This document shows positions 1 to 39,052 of a stretch of DNA of 39,052 nt, piece by piece. Location of the stretch: contig JAACCR010000026.1 of assembly GCA_009937205.1 (NCBI GenBank), positions 1 through 39,052 of the forward strand. Reading direction: 5' to 3'. Below the pieces are notes generated by a model that saw nothing but the letters and a program-made list of their open reading frames with translations, ran no database searches and had not been told where the DNA came from. The stretch is from Methanobacteriota archaeon. Lineage in GTDB: Archaea; Thermoplasmatota; Poseidoniia; Poseidoniales; Poseidoniaceae. Both the position numbers and the translations under genes were made by a program. The first letter of the stretch is position 1. Each line of letters opens with the position of its first letter.

Positions 1-893
1 GTGACAGCAGAGTCCGGATGTAAACTGACAAGTGCCCCAGTTCTCAAACCATATATTGTGTGTGATTTTGATAGAGATACTGCAATTGTTATCAATAAAT
101 TCTCAGGCCATGGCATTCCACTGTTTAGAGCCTCAGCAATCGTTTCCGCCCAGCCATGGGGTTCATCAGCATAGAGGTGGTATGCAGCATCCAAGAGTAA
201 TGTATGACCAACATTTTCATTGACGTTAGCACTTTCCATAAACGCATCTAAGAGTGCCATTCTTCCATCTGCAGTCATCGACAAACCTGTCGGGTTGTGA
301 GCAGGATCGTTTAGCCAAGTCATTACCTTGTCTTGTTGTTGGCATAACTTTGCCAATTCGGATTTGAAACCTGTAATATCAACATATGGTAAATCTGAAC
401 CTTCTGATGGTAATAGTGGATAACTTGCGTAGGACAAACCGCAACCGTTGAGGAATCCTTTGTAAGGCCCCCAATGTCTATCTCTTAGAAGTACCTTATC
501 TCCTCTATTTGCAAAGTTTGCTGCTGCGAGGTAGAGTGCCCCTGAGCCACCAGGTGTAGCAGTAGCGGTAGTGGTTATTCCAAGCCCCTCTAATTCAGCA
601 CGGCTTTCACCGAGTGCCAGCGTAACAGCGAGGTCTAGAAATGATGGTAAACCCTTGAGTGGTGCATAAGCAGCGATTTCAACAGGTGGTGCTTGGCGAA
701 TAGCCGCATCCACGACTTGATTAATCGCCAAAGTTCCATCATCTTCCAATAATGCACCAATAGTTCCGTTTACGGCATCAGCGCCAGAAGCAACCGCTTC
801 TTGGAAACGAGCCCACCAGCCAAAAATAGTGTCGTTTCCGACTTTGGTTTGGGCATATGGGTTCAGCAATCCAACGCCTGCTTCTTCGTCCAT
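1..893 (-). CDS. PLP-dependent aminotransferase (class I/II, aspartate/aromatic type), 3' end outside the window
   Basis: Reverse-strand translation from ATG at 893 stays open to base 1, giving about 297 residues of what should be a protein of roughly 400-430. It has the fold-type I aminotransferase landmarks in order: a glycine-rich TPGGSGAL near residue 115, the NPTG loop in LNDPAHNPTG, the cofactor-binding Asp and Tyr in LLDAAYHLYAD, and the Schiff-base Lys in SLSKSHTIYGLRTG near residue 276. These match aspartate/aromatic amino-acid aminotransferases, which move an amino group between an amino acid and a 2-oxoacid in the cytoplasm. The exact substrate cannot be read from what is present. 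ATG 893 is the first ATG after an in-frame stop near 970. It is preceded by a G-rich stretch (GGGCGGGG) but no clear Shine-Dalgarno site. The gene diverges from tRNA-Thr. Confidence 0.85.
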   Translation of the reverse strand, partial: MDEEAGVGLLNPYAQTKVGNDTIFGWWARFQEAVASGADAVNGTIGALLEDDGTLAINQVVDAAIRQAPPVEIAAYAPLKGLPSFLDLAVTLALGESRAELEGLGITTTATATPGGSGALYLAAANFANRGDKVLLRDRHWGPYKGFLNGCGLSYASYPLLPSEGSDLPYVDITGFKSELAKLCQQQDKVMTWLNDPAHNPTGLSMTADGRMALLDAFMESANVNENVGHTLLLDAAYHLYADEPHGWAETIAEALNSGMPWPENLLITIAVSLSKSHTIYGLRTGALVSLHPDSAV

Positions 894-1020
894 ACCCCGC
901 CCAATGCAGACATCCTCTTTGAGTTGCCTCTTCCACAAGTAGTGAAGGAAGTAGAGAAAAGCGATACTTTAGGCAATAGTTTTTCAAATCAACAACAATT
1001 TCTTACAACTATTGCAACCA

Positions 1021-1028
1021 CTTTATTC
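1021..1028 (+). promoter_or_regulatory. possible TATA element of the tRNA-Thr gene
   Basis: CTTTATTC lies 31-38 bases upstream of the tRNA 5' end, about where an archaeal TATA box would sit. No clear purine BRE was identified, so this rests on position and AT content only. Confidence 0.25.
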
Positions 1029-1058
1029 AAGAAGGGGAGGCAACTCGCCCACCTTGTC

Positions 1059-1131
1059 GCCAACGTAGCATAGCTGGTAGTGCTTCGGATTTGTAATCCG
1101 ACGGTCGGGAGTTCGAGTCTCTCCGTTGGCT
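1059..1131 (+). tRNA. tRNA-Thr (anticodon UGU)
   Basis: A complete 73-base cloverleaf can be folded by eye. The acceptor GCCAACG pairs with CGTTGGC over seven base pairs. The D arm GCATAGCTGGTAGTGC carries A14, G18G19 and A21. The anticodon stem TCGGA/TCCGA is perfect around the loop TTTGTAA, so the anticodon is TGT and reads ACA (Thr). The variable loop is five bases, the T arm is GGGAG-TTCGAGT-CTCTC, and the discriminator is T. The 3' CCA is not encoded, as is common in archaea. No intron is visible. Confidence 0.97.
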
Positions 1132-1158
1132 CCTCATTACGTCAGTTTTCACACTGTT

Positions 1159-1182
1159 AATCACAAATCCCTATTTGTGATT
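1159..1182 (+). terminator. 10-bp perfect hairpin between tRNA-Thr and folD
   Basis: AATCACAAAT and ATTTGTGATT form a ten-base-pair perfect stem around the loop CCCT, 27 bases after the tRNA and 26 bases before the folD GTG. Only TTTAT follows, so there is no long T tract. It could end the tRNA transcript, mark a 3' processing site, or act as an operator or leader structure for folD. The stem is seen directly; the role is inferred. Confidence 0.4.
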
Positions 1183-1208
1183 TATAGCGAATCCTCAAAG
1201 AAGGTGTA

Positions 1209-2093
1209 GTGACAGCCCCCTACATGGTAGCACAGCGTCTTGACGGCAAGGCTTGCGCAGCGAGTGTTGAGGAAGAACTGCATGCTCGTATTTCAACTCT
1301 AAAGCAAGCAGGAATAATTCCGCATCTTGCAGTATTAATCGTAGGAGATGACCCAGCGTCTCATGTATATGTTGGATCCAAAGTCAAAGCCTGTGAACGA
1401 TTAGGAATTAAATCAACTCATATTGAATTAGCAAGTGATAGTAGTGAAAATGAAGTAAGGGAGATCATCAAAAAACTAAATGCAGATGAATCATTACATG
1501 GCATCTTCGTCCAATCACCTCTTCCTAAACATATGGATGAAGAAGGATTAACCGATTTAATTTCTCCAAACAAAGATGTCGATGGTTTTCATCCAGAAAA
1601 TCTTGGAAGATTGGTACAAGGGCGAATAGATGGTATGTTGCCTTGCACTCCAAGTGGTGTAATGCGTATGCTCAAGTGGGCAGGAATTGAAACATCCGGG
1701 AAAAGTGCAGTTGTTCTCGGTCGCTCACGAATTGTTGGTAACCCTATGGCTTTGTTACTTGGAGCCAAAGGTGTGGATTGCACCGTTACCGTCGCGCATT
1801 CAAGAACAGTTGATAGCAGAGATGTTTGCTCAAAAGCAGATATTCTAATCGCTGCAGTTGGTAGGGCTGAAATGGTTACTGCGGATTGGGTAAAACCGGG
1901 TGCAGTTGTTGTCGATGTTGGTATTAACCGTGTAGATGATTCAACCCGAGATAGGGGATGGAGATTAGCTGGAGATGTGGATTCGAGTGTTGCGGATAAG
2001 GCTGCATGGTTATCGCCTGTTCCAGGTGGTGTTGGACCAATGACAATTGCAATGTTGATGGAAAATACTGTACGTGCAGCAGAGATGAAATAA
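1209..2093 (+). CDS. folD: bifunctional methylenetetrahydrofolate dehydrogenase/cyclohydrolase FolD
   Basis: FolD converts 5,10-methylene-THF to 10-formyl-THF through methenyl-THF, supplying one-carbon units for purines. The family motifs are all present: a YVGSK pair (Tyr54, Lys58) of the active site after VGDDPAS, VQSPLP (usually VQLPLP), PNKDVDGFHPENLGRL, PCTPSGV, the NADP-binding GRSRIVGNPMALLL, VDVGINR, and the closing PVPGGVGPMTIAML. At 294 residues it is full length. GTG 1209 follows AAGGTG by only two bases; an in-frame ATG at 1224 is the alternative start. FolD in an archaeon implies use of tetrahydrofolate alongside or instead of methanopterin, a trait usually attributed to gene transfer from bacteria. 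No partner C1 gene is adjacent. Confidence 0.95.
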   Translation: MTAPYMVAQRLDGKACAASVEEELHARISTLKQAGIIPHLAVLIVGDDPASHVYVGSKVKACERLGIKSTHIELASDSSENEVREIIKKLNADESLHGIFVQSPLPKHMDEEGLTDLISPNKDVDGFHPENLGRLVQGRIDGMLPCTPSGVMRMLKWAGIETSGKSAVVLGRSRIVGNPMALLLGAKGVDCTVTVAHSRTVDSRDVCSKADILIAAVGRAEMVTADWVKPGAVVVDVGINRVDDSTRDRGWRLAGDVDSSVADKAAWLSPVPGGVGPMTIAMLMENTVRAAEMK

Positions 2094-2144
2094 TCACGAT
2101 GGAAAACCCTCTTAGGTTCAGTCTTGCCGTATCGTATTGATAGC

Positions 2145-3026
2145 ATGGACCACAGAGCCCCTCGTCTTGTGATTATTGCTAGAATAATCACTGTAGTATC
2201 CCTCACAACTCTAATTGCTAATTTAAAATTGAATCTAATTGGCAATGCTGGATGGAAGGTTGAGGAAAGCGTCATTACCATTACAGCAATAATTTGGGCA
2301 GCAATTGCATGGTGGGCGAGTAGGGAAAGAGAAATTCCACAATTTGATACAAAGTTAACATTCGAACAACAGATTCAATCATTTGAAGACGTGCCTACCA
2401 AGGTTCGTTCCTCAGCAACTACAATGGATCAATATGGATTTGAAACAGTTGGTTCCAATCCTCAAACATCTGCTATAATAAATTCCATTCTTGGCCAATC
2501 TGGTGCTAATGAACAGCAAAATATCCAACAAGCAATTGGCACATTAGGAGCTGTAGAAAGTGAACAACCGATAGTATTGGCACCGGTTCAGGAAGTTATT
2601 GAAGCACCAGTTCAACAAATAAATCAGCAACCGGTTGAGGCAGCAATTGAATCAGCACAAATAATTGAAAACCAACCATCTAGGGTAAATGTTGAGAGAG
2701 TCGCATTACCTCATGAGGACCCAGAAAAGATAACTTCACCGATTCTTCCTGGTTTGGAAGAAGACCGAGTTTTCGTCAGTGAAGGAATTGCTCAGATACC
2801 ATTGCCCGATTTGGATGAATTATTTTCCACTCTTCCTCCATTGGATGAACTATCTCAAGAGGATAACAGTCCTGAACAAAAGGTGACATCGGATTTAGAA
2901 AACTTATTACCGACTCTTCCAGAATTGCCAGAACTTGATTTGAAGCCCCATCAAGAATTACCACCAGCGGTTGCAGTTATGACTACCCCGACTCCTGAAT
3001 TACCGGACTTAGATGATCTATTCTGA
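2145..3026 (+). CDS. acidic membrane-anchored protein of unknown function with LPxLDxLF repeats
   Basis: Not recognised as a known family. Two hydrophobic segments near the N-terminus (VIIARIITVVSLTTLIANL and VITITAIIWAAIAWWA) form a probable helical hairpin. About 220 residues follow that are acidic and rich in Gln, Pro and Leu, with no predicted fold. The last 80 residues repeat a short acidic-hydrophobic motif: LPDLDELFSTLPPLDEL, LLPTLPELPELDL and a terminal LPDLDDLF. Such repeats often act as short binding peptides for a partner domain, but that is inference. ATG 2145 is used; an in-frame TTG at 2124 would add seven residues. It lies 51 bases after folD on the same strand and just before the PHP gene. 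Confidence 0.7.
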   Translation: MDHRAPRLVIIARIITVVSLTTLIANLKLNLIGNAGWKVEESVITITAIIWAAIAWWASREREIPQFDTKLTFEQQIQSFEDVPTKVRSSATTMDQYGFETVGSNPQTSAIINSILGQSGANEQQNIQQAIGTLGAVESEQPIVLAPVQEVIEAPVQQINQQPVEAAIESAQIIENQPSRVNVERVALPHEDPEKITSPILPGLEEDRVFVSEGIAQIPLPDLDELFSTLPPLDELSQEDNSPEQKVTSDLENLLPTLPELPELDLKPHQELPPAVAVMTTPTPELPDLDDLF

Positions 3027-3064
3027 TAACACAACTTGAAAAACGTTTGAGTGGAGGATTGGTA

Positions 3065-3952
3065 ATGATGCAGTGGAGTGAGCGCTACGACCTTCACGGT
3101 CACTCAACTCATTCAGACGGAGAATTGAGTGTACCGCAACTTGCACAAAAAATTGCATCTGAAGGGGTTGAAGTTTGGGCCTTGACCGATCACGATGTCA
3201 TCAGTGGTTGGAAAGAAGCAAGTAAAGAAGCAAAACAAAGAGGTATAAGATTCATACCAGGGGTAGAAATTACTTGTATTCCCGGTTTACCAGCACAAAA
3301 AACTATTCTGGAGAAAGAGGGGAGGGATAGGTCTACGACATCATGGCATTTACTTGCTTATTTTCCAAATCATAACCCCGATGTTAATTCAAAACCAATT
3401 AGTGCTTTTAGAAAGTGGCTAGAGCCATTTGCTGAAGGTCGTATTGGAAGAATGAAGCGAATGGTTGAGAAAGTCAATGAATTGGGAATGGAGATTGATT
3501 TTGAGGCTGTAATGGCTAGGTCTAGTGGTGCGGTTGGAAGGCCACATTTGGCCAAGGAAATGATAGAAAAAGGCTATGCTAATTCCATGCAGCAAGTCTT
3601 TGATGAATGGTTAGGAGATGGTTGCCCTGCTAACGTTGAAAAAATAAAACCAACGATTGCTGAAGCGGTAAATGTAATTCATGCAGCAGGTGGAATATGC
3701 TCATTGGCTCACCCCATATATTATGGAATAGAAAGCAATGATTTACTTTCTTTTATCCAAAATATAGGAGTCGATGCAGTAGAAGCATTTCACCGTTCTC
3801 ATCCAGATAAATACCGTATGGAATTGTTAAACAGTGCCCAAAAAGTAGGATTGAAAGTAACATGTGGTTCGGATTATCATGGCCCTAGTTACCAAGCAAG
3901 ACCTGGACATATGGCGGTTCCAAGTTCATCTTTGCCCGAACAGATAATTTGA
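3065..3952 (+). CDS. PHP-domain metal-dependent phosphoesterase
   Basis: The N-terminal LHGHSTHSDGE (His11, His13, Asp18, Glu20) and LTDHD (residues 40-44) are the first two metal-binding motifs of the PHP superfamily. GVEITC, SLAHPI and the C-terminal GSDYHG supply the rest. The length (295 residues) and the GVEI/SDYHG arrangement fit the TrpH/YciV group, which hydrolyses nucleoside 3',5'-bisphosphates or short RNA 5' ends. The precise substrate here is not known. ATG 3065 is chosen because GGAGG lies seven bases upstream; a TTG at 3047 is also in frame but would sit before that ribosome-binding site. The stop is three bases from the convergent tatC stop. Confidence 0.85.
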   Translation: MMQWSERYDLHGHSTHSDGELSVPQLAQKIASEGVEVWALTDHDVISGWKEASKEAKQRGIRFIPGVEITCIPGLPAQKTILEKEGRDRSTTSWHLLAYFPNHNPDVNSKPISAFRKWLEPFAEGRIGRMKRMVEKVNELGMEIDFEAVMARSSGAVGRPHLAKEMIEKGYANSMQQVFDEWLGDGCPANVEKIKPTIAEAVNVIHAAGGICSLAHPIYYGIESNDLLSFIQNIGVDAVEAFHRSHPDKYRMELLNSAQKVGLKVTCGSDYHGPSYQARPGHMAVPSSSLPEQII

Positions 3953-3955
3953 ATA

Positions 3956-4750
3956 TTATTGTTCTCTAGTGATTGTATCAATCACTAATGCTATCTCGAA
4001 TAGCAGGATTACTGGAATTGCAACTAAGAATAAACTGAGAGGGTCGGGTGGTGAAAACAATGCACCCATCACAAAGGAAGCAAACCAGATTTGGCGGCGG
4101 TATTGTTTGATTTGATTTCTATCCACAACACCAAATCTCAAAATCAGTAATGTAGCAACTGGTGCCTGGAAACCAACAATAGATGCTATAGCTAAATTTG
4201 TGATGAACCCAACGTAGCCAGATAATCTCCAATCGGTGGATAAGCCCGCATTTTGTGCATCGTTTGTTAGGTATTCAAGCAGCATTGGAGTCAACAATTC
4301 CCATGAGTAATACAAACCTGAAATTGACAATAAGAGAATTGCCATTGTTGTAAGTAAAATGGTTGGAGCAGTTTTTGGTATTGAATAATTTAATTCCGCT
4401 AATCTTTGCTTCAATGTTGGCGACTTTAGGCCTTCAAAAATTCCGAAATACATCAATGTAGTAATGACGAAAAACAATCCGATACTCATTGCAATACGTA
4501 GTTGTAGCATGATGAATTCTACTGGTGAAATGACGATAATTTCTACACCATCAGGCAATCTACTCGGCTCGATTAGCCAAGTGATCAATTCTCTTGTAAT
4601 CGGAAATCCAATTATTATTCCAAGAATGAACACAAATCCTATACTTTTCATTTTTAGCCTCAAGAATACTCTTGATTGTTTGAGTAAATGTCCACCTGGA
4701 CTATCCATCAAGTCTTCCACAGCACTTACCAAGTCACTGCTATTTGACAT
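3956..4750 (-). CDS. tatC: twin-arginine translocase subunit TatC
   Basis: TatC is the multi-spanning receptor of the Tat pathway, which exports folded, often cofactor-containing proteins. Six hydrophobic segments are visible, ending in the family signature SPPDPLSLFLVAIPVILLFE. The N-terminal helix keeps a degenerate form of the usual HLxELRxRL (HLLKQSRVFLRLK). ATG 4750 follows GGTGA at suitable distance and is preferred to a TTG at 4774, which would overlap the upstream gene. It lies ten bases downstream of the PAP2 gene and is probably co-transcribed with it. No tatA is in the window. Divergence from bacterial TatC is moderate, but the C-terminal motif is decisive. Confidence 0.85.
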   Translation of the reverse strand: MSNSSDLVSAVEDLMDSPGGHLLKQSRVFLRLKMKSIGFVFILGIIIGFPITRELITWLIEPSRLPDGVEIIVISPVEFIMLQLRIAMSIGLFFVITTLMYFGIFEGLKSPTLKQRLAELNYSIPKTAPTILLTTMAILLLSISGLYYSWELLTPMLLEYLTNDAQNAGLSTDWRLSGYVGFITNLAIASIVGFQAPVATLLILRFGVVDRNQIKQYRRQIWFASFVMGALFSPPDPLSLFLVAIPVILLFEIALVIDTITREQ

Positions 4751-4760
4751 GACATCACCA

Positions 4761-6218
4761 TTACTCTGCTTCAATTATCTCCTGTTCCCACAGGTGACTT
4801 GGAGTTGAATCAATTAAGCTGCGCTTGTATTTCTTCAAGCGGTATAATCTATGTATTACGAATCCTGTAATCCAAAGAGAAGGTAGTGAAAGCAATACTG
4901 CTTTCCACATTATATCTTCGTGGTAGTCATTGATGATGCGAACTTGTACAACTTCATTTTCGCTTGATCCATTACTATTACCGGGGTTATGCATAATGAT
5001 GAGATGGTAATTATTGGGGGAATCTATTTCAAGCATCAAAGTAGATTGAGGCTCAACAGTATGATAGTCTCCTAAAGTCTTCATTATTTCCCAATCAATA
5101 GATCCATCCTCCATGGCAGGTTCACTCATTTCAACAATGATAACAATAACCTCCAATGTAATACTTTCATGAAGATTAGTTAGATTTGATGAGACGCTCG
5201 AGCCTGGATTGAACTCCTGAATTATCTCAAAGGTTGAATCATCGGCTCCGAGTTGATAGGAGATTCTTGAATCTGCTGTTTCGGATTGGATGTTTACAGA
5301 CATCAAAATGACAGTGAGTAATAATAGGGCTGCAACACCTTCAGCAAATACATGACGCCATACTTTCTTTCTAGTAACTCCCTTGAACATCGGCCCGAAA
5401 TCATTACGAAGGCGTGGTTGTAAGTGATGGATAAATAATGCACCAATTGCACCAATAATAATTCCGAGTGGAATATCAACAAACCAGTGGATTCCGAGAT
5501 AGAGAATTGTGAAAACAAACAATAATGTGTTTATTGCAACGAATAAATGATATGGCCAGTGGCGCCATTCAGTTATTTTTATTCCCTTTTCCTTTACGTG
5601 CAAGTAATTGAGATAGAGAATACCAAATGGAATTGCGACATGTAAACTCGGCACGGCATTATCCAGAGGGTCATGCAAAGCATAGAACGAACTATACCAG
5701 CCATCATGATACAATAGAGCATCCATATTGGGAATCCAAGAAGAAGTAACTTCTACATTGAAAAACAAGTAATATGGTACAGCGAGAGCATAAATGAGTA
5801 AATAATTCAAAGCAACCTTATCGGTCATGTCGCGGTCATCGGTAAATGCAAAGTACACTGTAGTTACATAAATTAAGAACAGATATACGAATAGATAATG
5901 GAAGTTTAGAAAATCGGTTAATGCATCATTTTGAAAAGCATCTTGAATCCACTTTGTAAAATCTCCTTCAATGGAATATACTAACTCAGTCCAATGTCCA
6001 GTTTTTATTTTGATAGGTTCATTTATTGTATCAGTTATTTGTTTCCATTTTATGATGACAATATATCCAAGGGCGTGAAGATAGTATCGCTTATCATGAA
6101 AAGTCTGAGCCCATTGACGCCAAGGGACCCTCATTTCTGGACGGTGCTGGGTGAACAACCAGCAAATGATTGGAGTGAGGATTACAATCATCAGCATCAT
6201 GATTGTATATGGTTCCAT
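4761..6218 (-). CDS. PAP2-superfamily membrane lipid phosphatase/phosphotransferase (AUR1-like)
   Basis: The protein has an N-terminal block of transmembrane helices carrying the two PAP2 motifs: PSLH (His193) and GIHWFVDIPLG (His244 and Asp248), the histidines that form and resolve the phospho-enzyme. Their context (DNAVPSLHVA, an aromatic FFNVEV stretch before it) resembles the PAP2_3/AUR1 group, which dephosphorylates lipid phosphates or transfers phospho-headgroups. The canonical KxxxxxxRP motif is not obvious. After one more transmembrane helix comes a beta-rich segment of about 130 residues with acidic and Asn/Ser content, probably extracytoplasmic, then a last helix and a basic cytoplasmic tail. 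ATG 6218 is used; GTG 6257 would add 13 residues. Neither has a ribosome-binding site at good spacing. Confidence 0.75.
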   Translation of the reverse strand: MEPYTIMMLMIVILTPIICWLFTQHRPEMRVPWRQWAQTFHDKRYYLHALGYIVIIKWKQITDTINEPIKIKTGHWTELVYSIEGDFTKWIQDAFQNDALTDFLNFHYLFVYLFLIYVTTVYFAFTDDRDMTDKVALNYLLIYALAVPYYLFFNVEVTSSWIPNMDALLYHDGWYSSFYALHDPLDNAVPSLHVAIPFGILYLNYLHVKEKGIKITEWRHWPYHLFVAINTLLFVFTILYLGIHWFVDIPLGIIIGAIGALFIHHLQPRLRNDFGPMFKGVTRKKVWRHVFAEGVAALLLLTVILMSVNIQSETADSRISYQLGADDSTFEIIQEFNPGSSVSSNLTNLHESITLEVIVIIVEMSEPAMEDGSIDWEIMKTLGDYHTVEPQSTLMLEIDSPNNYHLIIMHNPGNSNGSSENEVVQVRIINDYHEDIMWKAVLLSLPSLWITGFVIHRLYRLKKYKRSLIDSTPSHLWEQEIIEAE

Positions 6219-6293
6219 GGATGTATGGCAATGCCGCCTCTCTTTAGCAGTTGCCACAGTATACAGGGCCGGAATTAGCAGTTTGGCATTAAT

Positions 6294-6331
6294 CGATGAG
6301 ATTCATTAGATGTACATTATGAATCTCATCG
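6294..6331. promoter_or_regulatory. 13-bp perfect inverted repeat between divergent PAP2 and GDPD-like genes
   Basis: CGATGAGATTCAT (6294-6306) is repeated as its exact complement ATGAATCTCATCG (6319-6331) around a 12-base spacer that itself contains TGTACA. The two half-sites are centred 25 bases apart, suiting a dimer bound to one face of DNA over about two and a half turns. It lies in the only gap from which both flanking genes can be transcribed, so an operator shared by the two is the natural reading. No T tract follows on either strand, which argues against a terminator. Confidence 0.5.
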
Positions 6332-6408
6332 CGGGATATGGTGCTTTTGACTTAACTTGAAAAGATAATCTTTCAAGGTGTAGCGCATGGACAGCATGGG
6401 GCGGGAAG

Positions 6409-7560
6409 ATGTATTGCCAAGAACCGGAAAATACATTGAAGAGTTTGCGTCACGGAATTAGCTTTTTTGACGGTATCGAATTTGATATCAGGATGACGTC
6501 CGATAACCAATTAGTAGTTCACCATGACAGGGAAGTATCTATCCTACAAAGTCGCTTAAAAGGTAAAAGTAAGTGGGTTGAAGCATGGACCTTAGCAGAT
6601 TTAGAGGCGGAAGGTTTTGTCTCTTTCAGAGGAATGTTAGAAGATCCAGTTATTCGTGAGAATTGGGTGGAAAAAGGAAAAATGGGGTGTATTGAGATAA
6701 AACGTCCTCATCCTAATGCACCGATGGGGGGGGGATTCTTTTCACGTAAGAAACATAATCAGCATGTTGCCAACATTATCAAAATGGCAGACAAAATCCT
6801 TGATGAATTTAATGTTCCACATCAAAACATGATCTATTACGCTTTTCACAAAGGCATGAAACAAAGTACACAACTAGCTAAAACCCTGCGTCCTTGGGCA
6901 GCCCTAATCCCATACATATCTCCATATGGAAACAAAACTACGCAACGCATTCAAAGTTTTCCAACATATATTTCAACACCATTTTCATCATTGATAAAAC
7001 AACACAATACTATGGGCAGCGCAATGCTACCATGCGCGATAGAGTATTTTGTCGCCCCATACAACAAGTTGCCATTTGGTAAAACTATTGGACTAGAAGG
7101 TAAGAATTTGCATAACCTAAACAAGTTACGTAAAGGTATGCCTACATATGTTTGGCCAACCAAACCAGTCAATGAGAAATTGATACTAAATGCTGGACTT
7201 ACTGGATTGAGCGATAAAGCCAATCCCGAATTAACATGGTTGCCTACAGGACACGCGCGTTGGGCAAATCCAGGAACTCAACCATTGGATAAGCAGCAAC
7301 AATCATTATTAGATTCTGCAACAGAAGAAAATCATTTAGAAATATTGAAACAACTCAAACTTGAAGTTCCTACTTGGGAAGATTGCGATGATGCAAGAAG
7401 AAAACATTTAGTTTCAATGTGGAAAGAAACCTGGAACTGGAAAAAAACTGTTGACGAACTATTACAAGATGCAAGTGGTTCTTCACCGCCATGGCAAGTT
7501 CCACGATTAATCGGTCACAGAGGGTCAGGAAAAACATCTCGTCCTGTAATTGGACAATAA
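6409..7560 (+). CDS. glycerophosphodiester phosphodiesterase-like protein with catalytic HRG motif at the C-terminus (possible circular permutation)
   Basis: GDPD enzymes cleave glycerophosphodiesters to sn-glycerol 3-phosphate and an alcohol. The chain opens at what is normally the second motif, EPENTLKSL (Glu7), then GIEFDIRM (Glu24, Asp26), LVVHHD (His38/39) and GCIEIKRPH (Glu96, Lys98). These are the metal-binding and acid-base positions in family order. The first family motif, strand 1 with His-Arg-Gly, is missing at the N-terminus, but RLIGHRGSGKTSRP (His370, Arg371) sits 14 residues from the C-terminus. Since N- and C-termini are neighbours in a TIM barrel, moving strand 1 to the end could keep the site intact. 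An extra helical segment (about 295-360) precedes it. The start is uncertain: the best ribosome-binding site (AAGGTG) serves an out-of-frame ATG at 6387. A run of nine G lies at 6726-6734. The stop abuts citrate synthase. Confidence 0.7.
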   Translation: MYCQEPENTLKSLRHGISFFDGIEFDIRMTSDNQLVVHHDREVSILQSRLKGKSKWVEAWTLADLEAEGFVSFRGMLEDPVIRENWVEKGKMGCIEIKRPHPNAPMGGGFFSRKKHNQHVANIIKMADKILDEFNVPHQNMIYYAFHKGMKQSTQLAKTLRPWAALIPYISPYGNKTTQRIQSFPTYISTPFSSLIKQHNTMGSAMLPCAIEYFVAPYNKLPFGKTIGLEGKNLHNLNKLRKGMPTYVWPTKPVNEKLILNAGLTGLSDKANPELTWLPTGHARWANPGTQPLDKQQQSLLDSATEENHLEILKQLKLEVPTWEDCDDARRKHLVSMWKETWNWKKTVDELLQDASGSSPPWQVPRLIGHRGSGKTSRPVIGQ

Positions 7561-8727
7561 TCACTCAACGTGACGTAAAGTTTGTTGTTCTGCATAATAC
7601 TTTGGACGGTAAAGTGGAGTACCTTTTCCATTGCGGAATACAGTGCGCTCATCTACAATTTGTGCTCCTATTCCCATTACACGGGCCCAGCCAAAGAAGG
7701 TGGTGTAGTAGGTTGGGTCTTCGAGGCCAACATGGTGGAGTAAAGCTCCACTCGCAATGTCAACATTTGCATTTGGATTACGAATTTTTGGATTTTCAGC
7801 AAGGACTCTAGGTGCAACTTCTCTTAGAGTACGAATAATTTTGAAATTCTCATCATTTGGACAGATTTCTTCTCCAAGAGCAAATTGAGTAGTAGCCCTT
7901 GGGTCTTCACTACGAAGAACAGCATGGCCAAAACCGAATATTGGCCGTTTTTCTGCTAACTCTCCACGCACGAAACGCTCAACTTCTACAGGATCACTTG
8001 TGCCTATTTTGAGAACAAACTCGAGACATGATTGATTCGCCCGCCCATGTAATGGTCCACTTAGAGCATTCATTGCTCCCGCCATAGCGGAATACACTGT
8101 TGCTTTACTAGATGCAATTGCCTTGCCGGTAAATGTTGAGAGGTTTCCGCCACCATGATCCATATGTAAGACTAGGTATGTTGCAATTACTCGCTCCATT
8201 TTGTCATTATCAATTTCGTCTAAGTCTAAGGTTGAAACAAATCTTTGAACCATACTCAACGATGTATCATCAGCAGGAATATCCTCGTCTCGGCCTTCTC
8301 TAACCCTGTGCATTAGGCCCATGATGCGAGGCATGCGAGCAATTAGATTCATTGCATCTTCTTTCCAATCACCAGTAGTCTCCCACATTCCGATTGTATG
8401 AATTGCAACACTGAGCCAGTCCATCGGATGCCCGTACTTTGGTAGAGTTCTAAACACCGCTACTAAATCACCTGGAATTTTGGCTCTCTTTGCTAAGTCT
8501 TCACGAATCTCCACAGATTGTTGAGGATTTGGTAATTCTTTATTGAATAATAGATAAACAATATCTTCTGGTGAAAAATTAGTTAATTCATTAATAGGAT
8601 ATCCACAATAATGAACTCCTTCAGTAGGGGTGACAAATGATGTACGGCAGGTTCCTACTGGGACTCCACGCAATCCTGTGTTTAGATGTCCATTAGTAAC
8701 TTCCAAAAGAACCTCTTCGTCGCTCAT
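7561..8727 (-). CDS. gltA: citrate synthase
   Basis: Condenses oxaloacetate with acetyl-CoA at the entry of the TCA cycle. The three catalytic residues are in place: His227 in GPLHGRAN, His268 in GFGHAVLR and Asp323 in NPNANVDIASG, with the oxaloacetate-binding Arg in EDPRA. DHGGGNLSTFT precedes them. The GFGHAVLR-x-x-DPR form and LHGRANQ are closer to mitochondrial/delta-proteobacterial-type citrate synthases (GYGHAVLR, LHGLANQ) than to the usual archaeal GFGHRVYK. At 388 residues the length fits the prokaryotic enzymes. The gene stands alone: the GDPD-like gene ends against its stop and a terminator-like element of the next operon lies upstream. Confidence 0.95.
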   Translation of the reverse strand: MSDEEVLLEVTNGHLNTGLRGVPVGTCRTSFVTPTEGVHYCGYPINELTNFSPEDIVYLLFNKELPNPQQSVEIREDLAKRAKIPGDLVAVFRTLPKYGHPMDWLSVAIHTIGMWETTGDWKEDAMNLIARMPRIMGLMHRVREGRDEDIPADDTSLSMVQRFVSTLDLDEIDNDKMERVIATYLVLHMDHGGGNLSTFTGKAIASSKATVYSAMAGAMNALSGPLHGRANQSCLEFVLKIGTSDPVEVERFVRGELAEKRPIFGFGHAVLRSEDPRATTQFALGEEICPNDENFKIIRTLREVAPRVLAENPKIRNPNANVDIASGALLHHVGLEDPTYYTTFFGWARVMGIGAQIVDERTVFRNGKGTPLYRPKYYAEQQTLRHVE

Positions 8728-8810
8728 TAATTTCCCTCCAATGCAACGGAAAAGACACCCTCATATAAGGTCGGTCCTAATTTGAATACTTACTAGAGGT
8801 CGGTGTTGCT

Positions 8811-8829
8811 AAAAACACTTAATGTGTTT
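8811..8829 (-). terminator. hairpin with T run after the YkgJ gene
   Basis: Read on the minus strand, AAACAC-ATTAA-GTGTTT is a six-base-pair perfect stem that runs into five consecutive T. It lies 17 bases past the stop of the last gene of the 13.5-8.8 kb operon and before the citrate synthase promoter region. A T-rich tail is consistent with archaeal termination. The stem is short, so confidence is moderate. Confidence 0.45.
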
Positions 8830-8845
8830 GACAGACAATGTTATT

Positions 8846-9310
8846 TTATTTTTTACCCTTCACCGGCCACTGGCGAAACCCTCTACTCGATTCACGATCT
8901 GAAAAAATTTGTATTCTAATGCTATTGCCATCGATCAATATTACATCCTCTGCAGTAAGCCCGGGACATTCCTCAACAACTCGATTCCACGACCTTTCAG
9001 TTGCAAGGTTTTCACCCCACCAAGGAAATGCTGCACATTGTTGAGGTCTTACTTTGTAGATAGTGCATTGCTTGTTTTCATCTAAATTAATACATATCTC
9101 ATCTTCAGCTCTACTTTGTAAAATATATCGCCCGTCAATTGTTTGTTTGCAATCTCTTTCCAACCAGCTCTCAACATCCATTCCATGGTGTTCAGAGATT
9201 CTCAGTGCGTCTTTTTCTGATAGATAGACAATTCCACCCGGCTCATCACAGCACCTGCCGCAATTTGATTGACATTTGAACGGAACCCCGTCCATCCACC
9301 ACGGTTTCAT
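8846..9310 (-). CDS. YkgJ-type cysteine-cluster protein (UPF0153-like)
   Basis: A small protein of 154 residues whose cysteines follow the CxxxCxxCC...CxIYxxRPxxCxxFPWW plan of the YkgJ/UPF0153 family: CQSNCGRCC (Cys13, 17, 20, 21), CTIYKVRPQQC (Cys82, Cys92), and further single cysteines. The family is thought to bind zinc or an Fe-S cluster; its biochemical role is not established. ATG 9310 overlaps the stop of the DnaA-like gene by four bases (ATGA), so the two are translationally coupled and this is the last gene of that operon. A hairpin with a T run follows. Confidence 0.85.
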   Translation of the reverse strand: MKPWWMDGVPFKCQSNCGRCCDEPGGIVYLSEKDALRISEHHGMDVESWLERDCKQTIDGRYILQSRAEDEICINLDENKQCTIYKVRPQQCAAFPWWGENLATERSWNRVVEECPGLTAEDVILIDGNSIRIQIFSDRESSRGFRQWPVKGKK

Positions 9311-11490
9311 TCCTCTTCACCTGAATTTTGGCCTGCAATATGTAGTGCTAATTCCGGAGGTTTATCGATATGATTTTCATTGGTGCTTTTGGGAGTTTTT
9401 ATTACTCGAACAATTTTTTCCTTAACAGGTTGTTTAATTTCCTTAGAATCTAGTGCACTATCGTCTAACAAATCAGCCATGTCAATATCTTCTGCCTGAA
9501 TATTCCATTCCCCTTCAGGTTCAAAACTATCCAATGATTGTTCGTAACTTTCAGTATTCTTTACAACTTTTTTTGGGGTGCGGCGAGTAACCTTTCTTTT
9601 TGATTTCCCCTTTCTCCTCTTAGCGACTCGCCGAGGTTTAGCGTCTTCTTCAAACGGTGGAAGTTCCTCTCTAGTTGGATCGATTGCAACTAATTTTTCT
9701 TCAAGATAACGTAATTCATCAGCGATGGCAATTAATTCTTCAATATCTGCACTACCCGCTTTTTGTGCTAATTCTAGCATCTTATCCTCGAGGTCACTAA
9801 GGAGTATTGAATTATTAAACACCTCTAATTCTGCATCTCTTATTCTAGAATCGATCTTATCATCTAATTCGGTTAAAATATCCGCCGCCCGGCCATAATC
9901 TCGTTCTTCAATACGATTAGGTCGTGCAATTAAATGCTGCTCATTTTCGTTTACACTCAACACGGAAGGTGCTTCGGGTGTTAAATCCTCAAGTGTTGTA
10001 TGGACAAACTTTTCAACCATTTCCCCACCATCCAATGACATATCATTTGCATCCCATTGCGGTGGCTGGTAATCATCCTTTTCCGGTTCAGGAATATTAC
10101 GAACTAAGTCAATTCCGCCAATATCATGGACAGAATAGACTGTGTCGACTGCATCAGTAATCAATCGAGTTGCGATATCATCTACATTGTGGCGAACGAT
10201 TTCATCTTGAATTTCAGATTGCTGCATTATTTCATCCCGTAATGTTCGAATTACATCTTCTCCATCGAGTATGTCGTCTCCGGATTCAATCGCAAGAGCA
10301 ATCTTGTCACAATTAGCAATAGTACTTCTCCAACCGATTTGGTTGAAGGTGACAATGCTGGTCATCTGCCCATCATCTAGCATTAGGTTCCTTGAACCAG
10401 CTAATCTTCTTGTAAACATTACCAGGCTTGTAGCAGTTGGAATTTGCATATGAGTCTGAGCAGAATTACGGCAGATATCCCAAAGACGGGAAGAAGGCCA
10501 TTCATCTGGAGATTCTACGCTTGTGAGAATCACATGTACTCCTAAGTTTATTGCGTGGTCGATCATTATTCCAATGTGATTGGCCAAAGTGATATCATCT
10601 GCAATAATATGAGCATCGTCAATCGCCAAGAGACTTGCCCCAACTAGTGCTTCTTGCCAATCGTTAGGGAGCATCTCCATCCCAATCAAATCAACAGCAC
10701 TGATGAGAAATACCAACCCCTCCATTCTTCTGGCTATACCTTGCGCAGTTGCGTGAATTAGATGTGAGCGACCAGTTCCGCTTTCACCAATAATAAGTAG
10801 CGGATTAAGGCTAGTTCCAGGAGAGTCCACAATTGATTCACAAGCTCTACTGGCGTGAGAGTTTTCGGAGCATACAAACCATTGTTTGAATGTACGTTGT
10901 GTATCGATTCGTAGTGGTTTAGGCCAAGCTGCTTTAACTTGCAATGAGCGGCTATGGTGATAAATTGAATCTTCTTTAACCGCTGCTAATTCATCAGGAA
11001 GTGCATTGGTGACTCTCCCTCTCTGTCCATCTAGGACGCTTAGCCAAATTGGTCTTGCATCACTTTCTATTCCTACATATTGATCTTCTGAATCCATCTC
11101 TAATGCTAATTCCTCAGACTTCAATAGGCTAATTTCTCTTAATGATTTAATTCTCCTTGCAGCAATACTAGCAAAGTCATGACCGTCATTTTGCAAATTT
11201 ATCACCGGTTTGTGACCTCTACTTTCAGTGCCTAAATTTGAATCAGCAATCAAATCAAAGGTTGGCCTTTGGGCTACACCGGTTCGTTGCAAAATACTGC
11301 TATGTCGTGTATCGGCGACTGTAGATTTTCCAAGCAACCTATTCATTCTTGATAACGGCAATGTTGGTTTTTCTTCTTTTACAGATGTTTCCTGTGGGAA
11401 CTGTAGGTTGTCGACACCATTTTGAATTAATTGATTCTTGGCCTTCTGTATTGCAAGGTCAAGTCGTTCTTTCCTGCCAATCATACTCAC
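9307..11490 (-). CDS. DnaA-like AAA+ ATPase with long disordered/coiled-coil flanks
   Basis: Residues 199-400 read like the ATPase core of DnaA/Hda: TFKQWFVCSENSHASRA (the YTFDNFVVG-x-SN-x-LA entry motif), NPLLIIGESGTGRSHLIHA (Walker A 235-242), LLAIDDAH (Walker B, Asp291/292), VILTSVE (sensor 1) and a candidate arginine-finger segment SSRLWDICRNS near 335. The Walker A Lys is Arg241, which usually weakens nucleotide binding. There is no DnaA domain IV helix-turn-helix. Instead about 195 residues precede the core, and after it come an acidic linker, a coiled coil (about 530-605), a very basic stretch (619-642) suited to nucleic-acid binding, and an acidic tail. The GTG start overlaps the upstream stop (GTGA) and follows GGAGG. 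Archaea normally initiate replication with Orc1/Cdc6, so the role here is open. Fold assignment is firm, function is not. Confidence 0.75.
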   Translation of the reverse strand: MSMIGRKERLDLAIQKAKNQLIQNGVDNLQFPQETSVKEEKPTLPLSRMNRLLGKSTVADTRHSSILQRTGVAQRPTFDLIADSNLGTESRGHKPVINLQNDGHDFASIAARRIKSLREISLLKSEELALEMDSEDQYVGIESDARPIWLSVLDGQRGRVTNALPDELAAVKEDSIYHHSRSLQVKAAWPKPLRIDTQRTFKQWFVCSENSHASRACESIVDSPGTSLNPLLIIGESGTGRSHLIHATAQGIARRMEGLVFLISAVDLIGMEMLPNDWQEALVGASLLAIDDAHIIADDITLANHIGIMIDHAINLGVHVILTSVESPDEWPSSRLWDICRNSAQTHMQIPTATSLVMFTRRLAGSRNLMLDDGQMTSIVTFNQIGWRSTIANCDKIALAIESGDDILDGEDVIRTLRDEIMQQSEIQDEIVRHNVDDIATRLITDAVDTVYSVHDIGGIDLVRNIPEPEKDDYQPPQWDANDMSLDGGEMVEKFVHTTLEDLTPEAPSVLSVNENEQHLIARPNRIEERDYGRAADILTELDDKIDSRIRDAELEVFNNSILLSDLEDKMLELAQKAGSADIEELIAIADELRYLEEKLVAIDPTREELPPFEEDAKPRRVAKRRKGKSKRKVTRRTPKKVVKNTESYEQSLDSFEPEGEWNIQAEDIDMADLLDDSALDSKEIKQPVKEKIVRVIKTPKSTNENHIDKPPELALHIAGQNSGEEE

Positions 11491-12200
11491 TGTCCTCCGT
11501 AGCGTTCAATGGCATTCCCTTCTTTGTCATATAGGGTGCTACTGTCAAGTATTCTTTTTGAACCTAATTCTTTCCATTCTTCTACAACTACATCAATCGT
11601 TTTTGATGATTGAGAACGACTTGCAGATTCTCTCATATCCTCATCATTTTGCCTTATCGGATTATTTGAATCTAGGGCCATAGATGGAGTGAGTTTTGTT
11701 TCAGTACCAATAGGTCTGATGTCGTCTACTACGTCCAATACATTAGGCCCTCCGCTAGTTGGCGGTAGAGTTGCGATATGTTTGGCAGCCAATTGAACAG
11801 ATGCCTGTTGAAGTTCTAAATCCTGCTTAGGAGATATGGGTTTGAATGTGTCATCAAGTGCTTTTCTTTGGATGATATCTCGCTCCTTTATTGACCTGAA
11901 AAGATGTTTTTCAGGTTGCGCAGTAATTGTGAGTTCTGGAAGGTCTGGAGAATCTTTAGCAACTTGAATTGCAGCATTTGCTTGCATTGTGTGCTTTCTA
12001 GTGGCAATCGGTGGGAGATTGACACTCTTCTTTGTCCTCTTTACAATAGTGGCTTTTCTCGGGCCAGTTGTTTTAGGTGGAATTGGTTTTTGAATTGGAA
12101 GTTGCTCAATTACTGGGTTTGAGACAGAATCTAAATTCTCTTCTTCAAGAGTATGTTGCGCAGCGATCGGTTGTACTCCTTTGGCGACAGACTTCTCCAT
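11487..12200 (-). CDS. disordered basic/acidic protein of unknown function, operon partner of the DnaA-like ATPase
   Basis: Not recognised. The 237 residues lack hydrophobic core patterns and are rich in Gln, Pro, Thr, Lys and Asp. The first 90 residues are basic (for example RKATIVKRTKKS); the middle (about 95-165) has heptad-like segments such as LELQQASVQLAAKHIATL; the end is acidic. It resembles a linker or scaffold more than an enzyme. Its stop overlaps the start of the DnaA-like gene by four bases, and it follows the DUF835 gene by 78 bases. Its ATG lies inside a perfect hairpin (separate entry). Similar composition in the flanks of the neighbouring ATPase suggests the two proteins work together, which is inference. 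Confidence 0.7.
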   Translation of the reverse strand: MEKSVAKGVQPIAAQHTLEEENLDSVSNPVIEQLPIQKPIPPKTTGPRKATIVKRTKKSVNLPPIATRKHTMQANAAIQVAKDSPDLPELTITAQPEKHLFRSIKERDIIQRKALDDTFKPISPKQDLELQQASVQLAAKHIATLPPTSGGPNVLDVVDDIRPIGTETKLTPSMALDSNNPIRQNDEDMRESASRSQSSKTIDVVVEEWKELGSKRILDSSTLYDKEGNAIERYGGQ

Positions 12201-12218
12201 AGTGTCTCCACTATGGAA
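12195..12218 (-). promoter_or_regulatory. start-codon hairpin with GAGA tetraloop
   Basis: On the minus strand CCATAGTG-GAGA-CACTATGG folds as an eight-base-pair perfect stem, extendable by a U-A pair and a G-U pair, closed by a GNRA-type loop. The AUG of the downstream 237-residue protein is in the 3' arm, and the only Shine-Dalgarno-like bases (GGAG) are in the loop. The layout suggests control of initiation by folding or by a protein binding the loop. Confidence 0.5.
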
Positions 12219-12278
12219 TGTTGGAGTCCAATCATCGCTTGGTCCTTGCGCACTAGGTGGAGTTGTAGATTGGGAAGT

Positions 12279-13535
12279 TTAGTTTTCCATCATTGATTCA
12301 ATTTCCGAATCACCAGCCCACTCTTGCATCATTGCAGATAGGTTTCCTGTAGCATCGCTAATCTCTTGAGGGTCTAATGATTCTTCACCGCCTGATATTC
12401 CATGCATAGAATCAGCTGCACTTACCGGTGATTGTAAATTATCCGCTAATACTTTTTTCAATTGAGATTCTATCCATAGGACTTCATCTTGGTCGGGAGT
12501 CATACAAATTGGATGGTCGAGTAACAGATCATCTTCTAGCAACCAGTGGTCTAGGGTTTCTGGTTTTACCACATCTAACTCACGAGTCAATAATTGCCGT
12601 TTGGATAAGTTGAAGGCAGTTAAGTCGGCAGTGGAAAGGAATAAGTGGTCTTCTAATTTCACTCCATCACAAATATCTCTAACCATTCCAATCATTCGCT
12701 CATCACCATGGATGCTGGCGAGATATTCTAATCCTTCAAAAGCAACTACTGCTCTCTTATTAGCCCACAAAAAAGCGTCAATTTTCATTCTAATTGTCTC
12801 TAGGGACGGATCGAGTGAGTTATCAGTTTCTGCATTGCTTAGCCATGAACACGATTCAATCGGCAAATCATATTTGACATTCAATTCTTCTACTTCGTAA
12901 CGAGAAATAACAAGAACTGGTCTACCATGTGTTGCTAAATCACTCGTTAATTGGAATAATTTTGCTGGGTCTTCACTATCATAAATGAGTGCTTGGCCTG
13001 GACTCAACATCTCTGCAATGCCGCCATGCCGTTCAAGCATCGCCTTGCTTTTTTGACGGATGAATTCAGGTGTCTCAACTGAAGGTTCTAATTCTGGCAG
13101 CCTTTCTTCACGCTTCCATGTGGATTTTAGAATACGTGATTTTGTCCACCACTCACCTTCCCCCTCTCTGTGATTAGAAATATTCTCGGCCTCAAGATCA
13201 AGATATGCTGCAGGGAATAATTTAGCGATAACATCAACATCCTCTATTTCTTGTACGTGAAGTGAAATTGTGGCATCAAGTGCCGAACAATCACTTTCAA
13301 TTTCAAGTAATGCCTCTAAACCGGTAAGTAGGTTATCTGCTTCATGCAGGGCTAAGATTGGTTTCCCTTCTCTTAGAACGATTTGGCTGATTCTAGGCAT
13401 TATCCCCTTGGGTCGGCGTTCAATTCGGATGTGTCCTGAACGACCAAGTCTAGCCATGTCATTAGTCAAACGAGCCAATATGTCAGCACCGCCGCGGCGA
13501 GATTCAACAACTTCTCCCTGCGCTAATTCAACCAT
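12279..13535 (-). CDS. DUF835-domain protein
   Basis: Residues from GQALIYDSEDPAKLFQL to LTRELDVV (about 178-323 from this start) match the plan of DUF835: an opening strand, the VISR motif, a SWLSNAE stretch (family WLT-x-x), an AVVAFEGLEYLASIHG block (family VVLLDGLEYL) and a closing LSTADLTAFNLSKRQLL. DUF835 is an archaeal domain with a degenerate RecA/KaiC-like look, found in signalling proteins; no activity is established. An N-terminal domain of about 120 residues (GRSGHIRIERR, LREGKPILALHEADN) looks like a small alpha-beta sensory module but was not identified. ATG 13535 is chosen because GGGGTG lies seven bases upstream; an in-frame ATG at 13622 would add 29 residues. It is the first gene of the operon with the disordered protein, the DnaA-like ATPase and YkgJ. 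Confidence 0.75.
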   Translation of the reverse strand: MVELAQGEVVESRRGGADILARLTNDMARLGRSGHIRIERRPKGIMPRISQIVLREGKPILALHEADNLLTGLEALLEIESDCSALDATISLHVQEIEDVDVIAKLFPAAYLDLEAENISNHREGEGEWWTKSRILKSTWKREERLPELEPSVETPEFIRQKSKAMLERHGGIAEMLSPGQALIYDSEDPAKLFQLTSDLATHGRPVLVISRYEVEELNVKYDLPIESCSWLSNAETDNSLDPSLETIRMKIDAFLWANKRAVVAFEGLEYLASIHGDERMIGMVRDICDGVKLEDHLFLSTADLTAFNLSKRQLLTRELDVVKPETLDHWLLEDDLLLDHPICMTPDQDEVLWIESQLKKVLADNLQSPVSAADSMHGISGGEESLDPQEISDATGNLSAMMQEWAGDSEIESMMEN

Positions 13536-13542
13536 TTTAACA

Positions 13543-13557
13543 CACCCCGTAGGGGTG
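13543..13557 (-). promoter_or_regulatory. hairpin that contains the Shine-Dalgarno site of the DUF835 gene
   Basis: CACCCC-TAC-GGGGTG is a six-base-pair GC-rich perfect stem. Its 3' arm GGGGTG is the ribosome-binding site of ATG 13535, seven bases on. If transcribed, the stem would hide the site. A three-base loop is tight but possible. Confidence 0.4.
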
Positions 13558-13692
13558 AACTCGCACTTACCGTTATTGAAGGGTGCGGATAAAATAGATG
13601 CTACAACGAAGTTCTTCGCCATCGTTGGTAATAGCCATCAATGATTTAGCAGCGATATATTTTGACTCATAACCTTCAAATGGAATTAGATA

Positions 13693-14382
13693 ATGGTTAG
13701 TTTGATGGCTTCTGATTCATTTAACGACCCGCCATCAACAACCAAAGTTTACTTTGAAACGATGGTGGCTAAACAATCTTATTTAGATAATTCAAAAATG
13801 CCGAAATTAGCAATAATTATCACTCTGATATTGTGTTCATTATTTTTCCTATCAAGGCCATTTGAATTAGCCAATGCAGTATTGCCCGTATTGCTATTTT
13901 TTGCAATTACAATCCCTCTCATCTTGGTTATTGAAAGAGATAGAAATATTCCATTTTCAGTAAATTTCAATCATCCTTTGATGAGCGATGAACCAATGGG
14001 TAAAGCTCAAGTCTTTGTTTGGTTATCATCGGATAAGAAATGGGTCTTATTGCAAGAAGTGAGAGTCCGTTTAGCCACTAGCGCTCTACTTGGTGGATTA
14101 GATTTAGTCTATGATGATGAAGATTATACAAGGATTGGTCATTTTACTGACAAGAAAAAAACCACAGCACAACTTAGACGTTCAATAGCGCTATTAAATC
14201 AAGCAATTATATTAGCAAATCTTTGCAATGATGAGGATGCTGAAGAATCAAGTATTACGGATGATAGTGAAAGGAGACAAAGAGAGAAGCAAGAAAGTGA
14301 ATTACTTCAGCGATCTTGGCTAGAAGAAGAGCAAGAGATTGAAGTTGAAGGTCCTCTGGCTAAATTTCTTAACAGAGAATAA
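13693..14382 (+). CDS. two-helix membrane protein of unknown function
   Basis: Not recognised. After about 37 residues two adjacent hydrophobic helices follow (LAIIITLILCSLFFLS and ANAVLPVLLFFAITIPLILVI), then a cytoplasmic-type domain of about 150 residues with a compact segment (QVFVWLSSDKKWVLLQEVRVRL ends; GGLDLVYDDEDYTRIGHF) and a charged helical tail rich in Glu, Arg and Gln. No catalytic motif is visible. An ATG at 13705 is an alternative start. It diverges from the DUF835 operon across about 70-160 bases and is followed by another small membrane protein 63 bases on. Confidence 0.65.
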   Translation: MVSLMASDSFNDPPSTTKVYFETMVAKQSYLDNSKMPKLAIIITLILCSLFFLSRPFELANAVLPVLLFFAITIPLILVIERDRNIPFSVNFNHPLMSDEPMGKAQVFVWLSSDKKWVLLQEVRVRLATSALLGGLDLVYDDEDYTRIGHFTDKKKTTAQLRRSIALLNQAIILANLCNDEDAEESSITDDSERRQREKQESELLQRSWLEEEQEIEVEGPLAKFLNRE

Positions 14383-14445
14383 ACCGTATAATGCGTTATT
14401 GACTCACCTCTATATTCAAAAACCTAATCTTAGGCCATTGAACTA

Positions 14446-15063
14446 ATGAGTACTTCTTCGGCATGGGAAAAACGCCTCGAATCACTTGATGCGAGTGAGA
14501 GGGACACTCTTCTCGGAACTTCACTTTCCCGTCGCTTCACAAAATTACCTTTGTGGCTATCTCACCCAGCTAATATCGGTGGTTTTTATGGGATGTTAGT
14601 ATCCATTGCAATTATCCTTCCATACAAATTTGCACAATCAGGTTCTGGATGGGTTAGCGGATGGTTATTCCATTCTGCGTTATTGGTCGCTGCCTGTTTG
14701 GTATTGGGATTGGTTTCAATTCTATTAGTAGGGCTGTTCAAACGATTCCCGATTTCACCACCGCGTGGAATTCTCTACCCTATGCCATTTATCGGATTTG
14801 CGTTATTGACCATTGATAGAACTGATATGATGCAAATACCATCGCTTATTTCGTGGTTCCTGTTACTCTTGCCTGGACCAATGTATGTTCATTTGTCTTG
14901 GGCCCCAAGGTGGAGATTACTGTGCATGATAGAAGATGGAAAAGATCCATTTGCTGAAATGACCAAAATTGAAGATGAACCTAAGCATGCTGAATTGATG
15001 GTCGGGCAGGATAAAGAAATGCTCGAAGTTGTTGATACATTTGATCAATTTGAAGAAGAGTGA
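14446..15063 (+). CDS. four-helix membrane protein of unknown function
   Basis: Not recognised. About four hydrophobic segments lie between residues 45 and 155 (GGFYGMLVSIAIILPY, ALLVAACLVLGLVSILLVGL, LYPMPFIGFALLTI, LISWFLLLLPGPMYVHL), bounded by a basic N-terminal stretch (SRRFTKLP) and an acidic C-terminal tail that ends in Glu. Positive charges on the loops suggest both termini are cytoplasmic. It is probably transcribed with the preceding two-helix protein. Its stop is two bases from the convergent ribK stop. Confidence 0.65.
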   Translation: MSTSSAWEKRLESLDASERDTLLGTSLSRRFTKLPLWLSHPANIGGFYGMLVSIAIILPYKFAQSGSGWVSGWLFHSALLVAACLVLGLVSILLVGLFKRFPISPPRGILYPMPFIGFALLTIDRTDMMQIPSLISWFLLLLPGPMYVHLSWAPRWRLLCMIEDGKDPFAEMTKIEDEPKHAELMVGQDKEMLEVVDTFDQFEEE

Positions 15064-15065
15064 CT

Positions 15066-15533
15066 TCAACTCAGTTCAATAGTAACTTCTGCTCCATCTT
15101 CAATATTGAAGAATTCTCGCAAAAATGTCCCAGAAATAACTTCGATCACATCAATGTGGCGAGTTAAATCAGGAATTAGAATCGCACAATTGACACTTTT
15201 ATCGGAATGAGATATTTTTGCATTGAATGCAGTTGCGCCTCCAAATGAAACACCATCTCGTAAGAATCCGCGAATTCTCGTTGAAGCGATTTCACTGACA
15301 TTTATTTCCATCGCCGACTTCATTGCTTCTTCATCCGCATCTAAGGTATCAATTCCAGCTTTGTTTCTCAATGCAATGTATTTTGCTAAAACATCGCCCT
15401 TAACTGCGACATTCAAAGTTCCAGGCCAAGCGGTATGGCCAAGGAATCTTCTGAATTGCTCTTGATAATGCTGCTGTGACATGAAAACATGTGCTCGGCC
15501 TAGGCCGCTACTAACAGTACCAGTAAGCAGCAT
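15066..15533 (-). CDS. ribK: CTP-dependent riboflavin kinase (archaeal RibK)
   Basis: RibK phosphorylates riboflavin to FMN using CTP and is specific to archaea. The sequence has the family order: GTVSSGLGRAHVFMS (cradle-loop barrel strand with GxG), the QEQFRRFLGHTAWPGTLNV block whose PGTLN binds nucleotide and metal, then RGFLRDGVSFGGATAF (family GF-x(n)-FGxV) and a final strand pair ending EFFNIEDGAEVTIEL. ATG 15533 puts the first strand near the N-terminus, as in known RibK proteins, and gives 155 residues; a longer reading to 15632 would run across the start region of the divergent kbl-type gene and adds nothing family-like. No Shine-Dalgarno site is visible. Confidence 0.85.
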   Translation of the reverse strand: MLLTGTVSSGLGRAHVFMSQQHYQEQFRRFLGHTAWPGTLNVAVKGDVLAKYIALRNKAGIDTLDADEEAMKSAMEINVSEIASTRIRGFLRDGVSFGGATAFNAKISHSDKSVNCAILIPDLTRHIDVIEVISGTFLREFFNIEDGAEVTIELS

Positions 15534-15632
15534 TAGTACGGCCAAGTCAATCACCTTTTTGAGTTTGAGGGAAAAGTGGTCAACAGAAAGAACATGAAGG
15601 GCCGTCAAGTTCCTATGGATGAGGGGAACCAT

Positions 15633-16814
15633 ATGCCGGGTGATATGTCGTGGATGAAAGACCGTTTTGATGAGTTAAATAAGGATTCATTGTTATGGGA
15701 ACCACCAACGCTTCAAGGTGCAAATATACCAAGATGTCAGATGGATGGCAAACCAACTATTATGCTCTCAGCAAATAATTACTTGAACTTAACAACGCAT
15801 CCAAAAGTGGTCCAAGCAATGCTCGATGCAACTAAAAAATATGGCGTAGGTAGCGGTTCTGTTCGAGCTATTGCCGGAACAATGGATATTCATTTAGAAG
15901 CAGAAAGAAAGGTTGCTGAGTTCAAAGGGGTTGAATCTGCACTGATTTATTCAGCAGGTTATACTGCCAATGTTGGATTAATCCCTACTTTGGTTTCAGG
16001 AGCAGATGATGTAATTATTTCTGATTCTTTGAATCATGGTTCGATTATTGATGGTGTGAGATTGACAAAGGCGGCTAGGGGTGTTTATGCTCATAATGAC
16101 ATGGGAGAATTGGAGGCGGTATTGAAATCGCACCAAGATTCGGTTCGTAAACTAATCATCACCGATGGCGTATTTTCAATGGACGGAGATGTTGCACCTC
16201 TGGATGAAGTTCACGCATTGGCAGAGGAATATGATGCGATGGTTTACGTCGATGATTGTCATGGTGAAGGAGTTCTTGGTGAAACAGGTGCTGGAATAGT
16301 AGACCACTTCAAATTACAAGGTAAAGTTGATTTTGAAATCGGTTCTTTCTCTAAAGCGCTGGGTGTACAAGGTGGAATTGTTGCAGGTACAGAGATGACT
16401 AGAACTCATGCACTCAATCATTCACGTTCATGGCTTCTTTCAGGTTCGCAACCACCCGGTGTCGCTGCTGCACAGAAAGCTGCAATTGAAGTTTTGATGA
16501 GTGAGCCTCAACACCACGCTAGGTTGTGGGAGAATACTCACTATTTCCGAAAGGAATTACAATCACTTGGTTTTGACACAGGAGTTTCAACAACTCCAAT
16601 TATTCCAGTTATGTGTGGTGATTCTAGCGTTGCAAAGGCTATGACTACTGCTTTGGGCAAAGAAGGGGTGATGGCAGGTGCAATCGTATTCCCAATGGTT
16701 GCACGCGATAAAGCAAGAATTAGGACTCAGATGTCATCTGGTTTGACAAGAGAAGATCTCGATGAAGTATTACGCTTATTTGAAAAAGTTGGCCCAACAT
16801 TAGACCTAATCTGA
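15633..16814 (+). CDS. kbl: alpha-oxoamine synthase, probably glycine C-acetyltransferase (2-amino-3-ketobutyrate CoA ligase)
   Basis: A PLP enzyme that joins acyl-CoA to an amino acid. The Kbl reaction, in reverse, splits 2-amino-3-oxobutyrate into glycine and acetyl-CoA during threonine breakdown. Motifs are SANNYLNLTTHPKV, DSLNHGSIIDG, TDGVFSMDGDVAPLD, VDDCHGEGVLGETGAG (cofactor Asp and His) and the Schiff-base Lys241 in GSFSKALGVQGG. VDDxHGEGVLG and the HF-x(n)-VDFEIG context favour glycine C-acetyltransferase over 8-amino-7-oxononanoate synthase or serine palmitoyltransferase, but the acyl-CoA cannot be settled by eye. ATG 15633 follows GAGGGG by six bases; further in-frame starts extend to a GTG at 15576. 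No threonine dehydrogenase gene is nearby. Confidence 0.85.
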   Translation: MPGDMSWMKDRFDELNKDSLLWEPPTLQGANIPRCQMDGKPTIMLSANNYLNLTTHPKVVQAMLDATKKYGVGSGSVRAIAGTMDIHLEAERKVAEFKGVESALIYSAGYTANVGLIPTLVSGADDVIISDSLNHGSIIDGVRLTKAARGVYAHNDMGELEAVLKSHQDSVRKLIITDGVFSMDGDVAPLDEVHALAEEYDAMVYVDDCHGEGVLGETGAGIVDHFKLQGKVDFEIGSFSKALGVQGGIVAGTEMTRTHALNHSRSWLLSGSQPPGVAAAQKAAIEVLMSEPQHHARLWENTHYFRKELQSLGFDTGVSTTPIIPVMCGDSSVAKAMTTALGKEGVMAGAIVFPMVARDKARIRTQMSSGLTREDLDEVLRLFEKVGPTLDLI

Positions 16815-16816
16815 AT

Positions 16817-17731
16817 TCAAGAATCGCGATGATGGGTAATGGGTAATTCACCTATTGCAGCCCATTCATTATACAGTAGAGATTTCATTTCATGTTCGGC
16901 TGCCAATCTCCAGCGCTTACGCATAGTTCTCTCAGCAACCCTTCCTTCTGGTACTGATGTGAAATAGGGTTCAGTATTAGATTCTGGTAATGGTAATTGC
17001 TGCCAATTTACTCCCCACAAAATTAACCACTCCGGTGGTGCTACACCAAAATCAACTGTTAGTTCGGGTTTTTCAATTGCCTGTTTTACTTGTTCAATAG
17101 TTAAATCTCCTATTGACATTTTGAAGATTGCATTTGCAGTTCTACGTACTTGATTCCACAAGAAAGCCAGCCCAACAATTTCAAACCCTACAACTCGGTT
17201 ATTTACTATCCATGGAGTGCAGGAAAGTATTGTCCTCATCGGTTCTTTACCCTCCTCTATACGTGCGAAGTTGGAAGCGTCATAAGTTCCTGTAAACAGA
17301 TCACAATATTCGCTAAATACATCACCAGGATATTTCCAGAATTCAATTCCTTCGATTCTATAACGGTATACGCGGTATTGTGCTAGCCTGGGATTCCAAT
17401 CATCAGCAACTTGAATCACATCAAGAAATGCAATTCCTTCACAGAGACGGTCATCGATAGCACGAATCATTTTTTTAGCACCTAAAGAATCCCATAGGTC
17501 CTTTTTTATCGTTACCACTCCACCGTTTACTCTAACATTGACTCCAGCATCAGTGCGACTTGATAATACCAAATTGTGGTCATTGTCATTTTTGTCAATC
17601 CATTTATGGCTTTGAAATACACGAATTAATTCACCTTGTACAGTTTTGACATCTGGCTGAATCTGGCTACCGTGAAATCCACTGCCTAAGTATCCAATTC
17701 TGAAGGCGAGTTTCACAGTCTCGCCGGTCAA
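16817..17731 (-). CDS. truA: tRNA pseudouridine synthase A
   Basis: TruA converts uridines at positions 38-40 of the tRNA anticodon arm to pseudouridine. Evidence is the start-region GYLGSGFHGSQIQP, the catalytic SRTDAGVNVRVNG (Asp61), the AQYRVYRYRI segment with the conserved Tyr, and FLWNQVRRTANAI near residue 190. These appear in family order over 304 residues, slightly longer than the bacterial enzyme because of a basic C-terminal tail. The start is TTG 17731, supported by GAGGTGG five bases upstream. The gene follows the TPR protein by nine bases and is probably co-transcribed with it. Its stop is two bases from the convergent kbl stop. Confidence 0.93.
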   Translation of the reverse strand: MTGETVKLAFRIGYLGSGFHGSQIQPDVKTVQGELIRVFQSHKWIDKNDNDHNLVLSSRTDAGVNVRVNGGVVTIKKDLWDSLGAKKMIRAIDDRLCEGIAFLDVIQVADDWNPRLAQYRVYRYRIEGIEFWKYPGDVFSEYCDLFTGTYDASNFARIEEGKEPMRTILSCTPWIVNNRVVGFEIVGLAFLWNQVRRTANAIFKMSIGDLTIEQVKQAIEKPELTVDFGVAPPEWLILWGVNWQQLPLPESNTEPYFTSVPEGRVAERTMRKRWRLAAEHEMKSLLYNEWAAIGELPITHHRDS

Positions 17732-17740
17732 TTTTCCACC

Positions 17741-18259
17741 TCAAAGTTCACGTGTTAGCATTTCAACAGCATCATCCTTGCCGTATCCAAGACCACCAAC
17801 TGCCCAAACTAATGCCTGTTGAAGCCAAGGTTGAACCATTGGGTTTTGCTTACTTGGGTCCATCACTTCAATTGCATCAACAATATTTCTGCTTGCGTTG
17901 AAAAGAATTTCATCAACAGGAATATCTTCAAGTTCAAGGCGTCTAGCATAGCGTTGGAATTCTTTGACTGCTACAGGAATACGTCGACATTCAAGTGCAA
18001 AGGATGCAAAGTCGCCAATATATTCCATATTCTCTTCATCAAGTTCCATCGCTTTTTTGTACATCATCATAATTTTACGACCAGGAATAACATCCTCTTG
18101 CGCCTCTGAGTTCTTCATATTTGCAAATTCAGCATACATATGGTGCACTTGTGCGTTGTCAGAATTACTGGACAACTTAGATTCAAGGTATTCAATAGCA
18201 CCATCAAGGTCTCCTTGATTGAACAAATCAATGGCAGTTTGTAATAATTCATCGCTCAT
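17741..18259 (-). CDS. small TPR-type repeat protein
   Basis: The first 40 residues fit a tetratricopeptide repeat (AIDLFNQGDLDGAIEYLESKL followed by an Asn/Asp turn), and the next segments (VHHMYAEFANMK, MYKKAMELDEENMEYIGDFASFALE, VAVKEFQRYARRLEL) continue the paired-helix pattern. Such proteins serve as docking scaffolds; no partner can be named. At 172 residues it holds about four helical pairs and no enzyme motif or membrane segment. It sits nine bases upstream of truA on the same strand. A GGAG lies upstream of ATG 18259 at slightly long spacing. Confidence 0.75.
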   Translation of the reverse strand: MSDELLQTAIDLFNQGDLDGAIEYLESKLSSNSDNAQVHHMYAEFANMKNSEAQEDVIPGRKIMMMYKKAMELDEENMEYIGDFASFALECRRIPVAVKEFQRYARRLELEDIPVDEILFNASRNIVDAIEVMDPSKQNPMVQPWLQQALVWAVGGLGYGKDDAVEMLTREL

Positions 18260-18275
18260 AATAGCATCTCCAATA

Positions 18276-18309
18276 AGTCATGTGAAGGGCTTGAGGTTCT
18301 TCAATGACT
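18276..18309 (-). promoter_or_regulatory. 11-bp intercistronic hairpin before the TPR-truA pair
   Basis: AGTCAT plus TGAAG pair with CTTCA plus ATGACT around an 11-base loop, with a single-base bulge on one arm. It fills most of the 69-base gap between the PH-domain gene and the TPR gene. No T tract follows, so a leader structure, processing site or operator is as likely as a terminator. Confidence 0.35.
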
Positions 18310-18328
18310 CGCTCTAAACTGCTGGTAA

Positions 18329-19378
18329 TTATTCTGCTTTTGGTTGAGTTAATGAATCTTTTAAATCAGATAATAGGCTTGACGAAGAATGTTTTTTGTG
18401 CATTTCATCAACCAACATTTTAGTCTTTTCATAATTGCGGATAGAATAGAAACAGTTCTTAGGATCTGCCATTACCTTGGTAACAGTTCGTTGGTATGAG
18501 AGTAGTCCCACAATGCTACGAATCCAGGACTTTCCAGCTGCAGTAGCAGGAGAATCAGAATCACTCTCACCAGTACCTGGAAGAGTCGCACCTGCGCCAA
18601 TTCCAATAGTTTCTTCCGCCATACCAACACCGGTATCCGTTAGAATAGTAATAGTTGAAAACCCTAATAGTACTCCCAATGGCTTTCTATCTTCCATTAC
18701 CTCGGAGATTCTATCGTAAAGAATTCTTCTCCTTGAGTGAGATAATAAGAATCGGTGTTGAAAAATAACAGCATCGGAAGTAACGGCATAGTTGAAACTC
18801 TTCTGATAATAATATGTCAATCCCCAAAACATTGATACAAATATGATTCCAAAAATAGTATAATCATAAACATCTGGTAAGAATCCACCAATTGAATCAT
18901 CCATAAAAATGCCAGTTACCCACTCTAGAAGTTTGTCTATTTTGAGAATAATCGGTGCAAATGTAGCAAGCAATAGCCAAGTAGTAACCCATCCACTGGA
19001 CGTAGACATATTCATCATTCGGTTTATCCATGCTACTGTGAGCATTACGAATACAAATCCGAAAGGCACAGAGTTCTCACCCATTGTAATTATTGCAATA
19101 ATGAATTTTGCCAGTCCACTTGCATCCCCCATAACCGCATCGTGGTGGTCAAACAGTAAGTGTACTCCAAGTACTATTAGACCCAAAATATACATTCCAA
19201 TGAATGCAAAAGCACTCGGCTGTTTTGTCAGTAAGATTTCCTCTCCTTCGATAGTTCTAAATTTAGCGGCCAATTTTTTTTGCTTAATATCATCACTATT
19301 TTCAGCACTTGTTTTGTCGGTACTAGCAACTTCTTCATTTAGTTCTTCAACAACTTCATCCATTTCTTCTTCAGACAT
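18329..19378 (-). CDS. membrane protein with bacterial-type PH (bPH2/DUF304) domain
   Basis: An acidic N-terminal tail (MSEEEMDEVVEELNEE) leads to about four transmembrane segments between residues 58 and 195 (AFIGMYILGLIVLGVHLLF, SVPFGFVFVMLTVAWI, WVTTWLLLATFAPIIL, YTIFGIIFVSMFWGL). Then comes a bPH2-like core: NYAVTSDAVIFQHRFLLS, RRRILYDRISEVMEDRKPLG and FSTITILTDTG, the usual order of strands in DUF304 proteins. The domain is membrane-proximal and of unknown ligand. A Gly/Ser/Asp-rich insert (GAGATLPGTGESDSDSPAT) interrupts the later part. ATG 19378 follows GAGGCG and is preferred to an upstream in-frame start at 19432. It lies downstream of the ABC operon on the same strand after a 67-base gap. 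Confidence 0.7.
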   Translation of the reverse strand: MSEEEMDEVVEELNEEVASTDKTSAENSDDIKQKKLAAKFRTIEGEEILLTKQPSAFAFIGMYILGLIVLGVHLLFDHHDAVMGDASGLAKFIIAIITMGENSVPFGFVFVMLTVAWINRMMNMSTSSGWVTTWLLLATFAPIILKIDKLLEWVTGIFMDDSIGGFLPDVYDYTIFGIIFVSMFWGLTYYYQKSFNYAVTSDAVIFQHRFLLSHSRRRILYDRISEVMEDRKPLGVLLGFSTITILTDTGVGMAEETIGIGAGATLPGTGESDSDSPATAAGKSWIRSIVGLLSYQRTVTKVMADPKNCFYSIRNYEKTKMLVDEMHKKHSSSSLLSDLKDSLTQPKAE

Positions 19379-19445
19379 AGCAACGCCTCTAAAATGGGTT
19401 TGGTATGCCGGAAGACATGAACCTTTTGCCATATTTATTCATTTT

Positions 19446-20654
19446 TCAATGAAGCAAGCCCCAAGAATGTTCAGCATTCCCTCTTGCCCACTCGTATTCA
19501 GACTCGGTTCTAACTCCATTTTCATCCCGAATTATCATTTTATTCAGTTTGAGAGGATATTCATTGTAGGTTAGGTGAGATTGCAAACCCCCCCTAGTCG
19601 GTTGGTCAAAAGTCCAATTTGCTCTTTCAATTGCCTGCACTTGTAATTTGATATCAGTTCTACCATTATGCATATGAATCTCAAAAATAGGTAATGGAGC
19701 ACCGGGGAAATGTGCATGTTTGCCTTCACATTCTTTTCCAGCCTTTTTGGTCACAGTTACCTTTGTGAATTTCTCAGTTCGCTTATTCTTTGCATCATGG
19801 AATAGGCCACCTTGGCTCAGTGCAATATGTCCAATGTCTCTTTTTTTCCATGGTCTGTTATCTCTAGCACTTACTGTTAATGATGCATGAGGGATGAACC
19901 AATCGATATACGAGCCATCATCCAAGTGCAATACTCCCCAATACCATGGAACGGATGGAGCCTGAACGCATACTTTTTGGAAATACGCAGTCCCTGATAC
20001 TTGTTCGTCATCCAATGTTCCAGATACTTTTGTTCCATGTAGGCGGAGAATATCATATCCCATATTGGCAGCATAAGTTGCACTTGCTCTTCTTGCAGTA
20101 GACATTGCTTGATTCCATGGAGTTAACTTTAGCTTGAAATCAGTGGGTACATTCCCTCCCCGCATTTCTTTATCGCTTACTAAATTAATCCAAAATTCAC
20201 TAAGATCTGATTTCAAACCCATCGATAGATCATCACCTAGCAATGGAATAACAGCCCCACCACCTTGGCCAGTATTTGCATCATCGCTCAATGGCCACTG
20301 CGGGTGAGTATCAGGTATTGCAATCATTTTGCAAATCCTTTTGATTATAGGTTCATGCATCTGTTTCCCGTCAAACCACCATGCACAGACCATTCCATCC
20401 AGTGCAATCGCTCCATCATCATCAAAACCAGGTCTTCCCTTTGGAGTCCAAGGGCTTCCATTTACATCGACGATTGCATTGTCCTTTGTAGACCAAAGCA
20501 CCATCAATTGTTTTCCGCTTGGATTACCTTCATGGTCATCCAACATCACTAGCCACCACCACCAATCCCAAGTGAGATGCTGCAGTGGAGGTCTTTCTTG
20601 TAAATTCCACATCCGTGACAAATCGCCACTAAAAGTGGGCATATCTTCACTCAT
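19446..20654 (-). CDS. AttH/CrtC-like lipocalin-fold protein (tentative)
   Basis: The protein is rich in Trp and short beta segments. Its two halves recall AttH/carotenoid 1,2-hydratase proteins: an early HLTWDWWWWLVMLDD, and later VSGTAYFQKVCVQ followed by VPWYWGVLHLDDGSYIDWF. The latter resembles the family's Gx-A-x-x-D-R...WDWFxLxLDDG pattern. AttH-like proteins are often encoded beside ABC exporters with lipid or hydrophobic cargo, and this gene is the last member of a four-base-overlap operon with two ABC ATPases and two permeases, which supports the assignment. No signal peptide is evident, so it may act in the cytoplasm, unlike many AttH proteins. The family call is by eye and needs a profile search; the function is unknown. 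Confidence 0.45.
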   Translation of the reverse strand: MSEDMPTFSGDLSRMWNLQERPPLQHLTWDWWWWLVMLDDHEGNPSGKQLMVLWSTKDNAIVDVNGSPWTPKGRPGFDDDGAIALDGMVCAWWFDGKQMHEPIIKRICKMIAIPDTHPQWPLSDDANTGQGGGAVIPLLGDDLSMGLKSDLSEFWINLVSDKEMRGGNVPTDFKLKLTPWNQAMSTARRASATYAANMGYDILRLHGTKVSGTLDDEQVSGTAYFQKVCVQAPSVPWYWGVLHLDDGSYIDWFIPHASLTVSARDNRPWKKRDIGHIALSQGGLFHDAKNKRTEKFTKVTVTKKAGKECEGKHAHFPGAPLPIFEIHMHNGRTDIKLQVQAIERANWTFDQPTRGGLQSHLTYNEYPLKLNKMIIRDENGVRTESEYEWARGNAEHSWGLLH

Positions 20655-21979
20655 TCAATTTCCTTCCCTTTGAAAATTGCAGAACCAACTAACCATAGAA
20701 TTAATGCTTGGAATAATAATACAACTGTAGAAACTACAATTGTTGCTATTGGACTAATTCCTAAACCTGTATCAGATGAAAAGGCACTCAAGGCATCTGC
20801 ACCTTCAATTGAATTACTCCAATAGCCGCCAGCACCATGTCCACCACCCCATAACCCCATGTTGATGAATAGATTCATGTTGGGCCAAACAACCAAAGAT
20901 GCAGCATCAATAATATTTAGAGACCAGCCAATAACAGAAAATCTGAGGATTGATGCCGTTGGGGCATTAAAGGATAGAATTGCCATACCTAATTCCCAAG
21001 CAGCAAATGGTAGAGCGAGTACAATACCACGCTTCCATAGAGTTCCAAGTGCACAGAATAGCATTCCATAAACCAATGTTGCTAACATTGTTGCGAATAT
21101 TATAGCCATCCACATTCCAAGGTCTGCAAATCTGAAAAAGCTATCACCTGGGCCAGCAAAGCCAGAAATAATTCCGACTATCAGCCCCATAGCAATGATA
21201 TATGGCCATACAACTCCCAAATATCCAACAATTCTTCCAAGGAATACATCACGTCTAGCAATTGGTTTTGCCAACATGAAATGCATAGTTGAATTCTCCA
21301 TTTCTTCGCGAATCAAACCCGTTGCTAAGAATAAAGGTAGGAAAATACCTAGTAAGAATACGAATCCCATTTTGCCGATTGCTAACAAGAATGCCCGATG
21401 AATAGCCTCTTTAGCATATTTTTCTTCATCAGGGTCTTCATCAACGAGTCTATCACTATCTGGTTCAGCCCATTTCCCCTGCATTTCATTATAATCTAGG
21501 ATAATATCACATTCAACATTATTCCTATTATTATCTTTTTGACTCTGAGTTGAATCGGACAGTCGACAATCTCCGTCATCATCATAACCTACAGTAGTAT
21601 CTCCCTTTGCAGATAAATCCCAATCGAAGTCATCTTCGTTGATCCATTTTTCAGGAGGGTCAGGGGCAATCGGAGGGGTGAATGTTCCAGGGTGAGAGTC
21701 TGGGTTCTCGGGGTCTGTTCCATATATTCTCTCTTGACCAGTCGGATATCCATCACCATCCCAATCAATTGAGTCACCATCGTTGTCAATGGCTTCAATA
21801 TCTTGTTGCATCGAATCAACATAGAACAATACGACAATGAATATTGCAATAAATCCAACACCCAATATTACCCAAGTAGATAGTTTGGTGCGATATTGCC
21901 TCATAGTAAATTCTGCAACAGCACCGAGTTTTCTATCCAATGCCCTAAACACATTATCTTTTTTTGGTGTGGAGATCAT
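20651..21979 (-). CDS. ABC-2 type transporter permease with TSP3/EF-hand-like acidic loop
   Basis: One transmembrane helix near residues 36-53 is followed by a loop of about 140 residues, then at least five helices (for example AIGKMGFVFLLGIFLPLFLATGLI, VVWPYIIAMGLIVGIISGF, LVYGMLFCALGTLW). This is the layout of ABC-2 permeases with a large extracytoplasmic loop between helices 1 and 2. The motif REEMENSTMHFMLAKPIARRDVFLGR after helix 2 is typical of this family. The loop has a calcium-binding pattern, DNDGDSIDWDGDGYPTGQE (65-83), followed by GTDPENPDS, which is the thrombospondin-type-3 repeat form; a second acidic cluster (YDDDGDC) follows. It is coupled by four-base overlaps to the ATPase upstream and the AttH-like gene downstream. 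Confidence 0.8.
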   Translation of the reverse strand: MISTPKKDNVFRALDRKLGAVAEFTMRQYRTKLSTWVILGVGFIAIFIVVLFYVDSMQQDIEAIDNDGDSIDWDGDGYPTGQERIYGTDPENPDSHPGTFTPPIAPDPPEKWINEDDFDWDLSAKGDTTVGYDDDGDCRLSDSTQSQKDNNRNNVECDIILDYNEMQGKWAEPDSDRLVDEDPDEEKYAKEAIHRAFLLAIGKMGFVFLLGIFLPLFLATGLIREEMENSTMHFMLAKPIARRDVFLGRIVGYLGVVWPYIIAMGLIVGIISGFAGPGDSFFRFADLGMWMAIIFATMLATLVYGMLFCALGTLWKRGIVLALPFAAWELGMAILSFNAPTASILRFSVIGWSLNIIDAASLVVWPNMNLFINMGLWGGGHGAGGYWSNSIEGADALSAFSSDTGLGISPIATIVVSTVVLLFQALILWLVGSAIFKGKEIE

Positions 21980-22968
21980 CTAGACAGACCTCCGGTTAGG
22001 TAATTCAATATTGATTCTAAATCGTCATCCGGATTATCAATTGAAGAGACTTTATGCCCATTACTCACAATTAAAGCAGGCAATTCTCTATGAACTTCAT
22101 TTAGATTATGGGTTTGAATTTGTAGATTATTTCCACTAGGGAAACTGATGCCATAGACAGCGTTATTGTTGATGATATCCTTGGCTAATTCCTTTGGATT
22201 TTCGCAACCAATGCTGATGGTATGTGGTATGTTATCCATTTTCTCTCTGATTGCATGAAGATTTCCTAATGCGAGTAAGCGCCCATTATGGAGAATCACT
22301 ATTTGTTCGGTAATTCGTTCAATTTCATGTAGGATGTGGCTACTGACCAAAACGGTACGGCCCATTTTTCCTAACTCCCTAATTACATTCATTATCGTAG
22401 TCCGGGCGAGAGGGTCACAGCCTTGTAACGGTTCATCTAATACAATTAAATCAGGATCATTTACCAATGCATGGGCAATCTTTACCCTTTGTCGCATTCC
22501 CTTTGAATAGCGCCCGAGTTGCTTATGCGCAACATCGGTTAACCCGACAAACTTTAGCACTCTGTCAGCTTCATCTTTCGCTTCTTCTCTGGTCAACCCG
22601 TTCAATCTAGCAAACAGTGATACAAATCCATGGGCAGTCATCCAATCGTGCATTTTCTCATGCTCTGGAACGAAACCTACTCTCGCATATGGAGCAGGAT
22701 TCTTCCATGGATCTGTGCCGAATAGTTTCACTTTTCCACTCGAAGGCTTCAATTTGCCCATTAACAGATTGAACAGTGTTGATTTACCAGCACCATTAGT
22801 GCCTAATATTCCTGTAACTCCACCGGATAATGCGAGAGTGATTTCAGATAATGCGTGAATTTTCCCATATGTTTTGGAGACATTTTCAAGCAGTACCACT
22901 GGTGCAGTGATATTTGGAGCCCATTGTTGGGTTTGTCCTTCTCCGACCTGTTGAAGATCCGGCATCAT
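21976..22968 (-). CDS. ABC transporter ATP-binding protein
   Basis: All nucleotide-binding motifs are present: Walker A GTNGAGKST, the Q-loop replaced by the VGFVPEHEK form of NatA/GldA-type ATPases, the signature YSKGMRQRVKIA, Walker B LIVLDEPLQGCDP and the H-loop LVSSH. A C-terminal extension of about 110 residues (from the GRLLALGNL block on) is typical of subunits paired with ABC-2 permeases. It probably powers the permease encoded directly downstream, with which it overlaps by four bases, as it does with the permease upstream. The substrate is unknown. Confidence 0.92.
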   Translation of the reverse strand: MMPDLQQVGEGQTQQWAPNITAPVVLLENVSKTYGKIHALSEITLALSGGVTGILGTNGAGKSTLFNLLMGKLKPSSGKVKLFGTDPWKNPAPYARVGFVPEHEKMHDWMTAHGFVSLFARLNGLTREEAKDEADRVLKFVGLTDVAHKQLGRYSKGMRQRVKIAHALVNDPDLIVLDEPLQGCDPLARTTIMNVIRELGKMGRTVLVSSHILHEIERITEQIVILHNGRLLALGNLHAIREKMDNIPHTISIGCENPKELAKDIINNNAVYGISFPSGNNLQIQTHNLNEVHRELPALIVSNGHKVSSIDNPDDDLESILNYLTGGLSR

Positions 22969-24119
22969 TCTCTAGTCACCTCCATAGATGAAACGCGACT
23001 ACTCAACACATACAGTGCGATTGCATTCATTACAATTAACGATGCTAGTGACCAAGTCCAAGAATACTGGTCATAGGTGGGTTGAGTCCTCACTAGTGTT
23101 TGGCCAACATGAGCCAAACAATCGTATGGTGATAGAAGATATAGTATCTCACGATCAAATAAATTCTTTACAATTATCGCTAATGTTTTAGTTCCCAAAA
23201 TAATGGCTAGTAATCCAATTCCAGGGAAGAATTTACCTTTTGATACACTAGAAAGAGATAATCCTATGCTGGTATAGGTTATGATTAACAGGACACTACC
23301 CATCAAGGCGCCGAGGAAAAGTGGAAATGTATCAATAATCCATGCCCAGCCCCGGCCAAAGACCATTATCTCCGTAAGATAGTACAGGAATAGAGTGAAT
23401 ATGATAATTATGGCTTGAATAAATGCAACAGAGGCATACTTCATTCCGATATAATCAAAACGGTTTATCGGCCTAGAGAAGTAGAGTGCAGAAGTTCCAT
23501 GAAGTCGGTCCTCGGAAATGACTCCGCCGACTAATAGGGCTGCTACTATCGGGTAATACATCACATTGCGTGGGAAAAATCCGAGTACGTGACCGTAGAG
23601 GTTGTCTCTGTTTACACCCCACATTGAATGGAATTCAGAATCTCCAATTAACGATGAAAGTAAAGTTAGTGCAGCATCCGATAGTGATGCAAAGAATACA
23701 AGAACTAAGAAAATTCTTGTTGGAACGCCCCATGGTCGATGACCTTTTTTGAAGATACCAAGAATATGATGGCGTAGTATTGCCCAATTACGCATCCATC
23801 TAGGATTTAATTCACCTCTCCATGGCTCATAATTTTGCTGGAATATTTCACCCGAGCCAGTTGGGCCAATGGATGCCATTTCAGAAATATCTTCATCCCC
23901 TTCACTTGAACCCCAAGCAGTATCCATCCGTGCTTGGCCAGTCACAGGCGTTTCTGCAGTAGCCATCTGTGTCTCAACAGGTTCAACTTGTTGCACTTGC
24001 TGCGGAGTGGGTAGAATTGGTGCCTGAGGTACAATTGCGATTGGCTGAGGTTGAGGGAGAGGTTGTGGTACAATTGCGATTGGCTGAGGTTGGGGCACAT
24101 TTCCTTCATCTTCGCTCAT
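22965..24119 (-). CDS. ABC-2 type transporter permease with Pro/Gln-rich N-terminal tail
   Basis: About 115 residues of soluble, low-complexity sequence (rich in Pro, Gln and Val, with a duplicated 13-residue unit) precede the membrane part. Helices follow at FLVLVFFASLSDAALTLL, YPIVAALLVGGVISEDRL, VAFIQAIIIIFTLFLYYL, LFLGALMGSVLLIITYT, FFPGIGLLAIILGTKTLAII and a last one near the end. RLHGTSALYFSRPINRFDYIGMK between helices is the conserved cytoplasmic segment of ABC-2 permeases in the NosY/GldF style. The ATG overlaps the upstream ATPase stop by four bases and its stop overlaps the next ATPase start the same way. Confidence 0.82.
   Translation of the reverse strand: MSEDEGNVPQPQPIAIVPQPLPQPQPIAIVPQAPILPTPQQVQQVEPVETQMATAETPVTGQARMDTAWGSSEGDEDISEMASIGPTGSGEIFQQNYEPWRGELNPRWMRNWAILRHHILGIFKKGHRPWGVPTRIFLVLVFFASLSDAALTLLSSLIGDSEFHSMWGVNRDNLYGHVLGFFPRNVMYYPIVAALLVGGVISEDRLHGTSALYFSRPINRFDYIGMKYASVAFIQAIIIIFTLFLYYLTEIMVFGRGWAWIIDTFPLFLGALMGSVLLIITYTSIGLSLSSVSKGKFFPGIGLLAIILGTKTLAIIVKNLFDREILYLLSPYDCLAHVGQTLVRTQPTYDQYSWTWSLASLIVMNAIALYVLSSRVSSMEVTRE
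24028..24092 (-). repeat. two copies of a 39-bp in-frame tandem repeat
   Basis: A 26-base sequence beginning GGTACAATTGCGATTGG is identical at 24028-24053 and 24067-24092, a period of 39 bases. It encodes the duplicated PQPQPIAIVPQ units in the N-terminal tail of the permease. Length variation by whole units would keep the frame. Confidence 0.85.
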
Positions 24120-25126
24120 GAAGCCCCACCCCCCATGTGCCCTGGAGCATCTACCTTTCTCGCGTGAACCGGATGGCTGAACAAGTCTTCACTACTTTTC
24201 ACATCGTAGCCCAAGTTTTCCATTATTACGAGAAATAAGTCTTCGAGTGATGCTTCATACTCATGCATTCTTCTTATCTGAGCCCCTACTTGAGAAGCGC
24301 ACAACAATATTTCACTGGTTAATTCTTCGGATTCATGAGCGATTCTCATTACTCGCCCCTCACGTCTAACCCGCATTCCCTGTTGAACCATTGCAGCCTC
24401 AAGTTTAGATGCCCCACCCCAAACGTGAATTTCAATTTCTCGATCAATTGCTTTTAAGTCCTCAATACGTCCTTGCGCTGCTAGTTTACCCTTGTGCAAT
24501 AATACGATGTCATCGCATACTCTTTCAACATCATCCATTAAATGTGATGCCATCAATACTGAACGATCACCTTGCTTGACAGTATTGATTAAGGTATCAA
24601 TCATAAATTCACGAGCAGTAGAATCTAACCCATTACTAGGCTCATCAGCAATGATTAATTCAGGGTCATGGATTATTGCACAGGCTAATTTAGTTGCTTG
24701 TTTCATACCGGTTGAAAATGATTTAATCTCTCTATATCTTTGTTCTCCAAGACCTACGTATTGCAATGATGCATGAGCCCGTTGTAATGCTACAACTGGA
24801 TTCATTCCAAGCAGTTCGCCTGAGTATCTAACTTGATTTATTGCATCCATTTCGGGATTCAATGCGTCATATTCGGGCATGTATCCGATCCTTGCACGAA
24901 TAGCAGCACCCTCTGTTCTGATGTCGTGCCCAAGAACAGTTCCCTCACCAGAAGTTGCTTGTATTAAGCCCAATATTGTTTTCAAAAAGGTCGATTTACC
25001 AGCTCCATTAGGTCCTAGAAGACCCGTTGCTCCCTTTTTGACATCTAAATTAAGGTTTTCAAGAGCCATATGAGGTCCATAGAATTTTGATAAATTCTGA
25101 GTTTGGATGATGCGCTCCTGTTCCAA
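24116..25126 (-). CDS. ABC transporter ATP-binding protein
   Basis: Walker A GPNGAGKST (residues 38-46 from this start), IGYMPEYDAL in the Q-loop position, signature SFSTGMKQATKLA, Walker B LIIADEPSNGLD and H-loop LMASH make this a standard ATPase of the ABC-2/NatA group. The C-terminal region (HVWGGASKLEAAM on) is the regulatory-type extension, ending in a YEASLEDLFL segment common in the family. The start is taken as TTG 25126, six bases after GAGGGG; a longer reading from TTG 25168 is open but lies before that ribosome-binding site. It is the first gene of the five-gene coupled operon. Confidence 0.9.
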   Translation of the reverse strand: MEQERIIQTQNLSKFYGPHMALENLNLDVKKGATGLLGPNGAGKSTFLKTILGLIQATSGEGTVLGHDIRTEGAAIRARIGYMPEYDALNPEMDAINQVRYSGELLGMNPVVALQRAHASLQYVGLGEQRYREIKSFSTGMKQATKLACAIIHDPELIIADEPSNGLDSTAREFMIDTLINTVKQGDRSVLMASHLMDDVERVCDDIVLLHKGKLAAQGRIEDLKAIDREIEIHVWGGASKLEAAMVQQGMRVRREGRVMRIAHESEELTSEILLCASQVGAQIRRMHEYEASLEDLFLVIMENLGYDVKSSEDLFSHPVHARKVDAPGHMGGGAS

Positions 25127-25217
25127 ACAGTTCCCCTCAATTATGTGAGGGCAAAGACGCCCTTTCAATGCTTGCGCGTTAAGAGCAGTTTATCGTAGCA
25201 CTGATAGGAACTTTGAT

Positions 25218-27491
25218 TCAAACGGTTTCACGTAATCCGCCACGTGTTTTTATCGCAATTCCTTTCTTGAAAGTTGCAAAATCTTCAGAGTTACAATTTG
25301 AAATACCATGTCCAAGTAATTCACCCTTTTTATTAACGATAAGACATGTTCTTCCAGGTGTAATCCATGGGTCTGTCGCCAAAACGAATCCATGGAATAC
25401 ATTTCTTCCCTTACGAACGAATGGTTCAGCATCATCATTAACAACGACCCATGCAGGTCCTTCTCCAATGTAATTCCAAGCCTGTGTAGTCTCAAATTTA
25501 GAAGGGCATTCTCGCCTTCTATGACTGTGCAATTCTACAGCACCATCATCGGTCAATGAGATGCCACCATCAGTTAATCTCGGGCTCAAGATATGTTTTC
25601 CAGAAGATGACATTGCATTTTTTATTCTGCCATTCCGATTGATGACAAAACTAGCATCCTGCATTAGTTCTCTAGCAAGTCCATATTCAACATTAAGGAG
25701 GACTGTCATTTTGTCGCTAACATGCCGGCAGCGTACTTTATTGGTGGCAATTAGCCTTCCTTCGGAGTCTAGAGGAATTCCACTGGCATCCTCATCGGTA
25801 ATCGTTTTTATTACCCCGGCTTCAACAAGAGCCTCCATACATCTAGCTTGTATCCCATCTCCTTCCAAATCACAAAGTATAATCCTTCTATCGCCCAATT
25901 CAAATCGTTCTAATTCCCTTCTCATCCAAGATAAATCTGGCTTTCTTCGCCAAATCCAATCAGGCCCAGTTACGTGTGAAAATGGATTCAAATCTTCCAT
26001 ACTGTATGGCAATAATCCAAGAGGTGTCAAAATCATTACTTCCATCCCCTCAGCATGATGGGTTAGTCGAGTCATTAAGTCACTGCATCTTTCTCGCCAA
26101 GGACCTGGGCGTCCATGGAAAATAAGGACATCTCCCGAACCATTTCCTGCAGGCTCAGGGGCTCTCCAACGAGACGTTAATTGCCTTCTTGCTTCAATAA
26201 TGTGAGGGCGGAAATATGTGTCTTCTCCCCCCCAAGACACACCTCCCTTTTTTGGGGATTCTTGGGATCCAATTATCCAGTCCCAAGCGTGTTCCCACGA
26301 GCCTCTAGACGAATCTCTATCTCTCGCTGCGGCTCGATCTGTAATCGCTAATTCTTCAAGGTCAATTACTGATAATCCTGCCTTATTTGGGTTTGTTATA
26401 ATCCATAAAAAAGCCTCACGTAATGCTGGATGCTGATGACTGCGCCTTTCAGCGAGCCTCCATATTGTTCCATCTCTAATCGCTTGCTTACATCTCGATA
26501 ATTCTGCGAGTGTGACTTCTAAATTATACCGAGCTAGGACCTTAATCTGTTCATCAGAATCTAAATCCCTAATCTCTTGTGGAGAACGATATGCAATACA
26601 AGGCATAGTGACTGGCCAATCTACTAGATTAGCTAATTTTTCAGTACCCCATGGAGTTAGAAGCCTACCATCTTTTGCAAATAATGCGTATGCTGCTGAA
26701 TCAAATAAATCAGCACCTAGTGCGATAGACATTGGGAAGAGCATAGGATGCCCACAACCGAACATGTGAACAGGACGGTTTGGTGGCAGATAAGGTAGTG
26801 TTGAGAGCATAATTTTTGCATAATCTTTGTACATATGTTGTTCCATTACTGGAACAATACCGCCGATTGGATGTATGGAAAAATTATGTTTTGCCATTTT
26901 TTGAGCAGATGATTTTCTCAGTTCGTTAAACAATCCGCCTTGAATTGGTCCATTTATCATTGTACTTCCAGCACTTTCAATACTGATTTGCGCCCTTGTA
27001 TCTGTTTCCAATACCGCACTCTCAACCTCTTGTTCAGTCATATCAGGTCTGGGGAAAACATCTAACATTGTAGCAATATCAACTCCTATACTTTTTTGGA
27101 ATTCAACAATTTCCTCGACTCCAACTTCTACATCTCCATAAATATATGATTGGAAAGTACCGGAATCAGTCATTATTACTCCAGGGAAATCAATCAATGA
27201 ATGAACGCCATCTTTGATTGCTCGTTCCTTCAAATGCTCATGTTTCCAGATGATATATGAGTTGGTAATTAGGGCTGAAATACCGTATCTATCCCACATT
27301 TCACGCGGTTCTATTGTTCTAATATTTGGATTGATTACGGGTAATAGGGCTGGAGTTTCTAATATGCCATGGCTGGTATGTAATCGTCCTAAACGGGCCC
27401 TCCCATCGCGATTTGTTACTTCAAACAAGCCAATATCTTGTTCTCGACAAGGCTCAGGATCATCACGTACCCCCTCTTGCCAAGCGCTCAT
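25218..27491 (-). CDS. tgtA: archaeosine tRNA-guanine transglycosylase (arcTGT) with C-terminal ArcS-like and PUA domains
   Basis: arcTGT swaps guanine 15 of archaeal tRNA for preQ0. Catalytic features are IMTDSGTFQSYIYGD (Asp109), PIGGIVP, VHMFGCGHPMLFPMSIALGADLFDSAAYALFA (with the nucleophile-type Asp in DLFDSA) and RLLTPWGT. Residues from about 450 on add a region that resembles the C1/C2 extension shared with ArcS (VMILTPLGLLPYSM). A final PUA-like domain ends with GRTCLIVNKKGELLGHG. The zinc site looks degraded: the usual CxCxxC is CIAYRS (only Cys298 remains) and the usual LALHNL is LARYNL. ATG 27491 has no Shine-Dalgarno site. Length (757) is well above the usual about 580. Confidence 0.9.
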   Translation of the reverse strand: MSAWQEGVRDDPEPCREQDIGLFEVTNRDGRARLGRLHTSHGILETPALLPVINPNIRTIEPREMWDRYGISALITNSYIIWKHEHLKERAIKDGVHSLIDFPGVIMTDSGTFQSYIYGDVEVGVEEIVEFQKSIGVDIATMLDVFPRPDMTEQEVESAVLETDTRAQISIESAGSTMINGPIQGGLFNELRKSSAQKMAKHNFSIHPIGGIVPVMEQHMYKDYAKIMLSTLPYLPPNRPVHMFGCGHPMLFPMSIALGADLFDSAAYALFAKDGRLLTPWGTEKLANLVDWPVTMPCIAYRSPQEIRDLDSDEQIKVLARYNLEVTLAELSRCKQAIRDGTIWRLAERRSHQHPALREAFLWIITNPNKAGLSVIDLEELAITDRAAARDRDSSRGSWEHAWDWIIGSQESPKKGGVSWGGEDTYFRPHIIEARRQLTSRWRAPEPAGNGSGDVLIFHGRPGPWRERCSDLMTRLTHHAEGMEVMILTPLGLLPYSMEDLNPFSHVTGPDWIWRRKPDLSWMRRELERFELGDRRIILCDLEGDGIQARCMEALVEAGVIKTITDEDASGIPLDSEGRLIATNKVRCRHVSDKMTVLLNVEYGLARELMQDASFVINRNGRIKNAMSSSGKHILSPRLTDGGISLTDDGAVELHSHRRRECPSKFETTQAWNYIGEGPAWVVVNDDAEPFVRKGRNVFHGFVLATDPWITPGRTCLIVNKKGELLGHGISNCNSEDFATFKKGIAIKTRGGLRETV

Positions 27492-27539
27492 AATTTTGGG
27501 CGGTGGTCTATCGGTCTTGAAGCCCTCGCTTATGTAAAA

Positions 27540-28202
27540 TCAATAAATACCTAATTTACAGGCCAATAAGACTGCCATTTTCTCTTCAATATGGCGTAGA
27601 TGCCCGGATACTGTGACGCGAGCAATGCCCATTGCATCGGCAACTTCACCAGTTTTGATACGCGAATCCTTTTCGTAGAATCCCATTTCCCAAGCGGTAT
27701 TGAATACCTGTAATTGCTTATCTGTCAAATCAGTACCATTGAGGTTATTTTCCTCAACCGGCATTACAACAGAAATCTTGCAACGCGAATTCCATTTTTT
27801 GAAACCATTTACTATTTTGGTGATGCCGTCAGGAGTTCCTCGTAGAATTAGAAGGCTACCAGTGCGGCCAACTTTAGAACCCGAGACAACATATGCATCG
27901 GAAACAGCACCACCAATTTTTATTGTCTCATGAGTATTGCGAATAATTACGCAGTGGATTTCTTTCCCACCAACAATTTGCATGTGTATATGTTGGTGTA
28001 ACTTGAGGAAAGGAATTTCATCAATTTCAGAGAGTTGAACTCCTTTAGCCAACTCAATTTCTACCATTTGGTGTAGACATTGATTCTCGTAGTCTCTATA
28101 CACGACTCCCATAAAGGTCATGTTAGAGATTCTCGTAATCTGTTCCTTAAATTCAGTGTTCATTAGAGTTGCGCCTTCATACTCAACTCGCACTTCGCGC
28201 AT
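27540..28202 (-). CDS. HTH_10 (bacterio-opsin activator-type) transcriptional regulator
   Basis: The C-terminal 55 residues, from LTDKQLQVFNTAWEMGFYEK through GEVADAMGIARVTVSGHLRHIEEKM, are the helix-turn-helix of the archaeal Bat/HTH_10 family, which opens with the same LTxxQ-x-x-V/L-x-x-A-x-x-x-GYY plan. The first 150 residues form an alpha-beta region without clear cofactor motifs, as in many relatives where it senses an unknown signal. ATG 28202 is used; GTG 28217 is in frame and next to AAGG. The gene lies between nfu and tgtA, all on the minus strand, next to the suf operon, so regulation of Fe-S genes is a reasonable but untested guess. Confidence 0.8.
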   Translation of the reverse strand: MREVRVEYEGATLMNTEFKEQITRISNMTFMGVVYRDYENQCLHQMVEIELAKGVQLSEIDEIPFLKLHQHIHMQIVGGKEIHCVIIRNTHETIKIGGAVSDAYVVSGSKVGRTGSLLILRGTPDGITKIVNGFKKWNSRCKISVVMPVEENNLNGTDLTDKQLQVFNTAWEMGFYEKDSRIKTGEVADAMGIARVTVSGHLRHIEEKMAVLLACKLGIY

Positions 28203-28280
28203 GGCTTTATTATGCACCTTGCATATTTAATTGTTAATGCGTTTTTCAATTATTCTAATTTATCGAGTCCCCATAATTAA

Positions 28281-28745
28281 TCAAATAAAGGTCACAGAAC
28301 CATGCGCTAAAATGAATTCTCTTCCTAATTCATCAAAGGTTTCTAATAAATTCGCCGAAAAACGAACACGATGTACTTCAGCATCCGATTCAAGGTCATT
28401 CTTGATTCCGTCGAGTGTTGCGGGGGCTGCTCCACAAGAAATACAGGCTCCAGTCAAATCTAAAACTAGATCAATTAAAGGCTTCTCACTGACATCAGTA
28501 ATCACATCAATTGAACTTACACTAATGCCTCCTCCATGTCCATCAAGTGCGGCTCTAACCTCTCCAAGACGTGACAAAATCGCTGGAACTAAATCATCAT
28601 TCTCGAGTAGTGTCAATAGTGAAGTGTTGCGCAAACGGGATTCTTCAACTGGGTCGGTTGATTCTGCAACTCTTTTTGAGGCTTCTTCCTGCAGTGCAAT
28701 TTTTGCTTCAGCAGCGTACTTTGCTACTAAATCCTCAACGGTCAT
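28281..28745 (-). CDS. Nfu/NifU C-terminal-type Fe-S scaffold protein
   Basis: Residues 55-121 carry the NifU C-terminal domain: SRLGEVRAALDGHGGGISV, then LDLTGACISCGAAPATLDGI with the cluster-binding CxxC at 101-104 (Cys101, Cys104). Nfu proteins hold or deliver a [4Fe-4S] cluster. About 50 residues of helical sequence precede and 33 follow the domain. It is divergent from sufC across about 200 bases, which fits a role as carrier for clusters made by the SUF machinery. The CxxC has Ile-Ser between the cysteines (family usually SGCPSS style), still compatible with ligation. Confidence 0.85.
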   Translation of the reverse strand: MTVEDLVAKYAAEAKIALQEEASKRVAESTDPVEESRLRNTSLLTLLENDDLVPAILSRLGEVRAALDGHGGGISVSSIDVITDVSEKPLIDLVLDLTGACISCGAAPATLDGIKNDLESDAEVHRVRFSANLLETFDELGREFILAHGSVTFI

Positions 28746-28814
28746 ATCGCTTCGTCAGTCAACTGCCATTTCAAGCCTCGCATTGTGATTTTAATCAGCA
28801 AAATAATGCACATT

Positions 28815-28853
28815 TAGTGGATAATAAGTGAAAAATGTAGGTATATTCCACTA
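28815..28853. promoter_or_regulatory. 7-bp inverted repeat in the nfu-suf divergent promoter region
   Basis: TAGTGGA (28815-28821) and TCCACTA (28847-28853) are exact complements with centres 32 bases apart, about three helical turns, in the AT-rich gap from which both nfu and suf are transcribed. A T/A-rich TTTTATTTTT lies nearby at about 28868-28877 and could be a TATA element for sufC. The repeat is seen; operator function is inferred. Confidence 0.35.
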
Positions 28854-28942
28854 CGAGATTAACGTGATTTTATTTTTAACTGTGTAGTTCCTGATTACAC
28901 TTCTTGATAAAGGGGTGACGAGAGGCAAGAACAGTGAGAGTC

Positions 28943-29686
28943 ATGTCGGAAGAGATACTCAAGATTTCAAACATACATGTAAGTGTTGAAGAAACTGAAA
29001 TCATCAAGGGTTTGTCCTTGACAATAAACAAAGGTGAAGTCCACGCAATAATGGGTAGAAATGGTTCCGGGAAATCGACACTTGCAAATGTTTTGATGGG
29101 TCATCCTGCATACCAAATCACCAGTGGCGAAATCACTTACTATAATCAACCACTAGAAGAATTAGAAGTTTACGAGAGAGCAAGAGCAGGTATGTTCTTG
29201 TCATTTCAATATCCATCAGTATTACCTGGGGTAAAAGTTGGTACTTTTTTGAAGAAATCAATTGAAGCGGTTAGAGGAGAGCCAGTTAAGCAAAAAGATT
29301 TCAGAAATCAACTCAAGGCGGCAATGGCATTACTTGATATGGATCGTTCGTTCTGGTCAAGATATGTTAACGACGGATTTAGCGGTGGAGAAAAGAAGCG
29401 GTTAGAAATTCTCCAATTAGTTCTTCTTCAACCATCCTTGGCAATACTCGATGAAACCGATTCAGGACTTGATATCGATGCGCTAAAAATTGTTTCTAAG
29501 GGGATCAATCAAGTTGTACCGCAGGCAGGGTGTATAGTAATTACACATTATCAAAGACTACTAGAGCATGTCAAAGCAGATTGTGTACATGTCATGATAG
29601 ACGGTAGAATTGTCAAATCTGGTGGCCCGGATTTAGCACATAAACTAGAAGATCAAGGATATGATTGGCTTGAAGTGGATGCATAA
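28943..29686 (+). CDS. sufC: SUF Fe-S assembly ATPase SufC
   Basis: SufC is the ABC-type ATPase of the SufBCD scaffold. Walker A GRNGSGKST (38-46), a Q-loop in MFLSFQYP, the SufC signature FSGGEKKRLEILQL, and Walker B AILDETDSGLD with the family's DETDSGLDID are all present. The length of about 247 residues matches SufC. ATG 28943 is used; GTG 28934 is in frame. It begins a tight operon: sufB starts 11 bases later, then sufD, sufS, sufE and the MIP18-like gene. Confidence 0.97.
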   Translation: MSEEILKISNIHVSVEETEIIKGLSLTINKGEVHAIMGRNGSGKSTLANVLMGHPAYQITSGEITYYNQPLEELEVYERARAGMFLSFQYPSVLPGVKVGTFLKKSIEAVRGEPVKQKDFRNQLKAAMALLDMDRSFWSRYVNDGFSGGEKKRLEILQLVLLQPSLAILDETDSGLDIDALKIVSKGINQVVPQAGCIVITHYQRLLEHVKADCVHVMIDGRIVKSGGPDLAHKLEDQGYDWLEVDA

Positions 29687-29697
29687 GAGGTGATTAG

Positions 29698-31104
29698 ATG
29701 AGTGATGAAGCAAGAGAGATAGTTGGAGATTACCGATACGGATTCCATGATGAAGAAAATTCAACAATTCGTTTTGATAACGGATTATCTGAGCAAGTTG
29801 TAAGAGATATCTCTGCAATAAAGAATGAACCGGAATGGATGACTGATATTAGAGTGAAAGCATATCACCATTTTGTTGAGAGAGAAATGCCTAAATGGGG
29901 TAACCCTGAAGTTTTGAAAAACATTGATTTTGAAGCGATAACATACTTCTTACGTTCCACCAATGCAACCAAAGATGATTGGAAAGATGTTCCTGAGGAT
30001 ATTCAAAACACATTTGACAAAGTGGGATTAAGGGAGGCTGAGGGTACATGGCTCGGCGGAATTACTGCGCAATATGATTCAGAAGCAGTATACCATTCAA
30101 TTCGTGAAGACCTTGAATCACAAGGTGTGATTTTCCTCGATATGGATAGTGGACTTAGGGAACATCCAGAACTTGTGAAGAAATATTTTGGTAAAGTAGT
30201 ACCACACAGTGATAACAAATTCGCAGCCCTAAATACAGCAGTTTGGTCTGGAGGTTCATTCCTTTACATTCCAAAAGGAGTCCATGTAGAAATGCCAGTA
30301 CAAGCATATTTCAGAATTAACGCTGAGAATATGGGTCAGTTTGAGCGAACATTGATCTTAGCTGATGAAGGCTCTAGTGTGCACTATATTGAAGGATGTA
30401 CTGCACCATCATATTCCTCAACTGCTCTACACTCTGCAGTAGTTGAACTGATTGCAATGGATGGAGCAAAAATAAGATATTCAACAATTCAAAATTGGTC
30501 AAACAATGTTCTAAATCTCGTGACAAAAAGAGCTCATGCAATGAAGAACTCAACTGTTGAATGGATTGATTCCAACATTGGGTCAGGATTGACAATGAAA
30601 TATCCAGCAATTCTTCTCAAGGGTGAAGGTTCACACGCAGAAGTTGTTTCAGTAGCTTATGCTGGAAAAGAGCAGCACCAAGATACTGGTGCAAAAGTGC
30701 ACCACTTGGCAGCGAATACGACCTCAAACATAATTTCAAAATCAATTAGCAAAGATGGAGGGCGCTCAACATACAGAGGAATGTTACAAGTTATGCCAAA
30801 GGCGCATAATTGTCGCAGTAAGATTGTATGTGATGCCCTAATGCTAGACCCGGATTCACGCTCAGACACATATCCAACAATGGAAATTGGTAATTCTAGT
30901 GCAGATCTAGAGCACGAAGCAAGTGTTAGTAAAGTTTCAGGAGATCAGTTGTTTTATCTAATGAGCAGAGGATTCAGTGAACAAGAGGCAATGGGACTAA
31001 TCGTCAATGGATTCTTTGAACCATTTACTAGAGAATTACCTTCTGATTATGCTGTTGAAATGAACAAGTTACTCAATATCAAAATGGAGGGTTCAATTGG
31101 TTGA
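29698..31104 (+). CDS. sufB: SUF scaffold subunit SufB
   Basis: SufB with SufC and SufD forms the scaffold on which sulfur and iron are assembled. Homology is clear along the chain: EPEWMTDIRVKAYHHF near the start, AALNTAVWSGGSFLYIPKGV, GSSVHYIEGCTAP, the right-handed beta-helix, and VCDALMLDPDSRSDTYP with the conserved Cys378 that corresponds to the sulfur-relay cysteine of bacterial SufB, then DLEHEASVSKVSGDQLFYLMSRG. At 468 residues it is near normal size. A GAGGTGAT ribosome-binding site precedes ATG 29698, and the stop overlaps the sufD TTG by four bases. Confidence 0.97.
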   Translation: MSDEAREIVGDYRYGFHDEENSTIRFDNGLSEQVVRDISAIKNEPEWMTDIRVKAYHHFVEREMPKWGNPEVLKNIDFEAITYFLRSTNATKDDWKDVPEDIQNTFDKVGLREAEGTWLGGITAQYDSEAVYHSIREDLESQGVIFLDMDSGLREHPELVKKYFGKVVPHSDNKFAALNTAVWSGGSFLYIPKGVHVEMPVQAYFRINAENMGQFERTLILADEGSSVHYIEGCTAPSYSSTALHSAVVELIAMDGAKIRYSTIQNWSNNVLNLVTKRAHAMKNSTVEWIDSNIGSGLTMKYPAILLKGEGSHAEVVSVAYAGKEQHQDTGAKVHHLAANTTSNIISKSISKDGGRSTYRGMLQVMPKAHNCRSKIVCDALMLDPDSRSDTYPTMEIGNSSADLEHEASVSKVSGDQLFYLMSRGFSEQEAMGLIVNGFFEPFTRELPSDYAVEMNKLLNIKMEGSIG

Positions 31105-32135
31105 GTTATATCGACATGTCCCCCCCTCCGCGTGCTAAGCATTTGTGGAGATACACGCCGTGGCCAAGAATCAAACCGCAAGAAGGTGTGCCAGTAGCTG
31201 ACAAAATATTATTCTCTCTCGATGGGGATATTGCTTTGCAATCAGGTGCACCAAGGGCGGTATTGGAATCTGATATAGCGCGAGTCTTTTTGAGTGAAAT
31301 CGGTGGTTCATCACATACATTGCATATCGATGGTGATTTCGGCCTAATACATATTCAGGCAAAGGCAAGTGGGCATGTAGCAGCAGGACATTTACATATT
31401 GAATGCAAAGGAAGTGCTACGGTTATTCTTCATCTAACAGGTGAAGCAGATTGGAGCGGATTATACGTGAGTGGGGAAGTCGCAGATAATTGTAAACTGG
31501 CCTATGGTTTTATCAATGAACTATCTAATGATTGTAAATTCTTACATTGTGAAGATTGGGTAGTTGGAAGAGATTCAGTAATGGAAATTGCTGCACTAAG
31601 CGTTGGTGGATTCCGTTGTAAAAGTGATGTTAGAACTGCATTAATTGGAAGTGGAGGGTCTTTGAAACAAGCAGTTACTGTCCACGGACTTGGTGCAAGA
31701 CACATTGACAATCATATTGAAATTAATCATAAAGTTGCTAACTGTAATTCTAAACTAGTGATAAATTCAGCCTGTGCTGGTTCTAGTAGATCTATTGCTA
31801 CAGGACTTCTCAAAGTTGCTGAAGGTGCCAATGGGACAGATGCAGGACAAGTATTCCGCAATTTATTATTGAGCGATAAAGCAAGAGCAGATTCAATTCC
31901 AGAACTTGAGGTTTTAGCTGATGAAGTAAAGGCTGCTCATGGTGCTGCAAGTTCACCTGTAAATCCAGAACAACTTCATTATTTGATGAGCAGAGGTCAT
32001 TCCCCACAACAAGCAGAGACTTTGATAGTCGAAGGTTTCCTAATCGATGCTTTTTCTAATCTAGGAGATTCAGATTTAAAAGATGTCTTAGCAACACGAA
32101 TGACCGTACACTTAGAATGTGAATTAAAGAGGTGA
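31101..32135 (+). CDS. sufD: SUF scaffold subunit SufD
   Basis: SufD shares the SufB beta-helix fold and provides part of the cluster-assembly interface. The diagnostic C-terminal block is present: ADSIPELEVLADEVKAAHG with His280 at the position of the conserved SufD histidine, followed by NPEQLHYLMSRGHSPQQAE, parallel to the SufB ending. The N-terminal region is shorter and more divergent (344 residues), as is usual for SufD. TTG 31101 overlaps the sufB stop; a downstream ATG at 31116 is possible. The stop overlaps the sufS GTG by four bases. Confidence 0.92.
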   Translation: MSYIDMSPPPRAKHLWRYTPWPRIKPQEGVPVADKILFSLDGDIALQSGAPRAVLESDIARVFLSEIGGSSHTLHIDGDFGLIHIQAKASGHVAAGHLHIECKGSATVILHLTGEADWSGLYVSGEVADNCKLAYGFINELSNDCKFLHCEDWVVGRDSVMEIAALSVGGFRCKSDVRTALIGSGGSLKQAVTVHGLGARHIDNHIEINHKVANCNSKLVINSACAGSSRSIATGLLKVAEGANGTDAGQVFRNLLLSDKARADSIPELEVLADEVKAAHGAASSPVNPEQLHYLMSRGHSPQQAETLIVEGFLIDAFSNLGDSDLKDVLATRMTVHLECELKR

Positions 32136-33334
32136 GAAAGTTGTCATTAAAGGATGATTTTCCTATATTGTCAAGAGAGGTCAATGGCCATCCTCTTATT
32201 TATTTAGACAATGCTGCAACAACTCAAAAACCACAAGTTGTCATAGATGCAATGTCTCAATATTACTCTAATTCAAATGCAAATGTTCACAGAGCAGTGC
32301 ACACTCTTGCAGGTGAAGCAACCGAAGGATATGAGGATTGTAGACGCTGGATAAAAAGTTGGTTCAATGCTGAAAAAGCAATACTGACAAGCGGAACTAC
32401 AGAAGCAATGAATTTGGTTGCCCATGGGTGGGGCAGAGCAAATCTACAGCCAGGAGATGTCATTGTTCTAACAGAAATGGAACATCATTCAGATATTGTT
32501 CCTTGGCAAATATTATCTGAAGAAAGAGGAATTGAAATTAGATTTGTCCCAGTCTTGGATGATTTTACACTGGATATGGAAGCATATGCCGTATCTTTAG
32601 AAAATGCCAAATTAGTTTGTGTTGTTCATACATCAAATGTTCTTGGGGTTAGAAATTCAGTTGATGAATTAATTTCTCTAGCCCATAAGGCAGGTGCTAA
32701 GATATTAATCGATGCAGCTCAAGCAGTTCCGCACGATAAGATCGATTTTGAACAATTTAACGCAGATTTTATGGCTTTTAGTGCTCACAAAATGTGTGGT
32801 CCAACTGGAATTGGCGCTCTTTTGGTTAAAAATGATGCATTTGAACAAATGCAACCATTCATGGGTGGTGGCGATATGATAGAGTCTGTCACAACTTCAG
32901 GTTCAACTTATCAAACCAATGAGCACAAATTTGAAGCGGGTACACCAAAAATTGCTGAGGCTGTTGGGTGGTCAGCAGCATTTGAATGGATGTCAGCAAT
33001 TGATTTGCCTGCACACCATGAAAGATTATTGAACATTGCAAAGTGGACTGCAGATCAGTTAAGGGAAATTGGATTCACAGTTTATGGACGTCATCAAAGT
33101 GGTGACGCAGCAGTTGTTTCATTCCTTCATCCAATCATACATAGCGAAGACTTTGCACGATTCTTAGATGCAAAAGGTTTCGCGGTTAGAACCGGTCACC
33201 ATTGTGCACAACCTTTGCTCAACCGCCTAGGTATTAGTGGGACAATCAGGGCATCTTTCTATCTTTACAATACTCGGCAGGAAGCCGAAAAATTCATTGA
33301 AACTGTGCGATATATTGTGGGGAAATTTGCATGA
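32132..33334 (+). CDS. sufS: cysteine desulfurase SufS
   Basis: SufS removes sulfur from cysteine for Fe-S assembly using PLP. YLDNAATTQKPQVV, TEMEHHSDIVPW, VVHTSNVLG, LIDAAQAVPH and SAHKMCGPTGIG (PLP Lys220) follow the group II cysteine-desulfurase order. The catalytic Cys358 is in RTGHHCAQPLL. GTG 32132 overlaps the sufD stop by four bases; TTG 32141, five to six bases after GAGGTGA, is an alternative start. Immediately downstream is sufE, the usual sulfur acceptor of SufS, again overlapping by four bases. Confidence 0.97.
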   Translation: MRKLSLKDDFPILSREVNGHPLIYLDNAATTQKPQVVIDAMSQYYSNSNANVHRAVHTLAGEATEGYEDCRRWIKSWFNAEKAILTSGTTEAMNLVAHGWGRANLQPGDVIVLTEMEHHSDIVPWQILSEERGIEIRFVPVLDDFTLDMEAYAVSLENAKLVCVVHTSNVLGVRNSVDELISLAHKAGAKILIDAAQAVPHDKIDFEQFNADFMAFSAHKMCGPTGIGALLVKNDAFEQMQPFMGGGDMIESVTTSGSTYQTNEHKFEAGTPKIAEAVGWSAAFEWMSAIDLPAHHERLLNIAKWTADQLREIGFTVYGRHQSGDAAVVSFLHPIIHSEDFARFLDAKGFAVRTGHHCAQPLLNRLGISGTIRASFYLYNTRQEAEKFIETVRYIVGKFA

Positions 33335-33741
33335 ACTATCCACAAGCATTACAGGAATTAATCGATGAGTTCGCTGAGATTGAAGACAAAATGGAAATCT
33401 TAGAATATGTATATGATTTATCTGATGAAGTGGTTGAGTTTCCAATCGCTAAGTGGAATGAAAAAACAAGGATAATGGGTTGTCAATCTGAAGCCCATTT
33501 AGAGGTAGTAGTAGTTGATGAAATCGTTGAACTACGCTCTGGTGCAGATGCTAAAATAGTTCAAGGAATGATGGGCATTATTACAATCGCAATCAATGGA
33601 AGAAAAGCGGAAGATGTTTTACAATTAAAACCAGATTTTGCACAGGAAATGGGCATCCTAAATTCACTATCACCAAGCCGTTCTAACGGCTTCCGAAACA
33701 TTTTTGACAAAGTGATGGCAGAGATTAGAATGAAACAATGA
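33331..33741 (+). CDS. sufE: sulfur acceptor protein SufE
   Basis: SufE takes persulfide sulfur from SufS and passes it to SufBCD. The key residue is Cys51 in MGCQSEAHLEV (family VxGCQSxVWL). ADAKIVQGMMGIITIAINGRK corresponds to the family ADSDAxIVKGLIAIL block, and LSPSRSNGFRNI is the conserved ending. The length (136) matches bacterial SufE. The ATG overlaps the sufS stop by four bases. SufE is mainly bacterial, and finding it beside sufCBDS in an archaeal setting suggests the operon was acquired as a unit. Confidence 0.93.
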   Translation: MNYPQALQELIDEFAEIEDKMEILEYVYDLSDEVVEFPIAKWNEKTRIMGCQSEAHLEVVVVDEIVELRSGADAKIVQGMMGIITIAINGRKAEDVLQLKPDFAQEMGILNSLSPSRSNGFRNIFDKVMAEIRMKQ

Positions 33742-33750
33742 GGTGTAATT

Positions 33751-34068
33751 ATGGTTTCCAAAGAAGATGTATTAACCCAGCTAGATGATGTATTAGATCC
33801 AGAAATGGAGATTTCTATAGTACAATTGGGTCTGGTCTACGATGTTCGGTTTGAACAAAAAGATGGCGTTACACATGCTGAAATTGATATGACACTAACT
33901 AGCCCTGGGTGCCCAGTAGCGCCAGAAATAATGGCTGCAGCCCACGTTGCTGCTATTTCAACAGATGGAGTAGAAAGCGTTCATATCAATTTGATTTGGA
34001 CTCCACGATGGGATCCAAAAGTACATGCTTCAGATGATGCTAAATTCGATATGGGGATTTGGGAATAA
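33751..34068 (+). CDS. MIP18-family Fe-S assembly factor (SufT-like)
   Basis: The 105 residues carry the MIP18/DUF59 motifs: LDPEMEISIVQLGLVYDV (family DPE-x-x-x-IVDLGLVY), MTLTSPGCP with Cys54, and a closing INLIWTPRWDP (family V-x-L-x-x-x-P-x-W). Such proteins (SufT, PaaD, archaeal relatives) help mature Fe-S proteins. Its place as last gene of the suf operon, nine bases after sufE with GAGGTG upstream, supports a SufT-like role rather than a phenylacetate one. The stop (TAA) is directly abutted by the convergent DRG stop. Confidence 0.9.
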   Translation: MVSKEDVLTQLDDVLDPEMEISIVQLGLVYDVRFEQKDGVTHAEIDMTLTSPGCPVAPEIMAAAHVAAISTDGVESVHINLIWTPRWDPKVHASDDAKFDMGIWE

Positions 34069-35184
34069 TTATCGCTTCACGATAATAGTCAGTACATCTC
34101 CATCTTTTAGCAAATGGTCCAAGCCAACTCTTTGCCAGTCAAATTTAGCACTTGGTCCTTTGACCTTGGCAAATCTAAACTTACGAACGAAATCTCTATG
34201 CAATTTATTACAAATTTGTCTTACAGTTGAATCGTCTTTGACGATCAAAGGCTCTTCCATATCAGCATCCTCTCCCTGAGGTTTGAGAAATACTCTCATG
34301 AACCCCAGGTTATCATAAATGAAATCCTTCAACTCTTCAAGACCAGTTCCTTTGAACGCTGAGATATTCATTACCGGCCAATCTTTAGGTAAAGTCTCTC
34401 TTGCGATTTGTAATTCTTCATCGGTAGCAATATCGATTTTATTGATTGTAACAACCGCTTTTTCATAGATCCGATTCTCTGCTAAACAATCAACAATTTG
34501 CTCAGCAGTAGTATTGTTTCTTAGCGTTACAATTGCAGAAGTGTAACCGAATGAACGAATGATATCACCCATTTCTTCAGGTGATAGGTGTGTTTGTTCA
34601 ACAGTAGTTCTAACATCAATACCACCTCTTAATGTTCTCTTAATGAATACAGGAGGCCTAGATTCATTGAGTCTTAGTCCAGCATTATGTAATTCTCGAT
34701 GTAGAACATCAAAGTGAGCATTTTGGAATGGGTCAACAATATACAATACCATGTCAGCACTTCTGATAACGTTGAGAATTTCTCTTCCTCGACCTTTACC
34801 TTCCGCTGCACCTTTGATTAGACCAGGTAAATCTAAAATCTGAATTTTTGCTCCACGGTGTTCCATAACCCCTGGAATACAAGTCAAAGTGGTAAATGCG
34901 TATCCGGCAACTTCTGAATGAGCATCGGTAACCTGAGATATCAAGGTTGATTTTCCTACTGATGGGAATCCAACCAATGCAACAGTAGCATCTCCTGACT
35001 TTTTAATTTCAAAACCTTTGCCGCCACCACTGGCTTTTGAATGGGCATGGGCTTTTTCTTCCTTGATTTTTAATTGAGCGATTTTGGCCTTTAATTTACC
35101 AATGTGGGCATTAGTGGCCTTGTTTTTTTGGGTCTTGTCAATTTCTACTCTGATTAAATCAATCTGCTCTTTAATCGTCGCCAT
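34069..35184 (-). CDS. DRG-family GTPase (Obg/HflX superfamily) with TGS domain
   Basis: The archaeal/eukaryotic DRG family associates with ribosomes and translation. After a helical, lysine-rich N-terminal region (about 1-60) come G1 GFPSVGKST (72-80), the DRG-typical AFTTLTCIPG, G3 LDLPGLIKGAAEGKGRG, G4 NKID, and SAFKGTGL. The last 75 residues (from VFLKPQG to the end, including DDSTVRQICNKLHRD) form a TGS domain. The length (371) is standard. ATG 35184 follows GGGTG. It stands alone, convergent with the suf operon and divergent from the 35.3 kb gene. Confidence 0.95.
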   Translation of the reverse strand: MATIKEQIDLIRVEIDKTQKNKATNAHIGKLKAKIAQLKIKEEKAHAHSKASGGGKGFEIKKSGDATVALVGFPSVGKSTLISQVTDAHSEVAGYAFTTLTCIPGVMEHRGAKIQILDLPGLIKGAAEGKGRGREILNVIRSADMVLYIVDPFQNAHFDVLHRELHNAGLRLNESRPPVFIKRTLRGGIDVRTTVEQTHLSPEEMGDIIRSFGYTSAIVTLRNNTTAEQIVDCLAENRIYEKAVVTINKIDIATDEELQIARETLPKDWPVMNISAFKGTGLEELKDFIYDNLGFMRVFLKPQGEDADMEEPLIVKDDSTVRQICNKLHRDFVRKFRFAKVKGPSAKFDWQRVGLDHLLKDGDVLTIIVKR

Positions 35185-35336
35185 TCAACACCCTCCCCAC
35201 CGAAGGGGCGCAACAACCATTCTTCAATGCTATTACAACTCAAGCCCTCATTTATTACAATAATTTACATTTTTGGATATTGAGATTCCAACCTTTAGCC
35301 GATTAACTGAAACAGAATCACAGTTTGGAGTAATCC

Positions 35337-36029
35337 ATGGGGATAGAGATGGTGCTACTATTGGTCGACATTCCATGTCTTGAAAAAATCCTCTCATCCA
35401 CTTGGAAAGACCTCTATAACGGCCTTGAAAAGGGTAGTCTGCGAGAAGAGCGGCCTACCCAAGATGAGCAATTAAAATCTATATTTGCCATCGATGCTGA
35501 GGCAGAAATCCTTGACTGGATGGATGAAAGCGCTAGGGAACAAACAATTGAGCAATCTCAATCGGTGAAAACAAATCTGCAAACAATCACAAATGGTGAA
35601 GATGGCCTACTAAAAATAATGCATTGGGCTAGTCCAGGTGCGTGGGAAGTTTGGGAAGGACGTGCTTTCCTTTACCTTGAAATGGCTCTTGGAGAATCAG
35701 TAAACCATGTTGAAGACTTGTACACACAATGGCTTTGGGATAATGTTTGCCAAAAACTAAACGGCTATCCGGCAGCAGAATTTGCTTCTAATGTCTGTCT
35801 AGACTGGATGGACAGGCGCAAACAATTGGGCGAAACCCTTGATGAAAATTTAGATCCAAAAATAATACCAACATATCAAGCCCACGAATCGGCCAGTACC
35901 AAATTGGTCCACGCCATTACTCGCTGGCAAACCGAACCAGGTATTGTTGGAATATTGGGCAGAGAGCATCTTGATGCCCCGAAATGGGGTCATGGAGAGA
36001 TGAATTTACGCCAATATTTGCAATCTTAA
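35337..36029 (+). CDS. Trp-rich soluble protein of unknown function
   Basis: Not recognised. The 230 residues are acidic, mostly helical in pattern and unusually rich in Trp (for example LKIMHWASPGAWEVWEGRAF, YTQWLWDNV, ITRWQTEPG). There are no membrane segments, cysteine clusters or nucleotide-binding motifs. ATG 35337 follows GGAG by six bases. It is followed 42 bases later by grpE on the same strand, so the two may be co-transcribed, and it diverges from the DRG GTPase across about 150 bases of AT-rich sequence with no evident operator. Confidence 0.7.
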   Translation: MGIEMVLLLVDIPCLEKILSSTWKDLYNGLEKGSLREERPTQDEQLKSIFAIDAEAEILDWMDESAREQTIEQSQSVKTNLQTITNGEDGLLKIMHWASPGAWEVWEGRAFLYLEMALGESVNHVEDLYTQWLWDNVCQKLNGYPAAEFASNVCLDWMDRRKQLGETLDENLDPKIIPTYQAHESASTKLVHAITRWQTEPGIVGILGREHLDAPKWGHGEMNLRQYLQS

Positions 36030-36071
36030 CAAGCGTGGGGTTCAAAATCCTCCGCCGCTGCGCCCTAATTG

Positions 36072-36635
36072 ATGTCAGACGATATTCCGCTCGATGATGA
36101 AGTCGCAGATGATGAAATACCAGTTGTTTCAGAAGATGGTGAAACATACGAAGTTACTGATGAAGGCGTAGTTGAAGAAATTCTTGATCCATTACACGAG
36201 GCTATTCAACGAGCAGAGAAAGCTGAAAAAGAAATCGCTTACAAAGAGGCAGAGACTCAAAATGTCAGAAAGCGTATGCTGACCGAAAAATCTGATGCTA
36301 TCAAATATGGTGGAATGGGAATGGCTCGCCGTATGCTGACAATACTAGCCGATGTCGATAGAGCACTTTCAACACTTTCTGAGGATGATGAAACAGCAGT
36401 AGCCCAAGGTTTGCGCTTACTAAGGAATAAGATGTGGCGTGAATTGGAAGCAGATGGTGTAAAGGCAATAGAAGCCAAAGGGAAAACATTTGATCCATCA
36501 AAGATGGAAGCAATAACTACAATTCCTTCATCTGAACATTTCGCAGCAGGACAAGTTGTAGAAGTCTTGGAATCTGGATTTATGTATAAAGATAGAATCA
36601 TTACAATCGCAAGAGTTGTAGTCGCATCAGAATGA
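36072..36635 (+). CDS. grpE: GrpE nucleotide-exchange factor of Hsp70
   Basis: GrpE releases ADP from DnaK. The acidic N-terminal 35 residues are followed by a long helix (HEAIQRAEKAEKEIAYKEAE, then RKRMLTEKSDAIKYGG with the family's R-x-x-x-E-x-x-D-x-x-K-Y-x-x pattern) and a C-terminal beta domain ending GQVVEVLESGFMYKDRIITIARVVV, close to the family V-x-E-V-x-x-x-G-Y-x-x-x-x-R-x-L-R-x-A-x-V-x-V. ATG 36072 is used (a TTG directly before it is in frame). No dnaK or dnaJ is in the window, so the operon layout common in bacteria is not kept here. Confidence 0.88.
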   Translation: MSDDIPLDDEVADDEIPVVSEDGETYEVTDEGVVEEILDPLHEAIQRAEKAEKEIAYKEAETQNVRKRMLTEKSDAIKYGGMGMARRMLTILADVDRALSTLSEDDETAVAQGLRLLRNKMWRELEADGVKAIEAKGKTFDPSKMEAITTIPSSEHFAAGQVVEVLESGFMYKDRIITIARVVVASE

Positions 36636-36683
36636 ATAGGTTCTCTTGCAAACAATGATACATTAGGTGTTTAATCCCCTAAC

Positions 36684-36941
36684 ATGGTCAAGAAGGTAGC
36701 GGGTAGATTCGCAGGTGCTGCGAAAGGTGTGGCAAAGAAGGCAACTAAAACAGCCGCTGATACAGTCAAAAGGCAAGTGGTTGATGAAATAACTAAGCCA
36801 GTTAAGAATGCGATAAAAGACAAGGTGGATAGTGCAACTTCTGCAGTTAAGAATAAAGCAGAAGAAAAGGTAAGGGGAGTAGTTGCACAACAAATGAAGA
36901 AAGAAGCCAAAAAGAAGTTATTTGGTAACAAGAAAGGATAA
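36684..36941 (+). CDS. small Lys/Ala-rich basic protein (histone H1- or LEA-like composition)
   Basis: Eighty-five residues, about 21 of them Lys and three Arg against eight acidic residues, with Ala and Val filling the rest (GAAKGVAKKATKTAADTVK and similar). The spacing gives long amphipathic helices rather than a globular core. Such composition occurs in histone H1-tail-like nucleoid proteins, in LEA-type protectants and in membrane-surface helices; sequence alone does not decide. No signal peptide is visible. The coding status is supported by a clean ATG and codon use like its neighbours, and by its tight fit between grpE (48 bases) and the convergent SPFH-like stop (two bases). No Shine-Dalgarno site. 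Confidence 0.6.
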   Translation: MVKKVAGRFAGAAKGVAKKATKTAADTVKRQVVDEITKPVKNAIKDKVDSATSAVKNKAEEKVRGVVAQQMKKEAKKKLFGNKKG

Positions 36942-36943
36942 CA

Positions 36944-38155
36944 TTAGTCCTTGTAAGCGTCTTTTTGTCCTGTTACATCTGCCTTTCTTAATTCAGCAAG
37001 TTGCTTGAGCGCTTCCATCTGAACCATTGGGTCAGTTGCAGATGCTGCAATGTTTTCCAGCACCTCAATTGTTTTATTAGAGCTTTTAGCATGCTTATCG
37101 AGTCGCTGTTGTTCCTGTTCAGAATCCATTTGCATACGGTCTCTCTTTCGCGCCTGAACTTGCTCAAACAAGTCCATTGCCTGCTTGGTTTTATGTTCAC
37201 TTACCTCTAGGTCAACTGCTACTTCTTCTCTTTTGATTTCAGCATTAAGTTTGGCAACTTCAACTCCAGCTTGTGCATTTTGAATTGTTTGGTTACGCAT
37301 TGATTCATTGTGTGCTTCGCGAACGCGATTGTTTTGACTCCAGGTTTCAAAGTCTATTTCACCTGAGTTTCGGATTTTCTCAAGTTCAAGATTCATAGTT
37401 GCCTTTTCTTTGGCTTGGATGCCGACGAGTGCCATGCGTGCTTGAAGTTCATGACGACGCTGTTCAGTTCGTATCAACTGGTTAAGTTCCAATTCTTTTC
37501 TATCACTCGCATGATCACTTTCTATTGTGATTCGCTCAAGTTCTTGTTCACGCTTCAATCGCTGTTCTGCAACAGATGCACTCCAGACAATATAGGCGCC
37601 ATTATACATGACTCCACATTCATCAAAAGTAGTTCTAAGTTGTGTCTTGAGGTGGAAGATGAGGTCATCGTTATTGACAGTGGACTTCATCTCATCCTTG
37701 CTAATGGTTCTCAAAAATTCCATAGCTGCAGATTGTACTGCGCTTGAAAACTCAGAAGCAAGATCGCTGGTGTGTATGGTATTGATTCCACGTGCTGGGA
37801 AATTAAGTAGCCGTGGAGCGGACTCACGGGTGATTTCAAGTTTGAGAACAACCATACAATTTATTTCCTCACCCTCAGATGATTGACCCTTTACTTGAAT
37901 CATTACTTCATGAGGTCCTGAGAAACAAAACATAAACGAACGGTGTGGATTTTTCTTACCAAATAACTTTCCAATTAATCCCACTTGTGGATTGACCTCA
38001 AGATGTTGTTGGGAAACGGAACCAACTACTTTCCCATTCTCAAGGACAACACAAATCTCGTTAGGTTTCAAAATCACTTCCGCCTTTGCAGGAACGGCTT
38101 TGTCAAGCATGTAAGTCGCAAGTACTGCAGGGTTGTCTCTCCATCTAAAATGCAT
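36944..38155 (-). CDS. SPFH/band-7-like protein with long C-terminal coiled coil
   Basis: The first 190 residues resemble an SPFH-type domain of the kind found without a membrane anchor: AEVILKPNEICVVLENGKVVGSV, a FSGPHEVMIQVKGQSSEGEEI strand pair, MVVLKLEITRESAPRLL, and the TQLRTTFDECGVMYNGAYIVW end of the domain. From about 195 to 370 the sequence is strongly charged and heptad-patterned (LKREQELERITIESDHASD, then many Glu/Lys/Arg/Gln segments), as in stomatin/flotillin-type oligomers. No transmembrane helix is visible. ATG 38155 follows AAGGTGA at five bases. It is the second gene after the 175-residue protein, five bases downstream of it. Confidence 0.65.
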   Translation of the reverse strand: MHFRWRDNPAVLATYMLDKAVPAKAEVILKPNEICVVLENGKVVGSVSQQHLEVNPQVGLIGKLFGKKNPHRSFMFCFSGPHEVMIQVKGQSSEGEEINCMVVLKLEITRESAPRLLNFPARGINTIHTSDLASEFSSAVQSAAMEFLRTISKDEMKSTVNNDDLIFHLKTQLRTTFDECGVMYNGAYIVWSASVAEQRLKREQELERITIESDHASDRKELELNQLIRTEQRRHELQARMALVGIQAKEKATMNLELEKIRNSGEIDFETWSQNNRVREAHNESMRNQTIQNAQAGVEVAKLNAEIKREEVAVDLEVSEHKTKQAMDLFEQVQARKRDRMQMDSEQEQQRLDKHAKSSNKTIEVLENIAASATDPMVQMEALKQLAELRKADVTGQKDAYKD

Positions 38156-38160
38156 TTATT

Positions 38161-38688
38161 TCACCTTTTTATTAGTCCGTCGATATACATATTCCTTTCC
38201 AAGAAATGATTTCTCGCTTGATTGATTTTGTGGTGCCATTCTGACGCTAATGTTAGCATCTCCTCTTCACTTGATTGACCTGCTACCTCAGCCAAAGCAT
38301 TGCCCATCCGGGTCGCTTCAACCAGTGAATTAAGGCTCGCACTATCGTGTTCCACTAGTTTGCGAACTGCTTTTGCTTTTAATTTACCAATACCGGAGTG
38401 ACTAGATAAACTAGTTCCAGATAATGCGAATTGTGCATCCCTGCGAGAAGTTTGAGTTGATTCAATGATTCTGCCTAAAGATTGACGAGCATCGCGGAAT
38501 CCTTTTTCGTGACAATCACGTTCAAGTTTTTCAGCATGGCGGTTGAGCATCTCACAGCGCCGTTGAATCTCTGACCGTACAGCTTCATCCGTTTTCATGA
38601 AGCGCCCTTTTTCATATCCATCATAAACAGAAACCACCACTTTTACTGCTTGAATTGCAGTAGCAAGCGTGGCGGTGGAGATTCCCAT
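38161..38688 (-). CDS. helical protein of unknown function, operon partner of the SPFH-like protein
   Basis: Not recognised. From ATG 38688 the protein has 175 residues and begins with a weakly hydrophobic stretch (MGISTATLATAIQAVKVVVS) that could be an amphipathic or membrane-associated helix. The rest is charged and helical, with a basic middle (KLKAKAVRKLVEHDSAS) and no cysteine or metal motif. Translation from ATG 38784 is also open and would add 32 residues without family-like features. Its five-base gap to the SPFH-like gene suggests they are made together and may assemble together. Confidence 0.6.
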   Translation of the reverse strand: MGISTATLATAIQAVKVVVSVYDGYEKGRFMKTDEAVRSEIQRRCEMLNRHAEKLERDCHEKGFRDARQSLGRIIESTQTSRRDAQFALSGTSLSSHSGIGKLKAKAVRKLVEHDSASLNSLVEATRMGNALAEVAGQSSEEEMLTLASEWHHKINQARNHFLERNMYIDGLIKR

Positions 38689-38784
38689 AGTAGGGGATGA
38701 TGTTACTCGTTTAAAGTTCCTTCCCAGTTCTGAATTGTTTTGATTTAATGGTTTATGGATGAGATAAATAATTATTACTCGCAT

Positions 38785-39052
38785 AGTGATTTAGTAGGCC
38801 GAAATCCTCGCAAACCCATTTCATGGCGACCTGCTCGAATTAATGAGGCTAGAGCGATGAAGATTTCTCGACCCCCAACGTCCACCAAAACTTACTGAAA
38901 GTGTTAGAATCCTGTAGGGTTTCGACTCGCAAGGGATTAGTGAAAGCCTGAGCAGACGGTAGCGAGTGTACTGGGGGACTGAACACCCATTGTATTCTAT
39001 CATAATGTCTTGAGAGATTTGCAAGAACCCTTGCGATTTCGTGGACATGATA
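38785..39052. other. right-edge region without a recognised gene; possible structured RNA
   Basis: No protein-like reading frame is convincing; the open frame on the minus strand (38821-39048) has unlike codon use and no family features. Complementary blocks occur: AAACCC (38812-38817) with GGGTTT (38917-38922), and TCGCAAGGG (38927-38935) with CCCTTGCGA (39028-39036), the latter a nine-base-pair perfect match enclosing 92 bases. A local five-base-pair hairpin (39021-39034) competes with it. This could be an unrecognised non-coding RNA or the upstream region of a gene beyond the window. It was compared by eye with SRP RNA, RNase P RNA and 5S rRNA landmarks without a match. Confidence 0.25.

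Follow-up and report, generated by a model that had tools for sequence, protein, structure and literature searches.

The 39,052-nucleotide stretch of archaeal DNA analysed here, referred to as the window, encodes a protein whose AAA+ ATPase core is, as judged by sequence comparison, of the DnaA type. Our main reading, to which we assign a probability of roughly 0.6, is that this gene provides the AAA+ component of a regulatory module made up of two proteins in the Thermoplasmatota, the form with Arg241 in its Walker A motif acting as a static adaptor and not as an initiator of replication. The features of the gene are:

9307..11490, minus strand: gene for the DnaA-like AAA+ protein (727 aa, GTG start; Bac_DnaA match)
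10231..10905, minus strand: AAA+ core of the DnaA type with its lid, covering residues about 196-420 (Pfam and NCBIfam matches, model pLDDT about 90, PDB folds)
10765..10788, minus strand: Walker A motif GESGTGRS at residues 235-242; Arg241 is encoded by CGC (alignment of homologs)
10615..10635, minus strand: Walker B stretch, residues 286-292 (alignment of 87 homologs)
10486..10488, minus strand: Arg335 of SSRLW, aligned to the box VII Arg of DnaA (arginine-finger position); Arg in 69 of 87
10327..10329, minus strand: Arg388 of GWRST, which aligns to sensor II in the lid of DnaA; conserved as Arg in 65 of the 87 homologs
9682..9903, minus strand: C-terminal coiled coil, residues about 530-603 (helices 530-580 and 583-603, pLDDT 80-89)
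9550..9636, minus strand: Lys/Arg-rich disordered stretch, residues about 619-647 (pLDDT <50; not conserved in the family)

Residues 196-330 match the Pfam family Bac_DnaA (PF00308) with an E value of 4.7e-11 (43.6 bits, cut-off 23), and the same family is matched by all 33 aligned relatives (E 0.001); the other AAA families of Pfam give weak matches only. Among the NCBIfam models DnaA ranks first (55.7 bits) and Hda second (37.5 bits), both scores lying far under the respective equivalog cut-offs (343.9 bits for TIGR00362 and 194.8 bits for TIGR03420). The Orc1/Cdc6 models produced no match to the window protein, either in Pfam or in NCBIfam up to an E value of 1. A structure model computed by AlphaFold2 with 33 family members is confident across residues 190-420 (pLDDT about 90), with long disordered stretches elsewhere. 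A Foldseek comparison of this model with the PDB returned domain III of Bacillus subtilis DnaA first (TM 0.83 on the target); the top matches were 8bv3, 8btg and 2z4r (DnaA) and 3bos (Hda), with TM values of 0.75-0.83 on single-domain targets, and domain III of Thermotoga DnaA also stood ahead of Hda. A prior reading of the sequence alone had recognized the motif order of DnaA and Hda in this core, and TFKQWFVCSENSHASRA, NPLLIIGESGTGRSHL, LLAIDDAH and VILTSVE are all located where it had placed them. Its assignment of the protein to the kin of DnaA, and not to Orc1/Cdc6, IstB or DnaC, is likewise borne out by the Pfam, NCBIfam and PDB-fold matches, with Bac_DnaA at the top of the profile search and no match to Orc1/Cdc6.

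Several further features of the DnaA ATPase are retained. Asp is found at residue 291 in 82 and at residue 292 in 84 of the 87 homologs, and the alignment indicates that Walker B Asp291 and Asp292, box VII Arg335 and lid Arg388 are all present in the window protein. The insert between strand 2 and Walker B is about six residues shorter than that of DnaA in the alignment, which brings it near the length in Hda, and the AlphaFold2 model shows only short helices in place of a full-length initiator-specific helical insert.

The role of initiator is ascribed to DnaA in bacteria and to Orc1/Cdc6 in archaea, both being initiator-clade AAA+ ATPases. The suspicion that a DnaA-like protein is out of place in an archaeon proved justified, as the source metagenome-assembled genome (MAG; 1.77 Mb, 82% completeness) contains two real Orc1/Cdc6 genes above the curated cut-off (416 and 207 bits). 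Replacement of Orc1/Cdc6 by the DnaA-like protein is ruled out, since both coexist in this genome. Pfam and NCBIfam scans of the window protein and its relatives detected no family corresponding to DnaA domain I or to domain IV, the helix-turn-helix that recognizes DnaA boxes, in agreement with the earlier observation that domain IV is missing. Because domains I and IV are absent and two ordinary Orc1/Cdc6 genes are present, the domain content indicates that this protein is not the replication initiator. The sequence-only reading had further suggested that a coiled coil and a Lys/Arg-rich stretch take the place of domain IV. Both exist, and the coiled coil is modelled with high confidence, but the Lys/Arg-rich stretch is no general substitute because a whole subclade and several other genera are devoid of it.

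The Walker A motif departs from the GxxGxGK[ST] consensus, and the replacement of its Lys by Arg is confirmed (GESGTGRS, codon CGC). Nearly all close relatives keep this Arg, which rules out a local sequencing error at codon 241. Arg is also the commonest residue at this position among 87 distinct homologs from Poseidoniales (Marine Group II), where it occurs in 39; Lys is found in 32, Cys in 14, and Gly and Ile in one each. Arg241 prevails in the window's subclade, and Lys is found in a nested clade of the window's genus; genus g16 and one member of g15 have Arg, and genus g13 has mostly Cys241 within a heavily altered P-loop (for example, SEVHAGCS). The preceding residue, Gly240, is invariant (87/87). 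The aligned archaeal members from outside the Poseidoniales have Lys, and Arg241 looks derived because Lys occupies the position both in these and in the 32 Poseidoniales relatives. At least four changes between Lys and not-Lys are needed on a tree lacking the P-loop columns, a quick tree with some long branches. In the sequences checked, codon 241 is CGC or CGT for Arg and AAA or AAG for Lys, and a change between the two residues therefore takes more than one base. Comparison of the window gene with close relatives yielded a dN of about 0.03-0.07 and a dS of about 0.28-0.65 (dN/dS about 0.1). These values and the tree indicate that Lys was lost several times at position 241 while the gene stayed under purifying selection.

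The alignment shows an Arg at the equivalent position of E. coli Hda (P-loop REGAGRS), a protein that works with the clamp in its ADP-bound form (PMC5742627); Arg at this position therefore need not abolish nucleotide binding. The sequence-only reading had envisaged a regulator or scaffold with weak nucleotide binding. Regulation or scaffolding is indeed more probable than initiation, but the example of E. coli Hda means that Arg alone need not signify weak binding.

The window protein is encoded next to a probable partner that the sequence-only reading had passed over and that is fused to the DnaA domain in other lineages. The surrounding features are:

12279..13622, minus strand: partner gene, 447 aa, with a DUF2226-like N-domain and DUF835 (Pfam, hhalign; RecA/KaiC/FlaH-like fold)
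13182..13532, minus strand: partner N-domain, weakly DUF2226-like and homologous to the N-domain of DnaA-DUF835 fusions (hhalign)
12576..12965, minus strand: DUF835 domain, inactivated-KaiC-like (51 bits, cut-off 33.1)
11487..12200, minus strand: second ORF, 237 aa, continuing the disordered tail of the partner, with a stop codon that overlaps the GTG start of the DnaA-like gene
8846..9310, minus strand: gene for a CxxCxxCC-domain protein; its ATG and the stop codon of the DnaA-like gene overlap

The DUF835 partner lies upstream of the DnaA-like gene and overlaps it. In 58 of 63 loci the DUF835 gene is adjacent and on the same strand, and the remaining five comprise three that are cut by contig ends and two in which the genes overlap on stop-to-stop ORFs. 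DUF835 is known from archaeal two-component systems as an output domain resembling an inactivated KaiC (PMC5847659), and the corresponding part of the partner folds like FlaH, RecA and KaiC, with FlaH the best solved fold (E 2e-4). An in-frame TAA at 12279-12281 (minus strand) ends the partner in the window and divides it into ORFs of 447 and 237 aa; L003, a relative with 96-97% identity, carries a sense codon at this place. The region is one continuous ORF in relatives and the window frame stays open past the TAA, which is either a real variant or an assembly error.

At the other end of the gene, a C-terminal GEEE is found in 61 of 87 homologs, and its coding DNA, GGTGAAGAGGAATGA (window 9307-9321, minus strand), overlaps the ATG of the next gene. 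The tail is kept where the CxxCxxCC gene follows on the same strand and is mostly absent where that gene is reversed. GGTGAAGAGGAATGA looks like the ribosome-binding region of the overlapping gene, a simpler reading than that of a peptide signal, which was set aside.

The wide occurrence expected of a genuine family is observed. The DnaA-like gene was found in 60 of 60 genomes searched from the genus, the window's included (in a few as fragments only), and in essentially every genome of the window's family. The class was represented by 195 genomes, of which 111 match the DnaA-like profile and 107 match DUF835. Outside the family designated f1, genera carry both genes or neither, with single exceptions in G198 and G075. 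Among the genomes listed for a second family, f2, genera g5, g7, g9 and g12 have both and g2, g3, g4, g6 and g8 have neither, and most f2 genera are without the DnaA-like gene. Genus g16 keeps the DnaA-like gene with DUF835 undetected by Pfam and a weak relative of the partner adjacent. Archaellin genes are present in nearly all of f1 and in part of f2, a distribution that fits published statements on the archaellum of Ca. Poseidoniaceae and Thalassarchaeaceae in Marine Group II (PMC6461757); we therefore take f1 to be Poseidoniaceae and f2 to be Thalassarchaeaceae. Most of these genomes also encode a second, separate DUF835 protein (for example, L219 8307-9413 and L218 13780-14721, both minus strand), the gene for which lies between histidine-degradation genes and a gene for a Zn-ribbon/EF-hand membrane protein, an arrangement conserved in the seven loci fetched.

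The view that the protein is specific to one lineage did not survive a search of Thermoplasmatota and named control archaea, as roughly a dozen further families of the phylum encode DnaA-type proteins. These are reached by the profile of the Poseidoniales proteins, and PF00308 at an E value of 1e-8 matches them mostly strongly (80-239 bits, a few near 40) at a threshold where the control archaea no longer match. Their architectures are:

L077, L079, L081, L084, L088, L092, L093, L097: single chain with N-domain, helical repeat, Zn ribbon, Bac_DnaA and DUF835 (the repeat or the ribbon goes undetected in some of them, and L082 is shorter)
L075, L076, L078, L094, L098: seven or eight copies of a 78-residue helical repeat, then Bac_DnaA, and a double Zn ribbon, 1200-1400 aa
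L086, L089, L090, L091, L095, L096: short forms of DnaA-type proteins

The single-chain fusions score 77-203 bits for Bac_DnaA and 76-93 bits for DUF835, with the order DUF2226-like N-domain, helical repeats, DnaA AAA+ and DUF835, and their Walker A is intact. Their N-domain, which resembles DUF2226 weakly (in 4 of 12 members, best E 8e-4), aligns with that of the window's partner at an hhalign probability of 98.6% (E 5e-16), and the 78-residue helical repeat is common to the fusions and to the second, stand-alone DUF835 protein of Poseidoniales, which has one copy. The two genes of the window can thus be read through these fusions as through a Rosetta stone; together with the co-occurrence of the two genes, the fusions suggest that the DnaA-like and DUF835 proteins bind each other physically. 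A separate DUF835 gene adjoins the DnaA-type gene in L080. In L087 (4853-6454, minus strand) the DnaA AAA+ domain follows an apparent signal peptide, an FN3-like domain and a membrane segment, and its gene neighbours encode KaiC and a 7TM-DUF835 protein. No consistent pathway was seen in the gene neighbourhoods of the other lineages.

Bacterial contamination is ruled out for the window family because the gene is found in a one-contig genome (G056) and synteny is conserved. One contig of a Marine Group II MAG encodes a complete DnaA of the bacterial kind, including domains I and IV (L112; G162:C23, 3096-4472, minus strand); the contig is probably a contaminant, and the match was set aside. L094 has an AAA+ domain that shares 60-68% identity with the DnaA of Bacillota (Firmicutes), Omnitrophota and other bacteria. 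The 5-Mb bin that contains L094 has 7% contamination, but the N-domain and repeats of the protein match the archaeal type, and the DnaA-DUF835 fusions are located in cleaner bins (such as G348, G408, G372 and G398). A tree was built with bacterial DnaA sequences selected for their resemblance to one of the archaeal domains. It places one set of archaeal domains within bacterial DnaA (enclosing branch 98/85) and the rest outside, and it does not reject monophyly of the archaeal domains (p-AU 0.16). The domains from Poseidoniales are monophyletic (100/100), with a long branch joining them to the other archaeal clades. With moderate confidence, we infer that a bacterial DnaA ATPase domain was transferred into Thermoplasmatota and then spread and diverged within the phylum. 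An origin from phage was discarded, the DnaA-like matches in the phage set resembling ordinary bacterial-type DnaA.

The loss of the DNA-binding part, the KaiC-like partner and the replaced Walker A residue in many marine species together make a regulatory switch or scaffold, and not an initiator, the probable role. In the mechanism that we propose, a bacterial DnaA core acquired by lateral transfer became part of a signalling ATPase, the P-loop of which then eroded in marine lineages. Where Walker A is intact, the binding of ATP would drive either DnaA-like self-assembly or engagement of the DUF2226/DUF835 sensor part, and the nucleotide state would gate a signalling or scaffolding complex joined through helical repeats and coiled coils. 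In the window lineage, the Walker A Lys would have changed to Arg and the helical insert shortened to about the length in Hda; given these two changes, the Arg241 subunit probably holds nucleotide (likely ADP) or none and hydrolyses little. It is then probably a static adaptor for the DUF835 partner, Hda-like or nucleotide-locked. The broader proposal of an undescribed archaeal signalling machine, composed of a captured DnaA ATPase, an inactivated-KaiC-like domain and a DUF2226-like sensor, with the marine version a nucleotide-locked scaffold, is more tentative, and we put it at slightly under even odds.

Alternatively, the AAA+ domain could touch Orc1/Cdc6, MCM or the sliding clamp and restrain or help initiation, as Hda does for DnaA. 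The Walker A Arg, short insert and missing domain IV are Hda-like traits, Hda is the second fold group in Foldseek, and Orc1/Cdc6 is present as a possible target. We nevertheless consider such a replication regulator unlikely: the loci examined show no linkage to replication initiation genes, the gene is missing from most f2 genera, the DUF835 partners suggest signalling, and a grouping of the Poseidoniales domains with E. coli Hda, itself on a very long branch, is disfavoured (p-AU 0.038). A little less likely again is a regulator or scaffold for the archaellum or surface adhesion, which would account for the FlaH-like fold of the partner and the archaellum genes in most of the same genomes, including archaellin genes in nearly all of the window's family. 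The phyletic patterns of archaellin and the DnaA-like gene agree only partially, more loosely than with DUF835: archaellin was not detected in G068 (g7), which has the DnaA-like and DUF835 genes, the DnaA-like gene was not detected in g4 and g11, which have archaellin, and neither DUF835 locus sits within an archaellum operon. Degradation of Walker A in many lineages, as far as SEVHAGCS in g13, might indicate a decaying pseudo-ATPase with no present function, which we regard as highly improbable in view of the strong purifying selection over the whole protein, the invariant Gly240 and almost invariant Walker B, and the retention of the gene throughout the family. An IstB/DnaC-type helper ATPase or mobile-element protein, suggested by weak IstB matches in 8 of 33 members, is ruled out as the primary reading by the far better Bac_DnaA scores and has next to no probability, the gene having a fixed chromosomal context adjoining citrate synthase in the loci examined, with no transposase seen beside it.

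DnaA ATPase domains extend across many families of one archaeal phylum, without a DNA-binding domain and repeatedly partnered with a KaiC-like protein, an occurrence that would imply that the motor has crossed between domains of life and taken on another job. If the broader proposal of a signalling machine is correct, the motor of a replication initiator can be reused as a general nucleotide switch. The occurrence of Lys, Arg, Cys, Gly and Ile at one Walker A position within one order offers a natural series bearing on the P-loop Arg of the Hda type. Automatic 'DnaA' names may exist for some members and would mislead studies of replication.

The window protein has in common with DnaA domain III the box I/II entry, the fold, Walker B, the position of the box VII Arg and the lid. 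In contrast, DnaA has domain I, the helix-turn-helix of domain IV, the Walker A Lys and a longer insert between strand 2 and Walker B, whereas the window protein has N-terminal disorder, a C-terminal coiled coil and an archaeal host with Orc1/Cdc6. Orc1/Cdc6 proteins differ in having models of their own, without a match in the window protein, and separate genes in the genome. Hda, the DnaA-derived regulator of E. coli, resembles the window protein in the absence of domains I and IV, the Walker A Arg and a similarly short insert; unlike Hda, the window family is linked or fused to DUF835 and DUF2226, has no DnaA target in archaea and is separate in the tree. No description of a DnaA-DUF835 module was found in the open literature, most subscription journals and bioRxiv preprints lying outside the search. 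The DUF835 domain is common to the window's operon partner and the fusions, and its published architectures are REC-DUF835 and REC-PAS-PAS-DUF835, with DnaA unmentioned there (PMC5847659). What appears to be new is therefore the host group, the architecture and the partner of a known DnaA-type AAA+ domain.
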